A DNA stretch of 64,000 bases. Origin: an uncultured Ruminiclostridium sp. Lineage in GTDB: Bacteria > Bacillota > Clostridia > Oscillospirales > Ruminococcaceae. The notes under the pieces were generated by a model. It had not been told where the DNA came from, made no database searches, and worked only from the letters and a program-made list of their open reading frames with translations. The stretch spans positions 1-64,000 of the forward strand of contig CATLBH010000002.1 of the NCBI GenBank assembly GCA_949878745.1. Direction: 5' to 3'. The translations under genes and the position numbers were made by a program. Positions 1-64,000 of the stretch are shown in pieces (within the stretch, counting starts at the first letter, position 1; every line of letters begins with the position of its first letter).

Positions 1-80
1 GATTTTTCGTCAGATTGTACAAATTCGACGCAGGCGGGCTAGCGCCCGTCAAGGAGAAGTTGTGCAATCTGACGGAAAAT
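1..80. repeat. Nested inverted repeat (hairpin element) at window edge
   Basis: A left arm reading TTCGTCAGATTGTACAA (about 5-22) pairs with a right arm TTGTGCAATCTGACGG (about 60-75). Between them sits a second hairpin, CGGGC-TAGC-GCCCG (about 36-49). The whole can fold into one long stem with a GC-rich tip. It may continue to the left of the window. It codes for nothing visible and resembles a small palindromic repeat or MITE-like unit; no second copy was found here. Confidence 0.55.
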
Positions 81-121
81 ATGCAAGCAAGATGCGCGCA
101 TCCGATTTAATCAGTGGTTCC

Positions 122-213
122 CTAATCCCTTTTAAAGCTGTGAGATTAGTGCTTTGGATGCAATCCCTTTTCAAACTATGGATTTTATCAATAGTTTAAA
201 AAAGGGATTGGTA
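122..213 (-). repeat. Dispersed two-hairpin repeat, copy A
   Basis: Read on the minus strand, this 92-bp unit matches 19322-19411 closely along its whole length. It holds two hairpins. The first runs from CCAATCCCTT to AAAAGGGATTG, with an inner AAACTAT/ATAGTTT stem. The second is CTAATC...GGGATTAG. Between them lies the conserved linker CATCCAAAGCA. The inner stem differs from copy B but still pairs, which argues for selection on an RNA or DNA fold. Confidence 0.75.
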
Positions 214-215
214 TG

Positions 216-261
216 ATATGCCCGCGAAAGGCCTTTCAGTTGAAGGCTTTCGCGGGCATAT
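216..261 (-). terminator. Strong hairpin downstream of the 72-aa gene
   Basis: ATATGCCCGCGAAAGGCCTT pairs with GAAGGCTTTCGCGGGCATAT around a short loop, giving about 18 base pairs. It lies just after the stop codon of the 279-497 gene. The U-run is weak on the minus strand and slightly better on the plus strand, so it may work in both directions. The remaining bases from 262 to 278 hold nothing else visible. Confidence 0.6.
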
Positions 262-278
262 TTAAAATTTTCCCTCTA

Positions 279-497
279 TTACTTGTTTCCGAAAAGACCG
301 CCGAGCTTGTCTTTTATGCCGTCAACATTGATTTTGGCTTTTACACCTTCGATAACGTTTTTGATAACATCATCGGGAAGGTCGATGCCCAGTACGTCTT
401 CCACCGCCTTGATAGGCTCCTTCTGAAACTTTTCCGCAAAGTTTTTGTCGTTTTTTACCTTGTTTACTACCTCGTCGATTTTCGCTTTGATGTCCAT
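279..497 (-). CDS. Small conserved hypothetical protein, 72 aa
   Basis: I do not recognise a named family for this short acidic/basic helical protein. Its core (residues about 17-48) reads FAEKFQKEPIKAVEDVLGID then LPDDV. That layout recalls the leader part of NHLP/Nif11-type peptide precursors, where a helical leader carries an F..D/E-P...L motif and a LP(E/D)D turn. The C-terminus ends in LGGLFGNK, with a GG pair but only five residues after it, so there is no obvious core peptide. No peptide-modifying enzymes lie nearby. The ribosome binding site GAAAGGACG precedes ATG. It follows hisE on the same strand and may be a separate transcript. Confidence 0.6.
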   Translation of the reverse strand: MDIKAKIDEVVNKVKNDKNFAEKFQKEPIKAVEDVLGIDLPDDVIKNVIEGVKAKINVDGIKDKLGGLFGNK

Positions 498-537
498 TTT
501 TAAAACGTCCTTTCATATTGTTTTTACTTTTTTATAT

Positions 538-876
538 TCAGGTGTTTTTGTCCACCTGATGAAACTGTTTTAAATTTCCTATCTTTTCGTTTCTTTCTTC
601 AAGCACCTTTTCCACGTCGCTCCAGTCTAACCCTTGGTTTGCCGCAAGCACCATTACATGGTAGAGCAAATCGTTTATTTCGTTCATAAGCTCCTCGTTA
701 TTCCCGTTTTTGGCCGCAATAACCGTTTCGGTGGCTTCCTCACCCACTTTTTTACAGATCTTGTCCACGCCTTTGTCGAAAAGATAGGCGGTGTAGCTGT
801 TTTCCTGAGCGATTCCCTTCTCGAAGTCGGATTTGCGCTGTTTTATTACCTCAAATATTTCCCGATAAATTGTCAT
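538..876 (-). CDS. hisE: Phosphoribosyl-ATP pyrophosphohydrolase
   Basis: HisE hydrolyses phosphoribosyl-ATP to phosphoribosyl-AMP and pyrophosphate, the second step of histidine synthesis in the cytoplasm. The 112-aa protein has the all-alpha MazG-like HisE pattern: SYTAYLFDKGVDKICKKVGE, then EATETVIAAKN and NEINDLLYHVMVL, with the acidic residues that bind magnesium. Length is normal for a stand-alone HisE. ATG follows AAAGGAAACGCAA, a good ribosome binding site. It lies 20 nt after hisI and is probably cotranscribed with it, completing the IE activities that many bacteria fuse into one protein. Confidence 0.95.
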   Translation of the reverse strand: MTIYREIFEVIKQRKSDFEKGIAQENSYTAYLFDKGVDKICKKVGEEATETVIAAKNGNNEELMNEINDLLYHVMVLAANQGLDWSDVEKVLEERNEKIGNLKQFHQVDKNT

Positions 877-896
877 TTGCGTTTCCTTTCACTTTT

Positions 897-1247
897 TTAT
901 TCCTGAGAATTATACATTTCGTTAAAGAAGCAGCTGTAATTTCCCGTATGACAGGCGGCACCCGTCTGTTCCACGTTAAGAAGCAGAGCGTCGCTGTCGC
1001 AGTCGGCGTATACGGAAATCACCTTCTGTAAATGTCCGCTGGTAGCGCCTTTGTTCCACAGCTCGTGTCTTGACCTGCTCCAATACCAAGTGTAGCCTGT
1101 TTCAAGAGTCTTTTGAAGGCTTTCCTTGTTCATATAGGCAAGCATAAGCACCGTTTTTGTGTTTACGTCAAATGCTATGGCGGGGATTAAGGCGCTTTTT
1201 TCAAAGTACTTGTCCAAATCCGTTAATTTAATTTTAATTTTGGCCAT
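897..1247 (-). CDS. hisI: Phosphoribosyl-AMP cyclohydrolase
   Basis: HisI opens the adenine ring of phosphoribosyl-AMP, the third histidine step, using zinc and magnesium. The signature is intact: [17 protein letters not shown] followed by [11 protein letters not shown], supplying the metal-binding aspartates and cysteines. The upstream [17 protein letters not shown] motif is also typical. At 116 aa it is the stand-alone form without a HisE domain. ATG follows ACAGGAGAACAAT. Its start overlaps the end of the peptidase-like gene by 14 nt, so the accessory genes upstream appear translationally coupled to it. Confidence 0.95.
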
Positions 1248-1725
1248 ATTGTTCTCCTGTTTTAACTATATACTTTTTTATCATTTCGGTGAAAAGATAA
1301 AAATCACTTATATTTTTCTCAAACGGAATATGCACAAAGCACATTTTCGTATTCAAGAAATGGGTTCTGATATATTCCAAGCCGTAATAATAAATATTAT
1401 TGCAGTAAGATGTTCCCGCGTTATCGGAACGCTTAGCGAAAAGTCCAAGCTCCTTGCAGACCGAAATGGATGTTTCGATATCAAAATGGGTATGAATTTC
1501 ACTTCCTCCTTTATCCCTTGCCGTACTTTCAAAATGTATTTTGTCCTTTATTAAGGGGCGCTGTCCGAAGGATAAAATTAAACGGTATGAACTTTTATTG
1601 AGCTTATCGCAAAGCTGAACGACCGATTTTTCCCTGTGGTTTTCCAGATTAAGATTATCAAAGTTTTTAAGCTTGCTAAGCAATTTTTCGGAAGATGTAT
1701 TTTTAAAAGCCGTAAGTAATATCAT
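1234..1725 (-). CDS. Pyroglutamyl-peptidase I-like protein (C15 family), short form
   Basis: The 163-aa product resembles pyroglutamyl-peptidase I, a cysteine peptidase that removes N-terminal pyroglutamate. The N-terminus MILLTAF fits the first strand. [18 protein letters not shown] holds a likely catalytic glutamate, [19 protein letters not shown] the catalytic cysteine, and CFVHIPF the histidine. Family members are usually about 200-215 aa, so internal loops are shortened, and substrate specificity may differ. It sits in the accessory gene run between hisF and hisI and overlaps hisI by 14 nt. Family assignment is fairly secure; activity is inferred. Confidence 0.7.
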
Positions 1726-1776
1726 TATTTTTTAATCCCCACACAAAAACATAAAAAGAAGAGTCAGCATATTTTT

Positions 1777-2562
1777 CTACAATTTTTTAAGCTCGGCAAC
1801 AGCGCCGTAATGCAAAACCTCAAATTCCGGCGGCGAGATCTTTTCAAGCATTTCCTTATGCTCCTTCTCCCATGTTTCAATTTCTTTTTCATCCAGCGAA
1901 GCGCCGATTCCACGACAGGACTTTATTCTCCCGTTCCAGCTTTCGCGGGTAAAAGGAATATTTATCCGATATTCTTCACGGTAAACAAGGCTGAATTTTT
2001 CGTTATAGCAATCCGGTATGTAAATCGCGTGCATGGTTTCTCCCGCGCCGCTCCACTGAGGATTGTATTTAAGCACAGTTTTTTCGCTTTCAGACGCGAT
2101 TTTGTCCTCAAAGGGAAGCCAAGCCATATATAAAATCAGTATGCTGCCGCCGGGTTTAAGCATGCGGTAAAGCTTCGGCATAATTTTTTCGTGATTAAAA
2201 TAAAAGAAGCATTGACAGGCGGTAATGACGTGGAAGGAATTGTCTTTAAAGTTCATTTCCTCGGCGGGAGACGTAATATAATTAATGTTCATACCCTCGG
2301 AGAGAAGCTTTGCTTGCTTTATCTGGTTTTCCGAAATATCGGCGGCGGTCCAATCCGCTCCGTATTTGTACATACTTCTCGGTATTACTCCCGTTCCCGT
2401 GCCTATGTCGAGAGCCTTTTGACCTTTTATGCATAAGCCTCGTTCAAGGATTTTTTCGTAAAATACGGGGGGATAAATATCTCTGAATTTCGCGTAATCC
2501 GATGAGGTTCTGCCCCAGTCAAAGGGTTTTCCGCCGTCTATATTATTGTCGGTTATCTCCAT
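1777..2562 (-). CDS. Class I SAM-dependent methyltransferase
   Basis: The 261-aa protein has a Rossmann methyltransferase fold. Motif I ALDIGTGTGVIP lies near residue 50, the acidic end of the second strand is in WTAADISENQI, and a post-motif YRMLKPGGSILI follows. The N-terminal GGKPFDWGRTSSDYAKFRDI resembles a widespread clostridial methyltransferase group in which substrates are unknown. RBS GGAGAAAAACAA precedes ATG. It lies 51 nt upstream of the peptidase-like gene and 25 nt after the DUF4180 gene, inside the accessory run of the his region. Confidence 0.85.
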   Translation of the reverse strand: MEITDNNIDGGKPFDWGRTSSDYAKFRDIYPPVFYEKILERGLCIKGQKALDIGTGTGVIPRSMYKYGADWTAADISENQIKQAKLLSEGMNINYITSPAEEMNFKDNSFHVITACQCFFYFNHEKIMPKLYRMLKPGGSILILYMAWLPFEDKIASESEKTVLKYNPQWSGAGETMHAIYIPDCYNEKFSLVYREEYRINIPFTRESWNGRIKSCRGIGASLDEKEIETWEKEHKEMLEKISPPEFEVLHYGAVAELKKL

Positions 2563-2587
2563 TTGTTTTTCTCCGTTTAAAAAGGTT

Positions 2588-2950
2588 TTATCTTGTCAGC
2601 ATTTCAGCGGCTTCTTCTTTTGAGGAGGCAAAGAAAACATTTTTTCCTTTATTGCTCTCGTATATAAAATCCTTAAGCGGCTTGCTTGTATATACGGAAA
2701 AATCACCGTATATCGCTATTCGGCCGCCGTAATTGACGAATTTTTGAAGCACTTCTCCCGCGAAACCGGTGCTGAGTATAAAAAAGTCCTCGTTAATAAG
2801 GTTTTTGTCTATTACTATATTTTTGGTGCCTGCTTCGTAATTGGCGCTCACTATAAGGTCAAGCGCGGATTGAACGTCCGTTATTGCTTTTTCGGCGCTT
2901 TCTATAAGAACAAAGGGGATGTTGTTTTTTTCTTTTTTTATATATTTCAT
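2588..2950 (-). CDS. DUF4180 domain-containing protein
   Basis: The 120-aa product matches the DUF4180 pattern as I know it: an alternating beta/alpha fold with the central motif EDFFILSTGFAGEVLQKFVN followed by GGRIAIYGDFS. The N-terminal half carries the helix segment DVQSALDLIVSANYEAG. Function is unknown. The gene lies 2 nt after the 230-aa methyltransferase gene and 25 nt before the 261-aa one, so it is flanked by two methyltransferases in one transcript. No catalytic motif is evident. Confidence 0.75.
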   Translation of the reverse strand: MKYIKKEKNNIPFVLIESAEKAITDVQSALDLIVSANYEAGTKNIVIDKNLINEDFFILSTGFAGEVLQKFVNYGGRIAIYGDFSVYTSKPLKDFIYESNKGKNVFFASSKEEAAEMLTR

Positions 2951-2952
2951 TT

Positions 2953-3645
2953 TTACTCCGTTTTTATATATTCGGCAAAGAAAAAAAGCGGAATATCCCT
3001 GTTTTTTATTTTGCCGTCATATGATACGGGCTCGTTTGCTTCTTTCAGCATAAACCCGTTTTTTGCCGCGGTGTTAAGGTAATAGGACAGGGGACGGTGA
3101 AAATGCTCCGTTTCGCCCCAATGGCTGTTTGTGAAGCTGTAGAGCGAAATATATTTTTCCAGCGCTTTTGCACGGCAGTATCCGTTTTCGTCTTTTATCC
3201 ACTTGCCGTCGTAAAAGGCGGGGTGGACTATGGAAAAATATAAAAGGCCTTTGTTTTTCAACACTCTTTTACATTCCGAAAGAACAAAATCAATATTTTC
3301 CACGTCCATTAGCACCTGATTGGAAAACACGATATCAAAGCTGTCTTTTTCAAATTCCAGAGGCTTAGTTATATCCATAAGACAAAATTCCGACAACGGA
3401 TATTGTTGACGGGCTATTTCAATCATTTTTTCGGAGCCGTCGATACCTATCGCATTTGCGCCTTTGCTCCCGAAATAATCCGTATAAAAGCCGTAACCGC
3501 AGCCAAGATCCAATATTTTTTCGCCGTTAAAAGAGCGGAATCGGTTTTGGACGATGTTTTTGTTTATTCGAACATATTCGGAATTTTCCTGTTCCGAAGT
3601 ATATTTAAGCGCGGCAAGGTTCCACTGTTTTATTATATTATCCAT
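2953..3645 (-). CDS. Class I SAM-dependent methyltransferase
   Basis: The 230-aa protein shows motif I ILDLGCGYGFYTDYF near residue 45, followed by AIGIDGSEKMIEIAR and the acidic DSFDIVFSNQVLMDVE segment, then a typical CKRVLKNKGLLYFSI. These place it in the Methyltransf_11/25 group of small-molecule methyltransferases. The substrate cannot be deduced. It overlaps the TfoX-C gene by 8 nt and leaves only 2 nt to DUF4180, which suggests coupled translation. Confidence 0.85.
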   Translation of the reverse strand: MDNIIKQWNLAALKYTSEQENSEYVRINKNIVQNRFRSFNGEKILDLGCGYGFYTDYFGSKGANAIGIDGSEKMIEIARQQYPLSEFCLMDITKPLEFEKDSFDIVFSNQVLMDVENIDFVLSECKRVLKNKGLLYFSIVHPAFYDGKWIKDENGYCRAKALEKYISLYSFTNSHWGETEHFHRPLSYYLNTAAKNGFMLKEANEPVSYDGKIKNRDIPLFFFAEYIKTE

Positions 3646-3910
3646 TGATTTGCCGTCCTTTTAATCTCTCGCCGAATTCCTTCAGTTCCTTTTTCTTATC
3701 CTCGGAAAGTCTGTTGTATTCAACGTTGGAAACCGCTCCTTCCAATGTGTATAGATGAACTAAGCAAACCTGCGGGTATTTTTCCTTTAGCCTGAAAAAC
3801 GCTTCCTCAGAGCCTGCTTCGATCAGCTTTTCGGGAGTGTCGATGCCTACCGAAACCAACTTTCTTGCCATTTCTTTTCCTATATTTAGCATAGACATCA
3901 ATTCGGACAC
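3638..3910 (-). CDS. TfoX/Sxy C-terminal-domain protein
   Basis: This short protein consists almost only of the TfoX/Sxy C-terminal domain, a helix-hairpin-helix-like module. It shows LNIGKEMARKLVSVGIDTPE, then a KLIEAGSEEAFFRLKEKYP segment. The N-terminal TfoX domain that accompanies it in competence regulators is absent. Stand-alone versions are common in Firmicutes and their role is unclear. The start is uncertain: GTG at 3910 lies 8 nt after AAAGGTGG and is preferred to the GTG at 3922. It overlaps the next methyltransferase gene by 8 nt. Confidence 0.75.
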   Translation of the reverse strand: MSELMSMLNIGKEMARKLVSVGIDTPEKLIEAGSEEAFFRLKEKYPQVCLVHLYTLEGAVSNVEYNRLSEDKKKELKEFGERLKGRQING

Positions 3911-3949
3911 AGTACATCCCACCTTTACATGTTAATATGCGATTGACTG

Positions 3950-4597
3950 TTACGACTTTGTTTTTACCCATCGTCTGTTGGCTATTGGCTTTCCGTGGCC
4001 GAAATATATCGTCCTGTTTCCCATATTGCCGATTTTTTCGGCGCTTAGCAGCATTTGATCCTTATCATGATAAAGCATTGATACCGTGGGATAAAACATA
4101 TTCATCAGCGCGTCTCCGACGATTAAGTCTCTGTTTTCCACATCAATTCCGATTGAACCCTGTGTATGTCCGGGCAAGGAAACAATACGCGCGTCGATTC
4201 CGTAATCTTTAAGGCTGTCGCCGTCCTTAAGCAGGACAGCGGGTTTGAATTCCCGCATAGGACGGGCTTTAAAATCTTTCAGCGACGCGGACAGCACTAT
4301 TTTGCCGAAAAATGTTTCCGCAAAAAGCCGCTGGGCGGAATTAAATTTTATAAGATCAATGTCTTTTTCGCTCATAGCTATGGGAATTCCAAAGGATTCC
4401 GATATGACGGCCGCATTTTCGGAATGGTCAAAATGCGCGTGAGTCAGAACTATAAGTTTTATATTGTACTGTCCGCACGCTTGGGTCACCCTGTTCAGAT
4501 ACTCCCTTTTTCCCGTATCCACCAATATTCCGGTATTGCCGTTCTCAACAATATAACAATTTCCGTTTCCGCATTTTATCCTGTGAACACAATTCAT
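3950..4597 (-). CDS. MBL-fold metallo-hydrolase
   Basis: The 215-aa protein has the metallo-beta-lactamase fold. LTHAHFDHSE supplies the HxHxDH zinc ligands, LPGHTQGSIGID the third histidine, GDALMN the bridging aspartate, and YFGHGKPI the C-terminal histidine. It resembles glyoxalase II-like hydrolases, but the substrate cannot be read. ATG follows GAGGTAATCTGA. It lies 10 nt after the PIN-like gene and 27-39 nt before the TfoX-C gene, within the accessory run. Confidence 0.85.
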   Translation of the reverse strand: MNCVHRIKCGNGNCYIVENGNTGILVDTGKREYLNRVTQACGQYNIKLIVLTHAHFDHSENAAVISESFGIPIAMSEKDIDLIKFNSAQRLFAETFFGKIVLSASLKDFKARPMREFKPAVLLKDGDSLKDYGIDARIVSLPGHTQGSIGIDVENRDLIVGDALMNMFYPTVSMLYHDKDQMLLSAEKIGNMGNRTIYFGHGKPIANRRWVKTKS

Positions 4598-4607
4598 TCA
4601 GATTACC

Positions 4608-5510
4608 TCAGGTTTTTTTCTTGTCCTTAAAAAGAGATTTAAGCTTTTTGTAAATGGCGCTGCTTTTTTGGGAATCACGGAATTGCTTGTCCAAAGCGTT
4701 TTTTATGGAAACCTTCGACTTGTAGCTGTTGATTATTTCCAGTATTCCGTCGGAATACTCCTCGTCGGACAAACAAGCCATAAGCTCTTCTTTGGTGGCT
4801 TTGTTTATATCGGTTTTCTTTGTTCTGCCCCTTGAATGTTTTTCGGCAGGGCAAGATTTTTCGGTTGGTTCGGTTTTTTCCGCGGAAACGGATTGCGGGG
4901 GGATTACGGTCTGTAAAGGCTGTAAGGAGGGCGATTGCTGTAATGACTGCAAGGGCTGTAAAGAAGGTATGGGGGGAGTCGGGGGGATAATTTGGGTGTT
5001 AAGCGAATTTTGTGCGGGAGTAGCGAATTTTTGGGGCGAAGCTGTCTGTACCGAGGGCGAGGACTTTGCGGGTGGGGCGGAGGTGGGCGGAGAAGCCGGC
5101 TGTGGATTGGGCTGCGGTTTCGTCGCCTTAGACTTGACAGCCCTGGGGTTAGGTGAAAAATTACATATTCTTTCAACGCTTATGCCTTTTTTTCTCCAAA
5201 AATCTATCAGATGGTCAAATCCCGTGTCCTTTGAAACAATGTAAAAATAGCACTCTTTTTCCTCATTTTTCGCGATAATATATCCCATAAAGGAAGAAAG
5301 CTGAAAATCAAGGGCGTTTTTGCTTCCCGAGCCGACTTTGTATATTTCTAAATTTATCTTGCGCCTGACTATTTTTTCAAGTACTTCAAGGGAAAAAGTT
5401 TTGCATTGCTCGGTGTACATCAAATACAAGGTGTCGTTTTTGGCGATACCGTCTATGCCTATAAAGCCTTCCGAATGTACGTTTTCATAATCAACAAAAT
5501 AATATTTCAT
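4608..5510 (-). CDS. PIN-like (NYN-type) nuclease with Pro/Gln-rich linker and basic tail
   Basis: Residues 1-118 form a PIN-like domain. The acidic residues expected to bind metal are in VDYENVH (Asp7), KNALDFQL (Asp68) and VSKDTGFDH (Asp95, Asp99), a pattern found in NYN/PIN ribonucleases. Residues 118-230 form a low-complexity linker rich in Pro, Gln, Ser and Ala with repeated SLQPLQ units. Residues 230-300 form a lysine-rich helical tail that could bind nucleic acid. The gene lies 25 nt after hisF. An RNA or DNA target is inferred; nothing shows which. The linker length probably varies between strains. Confidence 0.75.
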   Translation of the reverse strand: MKYYFVDYENVHSEGFIGIDGIAKNDTLYLMYTEQCKTFSLEVLEKIVRRKINLEIYKVGSGSKNALDFQLSSFMGYIIAKNEEKECYFYIVSKDTGFDHLIDFWRKKGISVERICNFSPNPRAVKSKATKPQPNPQPASPPTSAPPAKSSPSVQTASPQKFATPAQNSLNTQIIPPTPPIPSLQPLQSLQQSPSLQPLQTVIPPQSVSAEKTEPTEKSCPAEKHSRGRTKKTDINKATKEELMACLSDEEYSDGILEIINSYKSKVSIKNALDKQFRDSQKSSAIYKKLKSLFKDKKKT

Positions 5511-5535
5511 TGTGACCGTCCTTTTTATTCAGAGT

Positions 5536-6291
5536 CTATCTTATCGGAATCCCACGGCTTTTCAGATCCCGTTTCACGTCCCCGACAGTCAATTCGCCGA
5601 AATGGAAAAGCGAAGCCGCAAGAGCCGCGGAAGCCTTCGTTTCGGTGAGCACGTCGGAAAAATCCGACAGCTTTCCCGCTCCGCCGCTGGCAATAACGGG
5701 AATATTCACTCTGTCGCAGACATACTGAAGCATTTCCTTGTCAAATCCCGCGCGGGTTCCGTCCGCGTCCATTGAGTTAAGACAAATCTCGCCCGCCCCT
5801 CTGCTCTGTATTTCCTCTACCCATTTGCCCAGTTCTATTTTCATATCGATTCTTCCGCCGTTTTTGTACACCGTGTATCCGCCTTTCCCGTCGCGCTTGG
5901 CGTCGATTCCGACCACAACGCATTGGCTTCCGAATATTTTGGCCGCTTCGTTTATGATATCGGGATTACTCAGCGCACGGGAATTTACGGAAACCTTATC
6001 CGCTCCCGCTCTCAGAGTGTCGCGGAAATCGTCTATCGTGGCTATCCCGCCGCCTACGCAAAGGGGGACGAATACCCTCTTCGCCGCCTCGCGGACAACG
6101 TCGAGCATTACGCCTCTCCCTTCCGCCGAAGCGGTTATATCGTAAAACACAATCTCGTCCGCGCCCTGACGGTTATATTCTTCGGCATATGACACAGGAT
6201 CGCCCACCTCTTTTATTCCCTCAAAATTTACGCCCTTTACCACCTTGCCGTTTCTCACGTCAAGGCACGGAATTATTCTTTTTGCAAGCAT
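5536..6291 (-). CDS. hisF: Imidazole glycerol phosphate synthase, cyclase subunit
   Basis: HisF uses ammonia supplied by HisH to make imidazole glycerol phosphate and AICAR from PRFAR. The 251-aa protein has the (beta/alpha)8 barrel hallmarks: [19 protein letters not shown] with the first catalytic aspartate, [11 protein letters not shown] with the second, and phosphate-binding glycines in CVGGGIAT and ASGGAGK. The partner hisH lies about 22 kb away at 28505-29104. It follows hisA by 17 nt and is transcribed with it. Confidence 0.97.
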
Positions 6292-6308
6292 TTTGTCTTC
6301 CTCACTTT

Positions 6309-7034
6309 TTACCGCATTTCACCGATCTCGATCGCTTCTCTTAAATCCAAAGTACCGCTGTAAAGGGATTTTCCGCAGATTGCGCCGTAGAGTCCCATTT
6401 TTTTACAGGCCTTTATGTCGTCAATATCGTGTACTCCCCCGCTGGCGGTAATGCCGCACTTATCTCCCGCCGCGGCTTTAAGGGCGGAAAGCTGTTCTGT
6501 ATTTACCCCGGACAAGGTTCCGTCCTTTGAGATATCGGTGAAGATTATATTTTTTACGCCCGCTTTTATCATCTCCAAGGACAGGGAGATATAATCCACC
6601 CGTGAGCTTTCAAGCCAGCCCTCGGAGGCTACGATACCGTTTTTCGCGTCAATTCCCACGGCGATTTTTTCGCCGTATTCCTTGACCGCGTCTATTACGA
6701 TTCGGGGGTTTTTAAGGGCAACGGAGCCTAAAATTACTCTTGAGGTTCCGTTTGAAAGATAGTATTCCACCGAATCAAGGGTTCGTATGCCGCCGCCCAA
6801 TTCTACCTTTAAGCCTGTGTTTTTGGCTACATCAAGGTAAATTTCCGTGTTTACGGGTTTTCCCGCCTTCGCGCCGTCCAGATCCACCATATGTATCCAG
6901 CTTGCTCCCGCTTTTTCAAATTCCTTAGCCGTTTCCATATAGTTTTCCGCTACTTTATGAGCGGTGGCAAAATCGCCTTTTACAAGTCTTACGCAGTTTC
7001 CTTCTTTTATATCTATCGCAGGTAAAATTATCAT
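6309..7034 (-). CDS. hisA: ProFAR isomerase
   Basis: HisA performs the Amadori rearrangement of ProFAR to PRFAR, the fourth histidine step. The 241-aa barrel begins [20 protein letters not shown] with the catalytic aspartate and has AVGIDAKNG with the second acid. The phosphate-binding repeats LGGGIRT and TASGGVHD are present. The hisA-hisF order with 17 nt spacing is classical. It is 15 nt downstream of a GNAT gene, which appears to be the first gene of this operon. Confidence 0.97.
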
Positions 7035-7049
7035 ATTATTTTTTTCCTT

Positions 7050-7589
7050 TTATAATGCTTTTAAATCACATTCCAGCTGACAGTCAAATGGCTCTTTTTC
7101 CACATGAGCTTCACTGTATTCCTTCGCCTCGGCGCAGCCCATTTTTTTATAAAAGGCCTGACTTTCGACGGCGGAATGCGCCGATATATACAGCTTTTTC
7201 GCTCCCTTGGAGGAAGCGAATTCCTTTGCGGCGGAAAAAAGCGCTTTTCCTATGCCTAAGCCCCGCTTGTCCTCCGAAACATGAATACTTGTAAGATCCA
7301 TATATCCGTTATCGCCGCCGAATATCTCCGATTCAACCGAAACAAAACCCTTTAACGCACCGTCATAAAATGCCCCCAAAACAAAACCTCCCGTATCGAC
7401 GGTATTTTTAAGGCATTTAAGTAGCAACTCATAATCCTCGGCGCTCCAATCGTCAATAAAAGGATCGCTTTTTATTGTCCATTCTCCGTTTACTTTGCGC
7501 CAACAGTCGGTAACGACCTGACGGCGGATAAAGTCTTTAAACAGCTCTTTTTTTATTTCGCCGCAGGTCAAGGCTCTGTACTCGATCAT
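7050..7589 (-). CDS. GNAT-family N-acetyltransferase
   Basis: The 179-aa product has the GNAT acetyl-CoA-binding region SEDKRGLGIGKALFSAAKEF with the R/Q-x-x-G-x-G/A signature, followed by a typical KLYISAHSAVESQAFYKKMGC strand-helix segment. The substrate is unknown. It is the promoter-proximal gene ahead of hisA and hisF, behind a consensus promoter at 7614-7642, so it probably sets the level of the whole his/accessory transcript. Confidence 0.85.
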   Translation of the reverse strand: MIEYRALTCGEIKKELFKDFIRRQVVTDCWRKVNGEWTIKSDPFIDDWSAEDYELLLKCLKNTVDTGGFVLGAFYDGALKGFVSVESEIFGGDNGYMDLTSIHVSEDKRGLGIGKALFSAAKEFASSKGAKKLYISAHSAVESQAFYKKMGCAEAKEYSEAHVEKEPFDCQLECDLKAL

Positions 7590-7613
7590 AAATATTCTCC
7601 TATGGATTATTAT

Positions 7614-7642
7614 ATTATATCAGCTTTTTTGTGTGGTGTCAA
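7614..7642 (-). promoter_or_regulatory. Consensus sigma-A promoter for GNAT-hisA-hisF operon
   Basis: On the minus strand TTGACA and TATAAT are separated by exactly 17 nt, a perfect match to the housekeeping promoter consensus. The -10 box lies 24 nt before the GNAT start codon, leaving a very short leader. No attenuator fits in this space. Confidence 0.85.
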
Positions 7643-7649
7643 ATTTATT

Positions 7650-7670
7650 TTTCCAACCTTGGGTTGGAAA
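7650..7670. promoter_or_regulatory. Perfect 9-bp inverted repeat between divergent promoters
   Basis: TTTCCAACC and GGTTGGAAA are separated by three bases. The repeat lies just upstream of both the minus-strand GNAT/his promoter and the plus-strand XRE promoter. It could be a shared operator for the XRE protein, or a small hairpin. Function is inferred from position only. Confidence 0.4.
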
Positions 7671-7699
7671 GAAAAAAACGGGGTCAAACCAACAGGTTA

Positions 7700-7728
7700 T
7701 TGATTTTTTCCTAAAAGTTCTGTATACT
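7700..7728 (+). promoter_or_regulatory. Promoter of the disrupted XRE gene
   Basis: TTGATT and TATACT are separated by 17 nt, 42 nt upstream of the original ATG at 7770. A perfect palindrome TGTGATCACA (7734-7743) follows directly after the -10 box near the expected transcription start, a suitable place for an autoregulatory operator. Confidence 0.65.
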
Positions 7729-7769
7729 GTAAATGTGATCACAAAACAAACTGGAAAGGATCTTTTGAT

Positions 7770-8693
7770 ATGGAAATTAAAATAAGAACTTGTCCACATA
7801 GGAATTGGCACGCGTCTTTTCGGCAGATTTTGCCGATGACTGCGTTAAAATTTCTTTACTTGCGACAGCAAGCCGACGAAATTTTGCCTTGTCTTTGACA
7901 AAATCTGCTCGAAAATCCACGCACCATTCCTATGTGGACAGGTTCTAAACAAACAAATAACCTATTTCAGAAAGCAAATGAACATTACGCAGGACGAGCT
8001 GGCTAACAGGCTTGGGGTTACCAATCAGGCGGTATCACAATGGGAAAACAACATATGCTGTTCCGACATACAGCTGCTCCCGAAAATAGCGGAGCTTTTC
8101 AATGTTTCCATAGACACGCTTTTCGGAAAGGAAAGCGCCGCAAAACAGGAAGACTTTATCGCGCTGCTCAAAAAAAGCTTAACATATTTTTCGGAGGAAA
8201 ACAAGGGAAATCCCGCGTATAAAGCCGCCGCGCTATTGCATATACTGATATTATCCGAAAGTATTTCCAATTCCGTCGGTTTCGAGGAAGCGTGGAGCAT
8301 ATCGAGAAATCCGAATGGGGTTATTCCTCTTATTATGAGCCGAATATTACCACAACAATGAGGAAAGGCTCGGTATTTTTTTCCGACAACGGCTCTCCCG
8401 AGCTGACAGGCGCGGATATAAAACGGATAAGCGGAATTTTAAAGGCTTTTTCCGTACCCGTCAATCTTAGAGTTTCCGCTTCCGTTTATCGGTTGACGGC
8501 CGACGACGAAAATACGTTTGCTTCGGTAAAAGAAATAAGCGAAAACAGCGGTCTTTCGGAGGAAACCGTAATGGAGTGCGTTTCAAGGGAGCTTATAGAA
8601 TATCTGACCGAAAAGGAGGATCAAGGGGGAGTATACAGGTTTGAGGGAATGTATATGAACATAATACCCGTTTTGTCGCTGTTGGGACTGTGA
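7770..8693 (+). pseudogene. XRE-family regulator broken by a hairpin element and a frameshift
   Basis: The original gene started at ATG 7770 behind GGAAAGGATC. Its first codons give MEIKI, then a roughly 160-bp hairpin element interrupts it. The reading frame resumes after the element as NKQITYFRKQMNITQDELAN, a normal XRE helix-turn-helix start. The remaining frame ends at 8361. The family's C-terminal part (from EKSEWGYSSYYEP to the end at 8693) is in the frame one base away, so a second lesion, a single-base shift, lies near 8285-8300. The HTH residues GVTNQAVSQWE are intact. An internal ATG at 7978 could still make a truncated protein lacking the first helix. Confidence 0.75.
7783..7948. 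mobile_element. MITE-like 160-bp palindromic element inside the XRE gene
   Basis: The left end GAACTTGTCCACATAGGAAT pairs with the right end ATTCCTATGTGGACAGGTTC, and pairing continues imperfectly to a central CTTGC-GACA-GCAAG hairpin at 7859-7872, the exact midpoint. The direct repeat TAA (7783-7785 and 7946-7948), or TA within it, flanks the unit, as for IS630/mariner-type insertions. It has no open reading frame, so it would need a transposase in trans. A related element occurs at 43068-43228. Confidence 0.75.
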
Positions 8694-8699
8694 GATCGG

Positions 8700-9497
8700 T
8701 TATTTTCCCGCCAGCTCATAGGCTCTTTCGGTACAGGCCTTACAGGCTTCTTTAACGGTTCCGATGAAGTTTCCTTGGTTTAGCTTATCAATTCCCGCCA
8801 AGGTGGTTCCACCGGGGGAGCTGACCTGTTTTATCAGCTCGTCCACGGTCATTCCGCTGTCCGTCAGCATTTTGGCACTTCCTGTCAGGGATTGGGCAAA
8901 GAGCTCGAGAGCCGTTTGATTGTCTATTCCCACGTCTTTAGCATAATCCAAAAAACCCTTGGCAAAAAGATAAATAAACGCGGGTGAGCTGCCGTTGACG
9001 CAAATAATTTCTTTCATTTTGTCCATCGGGATCTCTTTTACAAGGCCGCAGCTTCCGATCACCTTTTGGGCAAACTCAAACTCCTCATCGCTTATGGCTT
9101 CGTCACGGGCTATCGCGCTCGCCCCGACTCCGAGCATGGCGGGAGTATTCGGCATAACGATGGCGGTTTTTACATTGGAGTAGGTGTGAAATTTTATAAA
9201 TTCGGAGCTTATTCCCGCGCAAATGCTGATAAATACGTGATTATCGCCGACAGACCCCTTTAGCTTATCCAGAACCTCGCCCAAAACCTGCGGTTTTACA
9301 GCCAACAAAATATAACCGCATTTTTCCGCAAGCTCCGCTTCGCTTTTGCAAGGCTTTACGCCGTATTTTTTCAATTCTTCAAGCATTTCCGTATTCTTAT
9401 CGTAAGCGAACAGCTCAACTTCAAGTCCGCTTTTGGCTATACCCTTTATGATGGCGCTTCCCATATTTCCCGCGCCGAGAAATCCTAATTTTTTCAT
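8700..9497 (-). CDS. proC: Pyrroline-5-carboxylate reductase
   Basis: ProC reduces pyrroline-5-carboxylate to proline with NAD(P)H in the cytoplasm. The Rossmann motif LGFLGAGNMGSAIIKGI opens the protein. The C-terminal dimer/substrate region has the typical VSSPGGTTLAGID signature. Start ATG 9497 has AAGGA 9 nt upstream; the longer reading from 9515 would place that site inside the gene. At 265 aa the length is normal. It ends 6 nt past the XRE pseudogene on the opposite strand and is separated from folT by a hairpin terminator. Confidence 0.95.
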   Translation of the reverse strand: MKKLGFLGAGNMGSAIIKGIAKSGLEVELFAYDKNTEMLEELKKYGVKPCKSEAELAEKCGYILLAVKPQVLGEVLDKLKGSVGDNHVFISICAGISSEFIKFHTYSNVKTAIVMPNTPAMLGVGASAIARDEAISDEEFEFAQKVIGSCGLVKEIPMDKMKEIICVNGSSPAFIYLFAKGFLDYAKDVGIDNQTALELFAQSLTGSAKMLTDSGMTVDELIKQVSSPGGTTLAGIDKLNQGNFIGTVKEACKACTERAYELAGK

Positions 9498-9530
9498 TTT
9501 ATTCGTCCTTATCATTTAAATTTATAATTT

Positions 9531-9563
9531 AAGCCGCCAAGCCCGATAAAGCTTTGGCGGCTT
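9531..9563 (-). terminator. Hairpin terminator between folT and proC
   Basis: AAGCCGCCAA and TTGGCGGCTT form a 10-bp stem 11 nt after the folT stop codon on the minus strand, followed by an A/T-rich stretch. It would separate folT from proC. Confidence 0.65.
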
Positions 9564-9573
9564 ACATATTATT

Positions 9574-10170
9574 TTACCTTTTTACTCTCCCGTTTCCGCT
9601 TAAAAATCTTCTGTATGCCAGTTTAACGGGAATCAGCACCGTAGGCATCAGAAACAGCGCGGCGGCGTATCCAACCGCGTTTGTTCCTATTCGAGCGTAT
9701 ATCAAAGTCCAGAGACTTTCCTCCGCTCCGCCTATAAATCCGTAGCTGTACAGCGCCCAGGTATTGAGAATCAGGTTGCATATCACAACAACAGCAAGCC
9801 TCGCGGCAAATATTTTCAGATATTGCTTTACGGATTTTTCGGGGACAAAATCATATAAAAATAGTCCGTAAATCATTCCCTCAAGCGCAGTAATAAGCGC
9901 AAGCCAAGGGAGAAATCCGCCGATGGGATTTACCAGATATCCCACGAGATCACAGGCAAAGCCCGCCACAAGCCCCACAGCGGGACCGAAAATCATTCCG
10001 ATCGCGGCCAACGCAAGGTAAGCGAAGTTGATTTTAAGAAATTCGCCTATCCTTATGGAGCCGAATCCGTCAAGAACCACGAAAATCGCTATAAACACGC
10101 CTACGGCGGCGATGCAGCGGATATTGCGCAGTTCGGAAAGAGAGCGTTTGAAGCCGTTAAAAAAAGCCAT
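9574..10170 (-). CDS. folT: Folate ECF transporter S component
   Basis: FolT is the membrane substrate-binding subunit of an energy-coupling-factor transporter for folates. The protein is very hydrophobic with about five to six membrane segments. It shows SIRIGEFLKINFAYLALA and IGMIFGPAVGLVAGFACDLV, both typical of the family. The shared ECF ATPases and EcfT are not in the window. ATG 10170 follows AAAGGTGG at good spacing; the GTG 12 nt upstream lies within that site and is unlikely. A THF riboswitch in the leader supports folate as substrate. Confidence 0.88.
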   Translation of the reverse strand: MAFFNGFKRSLSELRNIRCIAAVGVFIAIFVVLDGFGSIRIGEFLKINFAYLALAAIGMIFGPAVGLVAGFACDLVGYLVNPIGGFLPWLALITALEGMIYGLFLYDFVPEKSVKQYLKIFAARLAVVVICNLILNTWALYSYGFIGGAEESLWTLIYARIGTNAVGYAAALFLMPTVLIPVKLAYRRFLSGNGRVKR

Positions 10171-10186
10171 ACTTATATCCACCTTT

Positions 10187-10253
10187 CCTTTAAAAAATGC
10201 GCTAATACATAAAAGCGGTAAGTATGGCTTACCTATTCGGTTTTATGCACAGC
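10187..10253 (-). terminator. Probable riboswitch expression platform (terminator hairpin)
   Basis: On the minus strand GCTGTGCATAAAA pairs with TTTTATGTATTAGC around an inner GGTAAG/CTTACC stem, followed directly by GCATTTTTT. This is an intrinsic-terminator layout between the THF aptamer and folT, so ligand could promote termination. Confidence 0.6.
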
Positions 10254-10279
10254 GAGATGCGAAAAACGAACCGCAAGAC

Positions 10280-10382
10280 AGCGTTAAAGCGAAGCTTATA
10301 AGCACTCAAACACGCGGTCTTTTCGTCCCGGCGGCAACTCTCCGTCCGCAGGGCACTTGACGCTCGATTTTCTACTCTGTTT
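10280..10382 (-). ncRNA. Tetrahydrofolate (THF) riboswitch upstream of folT
   Basis: The minus-strand leader contains the conserved blocks of the THF aptamer in order: GAGTAGA, then GCGTCAAGTGCC, a GC-rich hairpin ending in GCCGCCGGG, and ACGAA. These match the folate-binding motif known from folT leaders in Clostridia. It lies about 110-210 nt before the folT start. A terminator-like hairpin follows. It presumably lowers folate-transporter synthesis when reduced folates are plentiful. Exact ends were judged by eye. Confidence 0.85.
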
Positions 10383-10460
10383 TTTATATAAATCCCTTTT
10401 GGGGAATTATTTTTTATAGTTAACGTCAAAGAAATTTGTCGTTTGCTATAAAGCGGTCTA

Positions 10461-11420
10461 TCAGAAGCTGATCTCGTCCGATATTTTGTAAAGCTCGTTT
10501 TCAAAAGACTTTTTCATTGAAAGAGCTTCCTGGATATCATAATCCACGATCTTGTTGTTCTGGATACCCACTACACGGTTGCCCTTTCCCTCGGCCAAAA
10601 GGTGAACGGCGTAATATCCCAACTGGCTGGCGGCTACTCTGTCGCGAATGGTGGGGGAACCGCCGCGCTGAACGTGCCCCAGAATCGTGGCGCGGCTTTC
10701 AACGCCGGTGTGCATCTCAATCTGCTTCGCTATATCGGCCGAATTTCCCACACCCTCGGAAACCACGACGATAAAGTGATGCTTACCCGTTTCACGGGTC
10801 CGCTTTATCTTATCGCACACCGCTTCAATGTCCCAGGAAACCTCCGGAACTATTATGCAGGTAGCGCCGCAGGCAATACCCGTATTAACGGCAATAAAGC
10901 CGGCGTGCCTGCCCATTACTTCCACAACGGAACAGCGGTCGTGAGACTGAGATGTGTCGCGAAGCTTGTCAACCAGCTCCATGGCGGTGTTCATTGCGGT
11001 ATCGTAGCCTATGGTGTATTCGCTCATGGAAATATCGTTGTCAATGGTGCCCGGTATGCCTACGCAGGGGATTCCTCTTGCGGAAAGATCGGCGGCACCT
11101 CTGAAGGAGCCGTCTCCTCCGATAACAACTATTCCCTCTATTCCCTTTTCAAGACAGGTTCTTTTGGCCTTCTGGAGACCTTCCTCGAAGCGGAATTCCT
11201 TACAGCGGGCGGTGTAGAGCATTGTACCGCCGTGCTGGATAACGTCCGATACGCTTCTTACATTAAGCGGCTTTACGTCGCCGTTTATAAGGCCGTTGTA
11301 TCCTCTGTATATTCCCATAACCTCCATATCCTTGGAGATCGCCGTACGAACTACCGCTCTTATCGCAGCGTTCATTCCGGGAGCGTCGCCGCCGCTGGTC
11401 AGTACGCCAATTTTTTTCAT
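10461..11420 (-). CDS. pfkA: ATP-dependent 6-phosphofructokinase
   Basis: PfkA phosphorylates fructose 6-phosphate in glycolysis. The 319-aa product has IGVLTSGGDAPGMNAAIRAV at the N-terminus, GGDGSFRGA for ATP binding, PGTIDNDI with the catalytic aspartate, and EVMGRHAGF for substrate binding. The length is standard for the bacterial tetrameric enzyme. It has its own consensus promoter in the gap after dnaE, although it may also be reached by readthrough. Confidence 0.97.
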   Translation of the reverse strand: MKKIGVLTSGGDAPGMNAAIRAVVRTAISKDMEVMGIYRGYNGLINGDVKPLNVRSVSDVIQHGGTMLYTARCKEFRFEEGLQKAKRTCLEKGIEGIVVIGGDGSFRGAADLSARGIPCVGIPGTIDNDISMSEYTIGYDTAMNTAMELVDKLRDTSQSHDRCSVVEVMGRHAGFIAVNTGIACGATCIIVPEVSWDIEAVCDKIKRTRETGKHHFIVVVSEGVGNSADIAKQIEMHTGVESRATILGHVQRGGSPTIRDRVAASQLGYYAVHLLAEGKGNRVVGIQNNKIVDYDIQEALSMKKSFENELYKISDEISF

Positions 11421-11539
11421 AATTCCATTTTCCTTTCACTGTTTTATTTAAGTAAACATAATATTTTTTTCCGTTCTTCAGAATCGGAGCAAAAGACGGT
11501 TTCAAAAAAATATATTTTACTTAAATTCTATCCTATATT

Positions 11540-11568
11540 ATTTTACACTTAATAACTTAAATCGTCAA
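11540..11568 (-). promoter_or_regulatory. Sigma-A promoter for pfkA
   Basis: TTGACG and TAAAAT are separated by 17 nt on the minus strand, just after the dnaE stop codon. The predicted leader is about 110 nt long and contains an imperfect hairpin (CCGTCTTTTG...GAACGG). This lets pfkA be expressed apart from dnaE. Confidence 0.75.
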
Positions 11569-11590
11569 TAGCTTTTTTGTCTTTTTTGCA

Positions 11591-14500
11591 TTATTTTATA
11601 AGAATATTACCTTTTCCACAAATTTTTTCCAAATTTTCCACCAATTCTTTTGCTATTTTTACACCCGATATCCCTTTTGGCTTTGCCGTGCTTCTGGTGT
11701 CACCGAAACAGAGCTTTACTCCGCTGTCTCCGATACTGGACGAGAGGAGTCCGTAAACCTTACTCAAAGTGTCTCTGTCTCCGGAATCCAGTTTTACGTA
11801 AAGGGTTTTTTCGTCGGCGATTTCAATGGCGGGTTCAAGAGAATTGATAAGAAGCTTCGGATCGTCCTCTTCTCTGTACCCGCCGAAGGATATGGCTCCC
11901 ACAAGCTTATATATTTTCCCCTCGGAAAGCCTTCCCGAGCATTTTTCGTAAACGTCGTTAAAAATCACGGCTTCAATAATACCGCTCCTGTCCTCGAATT
12001 CCGCGAAGCACATCTGTTTTCCGTTTTTTTGGGTATGCTGTCTTTTTGAAACTAACATTGCCACCAGCGGCTGTTTTTGTCCGTCCTTAAAGCCGTTTTG
12101 TCCCTCCTTTGCCGAAATTATGATATTGTAAATATTTTTACAGCCCAATTTTTTTCGTAATCCGTCGTACTTGTCCACCGGGTGCCCGGTGATATAAAAG
12201 CCAGCGCTTTCTTTTTCCATTTGCAGAAGCTGGCTTAAGCTGTACTCCGATACCTTCGGCATCTCGAATCTCATACCGGCGTCGGTTTCGCCGTTTCGGG
12301 AAAACATATCTATCTGTCCGTCCACATTCGTGCTGCGATTGGAGGAAAGTCTCGTCAGTATATTTTCGAAGCACATAAACATGGAACGGCGATTGTGACC
12401 GAGACTGTCCAATGCTCCCGATTTTATAAGAGCCTCGACAGCCCTTTTGTTAAGCTCAAAGCCAATAAGTCTCGAACAAAAATCGTAAAGGTCTTTATAT
12501 TTTCCGTTTTCCCTTTCCCGGACAATCGCGTTTATTATTCCCCTTCCGAGATTTTTTATGGCGAGAAGACCGTATCTTACGCTACCGCCCTCTATGGAAA
12601 AATCCGCGCAGCTGCTGTTCACGTCGGGGGGGAGCAATGTGACACGATTTTTTTCAAGGTCGGAGATATATTCGTTTAATTTTCCCGCCGAATCCATAAC
12701 GCTTGTCATTAAGGCTATCATATATTCTTTATAGTAATGACAGCGAAGATAGGCGGTCTGATACGCAAGCCAAGCGTATGCGGCCGCGTGGCTTTTGTTG
12801 AAGGCATAGGAGGCGAAGGAAGCCATTTCGTCAAATATCTCGTTTGCAACCTTCTCGGGAACTCCGTTGTTTACCGCTCCGCAGTTGGTTTCCGTACCGT
12901 AGACGAAAGCGCTTCGCTCCTTTTCCATAACATCCTTTTTCTTTTTGGCCATGGCGCGCCTAACAAGATCGGCTCTTCCGTAGGAATACCCCCCCACCAC
13001 GCGGCAAATCTGCATTACCTGCTCCTGATATACGATACATCCGTAGGTGACGTCAAGGATATCCTTTAGGAGAGGGTGGCGATAGGCTATATTTTCGGGG
13101 TGATGTCTGTTTTCGATATAGGCGGGTATGGAGGACATGGGGCCGGGACGGTAAAGGGAAATAACAGCGGTAAGGTCTTCTATTGAAACAGGCTTCAGTC
13201 TTGAGAGCACCGAGGTCATTCCCGCGCTTTCAAACTGAAATACTCCCGCGGTTCTGCCCGACGTCAGCATTCCGAAAACCTCTTTATCCTCCTGAGGTAT
13301 TTTTTCAAGGTCGAATTCGGGAACGCTCTTCTTTACCGATTCTACGCAGTCGTGCACTATAGTGAGATATCTTAAACCCAAAAAGTCCATTTTCAGCAGA
13401 CCGAGCTGTTCCAAAGTACCCATGGGATACTGAGTGACTATACAGCTGTCGGATCGCTGAACGGGAACGTACTCGGTAACCGCTTCCCTCGCAATAACTA
13501 TGCCCGCCGCGTGCATCGAGGCGTGCCGAGGCATTCCTTCAAGCTTTACGGCGGTTTCTATAAGCTTTTTTATTTCGGGATCCTTTTCCACCGCTTCCGC
13601 CAACGGTTTTTCTTCCTTTAAGGAGCGCTCGATGGAAGGATTAAGGCTGAAGGGAATCATTTTCGCCACGCTGTCCACTTTAGCGTAGGGCATTCCCATA
13701 GCCCTTCCCACGTCGCGGATAGCCGCCTTTGCCGCCAACGTACCGAAGGTTATTATTTGAGCGACATGATCTTCTCCGTATTTTCGGGCTACGTAATCAA
13801 TGACCTCCTGTCTTCTTACATAACAGAAATCCACGTCGAAATCGGGCATTGTGACCCTTTCGGGGTTGAGAAAACGCTCGAAAAGCAGGTTGAACCTAAG
13901 GGGGTCGATGGCGGTGATCTTCATGGCGTAGGCGCAAATGCTCCCGACTCCTGATCCTCTTCCGGGACCAATGGGAATACCTTTGCTTCGGGCGAAGGCG
14001 ATAAAATCGGCGACAATAAGATAATAATCCACATAACCCATTTTTATTATTATGTCAAGCTCGTACTTGGCTCTGTCCACCGCCTCGTCGGGAACCTTTT
14101 CGCCGTAGCGTTCCTTAAGACCTTTCCAAACGGATTTTTTAAAATATTCCGTATTGTCGGTTACTCCTTCGGCGGTGTATTTGGGAAGCTTGGTAACCCC
14201 GAACTCTATCTCAACGTTACAGCGATCGGCAATTTTAACGGTGTTTTTTATGGCTTCATCGTCAAACAGCTCCGCCATCTGATCTCCCGATTTGATATAA
14301 AGCTCTTTTGTGTTGAAATTAAGGGGATTTTTTTCGTTTATTGTGGTATTGGTGGAAATCGCCGTGAGGACTCTCTGTATTTCGCTGCTCTCCTCGGTAA
14401 GATAGTGAGCGTCGTTTGTTGCCACAAGGGGGATTCCCGTATCCCGCGAAAGACGCTGTAAATAGGGATTTATTTTTTTCTGGCCGCTTAAGCCGTGATC

Positions 14501-15043
14501 CTGTATTTCGATAAAATAATTTTTCTCCCCGAATATGTCCCGGTAATCGAGAGCCGCACACTTGGCCGCCTCGTAATCCCCAGTCAGAAGCTTTCGCGGC
14601 ACTTCTCCCGAAAGACAGGCGGACAAACAAATAAGCCCCTCGTGATATTTTTTCAGCGTTTCCCTGTCACAGCGAGGCTTATTGTAAAATCCGTTTACCG
14701 CGGCGTCGGACACCAGTTTAACAAGGTTTCGGTATCCCGTATTGTTTTTGCACAGCAAGATAAGATGATAGGGGGAGGTATCGAGTTTTCCGTCCTTGTC
14801 AAGTCTCGTGCGAGGAGCCACGTATACCTCACAGCCCAAAATAGGCTTTATTCCCGCATCCTTTAGGGTACGGTAAAAATCCATACACCCGTACATCACC
14901 CCATGGTCGGTGATCGCGCAGGCGGTCTGACCCAGTTCCTTAAGTCTCTCCGTCAGAGATTTTATACGACAGACTCCGTCAAGCAGACTGTATTCGGTAT
15001 GGACGTGAAGGTGTACAAAATCCGTCAATTTCTTATTCCCCAC
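11591..15043 (-). CDS. dnaE: DNA polymerase III alpha subunit, DnaE type
   Basis: The 1150-aa protein is a C-family replicative polymerase. It opens with the PHP domain (HLHVHTEYSLLDG). The palm holds the catalytic PDFDVDFC and the nucleotide-binding GPGRGSGVGS. Helix-hairpin-helix and OB-fold regions occupy the last third. In Gram-positives with PolC, DnaE extends RNA primers before PolC takes over. It overlaps whiA by 11 nt, so the two are translationally coupled. Confidence 0.97.
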   Translation of the reverse strand: MGNKKLTDFVHLHVHTEYSLLDGVCRIKSLTERLKELGQTACAITDHGVMYGCMDFYRTLKDAGIKPILGCEVYVAPRTRLDKDGKLDTSPYHLILLCKNNTGYRNLVKLVSDAAVNGFYNKPRCDRETLKKYHEGLICLSACLSGEVPRKLLTGDYEAAKCAALDYRDIFGEKNYFIEIQDHGLSGQKKINPYLQRLSRDTGIPLVATNDAHYLTEESSEIQRVLTAISTNTTINEKNPLNFNTKELYIKSGDQMAELFDDEAIKNTVKIADRCNVEIEFGVTKLPKYTAEGVTDNTEYFKKSVWKGLKERYGEKVPDEAVDRAKYELDIIIKMGYVDYYLIVADFIAFARSKGIPIGPGRGSGVGSICAYAMKITAIDPLRFNLLFERFLNPERVTMPDFDVDFCYVRRQEVIDYVARKYGEDHVAQIITFGTLAAKAAIRDVGRAMGMPYAKVDSVAKMIPFSLNPSIERSLKEEKPLAEAVEKDPEIKKLIETAVKLEGMPRHASMHAAGIVIAREAVTEYVPVQRSDSCIVTQYPMGTLEQLGLLKMDFLGLRYLTIVHDCVESVKKSVPEFDLEKIPQEDKEVFGMLTSGRTAGVFQFESAGMTSVLSRLKPVSIEDLTAVISLYRPGPMSSIPAYIENRHHPENIAYRHPLLKDILDVTYGCIVYQEQVMQICRVVGGYSYGRADLVRRAMAKKKKDVMEKERSAFVYGTETNCGAVNNGVPEKVANEIFDEMASFASYAFNKSHAAAYAWLAYQTAYLRCHYYKEYMIALMTSVMDSAGKLNEYISDLEKNRVTLLPPDVNSSCADFSIEGGSVRYGLLAIKNLGRGIINAIVRERENGKYKDLYDFCSRLIGFELNKRAVEALIKSGALDSLGHNRRSMFMCFENILTRLSSNRSTNVDGQIDMFSRNGETDAGMRFEMPKVSEYSLSQLLQMEKESAGFYITGHPVDKYDGLRKKLGCKNIYNIIISAKEGQNGFKDGQKQPLVAMLVSKRQHTQKNGKQMCFAEFEDRSGIIEAVIFNDVYEKCSGRLSEGKIYKLVGAISFGGYREEDDPKLLINSLEPAIEIADEKTLYVKLDSGDRDTLSKVYGLLSSSIGDSGVKLCFGDTRSTAKPKGISGVKIAKELVENLEKICGKGNILIK

Positions 15044-15893
15044 TTTCGCGGCGTAATTTTTCGGCTATTTCGCTTATTTTTTTTAGGCGGCGGTATACGC
15101 CGCTTCGGCTTATTTCGGGTATAGACAGCTTTCCTATCTCTGTAAGGGAAAGCTCTATGTTTTCCATTCTTATATCCGCTATCTGTCTTAGCTCGTCGCT
15201 CAGAATCCCAAGGCCGTTTCGTTGGGCAATATATTCGATATCCTCTAGCTGCTTTCGGCTTGCCGCCACGGTCTTTTCGATATTGGCCGACTCACAGTTG
15301 ACAGCGCGGTTTACGTTATTGCGAACGCCCTTGTAAATTTTGGCGTTCATAATCTCCATAGAGCTTATCATGGCGCCGATAAAGGTAAGGATATCGCTGA
15401 TACCCTCGCTGTCCTTGGTGTAAAGAATATGTTTTCCTTTTCGGCAGCTTTCCTTTATATTCATTCCGCTTTCGTTTATAATCCTTCGAATATTTTCCGC
15501 TTTTTCCTTTACTCCCACAGTGAATTCGAGATGGTATTCCCTGTCCGGATTGGCCGCGATGCCGCAGGCTAAAAAAGCCCCTCTTAAAAAAAGGCCGGTA
15601 TTTTCATCGCGCCCGTTCATCACTTCGGAGCTTATATCACAATATCCAAAGTCAAAGCCGATATTGTCAAATTTAAACAAGGCGCCGGCTTTACCGCGCC
15701 TTTGAGTCGTAGCGGACAATAGTTTTTTTTCTCCGAAAATTCTTCTTAAATATTCGCCCACCGTTTCGCTTTCGGTAAAATATTCTTTTTGCTCCTTAAG
15801 GGAGTAGAGAAAACCGTACATAACGATTTTCTCTTCTTTTTTTGATAAGTCGCAGGAACAAAGTTCGTTTTTAACGTCGGTTGTAAAAGACAT
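15033..15893 (-). CDS. whiA: DNA-binding protein WhiA
   Basis: WhiA joins a degenerate LAGLIDADG homing-endonuclease-like domain to a C-terminal helix-turn-helix. The N-terminus FTTDVKNELCSCDLSKKEEK is diagnostic. The HTH part includes ADIRMENIELSLTEIGKL and SRSGVYRRLKKI. WhiA controls sporulation genes in actinobacteria and affects chromosome segregation and division in Firmicutes. Its position near rapZ is conserved, but yvcK, which usually sits between them, is missing and a GNAT gene takes its place. Confidence 0.95.
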   Translation of the reverse strand: MSFTTDVKNELCSCDLSKKEEKIVMYGFLYSLKEQKEYFTESETVGEYLRRIFGEKKLLSATTQRRGKAGALFKFDNIGFDFGYCDISSEVMNGRDENTGLFLRGAFLACGIAANPDREYHLEFTVGVKEKAENIRRIINESGMNIKESCRKGKHILYTKDSEGISDILTFIGAMISSMEIMNAKIYKGVRNNVNRAVNCESANIEKTVAASRKQLEDIEYIAQRNGLGILSDELRQIADIRMENIELSLTEIGKLSIPEISRSGVYRRLKKISEIAEKLRRESGE

Positions 15894-15909
15894 AATATCA
15901 CCGAAAAAA

Positions 15910-16443
15910 TTATTTTTCCAAAAAACTGATAAAATCCTCTTTGCGCATTTCGTACTCTACCGTCGACTGCGGCTCGCCAAGCTGATCGTACCACGAGTTT
16001 TCCGCGACGCGAAGCTTTTTAAAGCCCAGTCTTTCATAAACATGCTGTGCTCTTTTATTATTCAGATTTGTGTCAAGAACGATCTTATCATATCCCATAT
16101 CTTCAAACAAAGAGGAAATAAGCATACTTAGCAGTATTTTCCCAAGACCCTTGTCCTGCATGGAAAAATCGCATATCTTTATGCCTATCTCCGCCGTGTT
16201 ATTGCCTGTATTGCGATAGTTCATCTCGCCGATGGGTGTATCATCCGATTCGATAATCAGCCGTCTTCGGGTACCGTCTGTGTCGCTTCGGATATCCACC
16301 GCCACCTTTTCGGCGGTGGTTCCGAGTCCGTTGGGAAATCCCGCGTGCGCCATTACGTTACCGTCGTTCCACCACTCGGCCAGCCGCTTGGCGTCGCTTT
16401 CACCGGCGTTTCTTATAGTGAGATTTTCATATTTCAGAAACAT
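15910..16443 (-). CDS. GNAT-family N-acetyltransferase
   Basis: The 177-aa protein resembles the RimJ/RimL-type group of GNAT enzymes. It starts with KYENLTIRNAGESDAKRLAE, and the acetyl-CoA site lies in FSMQDKGLGKILLSMLISSL, followed by NNKRAQHVYERLGFK. The substrate is unknown. It lies between rapZ and whiA (20 and 16 nt gaps) where yvcK is usually found. Confidence 0.85.
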   Translation of the reverse strand: MFLKYENLTIRNAGESDAKRLAEWWNDGNVMAHAGFPNGLGTTAEKVAVDIRSDTDGTRRRLIIESDDTPIGEMNYRNTGNNTAEIGIKICDFSMQDKGLGKILLSMLISSLFEDMGYDKIVLDTNLNNKRAQHVYERLGFKKLRVAENSWYDQLGEPQSTVEYEMRKEDFISFLEK

Positions 16444-16463
16444 ATGTTTTCCTTTTTTATATT

Positions 16464-17327
16464 TTATTTTTTCCTTTTATTCACGTCTCTGTGAAGGATT
16501 CTGACCTTGTAGCCGTTTTCCGACAAATGCTTATACAGCTGTTCGGTATAAGTAACGCTGCGGTGCCGTCCGCCGGTGCAGCCTATCGCTATATTAAGCT
16601 GGCTTTTTCCCTCCGCAATATACTGGGGCAAAAGAAAATCTATCATATCGAACATTTTTGTCCGAAGCTCTCTCGATACCTCAAAACTCATAACAAAATC
16701 TTGAACGCATTGGTCAAGTCCCGTGAATTCCCTCAGCTCCGGAACATGGTAAGGATTGGGCATACACCTTACGTCGAATACCAAATCCGATTCGGCGGGT
16801 ATTCCGTGCATAAAGCCGAAGCTGACGCAGCTTATAAGAAGAGTATCAGTAACGTTTTCCACAAACAGGTTGCGAACCGCTTCTCTTAAATTGTTGGTAG
16901 TCATATGGGTGGTATCAATAAAATAGTCCGCCGCCTGTCTTATGGGGGTAAGAATATCGTATTCCGCGTCGATAGCCTTGTCGATATCCCCCTCGGCAAT
17001 GTCGAGAAGGGGGTGCTTGCGCCTTGTTTCTTTATAGCGACGTTTGATTTCCTCATGCTCCGCGCTCACGAAGAGAATTTTCGCGTTAATATTGTGTTCC
17101 TTAAGCTGACCGATATTGTCCAAAAGCTCCAGAAAAAGGGAGCCGCCTCTTATATCGGTAACTATGGCTATTTTCTCTATCGAACCGTTTTCCCCGCAAA
17201 GCTCCGCGAATTTCGGTATAAGCTGAGGCGGCATATTATCTATACAAAAAAAGTCCGCATCCTCAAGAACGTTGATAGTCTGGGATTTTCCGGAGCCTGA
17301 CTGACCGGTGATTATGATGAATTCCAT
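16464..17327 (-). CDS. rapZ: RNase adapter / nucleotide-binding protein RapZ (YvcJ)
   Basis: RapZ/YvcJ proteins bind nucleotides; in enterobacteria RapZ guides RNase E to small RNAs, while the Firmicute role is less defined. The Walker A motif ITGQSGSGKSQT opens the protein, and the C-terminal signature IGCTGGRHRSVTYTEQL is intact. ATG 17327 follows GAAAGGAAG, a better start than the upstream one that adds nine residues. The gene is between murB and the GNAT gene, in the usual rapZ/whiA neighbourhood. Confidence 0.93.
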   Translation of the reverse strand: MEFIIITGQSGSGKSQTINVLEDADFFCIDNMPPQLIPKFAELCGENGSIEKIAIVTDIRGGSLFLELLDNIGQLKEHNINAKILFVSAEHEEIKRRYKETRRKHPLLDIAEGDIDKAIDAEYDILTPIRQAADYFIDTTHMTTNNLREAVRNLFVENVTDTLLISCVSFGFMHGIPAESDLVFDVRCMPNPYHVPELREFTGLDQCVQDFVMSFEVSRELRTKMFDMIDFLLPQYIAEGKSQLNIAIGCTGGRHRSVTYTEQLYKHLSENGYKVRILHRDVNKRKK

Positions 17328-17386
17328 AAATATAACTTCCTTTCGCTTCAACATTCTTTATTTAAACAAGAAAAAACAGGGGGATA

Positions 17387-18289
17387 TTATTGCTCCCAGA
17401 TTTCTACCTCGGTTTCAAGTAAGATTCCGGAGTTTTCCGCCACCTTTTCCCTTACGGCCGTAATCAGGTTTTTAACGTCATTGAAGGTTGCTCCGCCTTT
17501 ATTTATCACAAATCCGCAGTGTTTTTCACTGACCTGAGCGCCGCCCACAGAGAAGCCTTTCAGCCCGGCGTTTTCGATAAGTCTGCCCGCGAAATCTCCT
17601 TGGGGTCTTTTAAAGGTGCTGCCCGCGCTGGGGTATTCCAAAGGCTGTTTTTCCTTTCTGGCGCTCATATGCTCTTCCATTTTTTTCTTAATGGCGTTTC
17701 TTGCGCCTTTTTTTAACAAAAGCCCGATTTTCGCTATAATATAATTTTTTCCGCTGAAAAAACTGTGACGGTAGGAAAGCTCCATATCCGCAGCGGCAAT
17801 GGTGATAAGCCGACCCTCGGCGTTAACGTAGGTACATCCCGTTATTACGTCCTTTATTTCGCCGCCGTAGGCTCCCGCGTTCATATAAACCGCTCCGCCT
17901 GCGCTTCCCGGTATTCCGTAGGCGAATTCGAGGCCGCTCAAGCCGTTTTCCTCCGCGAGCAGGCACAGTCCGGTAAGAGACGCGCCGGCTCCGCAGGATA
18001 TTCTTTCTCCGTCCGCCGCCGCTTTATTCATGGCGGCAAGGGATATAACGGGAGAGCTTATGCCTTTATCAGAAACAAGAAGGTTGCTCCCCTTCCCCAA
18101 CACACGGAATTCCGTATTTTCCGCCCAAAATTCCGCCGCAAGCTCTTTCAGGCAGTCAACGGAGTTGGGGGATACCATTATAGGACAGCAGCCGCCGATT
18201 TTAAAGCTTGTGAAAGGGGCAAGAGGTATGTTTTCTTTGCACTCCGCGCCGTATTTCTCGCAGATTTCCTTTATTTCGCGGTATTCCAT
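17387..18289 (-). CDS. murB: UDP-N-acetylenolpyruvoylglucosamine reductase
   Basis: MurB reduces UDP-GlcNAc-enolpyruvate to UDP-MurNAc with FAD and NADPH, an early cytoplasmic step of peptidoglycan synthesis. FAD-binding motifs LGKGSNLLVSDKG and GIPGSAGGAVYMNAGAYGGE are present. YPSAGSTFKRP holds the catalytic serine, and the C-terminal ETEVEIW glutamate completes the site. At 300 aa it is the type II form. It sits between glucokinase and rapZ. Confidence 0.96.
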   Translation of the reverse strand: MEYREIKEICEKYGAECKENIPLAPFTSFKIGGCCPIMVSPNSVDCLKELAAEFWAENTEFRVLGKGSNLLVSDKGISSPVISLAAMNKAAADGERISCGAGASLTGLCLLAEENGLSGLEFAYGIPGSAGGAVYMNAGAYGGEIKDVITGCTYVNAEGRLITIAAADMELSYRHSFFSGKNYIIAKIGLLLKKGARNAIKKKMEEHMSARKEKQPLEYPSAGSTFKRPQGDFAGRLIENAGLKGFSVGGAQVSEKHCGFVINKGGATFNDVKNLITAVREKVAENSGILLETEVEIWEQ

Positions 18290-18323
18290 AGCCCCTCCCG
18301 ATATTATAATTATTTATATGCTT

Positions 18324-19277
18324 TTAATCCGCCAGTTTACCCAAAAACGCCGCGCCGATTATTCCCGCATCGTTTCCCAATTTGCATATATCTAGCTTGG
18401 TGGAGGCGTTTATGTCAATACAATATTCTTCTTCTTCGATTATTTTCTTAAGGGGAACCGTAAGATTATCCCCTTCCTTGCACACACCGCCGCCTATAAG
18501 CAGAATCTGGGGCTGAAAAACATTCACTATATTGGTAAGACCGCAGCCCAGATATCCGATATATTCTTTTACGACACAATCGGCCGTTTTATCGCCCGCT
18601 CTCATTCCGTCGAAAGCCGTTTTTCCGTCAACGTTTTCAAGGGAACCCGCGATTTCCCATAATTTACTGTTTTTATCGGTCTCCATAGCCTTTTTGGTGG
18701 CGGTAATAAGGGCGGTGGCGCTGGAATATGCCTCAAAGCAGCCCTTTCTTCCGCAGGTACACGGACGTCCGTTGTATTCTATAACGGTATGACCCAGCTC
18801 CGCGCCGCAGAAATTAAATCCCGTATAAATTTTTCCGTCGATGATGATTCCCCCTCCAACGCCTGTGCCCAAGGTAACCACGACAACGTTTTCATAGCCT
18901 TTTCCGCCGCCCGCCAGATATTCGCCAAAGGCGGCGGCGTTGGCGTCGTTTTCCACGTAGATATCTTTATTAAGCTTTTTCTTAAGCATTTCTCCCAGAC
19001 GAACGTTGTCAAAGCCGAGATTATTGCTGTAAAGCACCGTTCCCGTGCTTCTGTTGGCCGCTCCGGGAGTGCCTATTCCCACGGAGAACACATCGTCGAG
19101 ATTTATCGCGGCTTCATTCAGCGCGATATTTACAGCCTCGCAGATCCCGTCCACAATACCCTCGGCGGGACGGGGAAGGTTGGTTTTTACGCTTGCTCTC
19201 GAAATAATTTCGTAATTCTCATTGACGATACCTACCTTTATATTGGTACCGCCAAGATCGATTCCTATATTATACAT
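18324..19277 (-). CDS. ROK-family glucokinase
   Basis: The 317-aa protein is a ROK sugar kinase. The phosphate loop GIDLGGTNIKVGIV, catalytic VENDANAAAFGE, and zinc-binding CTCGRKGCFEAY motif are all present, which fits glucokinase of the GlkA/GlcK type. It probably phosphorylates glucose for glycolysis beside pfkA and HPr kinase in the same region. It starts 45 nt downstream of repeat copy B and is followed by murB after 34 nt. Substrate is inferred from family. Confidence 0.9.
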   Translation of the reverse strand: MYNIGIDLGGTNIKVGIVNENYEIISRASVKTNLPRPAEGIVDGICEAVNIALNEAAINLDDVFSVGIGTPGAANRSTGTVLYSNNLGFDNVRLGEMLKKKLNKDIYVENDANAAAFGEYLAGGGKGYENVVVVTLGTGVGGGIIIDGKIYTGFNFCGAELGHTVIEYNGRPCTCGRKGCFEAYSSATALITATKKAMETDKNSKLWEIAGSLENVDGKTAFDGMRAGDKTADCVVKEYIGYLGCGLTNIVNVFQPQILLIGGGVCKEGDNLTVPLKKIIEEEEYCIDINASTKLDICKLGNDAGIIGAAFLGKLAD

Positions 19278-19321
19278 AATATTTACACTCCTCGGTTTTT
19301 ATACGGCCGTTTTTCGTATTA

Positions 19322-19411
19322 TACCAATCCCTTATTAAACTGACGAAATACACACAGTATAAAAAGGGATTGCACCCAAAGCACTAATCCAACAGTTTTA
19401 AAAGGGATTAG
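19322..19411 (+). repeat. Dispersed two-hairpin repeat, copy B
   Basis: This 90-bp unit matches the minus strand of 122-213. It includes TACCAATCCCTT, the linker CACCCAAAGCACTAATC, and AAAAGGGATTAG. Its inner stem is ACTG...CAGT where copy A has ACTAT...ATAGT, so pairing is kept by compensatory change. The hexamer GTATTA occurs on both sides (19316-19321 and 19411-19416) and could be a target duplication. It lies between the PHP gene and glucokinase. Confidence 0.75.
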
Positions 19412-19432
19412 TATTAGTCATAAAACAGCGCA

Positions 19433-19455
19433 GTCGGGCGAAATTAAATCCCGAC
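19433..19455. terminator. Hairpin after the PHP phosphatase gene
   Basis: GTCGGG and CCCGAC form a short stem 18 nt beyond the PHP stop codon on the minus strand. No clear U-run follows, so it is a weak terminator candidate. The adjacent GACAGTGCCCCC block recurs near 40791. Confidence 0.4.
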
Positions 19456-19472
19456 AGTGCCCCCCAAAAGAA

Positions 19473-20198
19473 TTAAATATCAAAAATATTTTTACCTTTT
19501 TTACGGTTTACAAACTCTTTAAGCCTGTTTTCATCGGCATTCAGGAGCAGCTCTTCGGGAAATCCCACCTCTTCGATAAGCTTTAACGCGGGGCCGAAAT
19601 CGCCTATGGTATTCCAGAAATGAGAGTCGGTGTTTACAACCACAAAAGCCTTTTCCTCTCCGCAGATTTCGAGAAGTCGACGGTAAAAATCGTAAGTATC
19701 GATTTTCGACAGGTCGCGTATGCGGGCGACGTTAAGCTCCATCGCTTTTCCGAAATGGGCGCAGGCTTTGCACACCTCTCTTACGTCGTAAGGGCACCAC
19801 TTTGTGTCGGTGTGGCCGAGACAGCAAATATCCGGATCCTCGAGAGCTTTTATATAAGATTCGGTGAATTCCGCTTCGGAACCGCTTCCCCAGTGATAGC
19901 TGGCAATTATCCAGTCCAGCTTTTCCGACAGCTCTCTGTCGATATCCAAATGTCCTTTATTGTCTATTATATCCGCCTCTATTCCCCGCAGCACAAACAC
20001 ATTGTTTATAACGCGAGGCAAGGCGGTGAGATTGTGGTGGTGCCACACATGGGGGGCATCCTCCATCTGGGGGCCGTGGTCTGTCACCGACATTATTTTT
20101 AATCCCGCTTTTTCCGCATGCGCCGTATTTTCCGTTACCGTAGAATAGGCGTGAGCGGAAGCGAGGGTGTGTGTATGAAGATCAGCCGTTAACCTCAT
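19473..20198 (-). CDS. PHP-domain phosphatase (YcdX-like)
   Basis: The 241-aa product has the PHP metal-binding motifs in order: ADLHTHTLASAHAYST, SVTDHG, RGIEADI, ASYHWG, CLGHTDTKW, AMELNVA and VVNTDSHFWN. This matches YcdX-type phosphatases, which bind three zinc ions. Another PHP group (HisJ) is histidinol-phosphatase, the only histidine step not assigned here, but this sequence looks more YcdX-like. It lies between a GNAT gene and glucokinase on one strand. Confidence 0.85.
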   Translation of the reverse strand: MRLTADLHTHTLASAHAYSTVTENTAHAEKAGLKIMSVTDHGPQMEDAPHVWHHHNLTALPRVINNVFVLRGIEADIIDNKGHLDIDRELSEKLDWIIASYHWGSGSEAEFTESYIKALEDPDICCLGHTDTKWCPYDVREVCKACAHFGKAMELNVARIRDLSKIDTYDFYRRLLEICGEEKAFVVVNTDSHFWNTIGDFGPALKLIEEVGFPEELLLNADENRLKEFVNRKKGKNIFDI

Positions 20199-20228
20199 TT
20201 TTTGACCGTACTTCCTTTCTGTTTGTCA

Positions 20229-20771
20229 CTAAAGCTTTTTAACCATAAAAATGTCGTCGGAAAAGGTGCCGTCGTCATATTTGTTGGCGTTGGGCAATCT
20301 TCCGTATTCTTCAAAGCCTAAGCTTTTGTAAAGTTTTTGCGCCCTTTCGTTTCCGCTGACGACAGTAAGCTCCATTTGAGTGTAGCCAAGCTCTTTGGCG
20401 CGGTTCAAGGCTTTTTCCATAAGAATACGGCCAAGGCCTATGCCCGTGAATTTTTGAAAAAGAGCTATGCCGAAGTCGGCGCGATGGGCGTTTCTCCTGC
20501 TTTCTCCCTGAACGTCAAAGGAACAGTTACCCGCGTATTCCCCGTCAACAAAAGCGATAATAAGCATATTCCGAGGTCTGTTCATCTTTTCGATAAAGGC
20601 GGCCTCCTGCTCCTCGGTTATATTTACCTCGTCGGCTTCTTTGGAGAGGAATCTTGTTTCCCCGCTTACGATTTTAAGATAGTCCTTAAGCATAGGGGCG
20701 TCTTCGGGTTTCGCACTTCTCAGAAATATCTCGTGACCGTTAAGAGTCAGTTTTTCTTCTTTTAAAATCAT
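20229..20771 (-). CDS. GNAT-family N-acetyltransferase
   Basis: The 180-aa product has GIALFQKFTGIGLGRILMEK as acetyl-CoA site and SGNERAQKLYKSLGFEEYG as the following strand-helix. It resembles ribosomal-protein or amino-acid acetyltransferases of the RimI/YhhY kind. The substrate is not known. It starts 33 nt after hprK and is likely cotranscribed. Confidence 0.85.
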   Translation of the reverse strand: MILKEEKLTLNGHEIFLRSAKPEDAPMLKDYLKIVSGETRFLSKEADEVNITEEQEAAFIEKMNRPRNMLIIAFVDGEYAGNCSFDVQGESRRNAHRADFGIALFQKFTGIGLGRILMEKALNRAKELGYTQMELTVVSGNERAQKLYKSLGFEEYGRLPNANKYDDGTFSDDIFMVKKL

Positions 20772-20804
20772 AATTTTTCTCTTTTCCTGCCGCCAGTGAA
20801 TTGT

Positions 20805-21764
20805 TTACTTTATATTGGTAATCGTATCCGAGCTTTCCATATCCATTCCCAAATTGTCCAGCAGCTCCTGAGCGGCGTTATAGCCCATTTTCTTCTGACG
20901 GTTGTTCATGGCCGCCACCTCGAGGATAACCGCAAGATTTCGTCCCGGCTTAACGGGAATGGTGAGGTAGGGCACCTTTACACCCAAAATGGACATATAA
21001 TGGTTGTCTACACCCATACGATCGTAGACCTTTTCGGGGTTCCAGATTTCCAGCTCCACCACCATATCTATCTTTTCGCTGACCTTTACGGCGCCGATAC
21101 CAAAAAGCTGTCTTGCGTTTACGATACCGATTCCTCTTAATTCAAGGAAGTGACGAATATTGTCGGGGGAGCTTCCCACAAGGGTGATGTTGGAGGTGCG
21201 CCTGATTTCCACCGCGTCGTCCGCCACAAGTCGGTGACCGCGCTTTACAAGCTCTATCGCCGTCTCGCTCTTTCCCACGCCGCTGTCTCCCAGAATAAGT
21301 ACGCCTTCACCGTATATTTCTATAAGCACGCCGTGACGGGTGATTCTCGGAGCAAGTCTTAAATTCAAAAACGCTATCAAAGCGGCCATAAACTCCGAGG
21401 TACTCTGTTTGCTTCTGAACAAAGGCACCTCGTTTTCTTTGGCCAGTCTTTCAACCTCCGGAAAAATATCAAGCCCCCTGGTTACTATAAAGGCGGGAGG
21501 TTTCTGGGAAAACAGGTCGGCAAAGGCGGAAATGCGCTTTTCCTCACTCAGCTGTTCCATAAAGGCGAATTCCGCCTTACCCGCTATTTGTATTCTGGCA
21601 CTGTCGAAATATTCATAAAATCCCGCCAATTGCAGCCCCGGACGGTTTACGTCGTTGTTTTTGATTTTGATTTCCTTGGGATTGCAGGGGCAATAAATTG
21701 TTTCCAGAGAATATTCGTCGATTATATCCGACAACAGCACAAAATATTCTTTTTCTTTAATCAT
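20805..21764 (-). CDS. hprK: HPr kinase/phosphorylase
   Basis: HprK phosphorylates Ser46 of HPr and can reverse the reaction, setting carbon catabolite repression in Firmicutes. The Walker A motif LGDSGVGKSETAIELVKRGH and the family signature LEIRGIGIVNARQLFGIGAV are intact. The 319-aa length is normal. Its operon continues to GNAT, PHP phosphatase and glucokinase, which suits a role in sensing and entry of sugars. HPr itself is not in the window. Confidence 0.97.
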   Translation of the reverse strand: MIKEKEYFVLLSDIIDEYSLETIYCPCNPKEIKIKNNDVNRPGLQLAGFYEYFDSARIQIAGKAEFAFMEQLSEEKRISAFADLFSQKPPAFIVTRGLDIFPEVERLAKENEVPLFRSKQSTSEFMAALIAFLNLRLAPRITRHGVLIEIYGEGVLILGDSGVGKSETAIELVKRGHRLVADDAVEIRRTSNITLVGSSPDNIRHFLELRGIGIVNARQLFGIGAVKVSEKIDMVVELEIWNPEKVYDRMGVDNHYMSILGVKVPYLTIPVKPGRNLAVILEVAAMNNRQKKMGYNAAQELLDNLGMDMESSDTITNIK

Positions 21765-21910
21765 AAAACAAATTTCCTTTTCAATTTCAAGATAAAATTT
21801 TTCTTCGATTCAACCTTAGCCTTAGCCGCGCCGATGGTTATGCGCTCTGTTCATAAATTCAAAGCGAAGGCACAAGGTGAACGTTCACGTCACCCAAAAA
21901 AACGAAATAC

Positions 21911-23155
21911 TTATTCCGAAGCATTCAGGTAATCGATTTGTTCCTTTGAAAGCTTGTCTATCTCTATTCCCCAGAATTTCAGCTTACGCTCTGCCACGTC
22001 GTTGTCGATCTCTTTGGGAACATTTATGATCATTTTGTCGAGGCCGTTTCTGTGCTCCGTAAGGTAAAGGGCGGACAAAAGCTGAATCGCAAAGCTCATA
22101 TCCATTATCTCGGCGGGGTGTCCGTCGCCCGCCGCAAGGTTTACGAGCCTTCCTTCCGCGATAACGTTTATCCTTCTGCCGTCCTCAAGGGTATAGCACA
22201 TAATGTTGTTTCTCGCGAGGTGACTCTCCTTTGCGATTTCTCTTAGTCTCGCCACGTCCACCTCTACGTCGAAATGTCCAGCATTGCAGCAAATCGCTCC
22301 GTCCTTCATCACCTTAAAGCTGTCCTCGCAGATAACTCGGTTGCAGCCGGTGACTGTAACAAAGAAATCCCCGACTTTTGCGGCTTCGGTCATTTTCATT
22401 ACCTTAAAGCCGTCCATTACCGCTTCCATTGCCTTTATGGGATCAACCTCGGTAACTATGACGGACGCGCCCAAGCCCTTGGCTCTCATGGCGACGCCCT
22501 TTCCGCACCAGCCGTAGCCCGCCACGACAACATTCTTTCCGGCAACTATAAGGTTGGTGGTACGGTTTATTCCGTCCCACACCGACTGACCCGTACCGTA
22601 GCGGTTATCAAACAAATGCTTGCAGTCCGCGTCGTTTACAAGAACCATAGGAAACTTCAGCTTTCCTGCCTCATTCATGGCCTTTAATCTGTGTATGCCC
22701 GTTGTGGTTTCCTCACATCCACCTATTACGTTTTCTATAAGGTGAGGATATTCGGTGTGAATAAGGTGAACCAGATCGCCGCCGTCGTCTATTATAATAT
22801 TGGGAGCAGCCTTTATTACCTCGGAAATATGACGGTGGTACTCCTCGTCGGTTGCGTTGTACCACGCGAACACATTAAGTCCGTCGTGTACCAACGCGGC
22901 GGCAACATCGTCCTGAGTGGACAGCGGATTGCTTCCGGTAACGTACATTTCCGCGCCGCCCGCGGCAAACACCTTGCACAAATAAGCCGTTTTTGCCTCA
23001 AGGTGTACGGATAAGGCAACCTTAAGCCCTTTAAAAGGTTTTTTTACGGAAAATTCTTCCTCATAGCTTCTGAGAAGCGGCATATTATCTTTTACCCATT
23101 GGATCTTGCGGCAGCCGCTTTCCCAAAGGTTAATATCTCTGATTTCACTTGACAT
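21911..23155 (-). CDS. ahcY: Adenosylhomocysteinase
   Basis: AhcY splits S-adenosylhomocysteine to adenosine and homocysteine with bound NAD, removing a methyltransferase inhibitor. The 414-aa protein has VVAGYGWCGKGVAMRAKGLG for NAD, and the active-site segments NDADCKHLFDNRYGTGQS and CNAGHFDVEVD. ATG 23155 follows AAGGAAGAG; the longer reading from 23215 adds 20 unlikely residues. It stands alone, divergent from the aro operon. Confidence 0.96.
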   Translation of the reverse strand: MSSEIRDINLWESGCRKIQWVKDNMPLLRSYEEEFSVKKPFKGLKVALSVHLEAKTAYLCKVFAAGGAEMYVTGSNPLSTQDDVAAALVHDGLNVFAWYNATDEEYHRHISEVIKAAPNIIIDDGGDLVHLIHTEYPHLIENVIGGCEETTTGIHRLKAMNEAGKLKFPMVLVNDADCKHLFDNRYGTGQSVWDGINRTTNLIVAGKNVVVAGYGWCGKGVAMRAKGLGASVIVTEVDPIKAMEAVMDGFKVMKMTEAAKVGDFFVTVTGCNRVICEDSFKVMKDGAICCNAGHFDVEVDVARLREIAKESHLARNNIMCYTLEDGRRINVIAEGRLVNLAAGDGHPAEIMDMSFAIQLLSALYLTEHRNGLDKMIINVPKEIDNDVAERKLKFWGIEIDKLSKEQIDYLNASE

Positions 23156-23255
23156 TTTATTCTCTTCCTTTCGTCTTATTTGTTTTATTTTACCACAAAT
23201 TGAGAGAAACTTCAAGTATAAACCATATAAATTTAATTCAATTTTAAAAAAACTA

Positions 23256-23284
23256 TTGACAAATCATTTCTATTGCGGTAAAAT
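23256..23284 (+). promoter_or_regulatory. Promoter of the aro operon
   Basis: TTGACA and TAAAAT are separated by exactly 17 nt. Transcription would start near 23291, leaving a leader of about 235 nt before aroF. The leader contains a short peptide gene and a terminator hairpin. Confidence 0.88.
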
Positions 23285-23322
23285 ATAAAAGGAATTTAAA
23301 AAACGCCATTAGCGGAGTAATT

Positions 23323-23427
23323 ATGCTTAACGTATACACAACAGCTTTTATATTTTGGTTTAGCGGCTTGAGCTTTTATTTCGAGTTCAAGTATTTTTTG
23401 CGTACCAAAAATAGAGTTGCGGCGTAA
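23323..23427 (+). CDS. Aromatic-rich leader peptide (34 aa) of the aro operon
   Basis: A 34-codon reading frame starts at ATG behind AGCGGAG, 32 nt after the predicted transcription start. It contains nine Phe, three Tyr and one Trp, clustered as AFIFWF, SFYFEFKYF. It ends in TAA about 32 nt before a terminator hairpin that precedes aroF. This is the layout of amino-acid attenuation, where slow translation of aromatic codons lets transcription enter the aro genes. It is too short to be called by usual gene finders. The alternative antiterminator pairing was not worked out fully. Confidence 0.8.
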   Translation: MLNVYTTAFIFWFSGLSFYFEFKYFLRTKNRVAA

Positions 23428-23458
23428 CGGATCAAACGGCGTTTAAAAGCGCAATTAT

Positions 23459-23490
23459 ATGCCTGCATCTCAATGGTGCGGGCATTTTTT
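23459..23490 (+). terminator. Attenuator-type terminator upstream of aroF
   Basis: ATGCCTGCA pairs with TGCGGGCAT (one G-U) around a 9-nt loop, followed by TTTTT. It lies between the aromatic leader peptide and aroF (start 23527), so it would end transcription early unless read through. Confidence 0.82.
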
Positions 23491-23526
23491 GGTATCAGAT
23501 AAAAACAACGGAAAGGAAGACAAAAA

Positions 23527-24546
23527 ATGATTATTATTTTAAAAAAGGGCGTGCCGAAAACAGAGGTGGATGAGCTTTGCCGAGGAATAGAGGCTCAAAA
23601 CATCAAAATCAACGAGGTGCGGGGCGAGCATACCACCATTTTGGGTCTTATCGGCGACACCCATAAGATCGATACGGAAGCCATCGAAGCACAGGAGATA
23701 GTGGAATCCGTACAGCGCGTTCAGGAGCCGTACAAAGGCGTCAACAGAAAATTCCACCCGGAGGATACCGTCGTTTCGGTGGGAAACACCAAGATCGGAG
23801 ACGGCAACGTGGCGATAATAGCGGGGCCCTGCTCCATCGAAACCGAGGAGCAGATCGTGGACACATGTATGAAGGTCAAGGAAGCGGGAGCGAATCTTTT
23901 AAGAGGGGGCGCTTTTAAGCCCAGAACCTCCCCGTATTCATTTCAGGGTCTTGGCGGAGAGGGCTTAAGGCTGTTTCTAAAGGCAAAAAAAGCTACGGGT
24001 CTTCCCATAGTTACCGAACTTATGTCTTTGGCTCATATCGACCTGTTTTCCGACGTTGACGTAATTCAGGTGGGCGCAAGAAATATGCAGAATTTTGAAA
24101 TGCTGAAGGAACTGGGCAGGTGCAAAAAGCCTATTTTACTTAAAAGGGGGCTGTCCAACACAATTGAAGAGCTTCTTATGTCCGCCGAGTATATTTTTGC
24201 GGGAGGAAACCCGAATATTATTCTCTGCGAAAGAGGGATAAGAACCTTTGAAACCCAGACAAGAAATACCTTGGACATTTCCGCCGTACCCGTTATAAAA
24301 TCCTTAAGCCATCTTCCCGTTGTAATAGACCCCAGCCACGCCACCGGAAAATACGAGTTAGTGGAGCCGATGTCCATGGCAGCCGTGGCGGCAGGCGCGG
24401 ACGGTCTTATTATAGAGGTTCACAACAATCCCCAGAAGGCTCTTTGCGACGGCGCTCAGTCTCTTACGCCCAAGCATTTTGCCGCTTGTGTGAAAAAATG
24501 CGCCTCAATAGCCTCGGTTATGGGTAAAAAGGCAGGTACGATATAA
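23527..24546 (+). CDS. aroF: 3-deoxy-7-phosphoheptulonate (DAHP) synthase
   Basis: This enzyme condenses phosphoenolpyruvate with erythrose 4-phosphate, the first step of the shikimate pathway. The 339-aa protein belongs to the type I-beta group: an N-terminal regulatory ACT-like segment (about residues 1-70) precedes the barrel. Barrel motifs are IIAGPCSIET, RGGAFKPRTSPYSFQGLG and VIDPSHATGK. The extension usually gives feedback control by an aromatic product. Its stop codon overlaps the aroB start by one base. Expression is probably controlled by the leader peptide and terminator upstream. Confidence 0.95.
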   Translation: MIIILKKGVPKTEVDELCRGIEAQNIKINEVRGEHTTILGLIGDTHKIDTEAIEAQEIVESVQRVQEPYKGVNRKFHPEDTVVSVGNTKIGDGNVAIIAGPCSIETEEQIVDTCMKVKEAGANLLRGGAFKPRTSPYSFQGLGGEGLRLFLKAKKATGLPIVTELMSLAHIDLFSDVDVIQVGARNMQNFEMLKELGRCKKPILLKRGLSNTIEELLMSAEYIFAGGNPNIILCERGIRTFETQTRNTLDISAVPVIKSLSHLPVVIDPSHATGKYELVEPMSMAAVAAGADGLIIEVHNNPQKALCDGAQSLTPKHFAACVKKCASIASVMGKKAGTI

Positions 24547-25598
24547 TGATAAAGATAACGGTCAAGGCCTCTTCCGCTTATGATATACTTATAGGAAAAG
24601 GTTTATTGGACAAATGCGGCGAAATAATTTCCGAATTGACAAAGTCAAAAAAATGCGCAGTGGTTACCGATACCACCGTAGACGGTCTTTACGGGAGCAA
24701 GATTCTTGACGCGCTTAAGAAAAGCGGCTTTAACGCCGTTAAATTCGCCGTTCCCGCTGGAGAAGAGTCAAAATCTCACCAACAGCTTATCGGACTGTAT
24801 AATTTTCTTTCGGAAAACGATATAACCAGATCGGATTTTTTAATAGCTTTGGGCGGCGGAGTGGTAGGCGATCTTACGGGCTACTGCGCGGCTACCTATC
24901 TGCGTGGAGTGGACTATGTCCAGGTACCCACCACACTTTTGGCTCAGGTGGACAGCTCTGTGGGCGGAAAAACCGCTGTGAATATTGACGCGGGCAAAAA
25001 CCTCGTCGGATGTTTTAAACAGCCGATTGCAGTAGTAGCCGACACGGATACTCTTTCCACACTCTCCGACGATATTTTTGCCGACGGAATGGGCGAGGTG
25101 GTAAAATACGGTATGATCCGCTCCTCATCGCTTTTTGAAAAGCTGTCCCACGGAAGGACAAAGGAAAATATCGGGGAGATAATCGCCGAATGTGTAGGCA
25201 TAAAAAGCGACGTGGTGGAAAACGACGAGCTTGATACCGGCGAACGTATGATACTTAATTTCGGACACACCTTTGGGCACGCAATAGAAAAGTATATGGG
25301 CTACGGCGTTGTACCTCACGGAAAAGCGGTTGCTATGGGAATGTATATGATAAGCCGTGCCGCCGAAAATCGGAGTTTAACACAAAAAGGCGTTTCGGAA
25401 AAGCTTAAAGCCTGTCTTAAGGCAAATTTCCTCCCGTTTTTCTCTGATATCGACAGGGATAGCCTTTATTCGCTTTCAATCGGAGATAAAAAGCGCACCT
25501 CCGATAAAATAAGAGTAATCGTATGCCCCGAAATAGGGAAAAGCGAAATAGTTACCCTTTCCTTAAACGAATATAAAAACCTTCTGGAGTTAATATGA
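24546..25598 (+). CDS. aroB: 3-dehydroquinate synthase
   Basis: AroB converts DAHP to 3-dehydroquinate with NAD and zinc. The 350-aa product has IALGGGVVGDLTGYCAATYL for NAD and VPTTLLAQVDSSVGGKTAVN with substrate contacts. Metal-binding histidines lie in NFGHTFGHAIE and VPHGKAV. It overlaps aroF by one base and aroA by four (ATGA), so the operon is translationally coupled. Confidence 0.96.
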   Translation: MIKITVKASSAYDILIGKGLLDKCGEIISELTKSKKCAVVTDTTVDGLYGSKILDALKKSGFNAVKFAVPAGEESKSHQQLIGLYNFLSENDITRSDFLIALGGGVVGDLTGYCAATYLRGVDYVQVPTTLLAQVDSSVGGKTAVNIDAGKNLVGCFKQPIAVVADTDTLSTLSDDIFADGMGEVVKYGMIRSSSLFEKLSHGRTKENIGEIIAECVGIKSDVVENDELDTGERMILNFGHTFGHAIEKYMGYGVVPHGKAVAMGMYMISRAAENRSLTQKGVSEKLKACLKANFLPFFSDIDRDSLYSLSIGDKKRTSDKIRVIVCPEIGKSEIVTLSLNEYKNLLELI

Positions 25599-26812
25599 TG
25601 AAAAATATCACGATAACCCCCTCCTATCTTTCGGGAAAAATAGCAATTCCCTCTTCCAAAAGCATTTCCCACCGCGCGCTTATCTGCGCCGCCCTCGCCA
25701 AAGGAAAATCGGAAATAAAAAATCTTTTGGATTGCGCCGATACGAGAGCCACCATTGATATTCTTAAAGCTTTTGGGGCGAAAATATACGCTCGGGACGA
25801 TATTACCCTAGTTGAGGGAATCGAAATCCCGTCAGAAACGGCCGTGGCCGACTGCCGCGAAAGCGGATCCACCTTAAGATTTCTTCTTCCGGTGGCCGCC
25901 GCTTTGGGTTGTGAGACAGAATTTCACGGGAAAGGAAAACTTCCCGAAAGACCGATTACCCCCTACTTTACAGAGCTTACAAAAAATGGTATAATATTTG
26001 AAACAAGGTCAATGCCATACCGTATTTCGGGAAGGCTTAGTTCGGGAGATTACGCTCTCGCGGGAGATATCTCCTCTCAGTTTATTAGCGGGCTTATGTA
26101 CGCGCTTCCGATTCTTCAAGGGGACAGTCGGATTATACTGACTTCTCCCTTACAGTCAAAGCCCTATGTGGATCTTACTATAGCGGAACTTGAAAAATTC
26201 GGCGTAAATGTCACGGAAATTCCTCAGGGATACTTTATAAAAGGCGTTCAAGAATATGTTCCTCAAAAAACGGAGATAGAAGCAGATATGTCGCAGGCGG
26301 CTTTCTTCGCGGTGGCAAATTCGCTGGGCTCTCATATTGAGATTGAGGGGCTTAATCCGGACAGCCTTCAAGGGGACAAGGCCATTCTGGACATTGTTAA
26401 AAGGGCTGACGGAAAGGCTTTTGACGTGAACGCTTCTCAAATTCCCGACCTGGTGCCGATACTTGCCGTTCTCGCTTCCCTTTCAAAAGGCGTTTCCCAT
26501 ATTACGGGGTGTGAAAGACTCAGGATAAAGGAATGCGACCGTCTTTCGGCGATAGCCGAAGAGCTGAACAAGCTGGGAGCGTCGGTTACAGAAAATAAAG
26601 ACAGCCTGACAGTTGAGGGAGTCGATTCCTTAAAAGGCGGAATATGCGATTCCCATAACGATCACCGTATAGCAATGTCGCTGGCGATAGCTGCCGTGCG
26701 CTCAAAGGCAAAGGTCACCATAATCGGCGCCGAATGCATCGCCAAGTCATATCCGCGATTTTTTGAGGATTTCAAATCGTTGGGAGGTATAACAGATGTC
26801 ATCGACAATTAG
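25595..26812 (+). CDS. aroA: 5-enolpyruvylshikimate-3-phosphate synthase
   Basis: AroA joins shikimate 3-phosphate and phosphoenolpyruvate. The 405-aa two-domain protein has IPSSKSISHRALICAALAKG at the N-terminus, DCRESGSTLRFLLPVAAAL in the PEP region, and ECDRLSAIAEELNKLGA and DHRIAMSLAIAA near the end. The PEP loop differs from the LGNAGTAMRPL form of enterobacterial class I enzymes, which can affect inhibitor response; this is inference. ATG at 25595 overlaps the aroB stop; a second ATG follows at once. It overlaps aroC by 17 nt. Confidence 0.95.
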   Translation: MMKNITITPSYLSGKIAIPSSKSISHRALICAALAKGKSEIKNLLDCADTRATIDILKAFGAKIYARDDITLVEGIEIPSETAVADCRESGSTLRFLLPVAAALGCETEFHGKGKLPERPITPYFTELTKNGIIFETRSMPYRISGRLSSGDYALAGDISSQFISGLMYALPILQGDSRIILTSPLQSKPYVDLTIAELEKFGVNVTEIPQGYFIKGVQEYVPQKTEIEADMSQAAFFAVANSLGSHIEIEGLNPDSLQGDKAILDIVKRADGKAFDVNASQIPDLVPILAVLASLSKGVSHITGCERLRIKECDRLSAIAEELNKLGASVTENKDSLTVEGVDSLKGGICDSHNDHRIAMSLAIAAVRSKAKVTIIGAECIAKSYPRFFEDFKSLGGITDVIDN

Positions 26813-27872
26813 TATAGGCGCTCTTTCGGTATCGGTGTTCGGCGAGTCCCACGGAACGGCGATAGGCGCGGTTATAGACAATCTTCCCGCCGGGGAAAAG
26901 CTTGACCTTGAGCGAATATACGGTTTTATGTCCCGCCGCGCCCCGAAAAAGGACGGCACCAGCACCATGCGAAGCGAAACGGATTTTCCCGAAATTATCA
27001 GCGGTTTTTACAACGGAAAAACCACGGGGGAAGCTATTTGCGCCATAATAAAAAACAAGGATCAGCATTCCTCCGATTACAAAAGTATTTACGGAATTGC
27101 AAGACCGGGACACGCCGACTATACGGGCTTTCTAAGATACAACTGCGCCAACGATCCTCGCGGAGGGGGACATTTTTCCGGAAGGCTTACCGCTCCTCTT
27201 GTTTTTATGGGGGCAATCTGCGAACAGCTTCTTGAAGCAAGAGGCGTTACTGCCGCCGCTCATATTTATTCGATAGGTAAAGAAAAGGACCTTCCCTTCG
27301 ATCCCGTAAACGTTTCAAAGGAGCAGTTAAAGGAAGTCAAAACAAAATATCTGCCCGTTATTGACCCCGAAGCCGACGGAAAAATGAGAAACGTCATTGA
27401 CGAGGCGCGAAAAGCGCTTGACTCAGTGGGCGGCGTAATAGAGTGCTGCGCGGTGGGATTTCCCGCAGGTATGGGTTCTCCGATATTCGATGGACTGGAA
27501 AACCGCATTTCACAAATCGTTTTCGGTATTCCCGCAATTAAAGGTATAGAATTCGGAGCGGGCTTCGAAGCCGCCGAAATGAAGGGCAGCGAAAATAACG
27601 ATGAATTTTACACCGAAAACGGAGACATAAGAACCCGAACAAACAACGCGGGCGGAATTTTAGGCGGAATCTCAAACGGAATGCCCCTTATTTTCAGAAC
27701 AGCCGTTAAGCCTACCCCGTCCATTGCCCGCCCCCAGAATACCGTGAATTTTATTACAAAAGAAAATACGATAACGGAAATAAAGGGCAGACACGATCCC
27801 TGCATAGTGCCAAGGGCGGTTCCTTGTGTTGAAGCGGCGCTTAATATAGCTTTGATGTCCTATTTTTTATAA
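26796..27872 (+). CDS. aroC: Chorismate synthase
   Basis: AroC makes chorismate from EPSP using reduced FMN. Signatures are FGESHGTAIGAVIDNLPAG, RPGHADYTGFLRY, NDPRGGGHFSGRLTAPLVF and RTNNAGGILGGISNGMPL. At 358 aa the length is normal. It begins 17 nt before the aroA stop and closes the aroFBAC set; aroD, aroE and aroK are not in the window. Confidence 0.97.
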   Translation: MSSTISIGALSVSVFGESHGTAIGAVIDNLPAGEKLDLERIYGFMSRRAPKKDGTSTMRSETDFPEIISGFYNGKTTGEAICAIIKNKDQHSSDYKSIYGIARPGHADYTGFLRYNCANDPRGGGHFSGRLTAPLVFMGAICEQLLEARGVTAAAHIYSIGKEKDLPFDPVNVSKEQLKEVKTKYLPVIDPEADGKMRNVIDEARKALDSVGGVIECCAVGFPAGMGSPIFDGLENRISQIVFGIPAIKGIEFGAGFEAAEMKGSENNDEFYTENGDIRTRTNNAGGILGGISNGMPLIFRTAVKPTPSIARPQNTVNFITKENTITEIKGRHDPCIVPRAVPCVEAALNIALMSYFL

Positions 27873-27888
27873 TTTAAGGAGCAATAAA

Positions 27889-28443
27889 ATGTTTCAATCT
27901 CCGAAAATAATTATCGACGATAAGCTGACTATACAAATATATATCTGCTTCCTGCTTGATCAATTGGGCGAGCTTTCGGAGGAACAGCTGGCGGATATAG
28001 TTGACGAGATCGAAGCGGTAAATTCCTTGGATCTATTTGAATCGATCAGCATTGCGGCGGAAAAAAAGCTGATTTGCTCCCGCAGTGAAAAAAACAAAAC
28101 AATACTTTCTCTGCTTTCCATGGGAAAGACCATGTCGGACGAATTTCACAGCCGAATTCCCCTTTCGGTAAGGGAAAAAAGCGTGGAATACGGAAAACAG
28201 GTACTGAAAATGGCGGATCTGGAGCGTTCGATAATATGCAGGATAGAGCGGACGGATTACGACGGACCCTGTTACCTTACGGTTAAATTTCTCAACGAAC
28301 TGAACGGCGACAACCTGATGAATCTGCGCATTTACGCCCCCGATTATGAACAGGCAAGGCTTATGCGCGAAAGATTTTTTGAGAAGCCCTCGGATATTGT
28401 TACAAAAATTATGAAAATGTTTATAAAGGACAGTTATCTATAA
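27889..28443 (+). CDS. DUF4364-like protein, possible winged-helix regulator
   Basis: The 184-aa product looks like the DUF4364 family found in Clostridia: an N-terminal LTIQIYICFLLDQLGELSEE segment followed by a winged-helix-like region, a central IPLSVREKSVEYGKQVL stretch and a beta-rich C-terminal half. Function is unknown. It lies 16 nt after aroC behind AAGGAGC and is the last gene of the aro operon before a strong terminator. Family assignment is from memory of the pattern and is only moderately sure. Confidence 0.6.
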   Translation: MFQSPKIIIDDKLTIQIYICFLLDQLGELSEEQLADIVDEIEAVNSLDLFESISIAAEKKLICSRSEKNKTILSLLSMGKTMSDEFHSRIPLSVREKSVEYGKQVLKMADLERSIICRIERTDYDGPCYLTVKFLNELNGDNLMNLRIYAPDYEQARLMRERFFEKPSDIVTKIMKMFIKDSYL

Positions 28444-28487
28444 AAAATTATTACGGTGAGATTTTTCTTTCACCGTAATAATTTTTT
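28442..28487. terminator. Bidirectional terminator between aro and his operons
   Basis: AAAATTATTACGGTGA and TCACCGTAATAATTTT form a perfect long stem with A-rich and T-rich flanks on both sides. It lies between the convergent DUF4364-like gene and hisH. Confidence 0.92.
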
Positions 28488-28504
28488 ATAACCGTTTTTT
28501 ACAA

Positions 28505-29104
28505 TCAAAGCTCAGCGAAATTTCTTAAAATCAGCAGCCCCGTATCTCCGCTTTTTTCAGGGTGGAACTGGGCTCCGTAAACAAAACCGTTCCCTACCAG
28601 AGCGGGGACTTTTCCGCCGTAGTCGGCGTAAGCGTATACGTCGTCGGAGCCGCAGTCCGCCGCGTATGAATGGACAAAATAAACATATTTTCCTGCACCG
28701 ATTCCTTCCAGCAAAGGGCACTCCCTGTTGTATTCCAAGGCGTTCCAGCCCATCTGAGGAACGGACAAACCGCCTTCTGGCTTCATTAGCCTTACCGCTC
28801 CTTTAATTAGGCTTAAGCCCGAAAACTCCCCGAATTCAAAGCTTTTTTCAAATAAAAGCTGCATACCCAGGCATATTCCCAAAAACGGCTTTTTTGCGGC
28901 CTCGGATTTTATCGTATCAACAAGACCCGAGCGGTTCAGCTTGTCCATGGCGTCCCCGAAGGCTCCCACGCCGGGAAGGATAAGGCGGTCGGCATTAACG
29001 ATTTCCGCCTTATCCGAGGTGATTTTGTTTTCAAGTCCGAGATAATTCAGAGCGTTCTGCACGCTGAATAAGTTTCCCGACCCGTAATCAATTATCGCTA
29101 TCAT
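28505..29104 (-). CDS. hisH: Imidazole glycerol phosphate synthase, glutaminase subunit
   Basis: HisH releases ammonia from glutamine and passes it to HisF. The 199-aa class I amidotransferase has the catalytic cysteine in FLGICLGMQLLFE and the His/Glu pair in GAQFHPEKSGD. IDYGSGNLFSVQNAL is the usual N-terminus. HisF is encoded 22 kb away, so the two subunits of one enzyme come from separate clusters. The start overlaps the Nudix gene by 4 nt. Confidence 0.97.
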   Translation of the reverse strand: MIAIIDYGSGNLFSVQNALNYLGLENKITSDKAEIVNADRLILPGVGAFGDAMDKLNRSGLVDTIKSEAAKKPFLGICLGMQLLFEKSFEFGEFSGLSLIKGAVRLMKPEGGLSVPQMGWNALEYNRECPLLEGIGAGKYVYFVHSYAADCGSDDVYAYADYGGKVPALVGNGFVYGAQFHPEKSGDTGLLILRNFAEL

Positions 29105-29511
29105 AACAAACGTTCCTTATACATTTTTATGTGTTCCATTATATGACCGATATTACCCTCGCCCGCGTATTCCTTCATATCAAAAAAATCACGGTCGAGG
29201 TCGCTCCAGAACAGCGGATTTTCATTTCCGTGCACTTTTGGCTCACAATTAAGCGCTCCCACATATACTTCGACATAGCAGTTGTCGAGATGATAGGTAA
29301 AGTCCATAAGATGAGTAAGCTTAATTTGCCCCATCGTTATACCTGTTTCCTCAAAAAGCTCACGGTAAGCGGCGGCTTCGTGATCCTCGCCTTTTTCGAT
29401 CTTTCCTCCCACCATATTGATAAGTCCGAGATAGGGATTTTTTACTCTTTTGCACATCAGCATTTTGGTGCGCTCTTTGTTGAATACCGCCACTAAATTA
29501 TAGCCTTGCAT
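29101..29511 (-). CDS. Nudix hydrolase
   Basis: The 136-aa protein has a complete Nudix box: GGKIEKGEDHEAAAYRE then LFEETG, so it can cleave a nucleoside diphosphate linked to another group. N-terminal YNLVAVFNKERTKMLMCKR suggests the MutT/8-oxo-dGTP-like group, but substrate is not certain. It is wedged between hisB and hisH with 1- and 4-nt overlaps, an unusual but plainly coupled member of the his operon. Confidence 0.88.
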   Translation of the reverse strand: MQGYNLVAVFNKERTKMLMCKRVKNPYLGLINMVGGKIEKGEDHEAAAYRELFEETGITMGQIKLTHLMDFTYHLDNCYVEVYVGALNCEPKVHGNENPLFWSDLDRDFFDMKEYAGEGNIGHIMEHIKMYKERLL

Positions 29512-30086
29512 TAAATCACCCCTTTAGAGGATAAAATCTCGCCGCCGGGTCTAACCGCTTGCTTTAACGCGTAAGCAAGGGATTTAAACAAGGCTTCGGT
29601 TATATGGTGATCGTTTTTTCCGTATTCCGACCTTAAATGAAGCGTTATACCTGCGTTGAAGGCGAACGCTCTCATAAATTCTTCGGTGAGACAGCTGTCG
29701 TAATCCCCTATCCGTTCATTTCCAAAGGCGGCGTTAAATACAAGAAACGGTCTTTTGCTTATATCCAGTGAACAGAAGCCCAGCGCCTCGTCCATAGGGA
29801 CAAAGGCCGAGCCGAAGCGCATAACCGGCTGTTCGCCCAAGGCGAGGTTTAACGCCTGACCCAGGCAAATTCCCGTATCCTCCACCGTATGGTGACCGTC
29901 AACGTACAGATCGCCCTTACAGCTTACCGTGAGGTCAAAGCCTCCGTGAACGGTAAGGGCGGTAAGCATATGGTCGAAAAAGCCTATACCCGTATAGATA
30001 TCGGCTTTTCCGGTACCGTCAAGGTAAAGCGTCACTTTTACGTCGGTTTCCTTGGTGGTTCTGGTTATTCTCGCTTCTCTGCTCAT
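29511..30086 (-). CDS. hisB: Imidazoleglycerol-phosphate dehydratase
   Basis: HisB removes water from imidazole glycerol phosphate. Metal-binding histidine motifs GFFDHMLTALTVHGGF, DGHHTVEDTGI and KNDHHITEALFK are present. It is the single-function form, with no histidinol-phosphatase domain. ATG 30086 gives the usual MSREA start and 191 residues; the upstream in-frame TTG would add 12 residues with no better ribosome site. Confidence 0.96.
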   Translation of the reverse strand: MSREARITRTTKETDVKVTLYLDGTGKADIYTGIGFFDHMLTALTVHGGFDLTVSCKGDLYVDGHHTVEDTGICLGQALNLALGEQPVMRFGSAFVPMDEALGFCSLDISKRPFLVFNAAFGNERIGDYDSCLTEEFMRAFAFNAGITLHLRSEYGKNDHHITEALFKSLAYALKQAVRPGGEILSSKGVI

Positions 30087-30118
30087 TTCCGTTTCTCGCT
30101 TTCTGTTTGATAGTTTTA

Positions 30119-30748
30119 TCAAATCTCTTTTTCGTCGCCTAAAATAATATTTTTTATATTCTCGTCCGCTTCCTCCAAGGTAAGACTGCCTTCAATAAGA
30201 GGCTTTATTACTTCGCGGCTCTCTCTGGTATGAGGAAGAGACGAGGCTAACGCGGTCGCTTTTTCTTTTTTGCCGCATTTCAGGTATAGAAAGCAAAGAG
30301 CCGCGCGCATAGTGGCCTTTTGCTTTTCGTTCACAGACAGGGGAAGCCCTCTTTCCGTCAGCTCGGCGGCTTTCTCCGATTTCCCTTTCAGCGCCAGAAC
30401 TCCCGCCAATCCGAGTATCATTCCCGGTTTATTAGGGTAAATAAGCAGTGCGTCGCGGTAAACCTTTTCCGCCGAATCGTAATCACCCTTGCGCTGAAAA
30501 TCCGCCGCTGTTTTGTGAATATTACAGCGGGTCTCTTCGGCGCGGATTACGTCCATACCTATAAGAAGATCGACGCTGGTCTCGAATATGTTTGCTAAGG
30601 CGGGAAGGAAGGTTATGTCGGGGTAACATTCTCCCCGTTCCCACTTTGAAACACTTTGCGGCGTTATGCCTAAGTATTCGGCTACTTCCTCCTGAGTTAA
30701 GTTTTTCATGAGACGGTATTTCTTTAAATTTTCGGACAAATACAACAT
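30119..30748 (-). CDS. XRE-family regulator with TPR-like C-terminus
   Basis: Residues 1-65 are a helix-turn-helix: NLTQEEVAEYLGITPQSVSK then WERGECYPDI. The remaining part, to residue 209, is helical with TPR-like repeats (YDSAEKVYRDALLIYPN, EKAAELTERGLPL). It sits between hisC and hisB on the same strand, with a 154-nt gap upstream that may hold its own promoter. It could regulate the his genes or itself; no direct evidence. An inverted repeat ACGGTGA...TCACCGT (30774-30807) lies just upstream of its start. Confidence 0.82.
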   Translation of the reverse strand: MLYLSENLKKYRLMKNLTQEEVAEYLGITPQSVSKWERGECYPDITFLPALANIFETSVDLLIGMDVIRAEETRCNIHKTAADFQRKGDYDSAEKVYRDALLIYPNKPGMILGLAGVLALKGKSEKAAELTERGLPLSVNEKQKATMRAALCFLYLKCGKKEKATALASSLPHTRESREVIKPLIEGSLTLEEADENIKNIILGDEKEI

Positions 30749-30770
30749 GGTGATCCTCCTTTTACGGGCT

Positions 30771-30807
30771 TTACGGTGAACTCAATTCACAAGCGCAATC
30801 ACCGTAA
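30771..30807. promoter_or_regulatory. Inverted repeat upstream of the XRE/TPR gene
   Basis: ACGGTGA and TCACCGT flank an inner GTGAA-CTCAA-TTCAC repeat, 26-59 nt before the regulator start. It may be an operator for autoregulation, or a hisC-end hairpin. Position is the only evidence. Confidence 0.4.
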
Positions 30808-30902
30808 TTGCCTTGTTTGTTTCTTACGTACTTATTTTATCACAGGAGAATCGGGTATACAATGGCGCATTGGTTGGCAGAAATTCAACCTGTATCATTT
30901 TA

Positions 30903-31940
30903 TTAAGGAAATCGTTCTAAAGCGGTTATCAAAGCTTTGGTTTCCTCTTGGTTTCCCGCCGTTATCCTTAAATAATCTTCCATATACCTAACCGCGATGG
31001 AATTGGAGAGCAGGTATTCGTAAATTTCCTTTGCCTTTGAGGTTCTTATGAAAACAAAGTTGGTTACCGAAGGATAAAGTGTTTCAAAAAAGGGGTAATT
31101 TCTGCGGAAAAGATTGGCGTAAAGCTCATTTCGCGCAGTTTTACAGGCTTCTATACGTTTGTTCATTTCCTTTGCGTCGGAAATAAAATATTCCGCCGCG
31201 CTCTGGGTAAGTACATTTACATTATAAGGGGATTTGGCGGCTCTCAGCTTTTCGGTGATCAATTTTCCGCTTACGGCAAAGCCCAGCCGCAATCCCGCCA
31301 TACCCAGCGCTTTTGAACAGGTGCGGAGCACAATAAGGTTATCGTACAAATCGGCGCATTTCAGAAGGCTGTTTTCCTCCCCCCAGAAATCCATGTAGGC
31401 TTCGTCGGCAATAACCAGCGCGCCGACGGAGCTTATCAGTTTTATCATATCCTTTTTGGGAAGCCCCAAGGAGGTGGGGTTACAGGGGTTGGAAAAAATA
31501 ACCGCTCTAATGTTTTCGGTGTTTATTGTTTCTATCACCTTGTCAATGTTTACAGTAAGGTCAGCTTCCTTTTTCAGCACCCTTAAATCAAGCTCATACA
31601 GGCTTGAATAAAAGGCGTACATGGAAAAGTCGGGAGACAGGCAGAGCACTTTTTCGCCCTTTCGCAAAAAACAGGCGGTGATTATACTTATAAGCTCGTC
31701 CGAGCCGTTTCCCGCAGTAATATAATCGGGGTTTACTTCGTAAAGCCCGCCGTACGCTTTTATCAGCTTTTTGGCGTAGGGATCGGGGTAACGGTTTAAG
31801 GAGGCGTTCTTTACGGCGTTGGAAAGGCTTTCTTTATCGGTTTCGATAAAGCTTTCGTTTGCGTCCAGACGTATTTTGTACTCCCCCTGTATCGGGTCGT
31901 AGGGAGTAAGGGATACAAGCTTTTCGGTTAAATTATACAA
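30903..31940 (-). CDS. hisC: Histidinol-phosphate aminotransferase
   Basis: HisC moves an amino group from glutamate to imidazole acetol phosphate using PLP. The 345-aa class II aminotransferase shows YKIRLDANE at the N-terminus, AGNGSDELIS near the cofactor phosphate, FSNPCNPTSLGLP, VIADEAYMDF, and RTCSKALGMAGLRLGF with the PLP lysine. It lies 14 nt after hisD. Confidence 0.96.
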   Translation of the reverse strand: MYNLTEKLVSLTPYDPIQGEYKIRLDANESFIETDKESLSNAVKNASLNRYPDPYAKKLIKAYGGLYEVNPDYITAGNGSDELISIITACFLRKGEKVLCLSPDFSMYAFYSSLYELDLRVLKKEADLTVNIDKVIETINTENIRAVIFSNPCNPTSLGLPKKDMIKLISSVGALVIADEAYMDFWGEENSLLKCADLYDNLIVLRTCSKALGMAGLRLGFAVSGKLITEKLRAAKSPYNVNVLTQSAAEYFISDAKEMNKRIEACKTARNELYANLFRRNYPFFETLYPSVTNFVFIRTSKAKEIYEYLLSNSIAVRYMEDYLRITAGNQEETKALITALERFP

Positions 31941-31954
31941 AATTTTTCTCTCCT

Positions 31955-33247
31955 TTATCGGATATCTTCCATACGCACCTTTATGGAATTGGCGTGGGCC
32001 GTCAAGCGCTCTTTTTCCGCCACTAAAATAATGTCGTCGGCCGCTTCGTTGAGAGCGGCGGCGGTGTAATAGATATAGCCGGACTTCTTTATAAAGCTGT
32101 CAACGGAGAGGGGAGAGAAAAACCTTGCCGTTCCGCTTGTGGGGAGGACGTGATTCGGACCCGCGTAGTAGTCTCCGAGAGGCTCCGGCGCGTATTGTCC
32201 TAAAAACAGAGAGCCGACGTTATCCAGCTTTCCTATAAATTCAAGGGGATTTTCGGCAACCACCTCAAGGTGTTCGGGAGCCAGTCTGTTGGCGATATCG
32301 CACGCCTGCATCATATCGTTGGCTATGATTATCGCTCCGTAATTGTCAAGAGAAAAGTCTATAATATTTTTTCTGGAAAGCTGTTTTGACTGTCTTTCTA
32401 TTTCCTTGGTTACATCATCGGCGATTTTTTCGGAGGTGGTTATGAGTATCGCGCTTGCGAGCTTATCGTGTTCCGCCTGTGACATAAGGTCGGCGGCGAC
32501 GTATTTCGGATTGGCGGTACCGTCGGCGATAACAAGGATTTCGCTCGGCCCCGCTATCATATCGATATCAACGGTACCGTAAAGCATTTTTTTGGCTGTG
32601 GCGACGTAAATATTCCCCGGACCCACTATTTTGGACACCTTCGGTATTTCCTCGGTTCCAAACGCCAAAGCCGCCACCGCTTGCGCACCGCCGCACAAAA
32701 AAATTCTGTCCACCCCGCAAAGAGCGGACGCAAGGAGTATATCCTTATTGGGCGTACCGTCCTTCAAGGGAGGCGTCACCATTATTATTTCTTTTACTCC
32801 CGCTATTTTCGCGGGAATCGCATTCATCAGCACGGAGGAGGGATAAGCCGCTGTACCGCCGGGAACGTAAAGGCCGACTTTGTCAAGGCCTCTCACTCTT
32901 TGTCCTAAAATAGAGCCGTCCTCGTTGGTTATCATATAACCGTTTTGCTTCTGTCTTTGGTGGAAATCGGTTATTTTTTCAACGCAGTTCAAAAGCGCGT
33001 CCACAAGCTTGGGATCAGCTTCGGTAAGGGCGTCGTTGATAATATCTCTCGGCACCTCGTAATATTCGCAGTCGGGGCAGTCAAATTCTTCTGTATACCT
33101 TTTTACCGCCTCGTCGCCGTTTGCTTTTACGTCCTCTATTATTCTCCCTACGGTCTCTTCGACTTTTTTATTGGTCTCGCTGCTACGTTTTTCGACTTCC
33201 CTCAAAAACTCGATCTCGCTTCCGTCGGCATAAATTTTTCTGATCAT
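31955..33247 (-). CDS. hisD: Histidinol dehydrogenase
   Basis: HisD oxidises histidinol to histidine in two NAD-dependent steps with zinc. The 430-aa product has CGGAQAVAALAFGTEEIPKV, IVGPGNIYVATAKK, AGPSEILVIAD, SQAEHD for zinc, and APEHLEV. The length is standard. It starts 1 nt after hisG ends, so they are coupled. Confidence 0.97.
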   Translation of the reverse strand: MIRKIYADGSEIEFLREVEKRSSETNKKVEETVGRIIEDVKANGDEAVKRYTEEFDCPDCEYYEVPRDIINDALTEADPKLVDALLNCVEKITDFHQRQKQNGYMITNEDGSILGQRVRGLDKVGLYVPGGTAAYPSSVLMNAIPAKIAGVKEIIMVTPPLKDGTPNKDILLASALCGVDRIFLCGGAQAVAALAFGTEEIPKVSKIVGPGNIYVATAKKMLYGTVDIDMIAGPSEILVIADGTANPKYVAADLMSQAEHDKLASAILITTSEKIADDVTKEIERQSKQLSRKNIIDFSLDNYGAIIIANDMMQACDIANRLAPEHLEVVAENPLEFIGKLDNVGSLFLGQYAPEPLGDYYAGPNHVLPTSGTARFFSPLSVDSFIKKSGYIYYTAAALNEAADDIILVAEKERLTAHANSIKVRMEDIR

Positions 33248-33248
33248 A

Positions 33249-33887
33249 CTATTTGTTCCTCAATTCCTTTTCTATCATTTCAACCAATCGGTCTATGCAC
33301 TCCTTTTTAAGCTTCATACTTACTGTATTGACTATAAGTCTGGCGGATACCGGAGCGACGTTCTCGTACACCTCAAGTCCATTTTCCTTTAAGGTGGTTC
33401 CTGTTTCCACAATATCCACTATACCGTCCGCCAGTCCCAAAAGGGGGGCAAGCTCCACCGAGCCTTCTATTTTTACAATATCCACGTCCATGCCTTTGCT
33501 TTCAAAAAAAGCTCTGGTAACGTTGGTGTATTTTGAGGCAACCGTCTTTACGCCGTAGCCCTTGTAAAAATCGGTTCCCTTTTTCCCCGCCAAGGCGAAT
33601 CTGCATTTTCCGAAGCCCAAATCCACCAGCTCAAAATATTTGCCGCCGTGCTCCATTATAGTGTCTTTTCCCACAACGCCAAGATCGCATACGCCGTGTT
33701 CAACATATGTGATAACGTCGGCGGCTTTCGCCAAAACCACCTCTATGCCGCGGCCGTTTATGGGAAGAATAAGCCTCCTGCCCTTATCCCTGACCGCCGA
33801 TACGTCAAATCCCATAGACTCAAAAAGATTTACGGTATCTTTTTCAAGTCTGCCTTTGGTAAGGGCGATCCTGATAACGTCATTCAT
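33249..33887 (-). CDS. hisG: ATP phosphoribosyltransferase, short form
   Basis: HisG joins ATP and PRPP, the first and feedback-controlled histidine step. At 212 aa it is the short form that lacks the C-terminal regulatory domain and needs HisZ, encoded immediately upstream. Motifs include IALTKGRLEKDTVNLFESMGF and the PRPP loop DGIVDIVETGTTLKENGL. The HisG-HisZ complex gives histidine feedback. Confidence 0.97.
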   Translation of the reverse strand: MNDVIRIALTKGRLEKDTVNLFESMGFDVSAVRDKGRRLILPINGRGIEVVLAKAADVITYVEHGVCDLGVVGKDTIMEHGGKYFELVDLGFGKCRFALAGKKGTDFYKGYGVKTVASKYTNVTRAFFESKGMDVDIVKIEGSVELAPLLGLADGIVDIVETGTTLKENGLEVYENVAPVSARLIVNTVSMKLKKECIDRLVEMIEKELRNK

Positions 33888-33933
33888 TTAACGTATTGTC
33901 CTTTCCTTTGAAACGTTTCTGTAAAAAAGGTTC

Positions 33934-35139
33934 TTAAACCTGAATTTTTGTGACATTTCCGTTTTTATCCACGCAGTCTATAAACTTAATTCCCTTTTTT
34001 CGGGCAAATTCCTTAGTTTCCTCCAGAGTTTCATTTAAGGAGTTTTCCGCCCTTACCCCGTCGGCGGCGGCAAGGCTGCGGCAATGGAGAAATCCCTTCT
34101 GCAAGGCGTCGCTTTCCGCGTATACCAGAATATCCGGGGGCGTGGTCAATTCGGCGCGGTTGTTTTTAAGCAGCGCTTTTGCCACCGCGTTAATATTTAC
34201 GGCAAAGCCCGTGGCGGGACAGGGGAAGCCGAAATCGCCCGCCAGAGCGTCGTAGCGGCCACCAGACAAAACGGGCATTCCGTAGCCCATAATATACCCT
34301 CGGAAAAGAAGCCCGGTGTAGTAGTTGGCCTTGTTTACAAGGCTGAAATCCATGGTCACCTTATCCTTTAAGCCTAAGGCGCAAAGATACTCGTAGGCTT
34401 CCTTTATATCCTCAAGGGCAGATATCAGCTTTTCGTCCTTAAAGATATTTTCCGCCTTTTCAAATACCTCGGCGCCGCCAAATAGCTTGGGCAGCTCGTA
34501 TAGGATATCGGCGCGCTCCGAGGGACGGTATTTTTCCAAGGCGTTTTTTAATTCGGGCATATTTTTATTTTCCACATATTCCCTTATTTGCTCTTTTTCT
34601 TCCTCATCATCGGTAAGGCCGGAAATAAGTATTTTAAAAAACGCGCCGTCGCCTATTTCAATGCGAAAATCCTCGGTTTCAAAGGTCTTTATCGCCTCGG
34701 CGGCGAGATTCAACACTTCCATATCCGCTTTTTTTACGCTACCGCCGATTATTTCTATCCCGCTCTGGGTTATTTCATCGTCACGGCCGCTGTTCTTAGG
34801 GTTTATCCTGAAAATATTCTGGCTGTAAAAAAGCTTTAGGGGACGTGCTTCGTCTTTTAGCCTTGTGGCGGCCAGCCGTGCTATGGGCATTGTGGAATCG
34901 GGACGGATAACCATAAGTCTTCCTTTTCCGTCGGAAAGCTTATACATTGTCTCCTGGGCAAAATAACGGGATTTCAGCATAAAAACATCGTAAAACTCGA
35001 TTCCGGGAGTTATCACCTCGGAATAACCGTAATTCTCAAACAGACGCCTTAGCTTATCCTCGGCGGCGCGTCGGGCTACGCTTTCGTCAAAAAGCAGATC
35101 TCTTGTGCCCTCCGGGGTTATCAGGTCGTATTTTCTCAT
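33934..35139 (-). CDS. hisZ: ATP phosphoribosyltransferase regulatory subunit
   Basis: HisZ is a catalytically dead paralogue of histidyl-tRNA synthetase that activates short HisG and senses histidine. The protein starts MRKYDLITPEGTRDLLF and retains RPDSTMPIARLAATRL from the class II synthetase core, but lacks the C-terminal anticodon domain. ATG 35139 has AGAGG upstream; the longer reading starting MVLYYY is unlikely. It is the first gene of the his operon behind the promoter at 35172-35200. Confidence 0.95.
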   Translation of the reverse strand: MRKYDLITPEGTRDLLFDESVARRAAEDKLRRLFENYGYSEVITPGIEFYDVFMLKSRYFAQETMYKLSDGKGRLMVIRPDSTMPIARLAATRLKDEARPLKLFYSQNIFRINPKNSGRDDEITQSGIEIIGGSVKKADMEVLNLAAEAIKTFETEDFRIEIGDGAFFKILISGLTDDEEEKEQIREYVENKNMPELKNALEKYRPSERADILYELPKLFGGAEVFEKAENIFKDEKLISALEDIKEAYEYLCALGLKDKVTMDFSLVNKANYYTGLLFRGYIMGYGMPVLSGGRYDALAGDFGFPCPATGFAVNINAVAKALLKNNRAELTTPPDILVYAESDALQKGFLHCRSLAAADGVRAENSLNETLEETKEFARKKGIKFIDCVDKNGNVTKIQV

Positions 35140-35171
35140 AGGTATTTTTCCTCTTACTTTAGTGTAGTAAT

Positions 35172-35200
35172 ATAATACCACATCATTTCAAAAAAATCAA
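35172..35200 (-). promoter_or_regulatory. Promoter of the hisZGDC operon
   Basis: TTGATT and TATTAT are separated by 17 nt on the minus strand. The leader to hisZ is only about 25 nt, so there is no room for a T-box or attenuator; control of this operon must act elsewhere. Confidence 0.75.
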
Positions 35201-35269
35201 GCAGCCAATTAAAGCTTTGTCGATGCTCCCAAAAATTTTTAACATTAGGGAGAAAATCAGTAGGAAAAA

Positions 35270-38200
35270 TCAAAAGAAGGTCATCTGAGCCGATTTATCC
35301 AGCCCATCAAACACATTCATATCCTCTAATTTCTGCATAACGGTTTTGTTTATGCCACTCTCTATTTGTATGTCCTCAACGCTTACGAAATTATTTTTGG
35401 CGATAGTCTCCTTTAAGCTTCTTGCCGCATTTTCGCCGCAGCCGTCGATAGCAAGCAGGGGAAGTCTCAGGTCGCCGTTTTCTATAACGTATTTTGTGGC
35501 GTCGCTTTTAAGATAGTGAACGGGCAGAAAATGTATCCCTCTGTTCATCATCTCGTAAATCAAAAGATAGGCTTCGACCATGGACTGTTCCTTCGCGCTG
35601 GCGTCGGGGTTGGACTGTATCTGCTGTATGCGGCTTTTAACGGCGCTTTTTCCGCCCATTACGGTTTTTATCTCAATATTTTCGGTATGCTTGGTAAGAA
35701 TAGCGGCGTAAAACTCGGAGGGGCGGTTAACCTTAAACCAGCCTAATTTTACTGCTCCGGTAACGTAGGCGGCGGCGTGAGCCTTGGGGAACATATACTT
35801 TATTTTTTTGCAGCTTTCCACGTACCAGTCGGGCACGTTATTCTCCTTAAAGGCGTTGTATATGGTTTCGTCAAAAAGCTTTTTGGCGTTGCCCTTACGT
35901 GTTATTTCCATTATTTTAAAGGCAAGGCTCGGTTCTACGCCCTTATGAAGCAGATAAACCATTATATTGTCGCGGGTACCTATTACCTCGGAAATGGTAC
36001 AGGTGCCGTTGGCGATAAGATCCTTAGCGTTGCCCACATATACGTCGGTTCCGTGGGAAAGACCCGAAATCTGCAATAAGTCGGAAAAAAGCTTGGGCTG
36101 TGAATCCTTAAGCATCTGAATTGTAAAGTTGGTTCCGAATTCGGGAAGGCCGTAGGTGCCCAGTGGGAGCAAAACGGGGTCTTCTTCCTCGAATTTAAGC
36201 GCTTTTGTTGAGGTGAAAAGGCTTATAACCTCCTTGTCCGAAACGGGAACGTCGGCTATTTTTATTCCCGTACTGTCCTCAAGATGCTTATAAAGCGTGG
36301 GAACATCGTGTCCCAGCTCGTCAAGTTTTAGTATGGTATCGTGAAGGGCGTGGAAGTCAAAGTGAGTGGTTATTACTCCCTTGGTGGCATCGTCGGCAGG
36401 TCTTTGCACCGGTGAGAAATCGTATATTTCGTAAGCATCGGGAACAACTACCATTCCGCCGGGATGCTGAGAGGTGGTGCGCTTTACTCCCGTAAAGCCG
36501 AGGGAGAGACGGGTCATTTCGGCGTTGTTGTATACCGTTCCGCGCTCCGCCGCGTATTTTTTTACAAAGCCGAAAGCGGTTTTTTCCTGAATGGCGGAAA
36601 TGGTGCCCGCCTTGAAAACGTGATCTTTACCGAACAATTCTTCGGTATAGCGGTGGGACTGAGCCTGATATTCGCCGCTGAAGTTGAGGTCAATATCCGG
36701 CGCTTTATCCCCCTTGAAGCCCAAAAACGTTTCAAAGGGAATATCATGTCCGTCGCATTCCATGGGAGTACCGCACTCGGGACAGTTTTTGGGGGGTAAA
36801 TCGTAGCCCGACTGTACCGAACCGTCGGTTATGAATACGGTATGACGGCATTTTACGCACCTGTAATGAGGCGGCAAGGGGTTTACCTCGGAAATGCCCG
36901 ACATTGTGGCGACAAGTGAAGAGCCTACCGAGCCTCTTGATCCTACCGCATAGCCGCATTCGTTGGATTTATGCACCAGCTTCTGCGCGATCATATATAG
37001 CACCGAAAATCCGTATTTTATGATAGCGTCAAGCTCCTTTTTTAGACGGTTCTTTACAGTATCGGGGAGCTCGTCGCCGTAAAGCTCGCGGGCTCTGTTC
37101 CAGCAAAGATTCTGAAGCTCCTGTTCCGCGCCCTCGATAAAGGGCGTGTAGGTGCCTTTGGGTATCGGTCTTATATCCTCCACCATATCGGCGATTTTAT
37201 TGGTATTGGTCACTACCACCTCGAAGGCCTTTTCTTCTCCGAGATAAGCGAATTCCTCCAGCATTTCGTCGGTAGTACGCAGATACAAAGGCGCTTGCTG
37301 TCCCGCGTCGGCGTAGCCCTGTCCCGCCTGTAATATTTCTCTGAAAACAGCGTCGCTTTTATTCATAAAGTGGACGTCGCAGGTGGCCACAACAGGCTTA
37401 TTGAGCTTTTCCCCCAACTGTACTATTTTTCGGTTGTAATCTTTAAGCACCTCTTCGGAAGAAACCTTGTTGTCCCTGAGCAAAAAGCTGTTGTTTCCAA
37501 TAGGCTGTATCTCCAGAAAATCGTAGAAGGAAGCTGTCTCTTCTATAGCCTCATCGGATTTTCCGTTTAGGATAGCCTGATACAGCTCGCCCGCTTCACA
37601 TGCGCTTCCTATAATCAAGCCCTCGCGATGATTCTTTAGCTCGGACATGGGGATACGGGGTTTTTTCTGAAAATAATCCAGGTTGGAAAAAGAAATAAGC
37701 TTGTAGAGGTTTTTTAGCCCCGTATTGTTTTTGGCGATGATTATCTGATGATAGGTGGGCATTTTCTTAACGTCCACATTTCCTAAAACTATGTTAAGGT
37801 CGCCTAACTTTTCAATGGCTCTTCCCTTTTGGGACAGACCGATAAGCTTTATAAAAATATTAGCCAGCATTTTGGCGTCGTCGATGGCTCTGTGATGGTT
37901 GAAATCTCCCAGTCCGAATTCGGCGGCCATGGCGTCGAGAGTATGTTTTTTCTTGTTGGGTATTGCCGCACGGCAAAGCTTAAGACTGTCTATGGCGGGG
38001 TTTCGATAATTTATCTTGTTTCTTTCACAGGCTATGCGGATGAAAGAGGTGTCGAAGTCGGAATTATGAGCAATAAGGGGAGCATCGCCGCAAAATTCGA
38101 GAAATTTTCTCACCGCCTCCCCTTCGGAGGGAGCGTCCGCAACCATAGCGTCGGTTATTCCCGTAAGCTCGGTTATATTTTCGGGAATAGGGCGTTCGGG

Positions 38201-39694
38201 ATTCACAAAGGTTCCGAATTCCTCCGCTATTTCCATATTTATAAGCTTAACCGCCCCGATTTCGGTAATTCGGTCGGTTTCTCTTGAAAGTCCGGTGGTT
38301 TCTATGTCGAAAACTATTATCTCGTCGTTTACGGAACGGTTTGTACAGCCCTCCACCAATGAGTGTCCGTCGTTTACAAAATACGCTTCCATTCCGAACA
38401 GCACCTTGAATTTGGTATCGGGATTGCTTTTGCGTATATCGCTAAGAGCGTTCATGGCGTCGGGATAAGCCTGTACGTTTCCGTGGTCGGTTATGGCCAC
38501 GGCTTTATGTCCCCAGCTAAAAGCGCGCTTTACCAGAGCCCCTGCGGGAGTTATGGCGTCAAGGTCGGACATATTGGTGTGCATATGAAGCTCAACGCGC
38601 TTTACGGGTGCGTTGTCGGTTTTTTCCTTTTGCTTTACCCTCATTATCGACTTAGGGTCAACGTAAAGAGATTTCGTAAAATCGTCCAGTTTTATGTCGC
38701 CGTTAACCAGAAGCGCCGTTCCCTTTTTTACAAAGCCGTAGTCGCCAAGCTTGTCCGAAGGGGTGAATATCCTCAGAATCTGTGAATTGGTGTAATCCGT
38801 AAAGTAGGCGGTCAATATAACATATTCGCCGTTTTTTATTGTTTTTTCCTCTACGCTGAATACTTCGCCCCAAAGGGTTACGTTGTTGGCGGCTTCGAAA
38901 ATATCCTTCATTTGGGAGGGAGTGTCGTTTATCGCTTTTCCCGCCAGAAGCTCGGCTTCGGTACAAAGATACTCGCTCTCAAACATTAAAGGCATTTTTT
39001 CGGGCTCTGATAAAACATTTAGCCTGGCTCTGCGCTGCTGCCGTCCGCTGCCGTCGCCGCCCGAATTTCCGCCGCTTCCCTTTGAATATCCCCCACCGTA
39101 TCCGCCGCCTTTAACCGAGGCGGTAGGAGGAGCGGGTTCGGCGGGCATAAAGGCTTCGGGCGGAGGAGGGGGAAGTCCGGCCTCGTCAAGGCGTAGCTTT
39201 TCTTCCCTGTTTTCTATATCCACCGTCTTTATACCGTCAAAAATTATATTTATATCCACATCAAAGTAGCCTTTGGCGTATTTTTCTATTTCCCTGTCAA
39301 TATGCCCGTCGGATAAAATATCGGCTCCGCCGTTTTTGAGGGTTATTTCGTATGTACCGTCCCCTTCAGAAATTTCGGCGTTTTTCAGGTAACCGTTGAT
39401 CTTTCCCGTAAGGGAGGGCTTCGCGTGTAAAAGATCGATAATGTGATATATCCTGTCCGAGGAAAACAAAACGGAGGGATATTTCGGAAAAATTTCCGCT
39501 GATTTTATTCCTAGATTCTCCTTGATTTTATCTGCGGCGGACAGTATCAGAGAAGATTCCGGCACATCTTCCATGGAAAGCTGAAGTAAAAGCCCGCTGC
39601 TTACGCTGTTGTAAATAATGGACAATACCTCGCCGCCGCCCGTAATCTCGTCAAATCCGATATTGACGAACAGATCCTTTAATTTTTTTGACAT
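35270..39694 (-). CDS. polC: DNA polymerase III PolC type
   Basis: The 1474-aa protein is the main replicative polymerase of low-GC Gram-positives. An N-terminal region and OB fold come first, then the PHP domain (VELHMHTNMSDLDAI), split by a DEDDh proofreading exonuclease (IIVFDIETTGLSRETDRI). The polymerase palm has PDIDLNFSGEYQ. Zinc-type cysteines lie in YRCVKCRHTVF and CPECGTPMECDG. A glycine/serine-rich stretch at about residues 195-222 (GGGYGGGYSKGSGG and on) separates the N-terminal domain from the OB fold and is longer than I expect. It follows ispG by 15 nt. Confidence 0.97.
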   Translation of the reverse strand: MSKKLKDLFVNIGFDEITGGGEVLSIIYNSVSSGLLLQLSMEDVPESSLILSAADKIKENLGIKSAEIFPKYPSVLFSSDRIYHIIDLLHAKPSLTGKINGYLKNAEISEGDGTYEITLKNGGADILSDGHIDREIEKYAKGYFDVDINIIFDGIKTVDIENREEKLRLDEAGLPPPPPEAFMPAEPAPPTASVKGGGYGGGYSKGSGGNSGGDGSGRQQRRARLNVLSEPEKMPLMFESEYLCTEAELLAGKAINDTPSQMKDIFEAANNVTLWGEVFSVEEKTIKNGEYVILTAYFTDYTNSQILRIFTPSDKLGDYGFVKKGTALLVNGDIKLDDFTKSLYVDPKSIMRVKQKEKTDNAPVKRVELHMHTNMSDLDAITPAGALVKRAFSWGHKAVAITDHGNVQAYPDAMNALSDIRKSNPDTKFKVLFGMEAYFVNDGHSLVEGCTNRSVNDEIIVFDIETTGLSRETDRITEIGAVKLINMEIAEEFGTFVNPERPIPENITELTGITDAMVADAPSEGEAVRKFLEFCGDAPLIAHNSDFDTSFIRIACERNKINYRNPAIDSLKLCRAAIPNKKKHTLDAMAAEFGLGDFNHHRAIDDAKMLANIFIKLIGLSQKGRAIEKLGDLNIVLGNVDVKKMPTYHQIIIAKNNTGLKNLYKLISFSNLDYFQKKPRIPMSELKNHREGLIIGSACEAGELYQAILNGKSDEAIEETASFYDFLEIQPIGNNSFLLRDNKVSSEEVLKDYNRKIVQLGEKLNKPVVATCDVHFMNKSDAVFREILQAGQGYADAGQQAPLYLRTTDEMLEEFAYLGEEKAFEVVVTNTNKIADMVEDIRPIPKGTYTPFIEGAEQELQNLCWNRARELYGDELPDTVKNRLKKELDAIIKYGFSVLYMIAQKLVHKSNECGYAVGSRGSVGSSLVATMSGISEVNPLPPHYRCVKCRHTVFITDGSVQSGYDLPPKNCPECGTPMECDGHDIPFETFLGFKGDKAPDIDLNFSGEYQAQSHRYTEELFGKDHVFKAGTISAIQEKTAFGFVKKYAAERGTVYNNAEMTRLSLGFTGVKRTTSQHPGGMVVVPDAYEIYDFSPVQRPADDATKGVITTHFDFHALHDTILKLDELGHDVPTLYKHLEDSTGIKIADVPVSDKEVISLFTSTKALKFEEEDPVLLPLGTYGLPEFGTNFTIQMLKDSQPKLFSDLLQISGLSHGTDVYVGNAKDLIANGTCTISEVIGTRDNIMVYLLHKGVEPSLAFKIMEITRKGNAKKLFDETIYNAFKENNVPDWYVESCKKIKYMFPKAHAAAYVTGAVKLGWFKVNRPSEFYAAILTKHTENIEIKTVMGGKSAVKSRIQQIQSNPDASAKEQSMVEAYLLIYEMMNRGIHFLPVHYLKSDATKYVIENGDLRLPLLAIDGCGENAARSLKETIAKNNFVSVEDIQIESGINKTVMQKLEDMNVFDGLDKSAQMTFF

Positions 39695-39709
39695 TCCTTT
39701 TCCTTTCGG

Positions 39710-40744
39710 CTACATCTTTTTTATTTCGTCCATCAGCGCGGTCAAAAGCTTGTCCTCGGGAAGCTTGCATATTATTTCGCCTTTTTTAAAGATAAGTCCT
39801 TCGCCTTTTCCTCCCGCTATTCCTATGTCCGCTTCCCTTGCTTCTCCCGGACCGTTGACCGCGCAGCCCATAACCGCTATTTTTATATTTTTGTTTATAT
39901 CGGCCGTCAGCTCTTCCACCTTGTGCGCCAAGGCTATAAGGTCGATCTGAGTTCTGCCGCAGGTAGGACAGGACACTATCTCCACGGTATTTCCGCTTTT
40001 TCCCACGGCGGTCAGGATATCCTTAGCCGCCTTTATTTCAAGAAGGGGGTTTTCGGTAAGGGACACTCTTACGGTATCGCCTATACCATCACAAAGCAAG
40101 GAGCCTATGCCGACGGCGGACTTTATTACGCCCATTCTTTCGGTGCCCGCTTCGGTCACTCCCAAATGAAGAGGATAATCGCATATTTTGTCCAGCTTTC
40201 GGTATGCTTCGATCATAACTGGAACGGACGAGGCCTTGATGGAAATCACGATATCCCGAAAATCGCAGGATTCCAGTATTTTAACGTGTTTCATGGCGCT
40301 TTCCACAAGCGCGTCGGCGCGGGGACCGCCGTATTTTTTCAGGAGCTCTTTTTCCACGGAGCCGGAATTTACCCCGATTCTTATAGGAACGCCTCTCGAA
40401 CCGCAGGCTTCCGTCACAGCTCTCACCTTTTCCTCCGAGCCGATGTTTCCGGGATTTATCCTGAGCTTGTCTACTCCCGCCTTGACGCATTCCAGCGCGA
40501 TTTTATAATCAAAATGGATATCCGCCACAAGGGGTATTGAAATTTTGCTTTTTATGGCGGGTATAAGCTTTACCGCTTCCGACGTCGGAACCGATACTCT
40601 CACTATCTCACAGCCCGCCCGCTCCAACTCCAGAGCTTGTTTTACATTGCCCTCAATATCCTCGTAAGGCACGTTCAGCATTGACTGTATATATATTTTT
40701 CCGTCGCCTAAGGTAAGATTTCCCACTTTAACTTTTCTTCTCAT
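39710..40744 (-). CDS. ispG: 4-hydroxy-3-methylbut-2-enyl diphosphate synthase
   Basis: IspG (GcpE) reduces MEcPP to HMBPP late in the MEP isoprenoid pathway with a 4Fe-4S cluster. Cluster cysteines are in SCPTCGRTQIDL and VMGCAVNGPGEA. The barrel begins KVGNLTLGDGKIYIQSMLN. ATG 40744 follows AAAGGGC; the reading from 40804 would add 20 residues through the intergenic region and is rejected. It lies 65 nt after rseP and in the same cluster as dxr. Confidence 0.95.
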   Translation of the reverse strand: MRRKVKVGNLTLGDGKIYIQSMLNVPYEDIEGNVKQALELERAGCEIVRVSVPTSEAVKLIPAIKSKISIPLVADIHFDYKIALECVKAGVDKLRINPGNIGSEEKVRAVTEACGSRGVPIRIGVNSGSVEKELLKKYGGPRADALVESAMKHVKILESCDFRDIVISIKASSVPVMIEAYRKLDKICDYPLHLGVTEAGTERMGVIKSAVGIGSLLCDGIGDTVRVSLTENPLLEIKAAKDILTAVGKSGNTVEIVSCPTCGRTQIDLIALAHKVEELTADINKNIKIAVMGCAVNGPGEAREADIGIAGGKGEGLIFKKGEIICKLPEDKLLTALMDEIKKM

Positions 40745-40808
40745 TTTAAACGCCCTTTCAAAACAACATACCCGACCGCCAAACGCACAAGACAGTGCCC
40801 CCAAAAAA

Positions 40809-41882
40809 TTAACCGCCGGTAATCAGTCTCACTATATCGTTAAAGGTAACCACAAGCATCAGCACCATCAGCGCCGCAAAGCCTATAAAATGCACCATTC
40901 CCTCATGCTCGGGTTTCATCGGCTTTCGTCTTATCAGCTCGACTAACAGGAATATTATTCTGCTTCCGTCCAAGGCGGGAATGGGCAGCAGGTTGAAAAC
41001 GCCGAGATTTATGGTGATCAGGGCGACCATAGACAAAAGGTTCACAATATTTTCCTTTATATTCGCCCCTGCGGTGGCGGTCTGAGAGATAACCGAAACG
41101 GTTCCCACGGGGCCTGAAAGCTCGTTGAGGCCGTAAGTGCCTTTCAATAGGTCGATAAGGGATACCCAGACCAGCCTTCCGTAGGTAGCCGCTTCTTTGA
41201 AACTGTAAACGAAAATATTTCCGATATTAACGCGGTAGGCGCTGACGTAAAAGTCAAAGATAACGCTTGAGGCTCCGTCCTCGCCGCGGTTCAGAGCGAA
41301 TTTCACGTTATTCAGGGAAATGGTCTCTCCTCCCCTTTTCACCTTAAAGTCATAAGTCATATATTCCTGCTGAGGGTCGGCTTTCATCGCGCTGTTTTGA
41401 AGCGCGTAGGATATATCCATATAGCTCCATATTGTGTGACCGTTAATTTCAAGTATTTCGTCGCCGACTTGTAAATATTGATTGGAAACGGGAGTTTCAC
41501 CTCTGAAGCTGTCTATTCTTGAGCTTACCACTTTTCCGCTTACCAGTATTACTATCGCGCATACTATTACGCCCAAAACAAGGTTCATAACGGGACCTGC
41601 CGCCAAAACGACAATGCGCTGCCATACGGGTCTGTTTCTGAAGCTTCTGGGGTCGTCGCTTTCTTCGTCCTCTCCCAACTGTACCGAGCCGCCTATGGGG
41701 AGAAGCTTAACGGTATAGAGAGTCTCCTTGCCCTGCTTTTTGAATATACGGGGACCCATTCCCAGAGAAAACTCGCTGACCTTCATTCCGCAGGCCTTTG
41801 CCGCGAAGAAATGTCCCATCTCGTGAATGATAATGATAGCGCAAAACGCGAGAATTGCCAATAAAATCATTACAAAACTCAT
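40809..41882 (-). CDS. rseP: Site-2 membrane metalloprotease RseP/RasP
   Basis: This zinc protease cleaves transmembrane segments, for example of anti-sigma factors and signal-peptide remnants. The zinc motif IIIHEMGHFFAAKACGM lies in the first membrane segment, and NLLPIPALDGSRIIF forms the second metal site. A PDZ domain occupies the middle (LQVGDEILEINGHTIW). The 357-aa length and the dxr-rseP-ispG order are typical. Confidence 0.95.
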   Translation of the reverse strand: MSFVMILLAILAFCAIIIIHEMGHFFAAKACGMKVSEFSLGMGPRIFKKQGKETLYTVKLLPIGGSVQLGEDEESDDPRSFRNRPVWQRIVVLAAGPVMNLVLGVIVCAIVILVSGKVVSSRIDSFRGETPVSNQYLQVGDEILEINGHTIWSYMDISYALQNSAMKADPQQEYMTYDFKVKRGGETISLNNVKFALNRGEDGASSVIFDFYVSAYRVNIGNIFVYSFKEAATYGRLVWVSLIDLLKGTYGLNELSGPVGTVSVISQTATAGANIKENIVNLLSMVALITINLGVFNLLPIPALDGSRIIFLLVELIRRKPMKPEHEGMVHFIGFAALMVLMLVVTFNDIVRLITGG

Positions 41883-41941
41883 AAAGCTTCCTTTCGTGCA
41901 GTAAAATTGTTAAAACGCGGATTAATAAAGATTATATTTTC

Positions 41942-43066
41942 TTACTTCAATATCTCTTCGGTTTCCCTTTCCGTTTCCGTAATTATATCGAGGGAAATTT
42001 TTTCGGAAAAGCCGACGTTTTCCATCGCCCAGGATATTTTTTCGGGGATTTCGCAGAAGCTCAGCTTATCCCTCAGGAACATACCCACCGCGATCTCGTT
42101 GGCTTTATTCATTATGCAGGGCATATTTCCTCCCTTTTTCAGCGCCGATCGCGCCAGTCCCATACAGGGGAAAGCCTTTTCGTCGGGCTTTTCAAAGGTC
42201 ATCGTAACGCCGAAAAGAGAAAGAGGCTTGGCGCAGGAGGGACAGCGGTTCGGATAAGTTAAGGCAAGCTGTATGGGGATACGCATATCGGGAGTACCCA
42301 TCTGGCCTATAACCGATCCGTCCTCAAACTCAACCGCCGAATGGAGTATGCTTTGAGGGTGAACCACTATTTCAACCTGTTCGGGAAGAACGTCAAACAA
42401 CCATACCGCTTCTATCAGCTCAAGACCCTTATTCATCATTGTGGCGCTGTCCACGGTTATTTTGGCTCCCATATTCCAATTGGGGTGTTTTAACGCCTGT
42501 GCTTTGTCAACCGTTTTGAGCATTTCCGAGGTGTATCCGCGAAACGGCCCTCCGGAAGCGGTAAGTATAAGTTTTTTCGGTTTATTATTCCCTCGTCCCG
42601 TTAAACACTGAAATATCGCCGAATGTTCGCTATCGATCGGAAACAGACAAGTTCCCTTTTCTTTTACAATGGAGGTTATTATCTCCCCTCCCACCACCAG
42701 GCTTTCCTTGTTGGCAAGGGCGAGCTTGTTTCCGGCACTTACGGCGGATAAAGCGGGAGCAAAACCCGCAGTTCCCACAATGGCGTTTACAACTGTATCG
42801 CACGGCAGCGCCGCAAGAGCGCAAAGACACTCTTTACCGCACATAAGCTCGATGCCTTTTCCGCTTAAACCTGATTTTAAATCACGGTATTTGCTTTCGT
42901 CGGCTATACATACATATTTCGGCGAAAATTCCTCTGCCTGTCTGATCAGCAGCTCCGCGTTGCTCCCGGCGGACAAAGCCGTCACCTTTATATTATGCAG
43001 CTTTGCCACATCCAATGCCTGAGTTCCTATGGAACCCGTGGAGCCCAACAAAACCATATCCTTCAT
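41942..43066 (-). CDS. dxr: 1-deoxy-D-xylulose 5-phosphate reductoisomerase
   Basis: Dxr commits carbon to the MEP pathway. The NADPH motif LLGSTGSIGTQALDVA starts the protein. LANKESLVVGGEII and PIDSEHSAIFQCL hold active-site residues, and ITVDSATMMNKGLELIEA follows. ATG 43066 is preceded by AGAGGTGAG, which lies inside the terminal arm of the palindromic element at 43068-43228. Translation initiation of this essential gene therefore uses sequence from a repeat. Confidence 0.96.
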   Translation of the reverse strand: MKDMVLLGSTGSIGTQALDVAKLHNIKVTALSAGSNAELLIRQAEEFSPKYVCIADESKYRDLKSGLSGKGIELMCGKECLCALAALPCDTVVNAIVGTAGFAPALSAVSAGNKLALANKESLVVGGEIITSIVKEKGTCLFPIDSEHSAIFQCLTGRGNNKPKKLILTASGGPFRGYTSEMLKTVDKAQALKHPNWNMGAKITVDSATMMNKGLELIEAVWLFDVLPEQVEIVVHPQSILHSAVEFEDGSVIGQMGTPDMRIPIQLALTYPNRCPSCAKPLSLFGVTMTFEKPDEKAFPCMGLARSALKKGGNMPCIMNKANEIAVGMFLRDKLSFCEIPEKISWAMENVGFSEKISLDIITETERETEEILK

Positions 43067-43067
43067 A

Positions 43068-43228
43068 TATACTCACCTCTATTGCAGATGCCGCATATCC
43101 TGTCGGCATAAATTCCGCGTGTTCTCGTTGCCTTCCTTGACTTGCGACAGCAAGTCTGCGTCCTCCGCCTCGACACGCAAAATTTCTGCTCGACATCATA
43201 TACATCATTTGCAATAGAGGCGAGTATA
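43068..43228. mobile_element. MITE-like 160-bp palindromic element upstream of dxr
   Basis: The left arm TATACTCACCTCTATTGCA pairs with the right arm TGCAATAGAGGCGAGTATA. Pairing continues inward to the core ACTTGCGACAGCAAG (43140-43154). The core and the inner block CTGCTCGA with its A/T-rich neighbour are shared with the element at 7783-7948, but the outer 20 bp are different. It ends in TATA on both sides and sits 1 nt from the dxr start codon. It has no coding potential. Confidence 0.7.
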
Positions 43229-43272
43229 AATCAACATCGTGCACCGAAAACTTTCCTCCGATAAAATCAGCA

Positions 43273-43386
43273 AACCTGTTTTTATAAGAAGCCTCCGCTG
43301 TATATTGTTGAAAACTTTGATAGTTTTAAACACTTTCAACATAGTTTTCAACAATTGCCGCGAAAAAAATCTTATAAAAACAGGTT
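43273..43386. repeat. Nested inverted repeat between dxr and cdsA
   Basis: AACCTGTTTTTATAAGA and TCTTATAAAAACAGGTT form perfect 17-bp outer arms. ATTGTTGAAAACT and AGTTTTCAACAAT form perfect 13-bp inner arms with the same centre. It has a different sequence from the adjacent 160-bp element. It could be another palindromic repeat or a processing or termination structure in the cdsA-dxr leader. The rest of the 373-nt gap (43387-43439) holds the cdsA terminal region and nothing else visible. Confidence 0.65.
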
Positions 43387-43439
43387 GAGTACAAGTTTCA
43401 GACGTAATTCGACATTTTTCCTCCTATATTAAAACAATT

Positions 43440-44285
43440 TTACGCTATCATTTGAACCGGCTCGATAAAAGAAAAGGAAATGTATAGAAAAGGCGCCACA
43501 AAAAGCACGCTGTCAAATCTGTCCAATATTCCGCCGTGACCGGGGATTATGTTGCCGAAATCCTTCACCATACACTGTCTTTTCAGAAGCGAAGCGGAAA
43601 AATCACCCACAACGCCCAATATCGAGCCTATGACCGCAATCAGCACAAGATATAAAACATTGACCTTAAAAGAAGCCGCGCCGTTTATAAGTCCGTCGAC
43701 CCAAGGATATCCTAAGCCGACGATTACCGCCGTCACGATCGCGGCGGCAAGTCCGCCGAAAAAGCCCTCCCAGGATTTTTTTGGGCTGATTTTCGGAGCC
43801 ATCTTATGCTTTCCGAAGGCGGACCCTATAAAATACGCCCCCGCGTCGCTTATCCAAGGGATCAGCAGAGCCAGAACCACGTAATATACTCCGGTATTAA
43901 AAATTTTGTGCAAAAAAACAATGGTGGACAGCGAAAGAGGAATCAGGAAAGACACGAAGCTCATAAGAGCGATCTCCTCAAACTTTACTTTTTCGTGATC
44001 AAAAAGCATTATAACAAACATTATAAGCAAAAACGTTCCCGCCAGCATAGGAAAAAAACGCTTAATCACGTCAATGCACAAAAAAGAGGGCATTGCGGTG
44101 GCAAAGAGCATACATACCGCCGCCACACCTTTATTTGAAAAATATTTGGTGGCAAGAAGCACCTCGCCCACCGCCAAAGCAGAGACAAAGGTCATTGCCA
44201 CAAGAATAACCGCCGTATTATCCAGATATAAGAGAAAAATAAGCACCGGAACAGCGACAACCGCAGTTAATATTCTCGTCAACAT
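43440..44285 (-). CDS. cdsA: Phosphatidate cytidylyltransferase
   Basis: CdsA makes CDP-diacylglycerol for phospholipids. The 281-aa membrane protein has about eight hydrophobic segments and the C-terminal signature SDAGAYFIGSAFGKHKM then SPKKSWEG. GDFSASLLKRQ and PGHGGILDRFDSVLF complete it. It follows uppS after a 162-nt gap and precedes dxr after a 373-nt gap filled with palindromic elements. Confidence 0.95.
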   Translation of the reverse strand: MLTRILTAVVAVPVLIFLLYLDNTAVILVAMTFVSALAVGEVLLATKYFSNKGVAAVCMLFATAMPSFLCIDVIKRFFPMLAGTFLLIMFVIMLFDHEKVKFEEIALMSFVSFLIPLSLSTIVFLHKIFNTGVYYVVLALLIPWISDAGAYFIGSAFGKHKMAPKISPKKSWEGFFGGLAAAIVTAVIVGLGYPWVDGLINGAASFKVNVLYLVLIAVIGSILGVVGDFSASLLKRQCMVKDFGNIIPGHGGILDRFDSVLFVAPFLYISFSFIEPVQMIA

Positions 44286-44447
44286 AGAAACCGTCCTTTA
44301 AATGAGAGGCAGCGCCCCAATTGGTAAATCGCACGGAGCAAGCAAGCGGCAAGGGCGTTAACCGCTGATTGTGCGGCGCCGTCTTTTGCTTATGCTGTCT
44401 TAAAATAATCTCTTGTAAAACTATGGTATCGGAACCCGTATTAACAC

Positions 44448-45167
44448 TTAAACTCCGCCGAAACGGCGATTCCTTTTACCGTACTCCAACAAAGCGTTTA
44501 AAAGATCCCGCTCCGTAAAGTCCGGCCACAAAACGTCCATAAACACAAATTCGGCATACGCCGACTGCCATATTAGAAAATTTGACAGACGCTTTTCACC
44601 GCTTGGACGTATTATAAGATCCACGTCGGGAAGACCGCTTGTATAAAGAAACTTTGAAAAGCTTTTTTCATCCAGCTCTTCCAGCGTTATTTCTCCGGCT
44701 TTATACAGCTCCGCCGCGCGTTTTGTCCCGTTTACGATTTCCTCTCTGCCGCCGTAATTAAAGGCTATGCAGCACCACATTCCCGTATTTTCGGCGGACA
44801 TTTTCTCCGCTTCTTCCATTTTTTGTATTACTTCTTCGGACAAATTATCTCTGTTTCCTAAGAATCTGAGCCTTATATTTTTCGAGTTAAGCTTCATCAT
44901 CTCGTCCATAAAGCTGCAAAACAGCTTCATAAGAGAATCCACCTCATCCTTGGGTCTTGACCAGTTTTCGGTGGAAAAGGCGTAAAACGTCACACAGGGT
45001 ATCCCAAGCTCCACACAGCTGTTAAGACAGCTGCGGAACGCTTTGGCTCCCTGTGAATGACCCATTTTTCTCGGAAGAAAACGCTTTTTAGCCCATCTTC
45101 CGTTACCGTCCATTATGATGCCTATATGCTTTATGTCAAGATTTTTAACTATGTTTTCCTTGTCCAC
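44448..45167 (-). CDS. uppS: Isoprenyl (undecaprenyl) diphosphate synthase
   Basis: UppS builds the C55 lipid carrier used for cell-wall precursors. The motif HIGIIMDGNGRWAKKR holds the catalytic aspartate. YAFSTENWSRP and IRPSGEKRLSNFLIWQSAYA then FVF complete the signature. At 239 aa it is normal. Its ATG overlaps the frr stop. Confidence 0.96.
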   Translation of the reverse strand: MDKENIVKNLDIKHIGIIMDGNGRWAKKRFLPRKMGHSQGAKAFRSCLNSCVELGIPCVTFYAFSTENWSRPKDEVDSLMKLFCSFMDEMMKLNSKNIRLRFLGNRDNLSEEVIQKMEEAEKMSAENTGMWCCIAFNYGGREEIVNGTKRAAELYKAGEITLEELDEKSFSKFLYTSGLPDVDLIIRPSGEKRLSNFLIWQSAYAEFVFMDVLWPDFTERDLLNALLEYGKRNRRFGGV

Positions 45168-45721
45168 TATATTGTCATAATTTCCTTTTCTTTTTCCTTG
45201 CCTGCGTCGTCAACCTTGTCGCAGTAGCTGTCGGTAAGCTTCTGAATATCCTTTTCGCAGTTTTTCATATCGTCCTCGGTGATTTCGGAGTTTTTCTTCA
45301 TCGCCTTAAATTTGTCCATAGCGTCGCGGCGGATATTGCGGACGGTTACCTTTGCTTCCTCGCAATACTTGGATACCTGCTTTACAAGCTCCTTTCGGCG
45401 CTCCTCGGTAAGCTGCGGAAAAACGATACGCAGACATTTTCCGTCGTTGGTGGGAGTAATGCCGATATCGCTGGCCATAATCGCTTTTTCGATAGACTTC
45501 ATTGAAGAAATGTCCCAAGGCTGAATCACAAGAATACGCGCTTCGGAGACGGAAATGGCCGCCATCGCGTTTATCTGTGTGGGAGTTCCGTAATAATCCA
45601 CGGTTATTTTGTCAAGAATCGCGGGATTGGCTCTGCCCGCGCGTATGGTTGAAAATTCGTGCTGCAAAGATGCTACGCATTTTTCCATTTTCTTCTTTGC
45701 GTTATCCATTACTTCTTTCAT
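45167..45721 (-). CDS. frr: Ribosome recycling factor
   Basis: Frr splits post-termination ribosomes with EF-G. The 184-aa coiled protein has LQHEFSTIRAGRANPAILD, VDYYGTPTQINAMAAISV and KNCEKDIQKLTDSYCDKVD. It follows pyrH after 111 nt and overlaps uppS by one base. Confidence 0.97.
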   Translation of the reverse strand: MKEVMDNAKKKMEKCVASLQHEFSTIRAGRANPAILDKITVDYYGTPTQINAMAAISVSEARILVIQPWDISSMKSIEKAIMASDIGITPTNDGKCLRIVFPQLTEERRKELVKQVSKYCEEAKVTVRNIRRDAMDKFKAMKKNSEITEDDMKNCEKDIQKLTDSYCDKVDDAGKEKEKEIMTI

Positions 45722-45832
45722 GTCTAAAATTCCTTTCTTTGGTCAGCGGTGATGCCGCCTGGTGTTTTAATAGAATGTTAAATCTCGGTGTTTAATTGCC
45801 TTTGAGAAATTCGGTGAGTTTAAAAGCAAGTT

Positions 45833-46561
45833 TTAATTTCGGATATTGTTTACAAGAGTTCCCACTTTTTCGCCCATTACAGCGTCATAAATATTATCGG
45901 GACGGCGAAGGTCAAAAACAATGAGAGGGATATCGTTATCGCTGCACATTGCGGCGGCAGTGCCGTCAAGCACCATCAAGCCCGCGGCGAGAATATCGTG
46001 GTGACTTAGGTGTTCAAACTTTACGGCGTCGTTATAGCGGTTCGGATCCTTGTCATAAACGCCGTCCACCATTGTAGCTTTTAAAAGTACGTCCACTTCA
46101 AGCTCCGCCGCTCTAAGTGAAGCGGCGGAATCGGTGGAAAAAAAGGGGCTTCCCGTACCGCAGCCGAAGATAACTATTCTTCCCTTTTCAAAATGGCGAA
46201 GAGCTTTTTGTCTTATATAAGGTTCCGCAAGCGCGCGCATTTCTATGGCGGTCTGTACCCTGACCTCGCAGCCTAAGCCCTCCAAAACATCCGCTACCGC
46301 CAAAGCGTTCATGGTAGTGGCAAGCATACCTATGTGATCCGCCCTTACTCTGTCCATGGTTCCGCTCGCTCTTCCGCGCCAGAAGTTTCCGCCGCCCACC
46401 ACAATGCCTATCTGAGTTCCGATGTCATAGCACTTTTTTATGCTTTTGCAAATTTTTTCGATAGTGGGGATATCGAGTCCCGTTTTTTTATCGCCCGCCA
46501 GGGCTTCTCCGCTGAGCTTCAGCAGTATTCTTTTGTATTTGGGGGTAATGTCTTCGCTCAT
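45833..46561 (-). CDS. pyrH: UMP kinase
   Basis: PyrH phosphorylates UMP to UDP. The 242-aa amino-acid-kinase-fold protein has RILLKLSGEALAG, VVGGGNFWRG, and GTGSPFFSTDSAASLRA for the acceptor. The pyrH-frr-uppS-cdsA-dxr-rseP-ispG order is standard, but rpsB and tsf are not upstream; hom is instead. Confidence 0.97.
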   Translation of the reverse strand: MSEDITPKYKRILLKLSGEALAGDKKTGLDIPTIEKICKSIKKCYDIGTQIGIVVGGGNFWRGRASGTMDRVRADHIGMLATTMNALAVADVLEGLGCEVRVQTAIEMRALAEPYIRQKALRHFEKGRIVIFGCGTGSPFFSTDSAASLRAAELEVDVLLKATMVDGVYDKDPNRYNDAVKFEHLSHHDILAAGLMVLDGTAAAMCSDNDIPLIVFDLRRPDNIYDAVMGEKVGTLVNNIRN

Positions 46562-46686
46562 ACCGAAATTTCCCTTCTGAATTTATTTAATTTTTTTTTA
46601 CCTTTAACAAACTATGACTTTAACTTTTATGGACTACAATGCGCGTGCTGCCGATCATATGTTCATCATCGCCGCGCTGTCGGCAA

Positions 46687-47925
46687 TCAATAATCAAGGA
46701 CTCTGATTTTTCCTTTTATTTCAGCCTGTTGGGATAGGATTTTACAATCCTCGGCGAATTTGTGTTCGTTTATTTTTGTTGTTATGAACGCCGCTTCGTT
46801 TTCGCTTTCATCGTCTCTGTGCAGCAATTTAAGTTTGCCCCACATTTCCTCCGCTTTTTTTAGAACGGAGGCTTTATCCTTACAGGTTACTCTTAGGTAA
46901 AATTTATTTTCGAGCGCGTCACGGTCAAGGACAAAGTCCTGTTCGGAATCCTTCCAATAAAGAGATTTGCTGTTGTTATGCATTTTTGCGGCCATAATAA
47001 TGTCGGATACCACCGCGCTGGCGGTAGGCAGCTTTCCGGCGCCTTTTCCGTAAAATACAACGTCTCCGGTAGCATCCCCTCTCACAAGAATTGCGTTAAA
47101 TACGTCGTTAACGCCCGCAAGCTGACTTTCCGAGGCAATAAAAGCGGGACATACCATAACGGCGGCTTTTTCTCCGCGTCTGCTTGCCCATCCTATCAGC
47201 TTTACCGCTCCGCCGAAATCGTTGCAGTACTGCACATCCTCAAGGGTCACGCCGGTAATTCCTTCGGTGTAAACGTCCTTTGGGTATACGTGCTTACCGA
47301 ATGCCAAAGAAGCTAAAATACATATCTTACGGCAAGCGTCCTGTCCCTCGATATCTGCCGCGGGATTTCTTTCGGCGTAGCCAAGCCTCTGAGCGGTGGA
47401 AAGAGCGTTGTCAAAAGCCATTCCCTCGTTTATCATTTTTGTGAGTATAAAATTGGTGGTACCGTTTAAAATACCCGCGATCTCGTCGATCTCGTTGGCG
47501 GACATACAGTGATGAAGGGGACGGATAATGGGTATTCCTCCGCCTACGCTTGCCTCAAAAAAGAAATTGACCTTTTTTTCTCTGGCAATGCGCAAAAGCT
47601 CGGCTCCCTTTTCCGCCACAAGCTCCTTGTTTGAGGTAACCACACTTTTTCCCGCTTCCAAAAGAGATTTTACAAAGCCGTAGGAGGGATTAAGACCGCC
47701 TATCACTTCAACGGCCACCGTTATTTCGGGATCGTTTAGGATTACGTTAAAATCCTTTATAAATTTATCGTCATAAGGAGTTCCGCTAAAATCTCTTAAA
47801 TCAAGAATATATTTAATATCCGCTTTATCGCCTATTTTGCTTTCAATTCCCGAAAGATTTTTATAAAAAACCTCCACAGTACCGGAGCCTACGATGCCGT
47901 AACCCATAACCGCTATTTTAACCAT
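46687..47925 (-). CDS. hom: Homoserine dehydrogenase
   Basis: Hom reduces aspartate semialdehyde to homoserine on the way to threonine and methionine. The Rossmann start is VMGYGIVGSGTVEVF. Substrate-binding motif AERNPAADIEGQDACRKICI and GILNGTTNFILTKM are present. A C-terminal ACT-like region (about residues 330-412) is probably for threonine feedback. It is preceded by its own promoter at 47988-48016. Confidence 0.95.
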   Translation of the reverse strand: MVKIAVMGYGIVGSGTVEVFYKNLSGIESKIGDKADIKYILDLRDFSGTPYDDKFIKDFNVILNDPEITVAVEVIGGLNPSYGFVKSLLEAGKSVVTSNKELVAEKGAELLRIAREKKVNFFFEASVGGGIPIIRPLHHCMSANEIDEIAGILNGTTNFILTKMINEGMAFDNALSTAQRLGYAERNPAADIEGQDACRKICILASLAFGKHVYPKDVYTEGITGVTLEDVQYCNDFGGAVKLIGWASRRGEKAAVMVCPAFIASESQLAGVNDVFNAILVRGDATGDVVFYGKGAGKLPTASAVVSDIIMAAKMHNNSKSLYWKDSEQDFVLDRDALENKFYLRVTCKDKASVLKKAEEMWGKLKLLHRDDESENEAAFITTKINEHKFAEDCKILSQQAEIKGKIRVLDY

Positions 47926-47987
47926 TTTTTCCTATTACCGCCCTTCCGACCTTCTTTTATTTAAATTACATTAATTACATATACTCA

Positions 47988-48016
47988 ATTATAGCATATT
48001 TTTCTAAATCTTACAA
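47988..48016 (-). promoter_or_regulatory. Promoter of hom
   Basis: TTGTAA and TATAAT are separated by 17 nt on the minus strand, 63 nt before the hom start. No riboswitch or T-box is visible in the short leader. Confidence 0.7.
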
Positions 48017-48057
48017 GCTTTTTAAGAAATTTTTTATTTTTTTACACAAACGGTTAT

Positions 48058-48170
48058 AAGCCGCGTTTTAAACTATTGTATAAAATAAAAGTCAAGATAT
48101 GAGAGGAATCGGGCGATAATTGCCCGAAAACGCAAAATATCTTGACTTCGGTTTTTTTAAAACGCAGCTT
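48058..48170 (-). terminator. Triple nested inverted repeat downstream of proS
   Basis: Three nested stems share nearly the same centre: AAGCCGCGTTTTAAA with TTTAAAACGCAGCTT, AAGTCAAGATAT with ATATCTTGACTT, and TCGGGC with GCCCGA. On the minus strand the middle stem is followed by TTTTATTTTAT, so it could terminate proS transcription. The three-tier symmetry is more than a terminator needs. The rest of the 323-nt gap (48171-48248) holds nothing else clear. Confidence 0.6.
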
Positions 48171-48248
48171 AAGCAGGCTGCCGGAATAAGAAAGTTCCGT
48201 ACCTCTCGGCTATTTTGGTAATTTGGTCACAAAAGCGTACGCATAACG

Positions 48249-49685
48249 TTAATAAGCCTTTCCCCAGCAGACCATATGCTGTGCGGGCTTACCGCAGCAT
48301 ACGCATTTGTCCGATATGTTTTTTTGCTCAAAAGGAATACACCTGGATCCTACCCCCGTAATCTCTTTTACTTTATCCTCACACTCTTCGTCTCCGCACC
48401 ACATGGCGTGAACAAAGCCGTCGCCGTTTTCGGCAAGCTTTTGTGTGATCTCTTCCATAGAAGTGCAGTCATAGGTACGTCTTTGCATATTATCATAGGC
48501 TATTTTATAGATATTGTCGGCAAAGGCTTTAAGCAAAGCGTCCAGATTTTCCTCCAACTCGCTCAGCTTAACAAAGGTCTTTTCGCGGTTATCCCTGCGG
48601 ACGATGACGCATTGATCGTTTTCAATATCCTTAGGCCCTATTTCAAGTCTCAAAGGAACGCCCTTCATCTCATATTCGGAGAATTTCCAGCCGGGACTGT
48701 TCTCACTGTCGTCGATCTTTACTCTGTATTTTTCCTTAAGCCGCTCCGCTATCTCGCGGGCTTTTTCCAAAACGCCGTCTTTATGCTGATTCACCGGAAT
48801 AATTACAACCTGAATAGGCGCGATGGCGGGAGGAAGCACAAGTCCGTTATCGTCTCCGTGAGACATTATAACGGCGCCTATAAGCCTTGTACTTACGCCC
48901 CAAGAGGTTTCATAAACATATTCCAGCTTGTTTTCCTTACTGGTATAAGTGATGTCGAAGGCTTTGGCAAAGCCGTCGCCGAAATAGTGAGAAGTACCCG
49001 CCTGAAGCGCTTTTCCGTCGTGCATAAGAGCCTCGATGGCATATGTGGCTTCCGCGCCCGCGAACTTGTCGCTTTCCGTCTTTTTTCCTTTTATAACGGG
49101 CATATTAAGATGCTTTTCGCAGAAATCGGCGTAGATATTCAGCATTCTTTCCGTTTCCTCAATCGCTTCATCGGGAGTAGCGTGAACGGTGTGCCCTTCC
49201 TGCCACAAAAATTCTCTCGACCTTAAGAAGGGACGGGTGGTTTTTTCCCAGCGAACCACCGAGCACCACTGATTATAAAGCTTAGGCAGATCTCTGTGGG
49301 AATGTATTATATTTGAATAGTGCTCGCAAAAAAGAGTTTCGGAGGTGGGTCTTACGCAAAGACGCTCCGGCAGCTTTTCGCTCCCCCCGTGAGTAACCCA
49401 CGCCACCTCGGGCGCAAAACCCTCGACATGATCCTTTTCCTTATTTAATAGGCTCTCGGATATGAACATAGGCATATAAACGTTTTCGTGTCCCGTATCC
49501 TTGAACATTTTATCAAGTATTTTCTGCATATTTTCCCATATTGCGTATCCGTACGGTCTTATTATCATACAGCCCTTGACGCTGGAATAGTCAATAAGAT
49601 CGGCTTTTTTTACAATATCCGTATACCACTGGGCAAAATCTTCGTCTCTCGAGGTTATAGCCTCGACCATTTTTTTATCCGCCAT
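48249..49685 (-). CDS. proS: Prolyl-tRNA synthetase, type 3
   Basis: ProS charges tRNA-Pro. At 478 aa without the editing insertion it is the short archaeal/eukaryal-like form common in Clostridia. Motif 2 region [15 protein letters not shown] and [20 protein letters not shown] are clear. The C-terminal zinc-type cysteine domain ([22 protein letters not shown]) ends in the typical KAY. It has its own promoter at 49723-49751. Confidence 0.97.
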
Positions 49686-49722
49686 TGGTTAATACTTCCT
49701 TCCTGTCTGTTGTTATTTTAAT

Positions 49723-49751
49723 ATTATATAACATTTTCGTGCCTTTTGCAA
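49723..49751 (-). promoter_or_regulatory. Promoter of proS
   Basis: TTGCAA and TATAAT are separated by 17 nt on the minus strand, 37 nt before the start codon. The leader is short and carries no T-box. Confidence 0.72.
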
Positions 49752-49801
49752 GCAAAAGAATAAATTTTCTTACGATTTTTACAAAAATAACGATTAATGT
49801 A

Positions 49802-49830
49802 TTCCATTTTTTAAAAAAATATGTTATAAT
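49802..49830 (+). promoter_or_regulatory. Probable promoter of the YcxB-like gene
   Basis: A perfect -10 box TATAAT lies at 49825-49830 with a weak -35 TTCCAT 17 nt upstream. The leader to 49929 is about 90 nt and has an imperfect AAGCCG/CGAGCTT hairpin. Confidence 0.55.
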
Positions 49831-49928
49831 GTTATTATGCGTTTTTAAGCCGACCTTGTGAAATCGGGTTTCGAGCTTAAGCCGCGCTTATCAAATAACT
49901 CCTATAATTGAAAGGAATGGGCGTACAT

Positions 49929-50795
49929 ATGGCTTTTGAAACCGTAAACGGACAAAAGGTCTTTTCATCCATGACCGGAATGACCTATATATTCGGGGAC
50001 TATTTTGTTGTATTCAGGGGCGATAATTTTCCGCCGGAGATTTACGAATGGGGCGATATAGTCTCCGTCAGCGACGGTTTGACGGAAATGATCATTTCCA
50101 CCGACTCCGCGATGTACACAATAGAGAGGAACGCTTTCCGCTCGGACGAACAGTACCTGAGCGTGAGAGCCGTAATAGAGGGACAGATAGCCGTTCATCC
50201 TTCCATAAAATACAAATTCAACAAACGGATACTTCCCCTTAAATTCCTCTACCGGAATATAACTACTCCCAACGCCTATGTAATGCGCGGAGTATATGAG
50301 GAAAAGGTTATAAATTCCTGCAACATTTCCCTTGTGAGCGCCAAATACGGACGGTATATCTTTTTGTTTGCGCTGCTTCTGATAATCGTGATATTTGCCG
50401 TTTTGATAAAAATTATGGGAACACTTGCCGACGATTGGTTTTACTGTCTGCCGATTGCTCTTTTTTCGGGAATAATTATTTCGGTGGCTATCTACCTTGT
50501 TGTGGGAGTAACCGCGCGTCATAAATATAATCAGGTCAACAAGGTTGACCCCGCCCTTTCCAAAGAAATAACAATTGTTGTGGCTCCTGAAGGCTTTGCC
50601 GCCGTGGAAAGTTCGGTATATACGGGACACGACCTTATTCCCTGGAACGAAGCGAGCTTTTTTATAGAAACACATGTGGGAATAGTGGTTTTCAGGGACA
50701 ACGAGTCGGTTTTCTGGCTCCCCAAAAGCTATATCCCCAAAAACGAACAGAATAATTTAATAAGCATTATTGCCACAAGAGTAAAGCAAAGATAA
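49929..50795 (+). CDS. Membrane protein with YcxB-like C-terminal domain
   Basis: The 288-aa protein has an N-terminal beta-rich domain (residues about 1-120), then two adjacent membrane helices (IFLFALLLIIVIFAVLIKIM and CLPIALFSGIIISVAIYLVV). A beta-rich C-terminal half follows, with HDLIPWNEASFFIET and ESVFWLPKSYIP. The latter pattern is that of YcxB-like PH-type domains. The N-terminal half resembles another copy of the same domain (IYEWGDIVSV), suggesting an internal duplication. Function is unknown. ATG 49929 follows AAAGGA; the upstream TTG overlaps that site. Confidence 0.6.
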   Translation: MAFETVNGQKVFSSMTGMTYIFGDYFVVFRGDNFPPEIYEWGDIVSVSDGLTEMIISTDSAMYTIERNAFRSDEQYLSVRAVIEGQIAVHPSIKYKFNKRILPLKFLYRNITTPNAYVMRGVYEEKVINSCNISLVSAKYGRYIFLFALLLIIVIFAVLIKIMGTLADDWFYCLPIALFSGIIISVAIYLVVGVTARHKYNQVNKVDPALSKEITIVVAPEGFAAVESSVYTGHDLIPWNEASFFIETHVGIVVFRDNESVFWLPKSYIPKNEQNNLISIIATRVKQR

Positions 50796-50872
50796 ATAAA
50801 AATATAATCTTTACCGCTTCGTTATGAAACGGTTCGGGTGTTTTTAAAATCCCGCTGAAGGAAGGTAACAAA

Positions 50873-52324
50873 ATGAAAACTTCTATCGCATCGGAATCAC
50901 ATATCATAAACAATAAGGAATACACTATCTTGGGCGTAAGCACAAGCCCCGGAAGCTTCGGTATCTGCAACACTACCATACAGCGCGACAGAGAAATAAA
51001 AGAGACTTTCTTTATCGGAAACGAGGCTCTTATAAACGTGATACAGAAAAGCGTCAACGATAAATTCTCAAACAAAATTATCTGTCAGATTTCCACCATG
51101 GAACGCTGCGGCGATTTTTCCAGAAGAGTCGCCCTCTCCTGCACCGATTATTTTGACAACAACAAAAATATACAGGCCGCTTTGCAGCCTATCCTCGATT
51201 ATTTGAGAAACGGGCTGTATGTTGTTTACGAAAACGAAATGTTTCCAACCGACGGGGGAGGAAGCTTCTTTTGGTCAAGCTATATGATGAGCCACGAATT
51301 CGGAGGTTCTTCTACTTTCAGCTCCGTATGCAAATTGGATTACGACGTGCCTCCCGCGTTTCTTGCACCTACCGAGGGAATATCGACCTATAACGATAAA
51401 GCGCTGAACGCATCCATAGAAAAGGTTAAAAAAGACGAAGAAGCCGTGGGAATTTGCTTCCATCTGACGGGTATGTTCTGTGCGCTGCTGTCCAATCATC
51501 ATGATGTAACAGCGGCGCTGATGCTGAATAAAAAGGTGCGCTGTCTTGTAATAGAGCCAATAAGATATATTTTGTCTTCTAACGACTTTGAACACGAGAA
51601 AACGTCCGAAGAAACCGAAAACGAAAAATATCTTTATACTTCCTGCGCAAAAATTCCGCTCAGTAAGATTTCAAAGCCCCTTCTTGAAACCTTTTTCATA
51701 ACCCGAATGTGTGAATCCGGAAAATACACAGATTCTGTAATATACAACAGCGAAAAATCCTCTCATTTAAAGGGCAAAAAGTCATTGCCCAAAGAAATAA
51801 CGGAAAAGTGCGACAAGCTGCCCGACTGCGAGATGCTGCAATCCGCCGCTATGATAGATTTTCTTTCCGATGAAGAAATCAACGCATTATTACAGGGCGA
51901 GACAATGCTGAACGATAATTATATAATCAATAAAAATTATTACACAAGTATAACCATAGCCCTTTCCTATCTTCAGTACAAAAATTTCAGCAAGTTTCTC
52001 GAATTCGCCATGGATATACTCAAAAACGAAGAATTGTCCGCAGTTCATCAATATGTGGCCACAAGGCTTCAGCCTATAATGAACGAAAAAATATACAATC
52101 TTTTTAAGGAGCTTCTCGAAAGTGAAAACCCCGTTTACGGTCCGATAAAAACGTTGGCCGAGAAATATATAAAGCGCTATAAGGCCTATATCGAAACTCC
52201 TACCGAAGAAAAAAGCAGCCGCGCCGAGGCAGTTCCGATGAAACGCAATCTGGAAAATGAAATAAACGCGCTTGAGATGGCAAAGAGGATACAGTCCTCT
52301 AAAGTAGAAAGAAACTTAAAATAG
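50873..52324 (+). CDS. Hypothetical protein, 483 aa
   Basis: I do not recognise this protein. It is soluble, with no signal peptide or membrane segment. The N-terminal half is mixed alpha/beta (YTILGVSTSPGSFGICNTTI), a central DGGGSFFWSSYMMSHEFGG is distinctive, and the C-terminal third (from about residue 330) is helical, with FLSDEEINALLQGETM and a repeat-like ALSYLQYKNFSKFLEFAMDI. It follows the YcxB-like gene by 77 nt behind GAAGGTAAC and probably shares its transcript. A terminator follows. Function cannot be stated. Confidence 0.75.
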   Translation: MKTSIASESHIINNKEYTILGVSTSPGSFGICNTTIQRDREIKETFFIGNEALINVIQKSVNDKFSNKIICQISTMERCGDFSRRVALSCTDYFDNNKNIQAALQPILDYLRNGLYVVYENEMFPTDGGGSFFWSSYMMSHEFGGSSTFSSVCKLDYDVPPAFLAPTEGISTYNDKALNASIEKVKKDEEAVGICFHLTGMFCALLSNHHDVTAALMLNKKVRCLVIEPIRYILSSNDFEHEKTSEETENEKYLYTSCAKIPLSKISKPLLETFFITRMCESGKYTDSVIYNSEKSSHLKGKKSLPKEITEKCDKLPDCEMLQSAAMIDFLSDEEINALLQGETMLNDNYIINKNYYTSITIALSYLQYKNFSKFLEFAMDILKNEELSAVHQYVATRLQPIMNEKIYNLFKELLESENPVYGPIKTLAEKYIKRYKAYIETPTEEKSSRAEAVPMKRNLENEINALEMAKRIQSSKVERNLK

Positions 52325-52375
52325 TATAAGCGTACATATTTTGCTGCGGATATCAAAAAGTAATCCAAAATAATA

Positions 52376-52402
52376 AGCAGGCCGCATAAAACGCAGCCTG
52401 CT
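52376..52402. terminator. Bidirectional terminator between the 483-aa gene and ackA
   Basis: AGCAGGC and GCCTGCT flank a 13-nt loop, with TTTTAT after the plus-strand stem and an A/T-rich tract on the other side. It separates two convergent genes. Confidence 0.75.
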
Positions 52403-52426
52403 TTTATACTATCTTTGCAATTAAAA

Positions 52427-53626
52427 TCAAAGGCCGCAAAGTTCCTTTGTATCTCTTGCTATAAGCAGTTCCTCGTTGGTGGGAACAACCCATACCTCTA
52501 CCCTGCTGTCGGGAGCGGAAATTTTAGCTAACTCGCCGTGAACATTTGCGTTTAACTCTTCGTCAAGCCTGATTCCCAGATAGTCCATATCCCTGCACGC
52601 GCCGGAACGTACGTCAGCCGCGTTTTCGCCTATACCGCCGGTAAAGAGTACGGCATCAAGTCCGTTCATTACGGCGGCATATGCGCCGATATACTTCTTT
52701 ATACCGTATCTGAGCATCTCACCTGCCAGCTGAGCACGCTTGTTTCCGTCCTTTGCGGCGGCTTCCATATCTCTGTTGTCGCTTGAAACACCGCTTATTC
52801 CCAGAAAACCGGACTTTTTATTTAAATATTCGCTCATTTCGGAGGCGTCAAGTCTCAGCTTCTTTTGAACAAAGGTAACGGCCGAGGGATCCACGCAACC
52901 GCTTCTTGTTCCCATGATAACGCCGTCAAGGGGAGTAAAGCCCATTGAGGTATCCACCGATTTTCCTCCGTCCACCGCGGTGATCGAAGAACCGTTACCA
53001 AGATGGCAGGAAACGATTTTAAGATCCTCCGCATTTTTGCCCATAGCCTTTGCCAAAGCCCTGGAAACAAAACGGTGGGAGGTTCCGTGGAAGCCGTATT
53101 TTCTTACATGAAATTTTTCGTAGCACTCATAAGGCATACCGAACATATACGCTTTTTCAGGCATTGTCTGATGGAAAGCCGTATCGAACACAACAACCTG
53201 GGGAACGTAATCGGGGATAACCTTCTTGCACGCTCTCAAAGCAAGGGCGTGGGGGTGATTATGTACCGGAGCAAGCTCGGCAAGGCCGTCGATCTGATCT
53301 ATTACTTCATCGGTGACAATAGTTGCCTTATCGAATATTTCGGCGCCCTGTACTATTCTGTGGCCAACGGCGGCGATCTCGTCCATTGTTTTGATAACCG
53401 AGGCATCCCCTTCGGTGAGAGCCTTTACCACTCTTTCAAAGGCTTCGGTATGAGTCGGGAAGTCACAGTCTTCGCTTATCTGTCTTCCGTCAAAGGTCTT
53501 ATGGGTAATATGACCGTCCATGCCTATTCTTTCGCAGTTTCCCTTTGCGATAACGCTCTCGTCGTCCATATCTATAAGCTGATATTTCAGAGAGGAGCTG
53601 CCCGCATTGATAACTAAAATTTTCAT
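52427..53626 (-). CDS. ackA: Acetate kinase
   Basis: AckA interconverts acetyl phosphate and acetate, giving ATP in fermentation. The 399-aa ASKHA kinase has VINAGSSSLKYQLID, VFDTAFHQTMPEKAY, YGFHGTSHRFVS, and FTGGIGENAADVR. No pta is next to it. The promoter (TTGATT-17-TAAAAT, 53666-53694) overlaps an A/T-rich inverted repeat in the region divergent to tmcAL. Confidence 0.97.
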   Translation of the reverse strand: MKILVINAGSSSLKYQLIDMDDESVIAKGNCERIGMDGHITHKTFDGRQISEDCDFPTHTEAFERVVKALTEGDASVIKTMDEIAAVGHRIVQGAEIFDKATIVTDEVIDQIDGLAELAPVHNHPHALALRACKKVIPDYVPQVVVFDTAFHQTMPEKAYMFGMPYECYEKFHVRKYGFHGTSHRFVSRALAKAMGKNAEDLKIVSCHLGNGSSITAVDGGKSVDTSMGFTPLDGVIMGTRSGCVDPSAVTFVQKKLRLDASEMSEYLNKKSGFLGISGVSSDNRDMEAAAKDGNKRAQLAGEMLRYGIKKYIGAYAAVMNGLDAVLFTGGIGENAADVRSGACRDMDYLGIRLDEELNANVHGELAKISAPDSRVEVWVVPTNEELLIARDTKELCGL

Positions 53627-53665
53627 TACGCTTTGTTCCTTCCTTGTAGTTAATTTACTAAATAC

Positions 53666-53716
53666 ATTTTATATCAAAAAAGGAAAAAAATCAAGTATTT
53701 TTTCCTGTTTTTTGAT
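53666..53716. promoter_or_regulatory. ackA promoter with overlapping inverted repeat
   Basis: On the minus strand TTGATT and TAAAAT are 17 nt apart (53666-53694). The plus strand ATCAAAAAAGGAAAAAA (53673-53689) pairs with TTTTTTCC-TG-TTTTTTGAT (to 53716), so an imperfect palindrome covers the -35 box and spacer. It could be an operator; it could also be chance in an A/T-rich stretch. Confidence 0.5.
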
Positions 53717-53764
53717 AAATATTAAAATTTAACCGTCAATAATAAATAAAAGGAGCTGTTTAAA

Positions 53765-54931
53765 ATGAACATCTGCGGAATAATCTGTGAATACAATCCC
53801 TTTCATAACGGTCATAAATACCATATAGAACGTACGCGAATCCTATGTGGGGCAACTCATGTAGTGGGAATCATGAGCGGAAATTTTACCCAGAGGGGCG
53901 ACGCGGCCATTCTGGACAAGCATAAAAGGGCCGAGACCGCTTTGAAAAACGGAGTCGACCTTGTCATAGAGCTGCCAGTCGCATACTCTCTCGGAAGCGC
54001 AGAGCAATTCGCCAAGGGGGCGGTTTATCTCCTGAACGCGTTGGGGTGTGTGAACACAATCAGCTTCGGAAGCGAAAGCGGCGACATCGACGCGCTGAAG
54101 GAGGCGGCGGGCGCGGTGCTGTACGCCCAGGAAAGCGAAGAGCTGACATCTTATATGAAGGGGGGATTAAACTATCCTTCGGCGCTTCAAAAGGCCATCG
54201 GCAAATACTATACCGACGACGTAACGGAAACGCTGGCTTGTCCAAACAATACGTTAGCCGTGGAATACATTAAAGCCTTGGACAGTATGGCTTCTCCCAT
54301 AAAACCTTTTACGGTAAAGCGTATCGCGGCGGCTCACGACAGCTCAATAAACGCTCCGGAGGGGGATATACTTTCCGCCTCGCAGCTTCGAAAAATGATA
54401 GAGGCCAAAGAGGATATTTCCCGTTACGTTCCTCCCTGCGACTTATCGGAGACAGCGTCTCTTCGCAGTATCGAAACGGCGATACTTTCAAAGCTCAGAA
54501 TGATGAGTAAGTCGGCTCTTGAAAAAACGCCGAACGTCCTTATGGGACTGGAAAACAGGATACAAAGAGCCGTTTCGGTGGCCACAAGCCTTAACGAGCT
54601 GTATTTTCTTGTAAAAACAAAGAGATATACTCTCGCGAGAATAAGAAGGATTATTTTGTCCGCTTTTTTGGGAATTACAAAAAACGACTTGCAAATTCTT
54701 CCTTCTTATGTTAGAATTTTAGGTATGAACGGGAAAGGCAAGGAGATATTGACGGAAGCGAAGTGCGATATTCCCATAAACACTTCCCTTTCACAGCTCG
54801 CCGAAACAAGCGACAACGCCAGAAAGCAAGCCAGGCTTGAAGCCCGCTGCGGAGATCAGTACGCTTTGGCCTTTGAAAAAAAACGTCCCTGCGGTCTCGA
54901 ATATACCGCAAAACCCGTTATTCTCGATTAA
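53765..54931 (+). CDS. tmcAL: tRNA(Met) cytidine acetate ligase
   Basis: TmcAL (YlbM) activates acetate with ATP and acetylates cytidine 34 of elongator tRNA-Met. The 388-aa product has the nucleotidyltransferase motif GIICEYNPFHNGHKYHIE with the HxGH signature, and VVGIMSGNFTQRGDAAILDK. It is divergent from ackA, 138 nt away. Pairing an acetate-producing kinase with an acetate-using tRNA enzyme is suggestive, but no regulation is shown. Confidence 0.93.
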   Translation: MNICGIICEYNPFHNGHKYHIERTRILCGATHVVGIMSGNFTQRGDAAILDKHKRAETALKNGVDLVIELPVAYSLGSAEQFAKGAVYLLNALGCVNTISFGSESGDIDALKEAAGAVLYAQESEELTSYMKGGLNYPSALQKAIGKYYTDDVTETLACPNNTLAVEYIKALDSMASPIKPFTVKRIAAAHDSSINAPEGDILSASQLRKMIEAKEDISRYVPPCDLSETASLRSIETAILSKLRMMSKSALEKTPNVLMGLENRIQRAVSVATSLNELYFLVKTKRYTLARIRRIILSAFLGITKNDLQILPSYVRILGMNGKGKEILTEAKCDIPINTSLSQLAETSDNARKQARLEARCGDQYALAFEKKRPCGLEYTAKPVILD

Positions 54932-54979
54932 CGGTACGTTATAGGAATCACAATATGCAAAAAAGAAAGGAATAAGAAA

Positions 54980-55912
54980 ATGAGCGTAAATTTTTCGGAA
55001 ATCAGCTATAAAAATTTCGGCAAGTGCATAAAAATGGAGAATGACACCACCGAGCTTATCGTGACCGTAGACGTGGGGCCGCGCGTAATTTATTACGGAC
55101 TCAAGGGAAAACGCAACATTTTTCGCGAAGATATCAACCGCGACAGCTTCAATGACAAAAAGCAGCTTCACGATTTCTTTGAAACAGAGGAAAACTGGTA
55201 CATATACGGAGGTCACAGGCTCTGGAGCAGCCCCGAAAGCTATCCGGAAAGCTATACGCCCGACAATCACCCCGTTCCCTATGAGATAAAAGGAAATACC
55301 GTTAAGCTTATGCCGGAGGACAGAGTAAAGGTAGGCGAACGGCATTTAATGACGGTGACTATGGACGATATCTCGTCGGATGTTACGGTAAAACACGCCA
55401 TAAAAAATATTGCCGATTTTGAAATAAAGCTTGCGCCTTGGTGCCTTACCGTGGCGGAAAAAGGAGGAGTTGAAATACTTCCTCTTTGTACCGAGGATAC
55501 AGGGCTTTTGTCAAACCGCAGAATGGTGTTCTGGGCATATTCGGACATCAGGGATCCCCGCTTTTTTATGTGCGACAAATATGTAACCCTGGCTCAGACG
55601 GATATGGAACGGGCATTTAAAATAGGCGTAAACAACGAGGACGGCTGGGGAGCTTATCTTAACAACGGACAGCTTTTTATAAAGCGCTTTGATTTTGACA
55701 AAAACGGAGAGTATCCCGACTATTCAGTAAACTACGAAACGTATACAAATCAGTTTATTATGGAAATCGAATCTTTGGGTACTCTTGAAACTCTTCGCCC
55801 CGGCGAATACACCGAGTATGAAGAGCGCTGGCAGATAAAAGAGTGCGACGACAGCTTTGACAGAACCAATCCGGAGAGTATAGACTCTTTTGTCAAAAAG
55901 CACATACTTTAA
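54980..55912 (+). CDS. Uncharacterised protein upstream of murL (mutarotase-like fold, DUF4380-like)
   Basis: The 310-aa protein is beta-rich and resembles the DUF4380/galactose-mutarotase-like superfamily. Key features are VDVGPRVIYYGLKGKRNIFR near the start, YGGHRLWSSPESY around residue 75, and PWCLTVAEKGGVEILPL. Related proteins bind carbohydrates. Conserved His/Arg of GGHRLW suggests a sugar-binding site. It is 12 nt upstream of murL and shares its transcript, so a link to muropeptide or cell-wall sugar handling is possible but inferred. Confidence 0.65.
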   Translation: MSVNFSEISYKNFGKCIKMENDTTELIVTVDVGPRVIYYGLKGKRNIFREDINRDSFNDKKQLHDFFETEENWYIYGGHRLWSSPESYPESYTPDNHPVPYEIKGNTVKLMPEDRVKVGERHLMTVTMDDISSDVTVKHAIKNIADFEIKLAPWCLTVAEKGGVEILPLCTEDTGLLSNRRMVFWAYSDIRDPRFFMCDKYVTLAQTDMERAFKIGVNNEDGWGAYLNNGQLFIKRFDFDKNGEYPDYSVNYETYTNQFIMEIESLGTLETLRPGEYTEYEERWQIKECDDSFDRTNPESIDSFVKKHIL

Positions 55913-55924
55913 AGGAGAGCTTAA

Positions 55925-57253
55925 ATGAACAGGTTTGAACAGCTTAGAGAAAAACATGGGGAATTTATCTACGAAAGCTATGAGATAAACAAGGACAGCT
56001 TTGTTTTCCGCTTCCGCATGGACGATCATCTCTTTACTCCGAAATGGATCTTTGATCCGAAGCTTACGGAAAAAGCGGTAAACAAAGAGCTGTTGGAGTA
56101 CGCGGTTTTTTCTCTCGGTATGTCCGAGCTTGTCAGCTACTGGAAATGCGCCTGCAGCCCCGTGGTAAAAATAAACTGCGGAGCGCTTAACGAGGATCAG
56201 GTGAAATGGTGGAAAAAACTTTACTTTAACGGGTTGGGCGAATTTTTTTACAGAAACGGCATAGACACCGATATAGAAAGCTTTATGGAAATTATCCCAC
56301 AAAACGGCGTAATTCCGAGCTTTAAGTCAGATTCGGAGCCCGAAACGGGATTTCTGATTCCCGTAGGCGGCGGAAAAGACAGCGTGGTCACTCTTGAGCT
56401 TCTTAAGGAATACAATGACAAAAACCTCTGCTATATTATAAATCCAAGAGGGGCGACGTTAAACTGCGCTCATACCGCGGGGTATTCGGAGGGCAGTATT
56501 GTCGGCGTAAAAAGAACTATCGACAAGGAGCTTTTGGAGCTGAACGCCAAGGGGTATCTAAACGGTCATACCCCCCTTTCCGCCGTTATAGCGTTTTCCT
56601 CGTGGATATTCGCTTACTGCGGCGGGAAAAAATATATTGCCTTATCCAATGAGAGCAGCGCCAACGAATCCAACGTAAAAGACACCGGGATAAATCATCA
56701 ATACAGTAAAAGCACCGAATTTGAAGCGGATTTCCGTAATTATACAAAGACGTATTTCGCCGATTTCCCGGAATACTTCAGTTTGCTTCGTCCGTGGAGC
56801 GAGTGGCAGATTACAAAAAGGTTTGTTTCCTATCCCAAATACTTCCCTGTTTTTCAAAGCTGCAACTTAGGTTCTAAAACCGACAGCTGGTGCGCGAACT
56901 GCGCCAAATGCCTGTATGTTTATATTATGCTTTCGGCTTTTTTGGACGATAACCGGCTTATGGACATATTCGGAAAAAATATGCTTCAGGATCGGGAATT
57001 TAAGGATATGTTCAACGGTCTTGTATATCAGGATTTTGACAAGCCCTTTGAGTGTGTGGGCACAAGAGCCGAAATTAAGCTCGCTCTTTATACCGCCGCG
57101 GAAAAAAGGAACGGAAGAGAGCTGCCGCTGCTGCTTAAGGAATATATTGACAGTAATAAAGAAAAGCCGTCGTCCCTTGACGATTACTTTGATAATAACA
57201 ATTTTGTGCCAAAGGAATTCATCGGGCTTCTTCAAAGAGAGGGGACATTGTAA
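55925..57253 (+). CDS. murL: UDP-MurNAc-L-Ala-L-Glu epimerase MurL
   Basis: MurL inverts the terminal L-glutamate of UDP-MurNAc-L-Ala-L-Glu to the D form, using ATP, as first shown in Xanthomonas. The 442-aa product shows the family motifs as I know them: PVGGGKDSVVTLELL (residues 146-160), GHTPLSAVIAFSSW (214-227), SNESSANESN (241-250), HQYSKSTEFE (258-267), and a cysteine set at 313, 323, 326 and 329 (WCANCAKC). It is followed after 2 nt by a Mur ligase, matching the murL-murD2 pair. Identification is from motifs and context. Confidence 0.85.
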   Translation: MNRFEQLREKHGEFIYESYEINKDSFVFRFRMDDHLFTPKWIFDPKLTEKAVNKELLEYAVFSLGMSELVSYWKCACSPVVKINCGALNEDQVKWWKKLYFNGLGEFFYRNGIDTDIESFMEIIPQNGVIPSFKSDSEPETGFLIPVGGGKDSVVTLELLKEYNDKNLCYIINPRGATLNCAHTAGYSEGSIVGVKRTIDKELLELNAKGYLNGHTPLSAVIAFSSWIFAYCGGKKYIALSNESSANESNVKDTGINHQYSKSTEFEADFRNYTKTYFADFPEYFSLLRPWSEWQITKRFVSYPKYFPVFQSCNLGSKTDSWCANCAKCLYVYIMLSAFLDDNRLMDIFGKNMLQDREFKDMFNGLVYQDFDKPFECVGTRAEIKLALYTAAEKRNGRELPLLLKEYIDSNKEKPSSLDDYFDNNNFVPKEFIGLLQREGTL

Positions 57254-57255
57254 AT

Positions 57256-58569
57256 ATGAGTATAAAAGATAAACTCGGCTTGTTTTTTCGGGAGAATAGC
57301 GTTGCGATAGCGGGCTTCGGGCGGGAAGGAAAATCAACTCTCGAAATTTTAAGGGATATAGGCTGTAAGGATATCGGGATTCTTGACAAGAACCAAGTGG
57401 AAAAAAGCGACGCATACGGATGTACTCTTCACTGCGGGGATAATTACCTGGACTTTATGAAGGAATACGACATTGTTATGAAGTCTCCCGGTATAGCTCT
57501 GTTAAACTCGGTAAGCGCCAACGTTAAAGAGAAAATCACATCACAGACCGATCTTTTTCTTCGCTTTTGCGAAAATAAGATCATCGGAGTTACGGGAACC
57601 AAGGGGAAATCCACCACCTCAAGTCTTATTGCCCATATATTGAATTACTGTGGAAAAAAAGCCGTTCTTATAGGAAATATAGGTATCCCCCCTTTGTCTG
57701 TTATTGACTCACTGGACGAAGACACCGTTATTGTATGCGAAATGTCCTGTCATCAGCTGGAGTATATGAAGGCGTCGCCTCAAACCGCTGTTCTCCTTAA
57801 TATTTATGAAGAACATCTGGATCACTATGTCGGCTTTAACGCGTATAAAGAAGCGAAGGAAAATATCTACAGATACCAAAAGGAAAATGATCTTCTGATT
57901 TATAACATGGAGCTGGAAAGCGACGAGATAACTTCCCTTCCCTCAAAGAAAATTTCCGTTTCACAGGATAATCACGCCGACGTTTATATTGACGGCAGCG
58001 ACATAGTGTTTTTTGAAAGGAAGATACCCTTCGAAAGGCTGTCTCCTAAGCTTGAAGGACGGCATAATCTTTATAATATAGCCGTTGCGCTCACAGCCGC
58101 CGTAAAAAACGGCTGTGATATAATCAAAGCGGAAGAAGCCGTAAGAAGCTTTAACGGCCTTGAGCACCGAATGGAAACGGTCAGGACGGTAAACGGCGTT
58201 AAATATGTCAACGACAGCATAAGCACCATACCCTTGGCGGCAATAAACGCGGTAAAGACTTTTAAAGCGGATACGCTGATTATAGGTGGCATGGACAGAA
58301 GGATAAACTATGACATTCTGACGAATTTTCTTAACGGAGGAGCGGTTGAAAACATAATCTGTCTTCCCGACAGCGGTTACAGGATTGCGGATACCCTGAA
58401 TACCCCTTCAAATGTGTTTAGAGTACAAAATATGGAGGAAGCGGTACTAAAGGCAAGCGAGGTGGCCAAAAGCTGCTGCGTGCTTTCTCCCGCCGCCGCA
58501 AGCTACGGATTTTACAAAAATTTCGAAGAGAGGGGACGGCATTTTAAGAAGCTTGTTAATTTGCTCTAA
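57256..58569 (+). CDS. murD2: UDP-MurNAc-L-alanine--L-glutamate ligase MurD2
   Basis: The 437-aa Mur ligase has an N-terminal UDP-binding Rossmann region (AIAGFGREGKSTLEIL), the ATP loop IGVTGTKGKSTTSSL (about residues 110-124), central CEMSCHQLEYM, and C-terminal GLEHRMETVRTVNGVKYVND. After YVND it reads SISTIPLA, where ordinary MurD has SKATN, as in the MurD2 branch that adds L- rather than D-glutamate. The tight coupling to murL supports this. MurD of the ordinary type may exist elsewhere in the genome. Confidence 0.8.
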   Translation: MSIKDKLGLFFRENSVAIAGFGREGKSTLEILRDIGCKDIGILDKNQVEKSDAYGCTLHCGDNYLDFMKEYDIVMKSPGIALLNSVSANVKEKITSQTDLFLRFCENKIIGVTGTKGKSTTSSLIAHILNYCGKKAVLIGNIGIPPLSVIDSLDEDTVIVCEMSCHQLEYMKASPQTAVLLNIYEEHLDHYVGFNAYKEAKENIYRYQKENDLLIYNMELESDEITSLPSKKISVSQDNHADVYIDGSDIVFFERKIPFERLSPKLEGRHNLYNIAVALTAAVKNGCDIIKAEEAVRSFNGLEHRMETVRTVNGVKYVNDSISTIPLAAINAVKTFKADTLIIGGMDRRINYDILTNFLNGGAVENIICLPDSGYRIADTLNTPSNVFRVQNMEEAVLKASEVAKSCCVLSPAAASYGFYKNFEERGRHFKKLVNLL

Positions 58570-58611
58570 AAAAAATCAGCCTTTGTGGAGTAATACAAAG
58601 GCTGATTTTTT
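58570..58611. terminator. Bidirectional terminator after murD2
   Basis: AAAAATCAGCCTTTGT and ACAAAGGCTGATTTTT form a perfect stem with an 8-nt loop, directly after the murD2 stop. It serves both murD2 and the convergent GGDEF gene. Confidence 0.92.
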
Positions 58612-58686
58612 AAATATTTATCAAAAGTGTTTTTTATGTGATTATTTTTCAGTCTATTGTCTATAGAATATAAAAGAAAATCGATG

Positions 58687-59817
58687 TTACTTCACGGTTT
58701 CTACGTTTTTGTCTATAATAACGTTTTTTCCGTTTTCCTTACCGTAATAAAGACGCGTGTCCGCCATTTGAACCAAAGCGTCTATATTCATGGAGGGATC
58801 GATAAACTCGGTGTGCTCCAATATTTCCAGACAATCCACAAAGCCGAAGGTCATGGTTACGTTTATCTTTCTGTCCCCGTGCGCAAATTCAAGAGCGAGT
58901 ATTTTTTTTCTTATTTCGTTCAGTCTCGCCAGTCCGTTTTCCTTGGAGCCGGTTATAACCAGAAGAAACTCTTCCCCGCCCCAGCGGCAGGCGATGTCGT
59001 TTTTCTCCGCCATATCGTTCATCACGGAGGAAACGCCCCTAAGAACCTCGTCGCCGCAGCCGTGACCGTATGTATCGTTGATCTTTTTAAAATTATCGAT
59101 GTCGCCCATTACAACACAGAAATTGCCTTTATCTTTTACCTCGTCGTACATTTTATAAAGGCTGCGGCGGTTGTAAAGCCCCGTCAGCGCGTCGTGCATG
59201 GCGGTGTAATTGAGCTTTTCGTTCACGGTGTTCAGCTTTCTGATAAGTACCTGTATCTCAACAATAAACATTACGGAAAAGAAAAAAGTAATAATAATGT
59301 TAAAGAGCAAATTAACGGCGCGCATAATCCCCGTATGCTCCTGACTTAAAGTTTTTCCGAACACGGTGGTTATTATGGGATCGCCGAAATGCAAATAAAT
59401 CAAGCAAAAAAGCACGGAAGCCAGCGTTATGACGGTAAAAATCATTATCATTCTTAAAAACTGACGTTTTTCACAGGCCAAATAAAGCACATACGCCGCA
59501 ACCATAAGTACGATTATCGCGTACAGATAAAAACACGGCTCAAAGCCCAGCCATAATGTACATATAAACGCATGACCTGTAATTTCCGCATAACAGGCGG
59601 AAAGCCAGGTCACTCCGTGTTTTTCGATATCCCCCCAGCGTCCGACCGCAAAGGCGATAAGGTAAAACGCTACGCTGATTATATTTAGGGTCATCAATCC
59701 GTATATCTGCGTCAACATAAATGTTACCAAAAACACGCTGTGCATCATGGCGCTTATAAAAAATATTACCTGATACTTAAAGGAGCTCTTAAGCTCGATA
59801 TCCAAGATATTTTTCAT
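58687..59817 (-). CDS. Membrane-bound GGDEF diguanylate cyclase
   Basis: Residues about 15-210 contain around six membrane helices. A GGDEF domain follows: ALTGLYNRRSLYKMYDEV, VMGDIDNFKKINDTYGHGCG, and the catalytic RWGGEEFLLVITG. The active-site variant GGEEF is functional in the family. No EAL domain is present. It probably makes cyclic di-GMP in response to a membrane signal. No RxxD inhibitory site is evident before the GGEEF motif. Confidence 0.92.
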   Translation of the reverse strand: MKNILDIELKSSFKYQVIFFISAMMHSVFLVTFMLTQIYGLMTLNIISVAFYLIAFAVGRWGDIEKHGVTWLSACYAEITGHAFICTLWLGFEPCFYLYAIIVLMVAAYVLYLACEKRQFLRMIMIFTVITLASVLFCLIYLHFGDPIITTVFGKTLSQEHTGIMRAVNLLFNIIITFFFSVMFIVEIQVLIRKLNTVNEKLNYTAMHDALTGLYNRRSLYKMYDEVKDKGNFCVVMGDIDNFKKINDTYGHGCGDEVLRGVSSVMNDMAEKNDIACRWGGEEFLLVITGSKENGLARLNEIRKKILALEFAHGDRKINVTMTFGFVDCLEILEHTEFIDPSMNIDALVQMADTRLYYGKENGKNVIIDKNVETVK

Positions 59818-59868
59818 AACCCCTATTTCTCCATTCGATATGAATATAACCGGAAAAATTACATATAT

Positions 59869-59897
59869 ATTTTATCACAATTGTAAAAAATAGTCAA
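59869..59897 (-). promoter_or_regulatory. Promoter of the GGDEF gene
   Basis: TTGACT and TAAAAT are separated by 17 nt on the minus strand, 52 nt upstream of the start codon. The stretch from 59898 to 60069 holds an AAATACG...CGTATTT inverted repeat but no gene. Confidence 0.75.
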
Positions 59898-60069
59898 GTT
59901 TTTTAAATACGTATCAAAAAACATTTTTGCTTTTTAATTTTGGCTGTAAGCTTACGCTTTTTCCGTATTTAAGGTTACTTGTTTTTCTGTTTAAAAAAAC
60001 ATTTACAGCGGCTTTTGTTATTTGGAAACCGTTTCGACTTTCATAGGCGGACGTTTTACGGATTTGCGC

Positions 60070-60645
60070 TTAAGCCATACGCATTTCTATAACCTCATGG
60101 GAAAGAAAATCACGCTCCGCAGCGTCATGGGTAACAAATATAACGGTTTTACCTTTTATTTTTTCCTTACTGTATTCCATTACAAGCTTTTTTGTTTCAT
60201 TATCCAGACCTTTAAAGGGCTCGTCCAGAAAGAGCACCTCATAATCCGCCATTAAAGCCCTTAATAAGGCGACTCTCCGCTTCATTCCGCCGCTGAGCTC
60301 TCTTACGGCCTTATTTTCACAGCCGTCAAGTCCTATCCGCGACAACTGTTCGGCTATCTCGCGTAATCCGTAATTTTTTCCTGTAACTAAACGGATATTG
60401 GCAGAGGAGGTAAGATTTTCACAGAGTCTGTCTTCCTGAAAGACCGCGCTTATCGGTTCGGGACATTGCACGGTACCACTATCCGGCGGCAAAAGACCCA
60501 TTATAACCGATAAAAGCGTGGATTTTCCGCAGCCCGACTGTCCCGTCACGGCGGTGACTTTTCCGTAGGGAAATTTATGGGAAAAGCCGTTCAGCACCAC
60601 TTTATTTCCATAAGATTTTTTTAAATCAGATACAATAACGCCCAT
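60070..60645 (-). CDS. ABC transporter ATP-binding protein (NitT/TauT type)
   Basis: The short ATPase has Walker A TGQSGCGKSTLLS, signature LSGGMKRRVALLRAL and Walker B YEVLFLDEPFKGLD, with the switch histidine in VIFVTHDAAE. At 192 aa it is shorter than usual (about 240-260), lacking C-terminal residues. ATG 60645 has GGAG upstream; the GTG at 60663 would overlap the permease stop. It is the last gene of the SBP-permease-ATPase operon. Substrate unknown. Confidence 0.9.
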   Translation of the reverse strand: MGVIVSDLKKSYGNKVVLNGFSHKFPYGKVTAVTGQSGCGKSTLLSVIMGLLPPDSGTVQCPEPISAVFQEDRLCENLTSSANIRLVTGKNYGLREIAEQLSRIGLDGCENKAVRELSGGMKRRVALLRALMADYEVLFLDEPFKGLDNETKKLVMEYSKEKIKGKTVIFVTHDAAERDFLSHEVIEMRMA

Positions 60646-60659
60646 CTCAACCGCTCCGA

Positions 60660-61421
60660 TCACATTCTTTCAACACGATCCACAATAAGCTTTACGGCAA
60701 AGGTAAAAGCTTTTTCGCAAAGCCAGCTCACAAAAACAATAGCCACTGTCCAAGCAAAAAGATCGGCGGTTTCAAGGTAAATCTTCGCCTGATACAACTT
60801 TTCGCCCACGGAACCGTCGGGTATACCTATGACCTCCGCCGCCGCTCCCGATTTCCAGCAAAGTCCAATGGCTAAGCCCGCGGCAGAACGGAAAAAAGGT
60901 AAAAGCTGGGACAAATAAATTCCCACAAATCTGCGCCAAGGCGAAATTCCGAATATCTTTGCCATCTCCTTAAGCTTGGGATCGAGCGAATCGATTCCCG
61001 CCAGCATATTTAAATATACTATGGGAACACAAATAAGAAAGGTCACAAGCACCGAAAGATTTTTCGACGACACCCAGATAAGTGCCAAAATAGTAAAAGA
61101 AGCTACGGGGACGGATTTCAACACGGAAATAAGCGGAGAAAAAAGCCGCCGCATAAGGCCGCACCTTCCGGACAGCACCGCCAGACCTGTTCCCGTAACA
61201 AGGCCCAAAGCAAAACCCGCAAGTATTCTTCCCGCCGAAAACAAAACGCTTTTCCAGAAATCAGCACTCGGTATCAGCTCCGTTAGCCTTGCCGCCACTT
61301 TGACGGGAGTCACAAGCAATATGCTCTGATCAAGCGCCATCGCGCCAATTTGCCAGACGGAAAGCCAGAAAAGCACACAAAGAAGCGAAATAACGCGTTT
61401 TTTCATTTTTCGGTATGCCAT
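60660..61421 (-). CDS. ABC transporter permease (NitT/TauT type)
   Basis: The 253-aa protein has six hydrophobic segments and belongs to the SsuC/TauC/ThiX-like permeases. The EAA loop is GIDSLDPKLKEMAKIFGISP then WRRF. AGLAIGLCWKSGAAAEVIG is a typical downstream segment. It acts with the lipoprotein at 61470 and the ATPase at 60070. Substrate is not deducible. Confidence 0.9.
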   Translation of the reverse strand: MAYRKMKKRVISLLCVLFWLSVWQIGAMALDQSILLVTPVKVAARLTELIPSADFWKSVLFSAGRILAGFALGLVTGTGLAVLSGRCGLMRRLFSPLISVLKSVPVASFTILALIWVSSKNLSVLVTFLICVPIVYLNMLAGIDSLDPKLKEMAKIFGISPWRRFVGIYLSQLLPFFRSAAGLAIGLCWKSGAAAEVIGIPDGSVGEKLYQAKIYLETADLFAWTVAIVFVSWLCEKAFTFAVKLIVDRVERM

Positions 61422-61469
61422 TTAAATTTTTTCCGTTCTATCGTAAAAACACTGCGTTCCGCAGCAAAA

Positions 61470-62525
61470 CTACGCTCCGTAATAAAAATCTTCTGCTGGC
61501 TCGGCGCCGCCCACAGACTGAGGATTTTGTCCGAACAGTACCTTAAGATAGCCGGCAAGCATTTCTTTCATCTCGGAGGAAGAAATACAAACTATGTTAC
61601 ATTCGGGGATAGCCTTTTCCGCCACGGCAGCCTTTATAATTCCGTATTTTTCAACAAGCGAGGCGGCTTCCGCAACATTTGAATTGACGTATTCCACAGA
61701 ATCGGAATAACGGGCAAGAAATTCCTTTATAATCTCGGGATTTTTTTCCGCAAATTCTTTTCTCACCGCCACAACGCCTGTTATCATCGAGCTTCCGTCG
61801 TCAAGCTTATTCCATTCCTCGGTAAGATCGAGAACGACGTTTACGCCTTCATTCTGAAGCTTTGCGCTGGTAACGAAGGGCTGAGGCAGCATAGCCACTC
61901 CGTTTTCATCCGCCAGCAGAGCGGCAAGACATTCGGCGTGTTCGCTTTTCCACTCAATATTAAGGTCGTTTTCGGGGTCGATACCGTTTTGGGAAAGAAT
62001 ATAATTGAGCGCGTATTCCGGAGTGGCTCCTTTTCCGCTTGCGTAAACGGTTTTTCCCTTTAAATCGGAGATTTGCTTTACGGTATCGCCGTTTTCGCAA
62101 ATATAAATAACTCCCAGAGTGTTTATCGCCAATACCTGTACCTCTCCTTCGGTTTTATTGTACAATACCGAAGCGAGATTGGCGGGCACGCAAAAGATAT
62201 CGGTGTTTCCCTTCACCACCAAAGGCGAAACCTCATCGACGGCGGATACTATATTAAACTCATATCCGTAGTTACCGCTTTCGCTGTCCGACATAAGCTT
62301 TGTCATACCCATGGCGGTAGGTCCGCTTAAAGCGGTGATATTTACTTTTTCGCCGTCGGTGGTGTTTTCTTCCGGCTTTTCGGAAGAAATTGTTCCATCG
62401 GAACTTTCCTTCGTCTGACCGTTTGCAGCGGCATCCGAAGCGTTATCGGAGCCACCGCAGCCTGACAAAATTCCGGCGCAAAAAATTACCGCCGCAAATG
62501 TTTTTAATAAATTATTTATTTTCAT
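61470..62525 (-). CDS. ABC transporter substrate-binding lipoprotein (NMT1/ThiY-like)
   Basis: The 351-aa protein has a lipoprotein signal peptide: LLKTFAAVIFCAGILSGCGG with the lipobox LSGC at Cys22. A Ser/Glu-rich spacer leads to a periplasmic-binding-type fold. Features such as YASGKGATPEYALNYILSQN and MLPQPFVTSAKLQNEG fit the NitT/TauT/ThiY group. Ligands include sulfonates, nitrate and thiamine precursors; none can be chosen here. It starts 51 nt after the hemerythrin gene. Confidence 0.88.
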   Translation of the reverse strand: MKINNLLKTFAAVIFCAGILSGCGGSDNASDAAANGQTKESSDGTISSEKPEENTTDGEKVNITALSGPTAMGMTKLMSDSESGNYGYEFNIVSAVDEVSPLVVKGNTDIFCVPANLASVLYNKTEGEVQVLAINTLGVIYICENGDTVKQISDLKGKTVYASGKGATPEYALNYILSQNGIDPENDLNIEWKSEHAECLAALLADENGVAMLPQPFVTSAKLQNEGVNVVLDLTEEWNKLDDGSSMITGVVAVRKEFAEKNPEIIKEFLARYSDSVEYVNSNVAEAASLVEKYGIIKAAVAEKAIPECNIVCISSSEMKEMLAGYLKVLFGQNPQSVGGAEPAEDFYYGA

Positions 62526-62576
62526 TTGTTTCCCTTTCCTGTTCCGTTTATGTATTTGTTTGTTTTACCGAATTTA

Positions 62577-63497
62577 TTATGCCAATTTTGTCTTTTTTGT
62601 CTTTACGCTGAACGCGATTCTGCCGTAAGGCGTATTCCACAACATGCTGATATCCGGATGACTTGTCTTGAAATCGGTCTCGTACCTGCTCCTGTCTACG
62701 GCTCCGTCTCCTATAAGCTTGATATTTTCATGGGTGTATTCCTTTATAAAATTCTCCGTAAAGCTTTTCGTAAGCTCGCTCGTAACAGACATAGCGATTT
62801 CGTCCAGTGTCCTAACCTCCTTGCCCATAAGCTTTCCGATAGTATGGCACAAAAGCTCTCGGTTTATGACCGTCGCGGTTCGGTGAACCTTGTTTCCCTC
62901 TCCCTTAAATATAGTATAATAATAAAATGATTTTCCTATATCGTAGCCGTCATAGTTCAGATTTTCGGCTTCTATTTCCATTTGGAAAATACTGTTCATA
63001 AACTCTTCCGCTTTGGTTTTCAGCAGAGATATGGCGTCGGTATCCAAAGCGGCCCCCCACTGGCTTTTAACCTTTCCCACCATAGCTTGATCCTCAAGCA
63101 TTACGTGCGCCGTAAGCCAGCCCGCGCAGGCGCCGGCAAAATGCTCTACCGATTCCTCCGAAAAATCCGATTCTTCCATTTGTTTTTCCAGGGAGGGAAT
63201 GGTGATCTCTCTCATATTGTCGTGAATTCGCTTATGGTTGGAATATCCACCGTAACCGATCTTAATCTGAAAAGCCTCTTCCCTCGCAAAATGCTCAACG
63301 GTATACTGTTTCAGATACTTTACCACCTCTATGCAGGTTCTCCTATTCTTTTCATAATCGTGCAACAAAAGATTTTTCAGAAGTCTGCGCACAATGGTAA
63401 ATAAACGAATGTGGTCGGAATCGATCTCCTCCACGCCGACACAGTATTGATCCTTCCAGGCAAAAATCTCGTCGACATTTTCAATTTTACTTTTCAT
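62577..63497 (-). CDS. Bacteriohemerythrin with C-terminal CheX-like domain
   Basis: Residues 1-145 form a hemerythrin domain that binds a di-iron centre and oxygen. All seven ligands are present: His29 (DSDH), His69 and Glu73 (VEHFAREE), His88 and His92 (NHKRIH), His131 and Asp136 (HVMLED). Residues about 175-307 form a second domain, with VNRELLCHTIGKLMGKEVRT then TSELTKSFTENFI, that resembles CheX-like chemotaxis phosphatases. ATG 63497 has AAGGGG upstream. In an anaerobe the pair may link oxygen sensing to signalling. The CheX relation is tentative. Confidence 0.82.
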   Translation of the reverse strand: MKSKIENVDEIFAWKDQYCVGVEEIDSDHIRLFTIVRRLLKNLLLHDYEKNRRTCIEVVKYLKQYTVEHFAREEAFQIKIGYGGYSNHKRIHDNMREITIPSLEKQMEESDFSEESVEHFAGACAGWLTAHVMLEDQAMVGKVKSQWGAALDTDAISLLKTKAEEFMNSIFQMEIEAENLNYDGYDIGKSFYYYTIFKGEGNKVHRTATVINRELLCHTIGKLMGKEVRTLDEIAMSVTSELTKSFTENFIKEYTHENIKLIGDGAVDRSRYETDFKTSHPDISMLWNTPYGRIAFSVKTKKTKLA

Positions 63498-63554
63498 ACA
63501 CGTTACCCCTTGTATTTTATTTTTTAGACAAAACAGTACATTGTTGTCCCAATA

Positions 63555-63583
63555 ATTATAGCACATTTTTCCAAAATAGTCAA
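63555..63583 (-). promoter_or_regulatory. Promoter of the hemerythrin gene
   Basis: TTGACT and TATAAT are separated by 17 nt on the minus strand, 58 nt before the start codon. The transporter genes downstream may be cotranscribed. Confidence 0.8.
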
Positions 63584-63598
63584 ACCTTATTAAAATAT

Positions 63599-63657
63599 TA
63601 TTGCTCCCTCAATTAACGCCTCAATTAAATTTTGAAGATTTAATTGAGGAAGCAATA
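63599..63657. repeat. Inverted repeat with a duplicated arm
   Basis: TATTGCT and AGCAATA are the outer arms. CCTCAATTAAA (63619-63629) pairs perfectly with TTTAATTGAGG (63639-63649). A second copy of the left arm, CCTCAATTAA, lies just outside (63607-63616), so two alternative hairpins are possible. Confidence 0.55.
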
Positions 63658-63673
63658 TAAAAAAGCAAAAAAT

Positions 63674-63707
63674 GCGGAAGGCAGCGCGTTAAGCCGCTGC
63701 CTTCCGC
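63674..63707 (-). terminator. Terminator of the M23 peptidase gene
   Basis: GCGGAAGGCAGCG pairs with CGCTGCCTTCCGC around an 8-nt loop. On the minus strand ATTTTTTGCTTTTTTAT follows, giving a strong intrinsic terminator 11 nt after the stop codon. Confidence 0.9.
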
Positions 63708-63717
63708 AAATATCCGT

Positions 63718-64000
63718 TTAAACTAAAATTTCCGGAGTTCCGGGAGGAATGTCCAGATAATCCTTGGGGTTCACATATTTACCGTTCACTTGAATGGTAA
63801 AGTGAACGTGAGTACCCGAGGATTTTCCCGTAGAGCCCGCGCCCGCTATACATTCGCCTTGAGCCACCCTTTGACCTTCGGTAACGTATAAAACGGAATT
63901 GTGAGCGTATGTACTTGTAACGCCCAGCTCCTCGTGATAAATCTCGATGTAATAGCCCAATCCGCGCGAGTACCCCGCGAAGGTCACTACTCCCGCCGCG
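63718..64000 (-). CDS. M23-family peptidoglycan endopeptidase, C-terminal part
   Basis: Only the end of this gene is in the window; it continues past 64000. The visible residues show the LytM domain: YAHNSVLYVTEGQRVAQG, then TGKSSGTHVHFTIQVNG with the HxH zinc motif, closing with VNPKDYLDIP. Such proteins cut peptide cross-links in the cell wall and often act in division or sporulation. N-terminal domains and any signal peptide are outside the window. There is no start codon in the visible part, so the frame is open to the edge. Confidence 0.88.
   Translation of the reverse strand, partial: AAGVVTFAGYSRGLGYYIEIYHEELGVTSTYAHNSVLYVTEGQRVAQGECIAGAGSTGKSSGTHVHFTIQVNGKYVNPKDYLDIPPGTPEILV

Follow-up and report, generated by a model that had tools for sequence, protein, structure and literature searches.

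A probable ribosome-mediated attenuator with an aromatic leader peptide ahead of the aroFBAC operon of a Ruminiclostridium

Architecture of the aroF leader

We analyzed a 64-kb stretch of DNA from an uncultured Ruminiclostridium sp. (the window), in which the aroFBAC operon lies on the plus strand and the upstream neighbor of its leader is ahcY (adenosylhomocysteinase) on the minus strand. Between ahcY and aroFBAC stand, in this order, a promoter, a 34-codon ORF, its stop codon and an intrinsic terminator, as a preliminary description of this DNA had proposed. With ahcY transcribed in the opposite direction, there is no upstream gene that this terminator could end. The hairpins are numbered as in pheL and trpL, which have overlapping 1:2, 2:3 and 3:4 hairpins, with control codons in segment 1 and the stop near segment 2. 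The features are as follows:

23256..23284, plus strand: promoter of the sigma-A/70 type, TTGACA-17-TAAAAT (11/12 consensus matches)
23314..23317, plus strand: Shine-Dalgarno sequence GGAG of the leader ORF (GGAG in 11/12 genus leaders; GAGG in G043)
23323..23427, plus strand: leader peptide ORF, ATG at 23323, 34 codons plus stop (23425-23427); conserved in 12 genus genomes
23353..23410, plus strand: hairpin inside the ORF (1:2), outer stem 23353-23359 with 23404-23410 and inner stem 23367-23370 with 23388-23391; compensatory changes in G060 and G043
23414..23471, plus strand: predicted antiterminator (2:3), 23414-23416 and 23418-23426 with 23457-23471; 5' side in the last ORF codons and stop
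23459..23490, plus strand: intrinsic terminator (3:4), stem 23459-23469 with 23475-23485, plus T tract
23527..24546, plus strand: aroF, DAHP synthase (ferredoxin-like domain and DAHP_synth_1; Pfam/NCBIfam matches)
24546..25598, plus strand: aroB, 3-dehydroquinate synthase (Pfam/NCBIfam matches)
25595..26812, plus strand: aroA, EPSP synthase (Pfam/NCBIfam matches)
26796..27872, plus strand: aroC, chorismate synthase (Pfam/NCBIfam matches)

The ORF (23323-23427) encodes MLNVYTTAFIFWFSGLSFYFEFKYFLRTKNRVAA, in which we counted 11 aromatic residues (7 F, 3 Y, 1 W) in 34 codons, not the 13 given previously. These are spread over codons 5-25, and ten of the 11 fall from F9 to F25. By aromatic clustering, the leader ORF ranked at the top of the 1116 short ORFs in the window; its window score (9/16 residues) was level with that of two other ORFs, and it leads by aromatic fraction. 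Searches of Pfam and NCBIfam gave no match to the peptide at E 0.001. The leader holds a short, conserved ORF that clusters end-product codons behind a GGAG and an ATG, from which it is presumably translated. The -35 hexamer TTGACA and the 17-nt spacer were found in 12/12 genus leaders, and the -10 hexamer is TAAAAT in 10/12 (TACAAT in G034, TATTAT in G043). Five T lie directly 3' of the terminator hairpin (23459-23485). There is also a 12-nt inverted repeat (23280-23291 and 23345-23356), one arm of which overlaps the -10 box. Elsewhere in the window, a THF riboswitch (RF01831) was found at 10248-10381 on the minus strand (76.6 bits vs a cutoff of 36).

Conservation within the genus

A profile search with the peptide across 71 genus genomes gave 12 clear matches (E 3e-12 or better), with all others at 0.03 or worse, and a promoter, an aromatic peptide and a terminator precede aroF in 12/12 of the matching genomes (two with a gene between). 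Of 60 genus genomes, 10 encode an AroF at ≥80% identity, the source genome among them. The aromatic ORF is directly upstream of aroF in eight of those 10; in G001 and G008 it lies ~1 kb upstream, with another gene between. Since this methyltransferase-like gene sits between leader and aroF, the attenuator would control it as well; the G001 gene (L003 676-1467) matches methyltransferase families, and the G008 gene (L002) was judged methyltransferase-like by eye only. The preliminary description had suggested looking for a conserved aromatic peptide in the aroF leaders of relatives, and such a peptide, together with the terminator, is carried by all 10 genomes with AroF at ≥80% identity. It had also named a terminator without an aromatic frame as evidence against its reading. 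This arrangement was absent from the 10 close genomes and was seen at 2/20 more distant AroF loci (L028 and L030). Across these more distant genus loci (≤64% identity, L011-L030), ORF and terminator were both missing at 17/20, 1 had an ORF by the lax rule only, and 2 had the terminator only; L027-L030 are additional matches from genomes that already contribute to the 20, and the L026 and L030 matches begin inside the gene, their upstream windows being partly coding. In G055 (L009 1306-1467), an extra stretch lies between the terminator and aroF with 17-nt perfect inverted repeats (AGAACTTGTTCTCATAG) at its ends, like a small mobile element.

The leader peptides of the genus have a mean column identity of 65% (11 rows aligned), and their FIFWF / FYF core shows little or no variation, with similar cores recurring in other genera. 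The position of the stop varies (30, 34, 37 or 40 residues). In the ten genomes with both genes, invariant leader residues (Met and Trp excluded) use one codon throughout at 6/8 positions, as compared to identical codons at 16/227 positions for the invariant residues of aroF (Fisher p 8e-6).

Occurrence in other genera

We ran the peptide profile, without aroF, on 396 genomes of the family. This yielded 6 matches outside of the genus, of which 4 are directly before a DAHP synthase gene and two (L063 and L066) are not beside aroF. Named AroF relatives were also considered, taking the 80 top-ranking ones out of at least 587; n = 79 excludes L075 (118 nt upstream), and n = 78 excludes L075 and L138. 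An aromatic-clustered ORF, defined as ≥6 aromatics in 12 residues within 350 nt upstream, was present in 46/79 of these relatives vs 5.4% of 3160 shuffles, 4/79 reverse strands and 1.0% of 770 control windows. This 350-nt scan misses leaders that are farther away or that have long in-frame extensions (e.g., L067). The ORF followed by a terminator was found in 41/78 relatives, compared to 1/780 shuffles and 0/78 reverse strands.

A broader survey covered 116 regions, consisting of the 79 named relatives, 25/27 family loci from L147-L173 (without L158 and L172), and 8 aroF loci plus 4 leader loci of the genus; in some cases (L009/L067, L069/L155) two regions are the same contig drawn from separate collections. 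There were 89 regions with an ORF and 79 with an ORF plus terminator. Those with both include Ruminococcus sp. zg-924 (L096), Emergencia sp. 1XD21-10 (L135) and Marasmitruncus massiliensis (L117), which to judge from their record titles seem to be cultured. Phe occurs in 76/76 distinct leaders with a terminator, Tyr in 73 and Trp in 27. The peptide sequences diverge widely across relatives and Phe and Tyr persist, both being present in 73/76 distinct leaders. By sequence, the putative attenuator layout is widespread among the Clostridia sampled and recurs ahead of aroF in dozens of relatives. Several loci come from records titled as metagenome bins of Treponema, Lentisphaerae or Thermoguttaceae; these labels may be wrong, and we draw no conclusion about those phyla.

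RNA-level conservation of the hairpin and terminator

The leader (23292-23495) folds better than 200/200 shuffles (z -4.4). In an alignment of 12 genus leaders, 96.5% of cells are paired in the in-ORF hairpin and the terminator, and two-sided changes were observed at 8/22 pairs of these two elements (shuffled mean 1.9; 0/500 shuffles reach 8). One of five measures, further pair types, was not above shuffles (212/500) for the hairpin and terminator. RNAalifold recovered both elements unaided. The terminator, which covaries, separates the leader ORF from the first structural gene in 12/12 genus leaders. The consensus 1:2 stem reaches into 23411-23416 and so overlaps segment 2, as a protector or pause hairpin would; the in-ORF hairpin is likely a protector and possibly an RNA polymerase pause hairpin. 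The sharpest case of compensation is G060, where UUUUGG has become UUCCGG and its partner CCAAAA has become CCGGAG. This leaves the stem intact and alters the peptide (Trp to Arg, Lys-Asn to Gly-Asp). As the G060 stem is kept and codon choice agrees, conservation acts at the RNA level and not solely at the peptide level.

The preliminary description had missed this covarying hairpin, as well as the antiterminator (23414-23426 with 23457-23471), and had pointed instead to two other complementary segments as a possible link between leader translation and folding. Such segments do exist, at 23298-23307 and 23438-23448, 2 and 6 bases from where they had been placed. As a link to folding the pairing did not hold up: at the corresponding alignment positions, the 11 other leaders do not preserve AAACGCC (23301-23307) with GGCGTTT (23438-23444). 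The pairing is present in the minimum-energy fold of this genome. We rejected it as a conserved part, with alignment-free pairing better than shuffles in 0/12 leaders, this genome included (p 0.12 to 0.91).

A predicted antiterminator and folding switch

The 5' side of the predicted antiterminator (segment 2) is the 3' end of the ORF, GAGUUGCGGCGUA (23414-23426), and its partner (23457-23471) is the 5' arm of the terminator. Its pairing was assessed at 76 of the 79 loci with an ORF plus terminator, after two duplicates and L092 (spacing 80 nt) were dropped. The best pairing had a mean of -12.4 kcal/mol vs -9.5 kcal/mol with shuffled spacers (Wilcoxon p 7e-12, which is optimistic because the loci are related). 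Considered locus by locus, the energy reached p ≤ 0.05 in 20/76, with a median p of 0.10, and it was not better than shuffled in 7/12 genus members (p 0.26 to 0.64). All 76 partners lie near the stop; this is a consequence of how the segments were cut and has no evidential weight. Within the genus, the antiterminator is retained (77.8% of cells paired vs 30–45% when slid), and its covariation in the genus alignment is not beyond shuffles (score reached by 265/500, cells paired by 284/500).

We then modeled the switch by folding the RNA 3' of the ribosome up to the terminator loop, with the codon in question in the A site. In this downstream-only model, the antiterminator had a probability of 0.98 with the ribosome at any of the ten aromatic codons from F9 to F25; this fell to 0.33 for K29 and was 0 for R31, A34 and the stop codon. 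When the RNA was folded with no ribosome, the antiterminator had a probability of 0.04. The modeled switch boundary separates the control codons from the last codons, matching what the mechanism needs, and the modeled antiterminator excludes the terminator and becomes inaccessible when a ribosome occupies the leader stop. Once the full-length RNA is folded, the terminator is dominant in every modeled state (≥0.96). Because the terminator wins when the whole RNA is present, the switch must be kinetic, with the antiterminator forming first and holding; such kinetic trapping is what the model would imply. The outcome also depends on the choice of model. For a stall at F20, the antiterminator had a probability of 0.04 in the whole-RNA model, where pairs may span the ribosome, vs 0.98 in the downstream-only model.

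Amino acid specificity

We infer both an amino acid response of the leader and its specificity. The leaders contain mostly Phe among their aromatics, then Tyr, and little Trp. The source genome (G000, 99% complete) has a match for prephenate dehydratase. It has no match for the N-domain of anthranilate synthase component I (PF04715), in a search that was positive in 14/14 control genomes. As this domain was not matched, the organism may not make Trp and could be a Trp auxotroph, in which case a Phe/Tyr sensor fits. For pheA of the same genome, by our reading the preceding ORF ends ~70 nt before the likely start, so there is no room for such a leader. As the aroF leader of Corynebacterium glutamicum is described as responding to Phe and not to Tyr (PMC11802643), Tyr sensing here is putative.

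Proposed mechanism and alternatives

Taken with the genus comparison, the covariation and the enrichment in relatives, all of which support the original proposal of an aromatic leader peptide and attenuator before the aro operon, we consider it highly probable that the leader is a trp-type ribosome-mediated transcription attenuator that reads Phe/Tyr codons to regulate aroFBAC, the common aromatic pathway. When tRNA-Phe and tRNA-Tyr are charged, the leading ribosome would reach the leader stop and cover segment 2 (23414-23426); with segment 2 covered, the terminator (23459-23485) would form and transcription would end before aroF. If Phe or Tyr is short, the ribosome would stall on codons 9-25 and open the in-ORF hairpin, leaving segment 2 free. 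Free segment 2 could then capture the 5' arm of the terminator while the 3' arm is still to be synthesized, allowing transcription of the operon. With no ribosome, the in-ORF structure would hold segment 2 and the terminator would form.

A chance aromatic ORF beside an ordinary terminator is hardly credible as an explanation. While two other short ORFs in the window equal the aromatic window score of this one, ahcY is on the opposite strand, and the layout recurs in 12 genus genomes and in 41/78 named relatives vs 1/780 shuffles. It is also very unlikely that the ORF product is a functional small membrane protein, an aromatic, hydrophobic 34-mer co-transcribed with aroF, with the hairpin merely serving as its terminator. 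The peptide does look hydrophobic and is well conserved within the genus (65% mean column identity over 11 rows), but aromatic richness is kept across relatives whose sequences differ widely, the stops shift (30, 34, 37 or 40 residues), and no Pfam or NCBIfam family matches at E 0.001. The invariant residues retain their codons as well, and G060 replaces W with R while the RNA stem is maintained, neither of which favors selection on a protein.

In TnaC-type systems, the nascent peptide itself stalls the ribosome. Applied here, the peptide sequence would arrest the ribosome on a free aromatic metabolite, instead of tRNA charging being read out codon by codon. The FIFWF / FYF core, (near-)invariant in the genus and with similar cores in other genera, could be such an arrest sequence. 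However, unlike runs occur elsewhere, such as YYYYYFFF (L098) and FYFYGYYFF (L084), which fits codon content and not a fixed arrest motif, and the RNA stem explains the conservation of the core at least partly, making arrest an improbable reading.

Riboswitch and leader-family searches

T-box riboswitches (RF00230) are amino acid supply sensors that are common in Firmicutes and read tRNA directly, and they are the sensors one would expect for aromatic amino acid synthesis in Clostridia. No T-box was matched in the 64-kb window, nor in 23150-23600 at E up to 5, and it was set aside as the sensor at aroF. The source genome as a whole has five T-box matches (L174-L178), four of which are over the cutoff and none of which is at aroF; the L177 T-box precedes a gene that resembles, by eye, a serine acetyltransferase. 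No Rfam family reached its threshold in the leader; of the leader families, only Thr_leader was approached, by the terminator hairpin (18.7 bits vs 55 needed), and a match to rli32 in the leader region (22.1 bits vs a cutoff of 100) was taken as chance. Among 40 relative loci searched with Rfam at the gathering threshold, there was no T-box or leader family at aroF. The NiCo riboswitch of L023 sits beyond aroF, and a T-box-like word was matched in L128, which is outside those 40 loci.

Comparison with known systems

Of the two closest known leaders, aroR-aroF of C. glutamicum is reportedly that of Neshat 2014. As described, its leader peptide likewise contains Phe-Tyr-Phe and precedes a DAHP synthase operon (PMC11802643; predicted in PMC4046766), where stalling under Phe limitation enhances transcription (PMC11802643). 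Compared by description, the aroR host is an Actinobacterium and its peptide has a Phe-Tyr-Phe stretch (PMC11802643), whereas the leader here has 11 aromatics over codons 5-25. The other is uORFC-13-1 of Acholeplasma, a predicted uORF with one or more Phe codons immediately upstream of a terminator and exclusively before aroF (PMC8632094); according to its description, its 24 representatives come from Acholeplasma and unassigned environmental sequences and have at least one Phe residue. In E. coli, pheA (pheL) and trp (trpL) are described as attenuators (PMC11802643). The leader here differs from pheL and trpL in its putative target, the common pathway in a clostridial lineage, and in its ten control codons, a mixture of Phe, Tyr and Trp codons lying within codons 9-25. 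Attenuators with amino-acid-rich leader peptides are also described in Gram-positive bacteria for hisS*/hisZ in bacilli (PMC2965389) and ilv in Staphylococcus aureus (PMC5794164), with other amino acids and genes. Among the matches listed from the open-licence PubMed Central literature, which most subscription papers lie outside of, none described a leader peptide for aroF in Clostridia. The mechanism is known, and the lineage and gene setting are apparently unreported.

Transcription–translation coupling and pausing

As a mechanism, the attenuator offers a testable regulator for how Clostridia enter aromatic amino acid synthesis. It is relevant more broadly, as transcription and translation are believed to run uncoupled in Firmicutes. 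B. subtilis RNA polymerase is described as outrunning ribosomes (PMC9226507), and a review reports uncoupling in B. subtilis, predicts it to be common in Firmicutes and describes attenuation by a coupled ribosome as reduced in B. subtilis (PMC10953045), a point against a ribosome-mediated attenuator. With such a leader, which needs the ribosome to keep pace with the polymerase, in dozens of Clostridia, coupling or programmed pausing there becomes directly testable. On the pausing side, B. subtilis NusG is described to pause polymerase at TTNTTT (PMC9226507), and at tlrB a pause hairpin and NusG-dependent pausing are said to synchronize polymerase with the ribosome (PMC6851288). We tentatively raise, as a doubtful but possible extension, that aroF in many Clostridia is under true ribosome-sensing attenuation despite uncoupling, with the in-ORF hairpin and a TTNTTT acting as a polymerase pause that awaits the ribosome; one RNA segment would then combine sensor codons, protector hairpin and pause signal. 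As Phe/Tyr codons make such words likely by chance, the TTNTTT is a lead only, and it starts 2 nt 3' of the inner in-ORF hairpin in 9/12 genus leaders (here 23394-23399).
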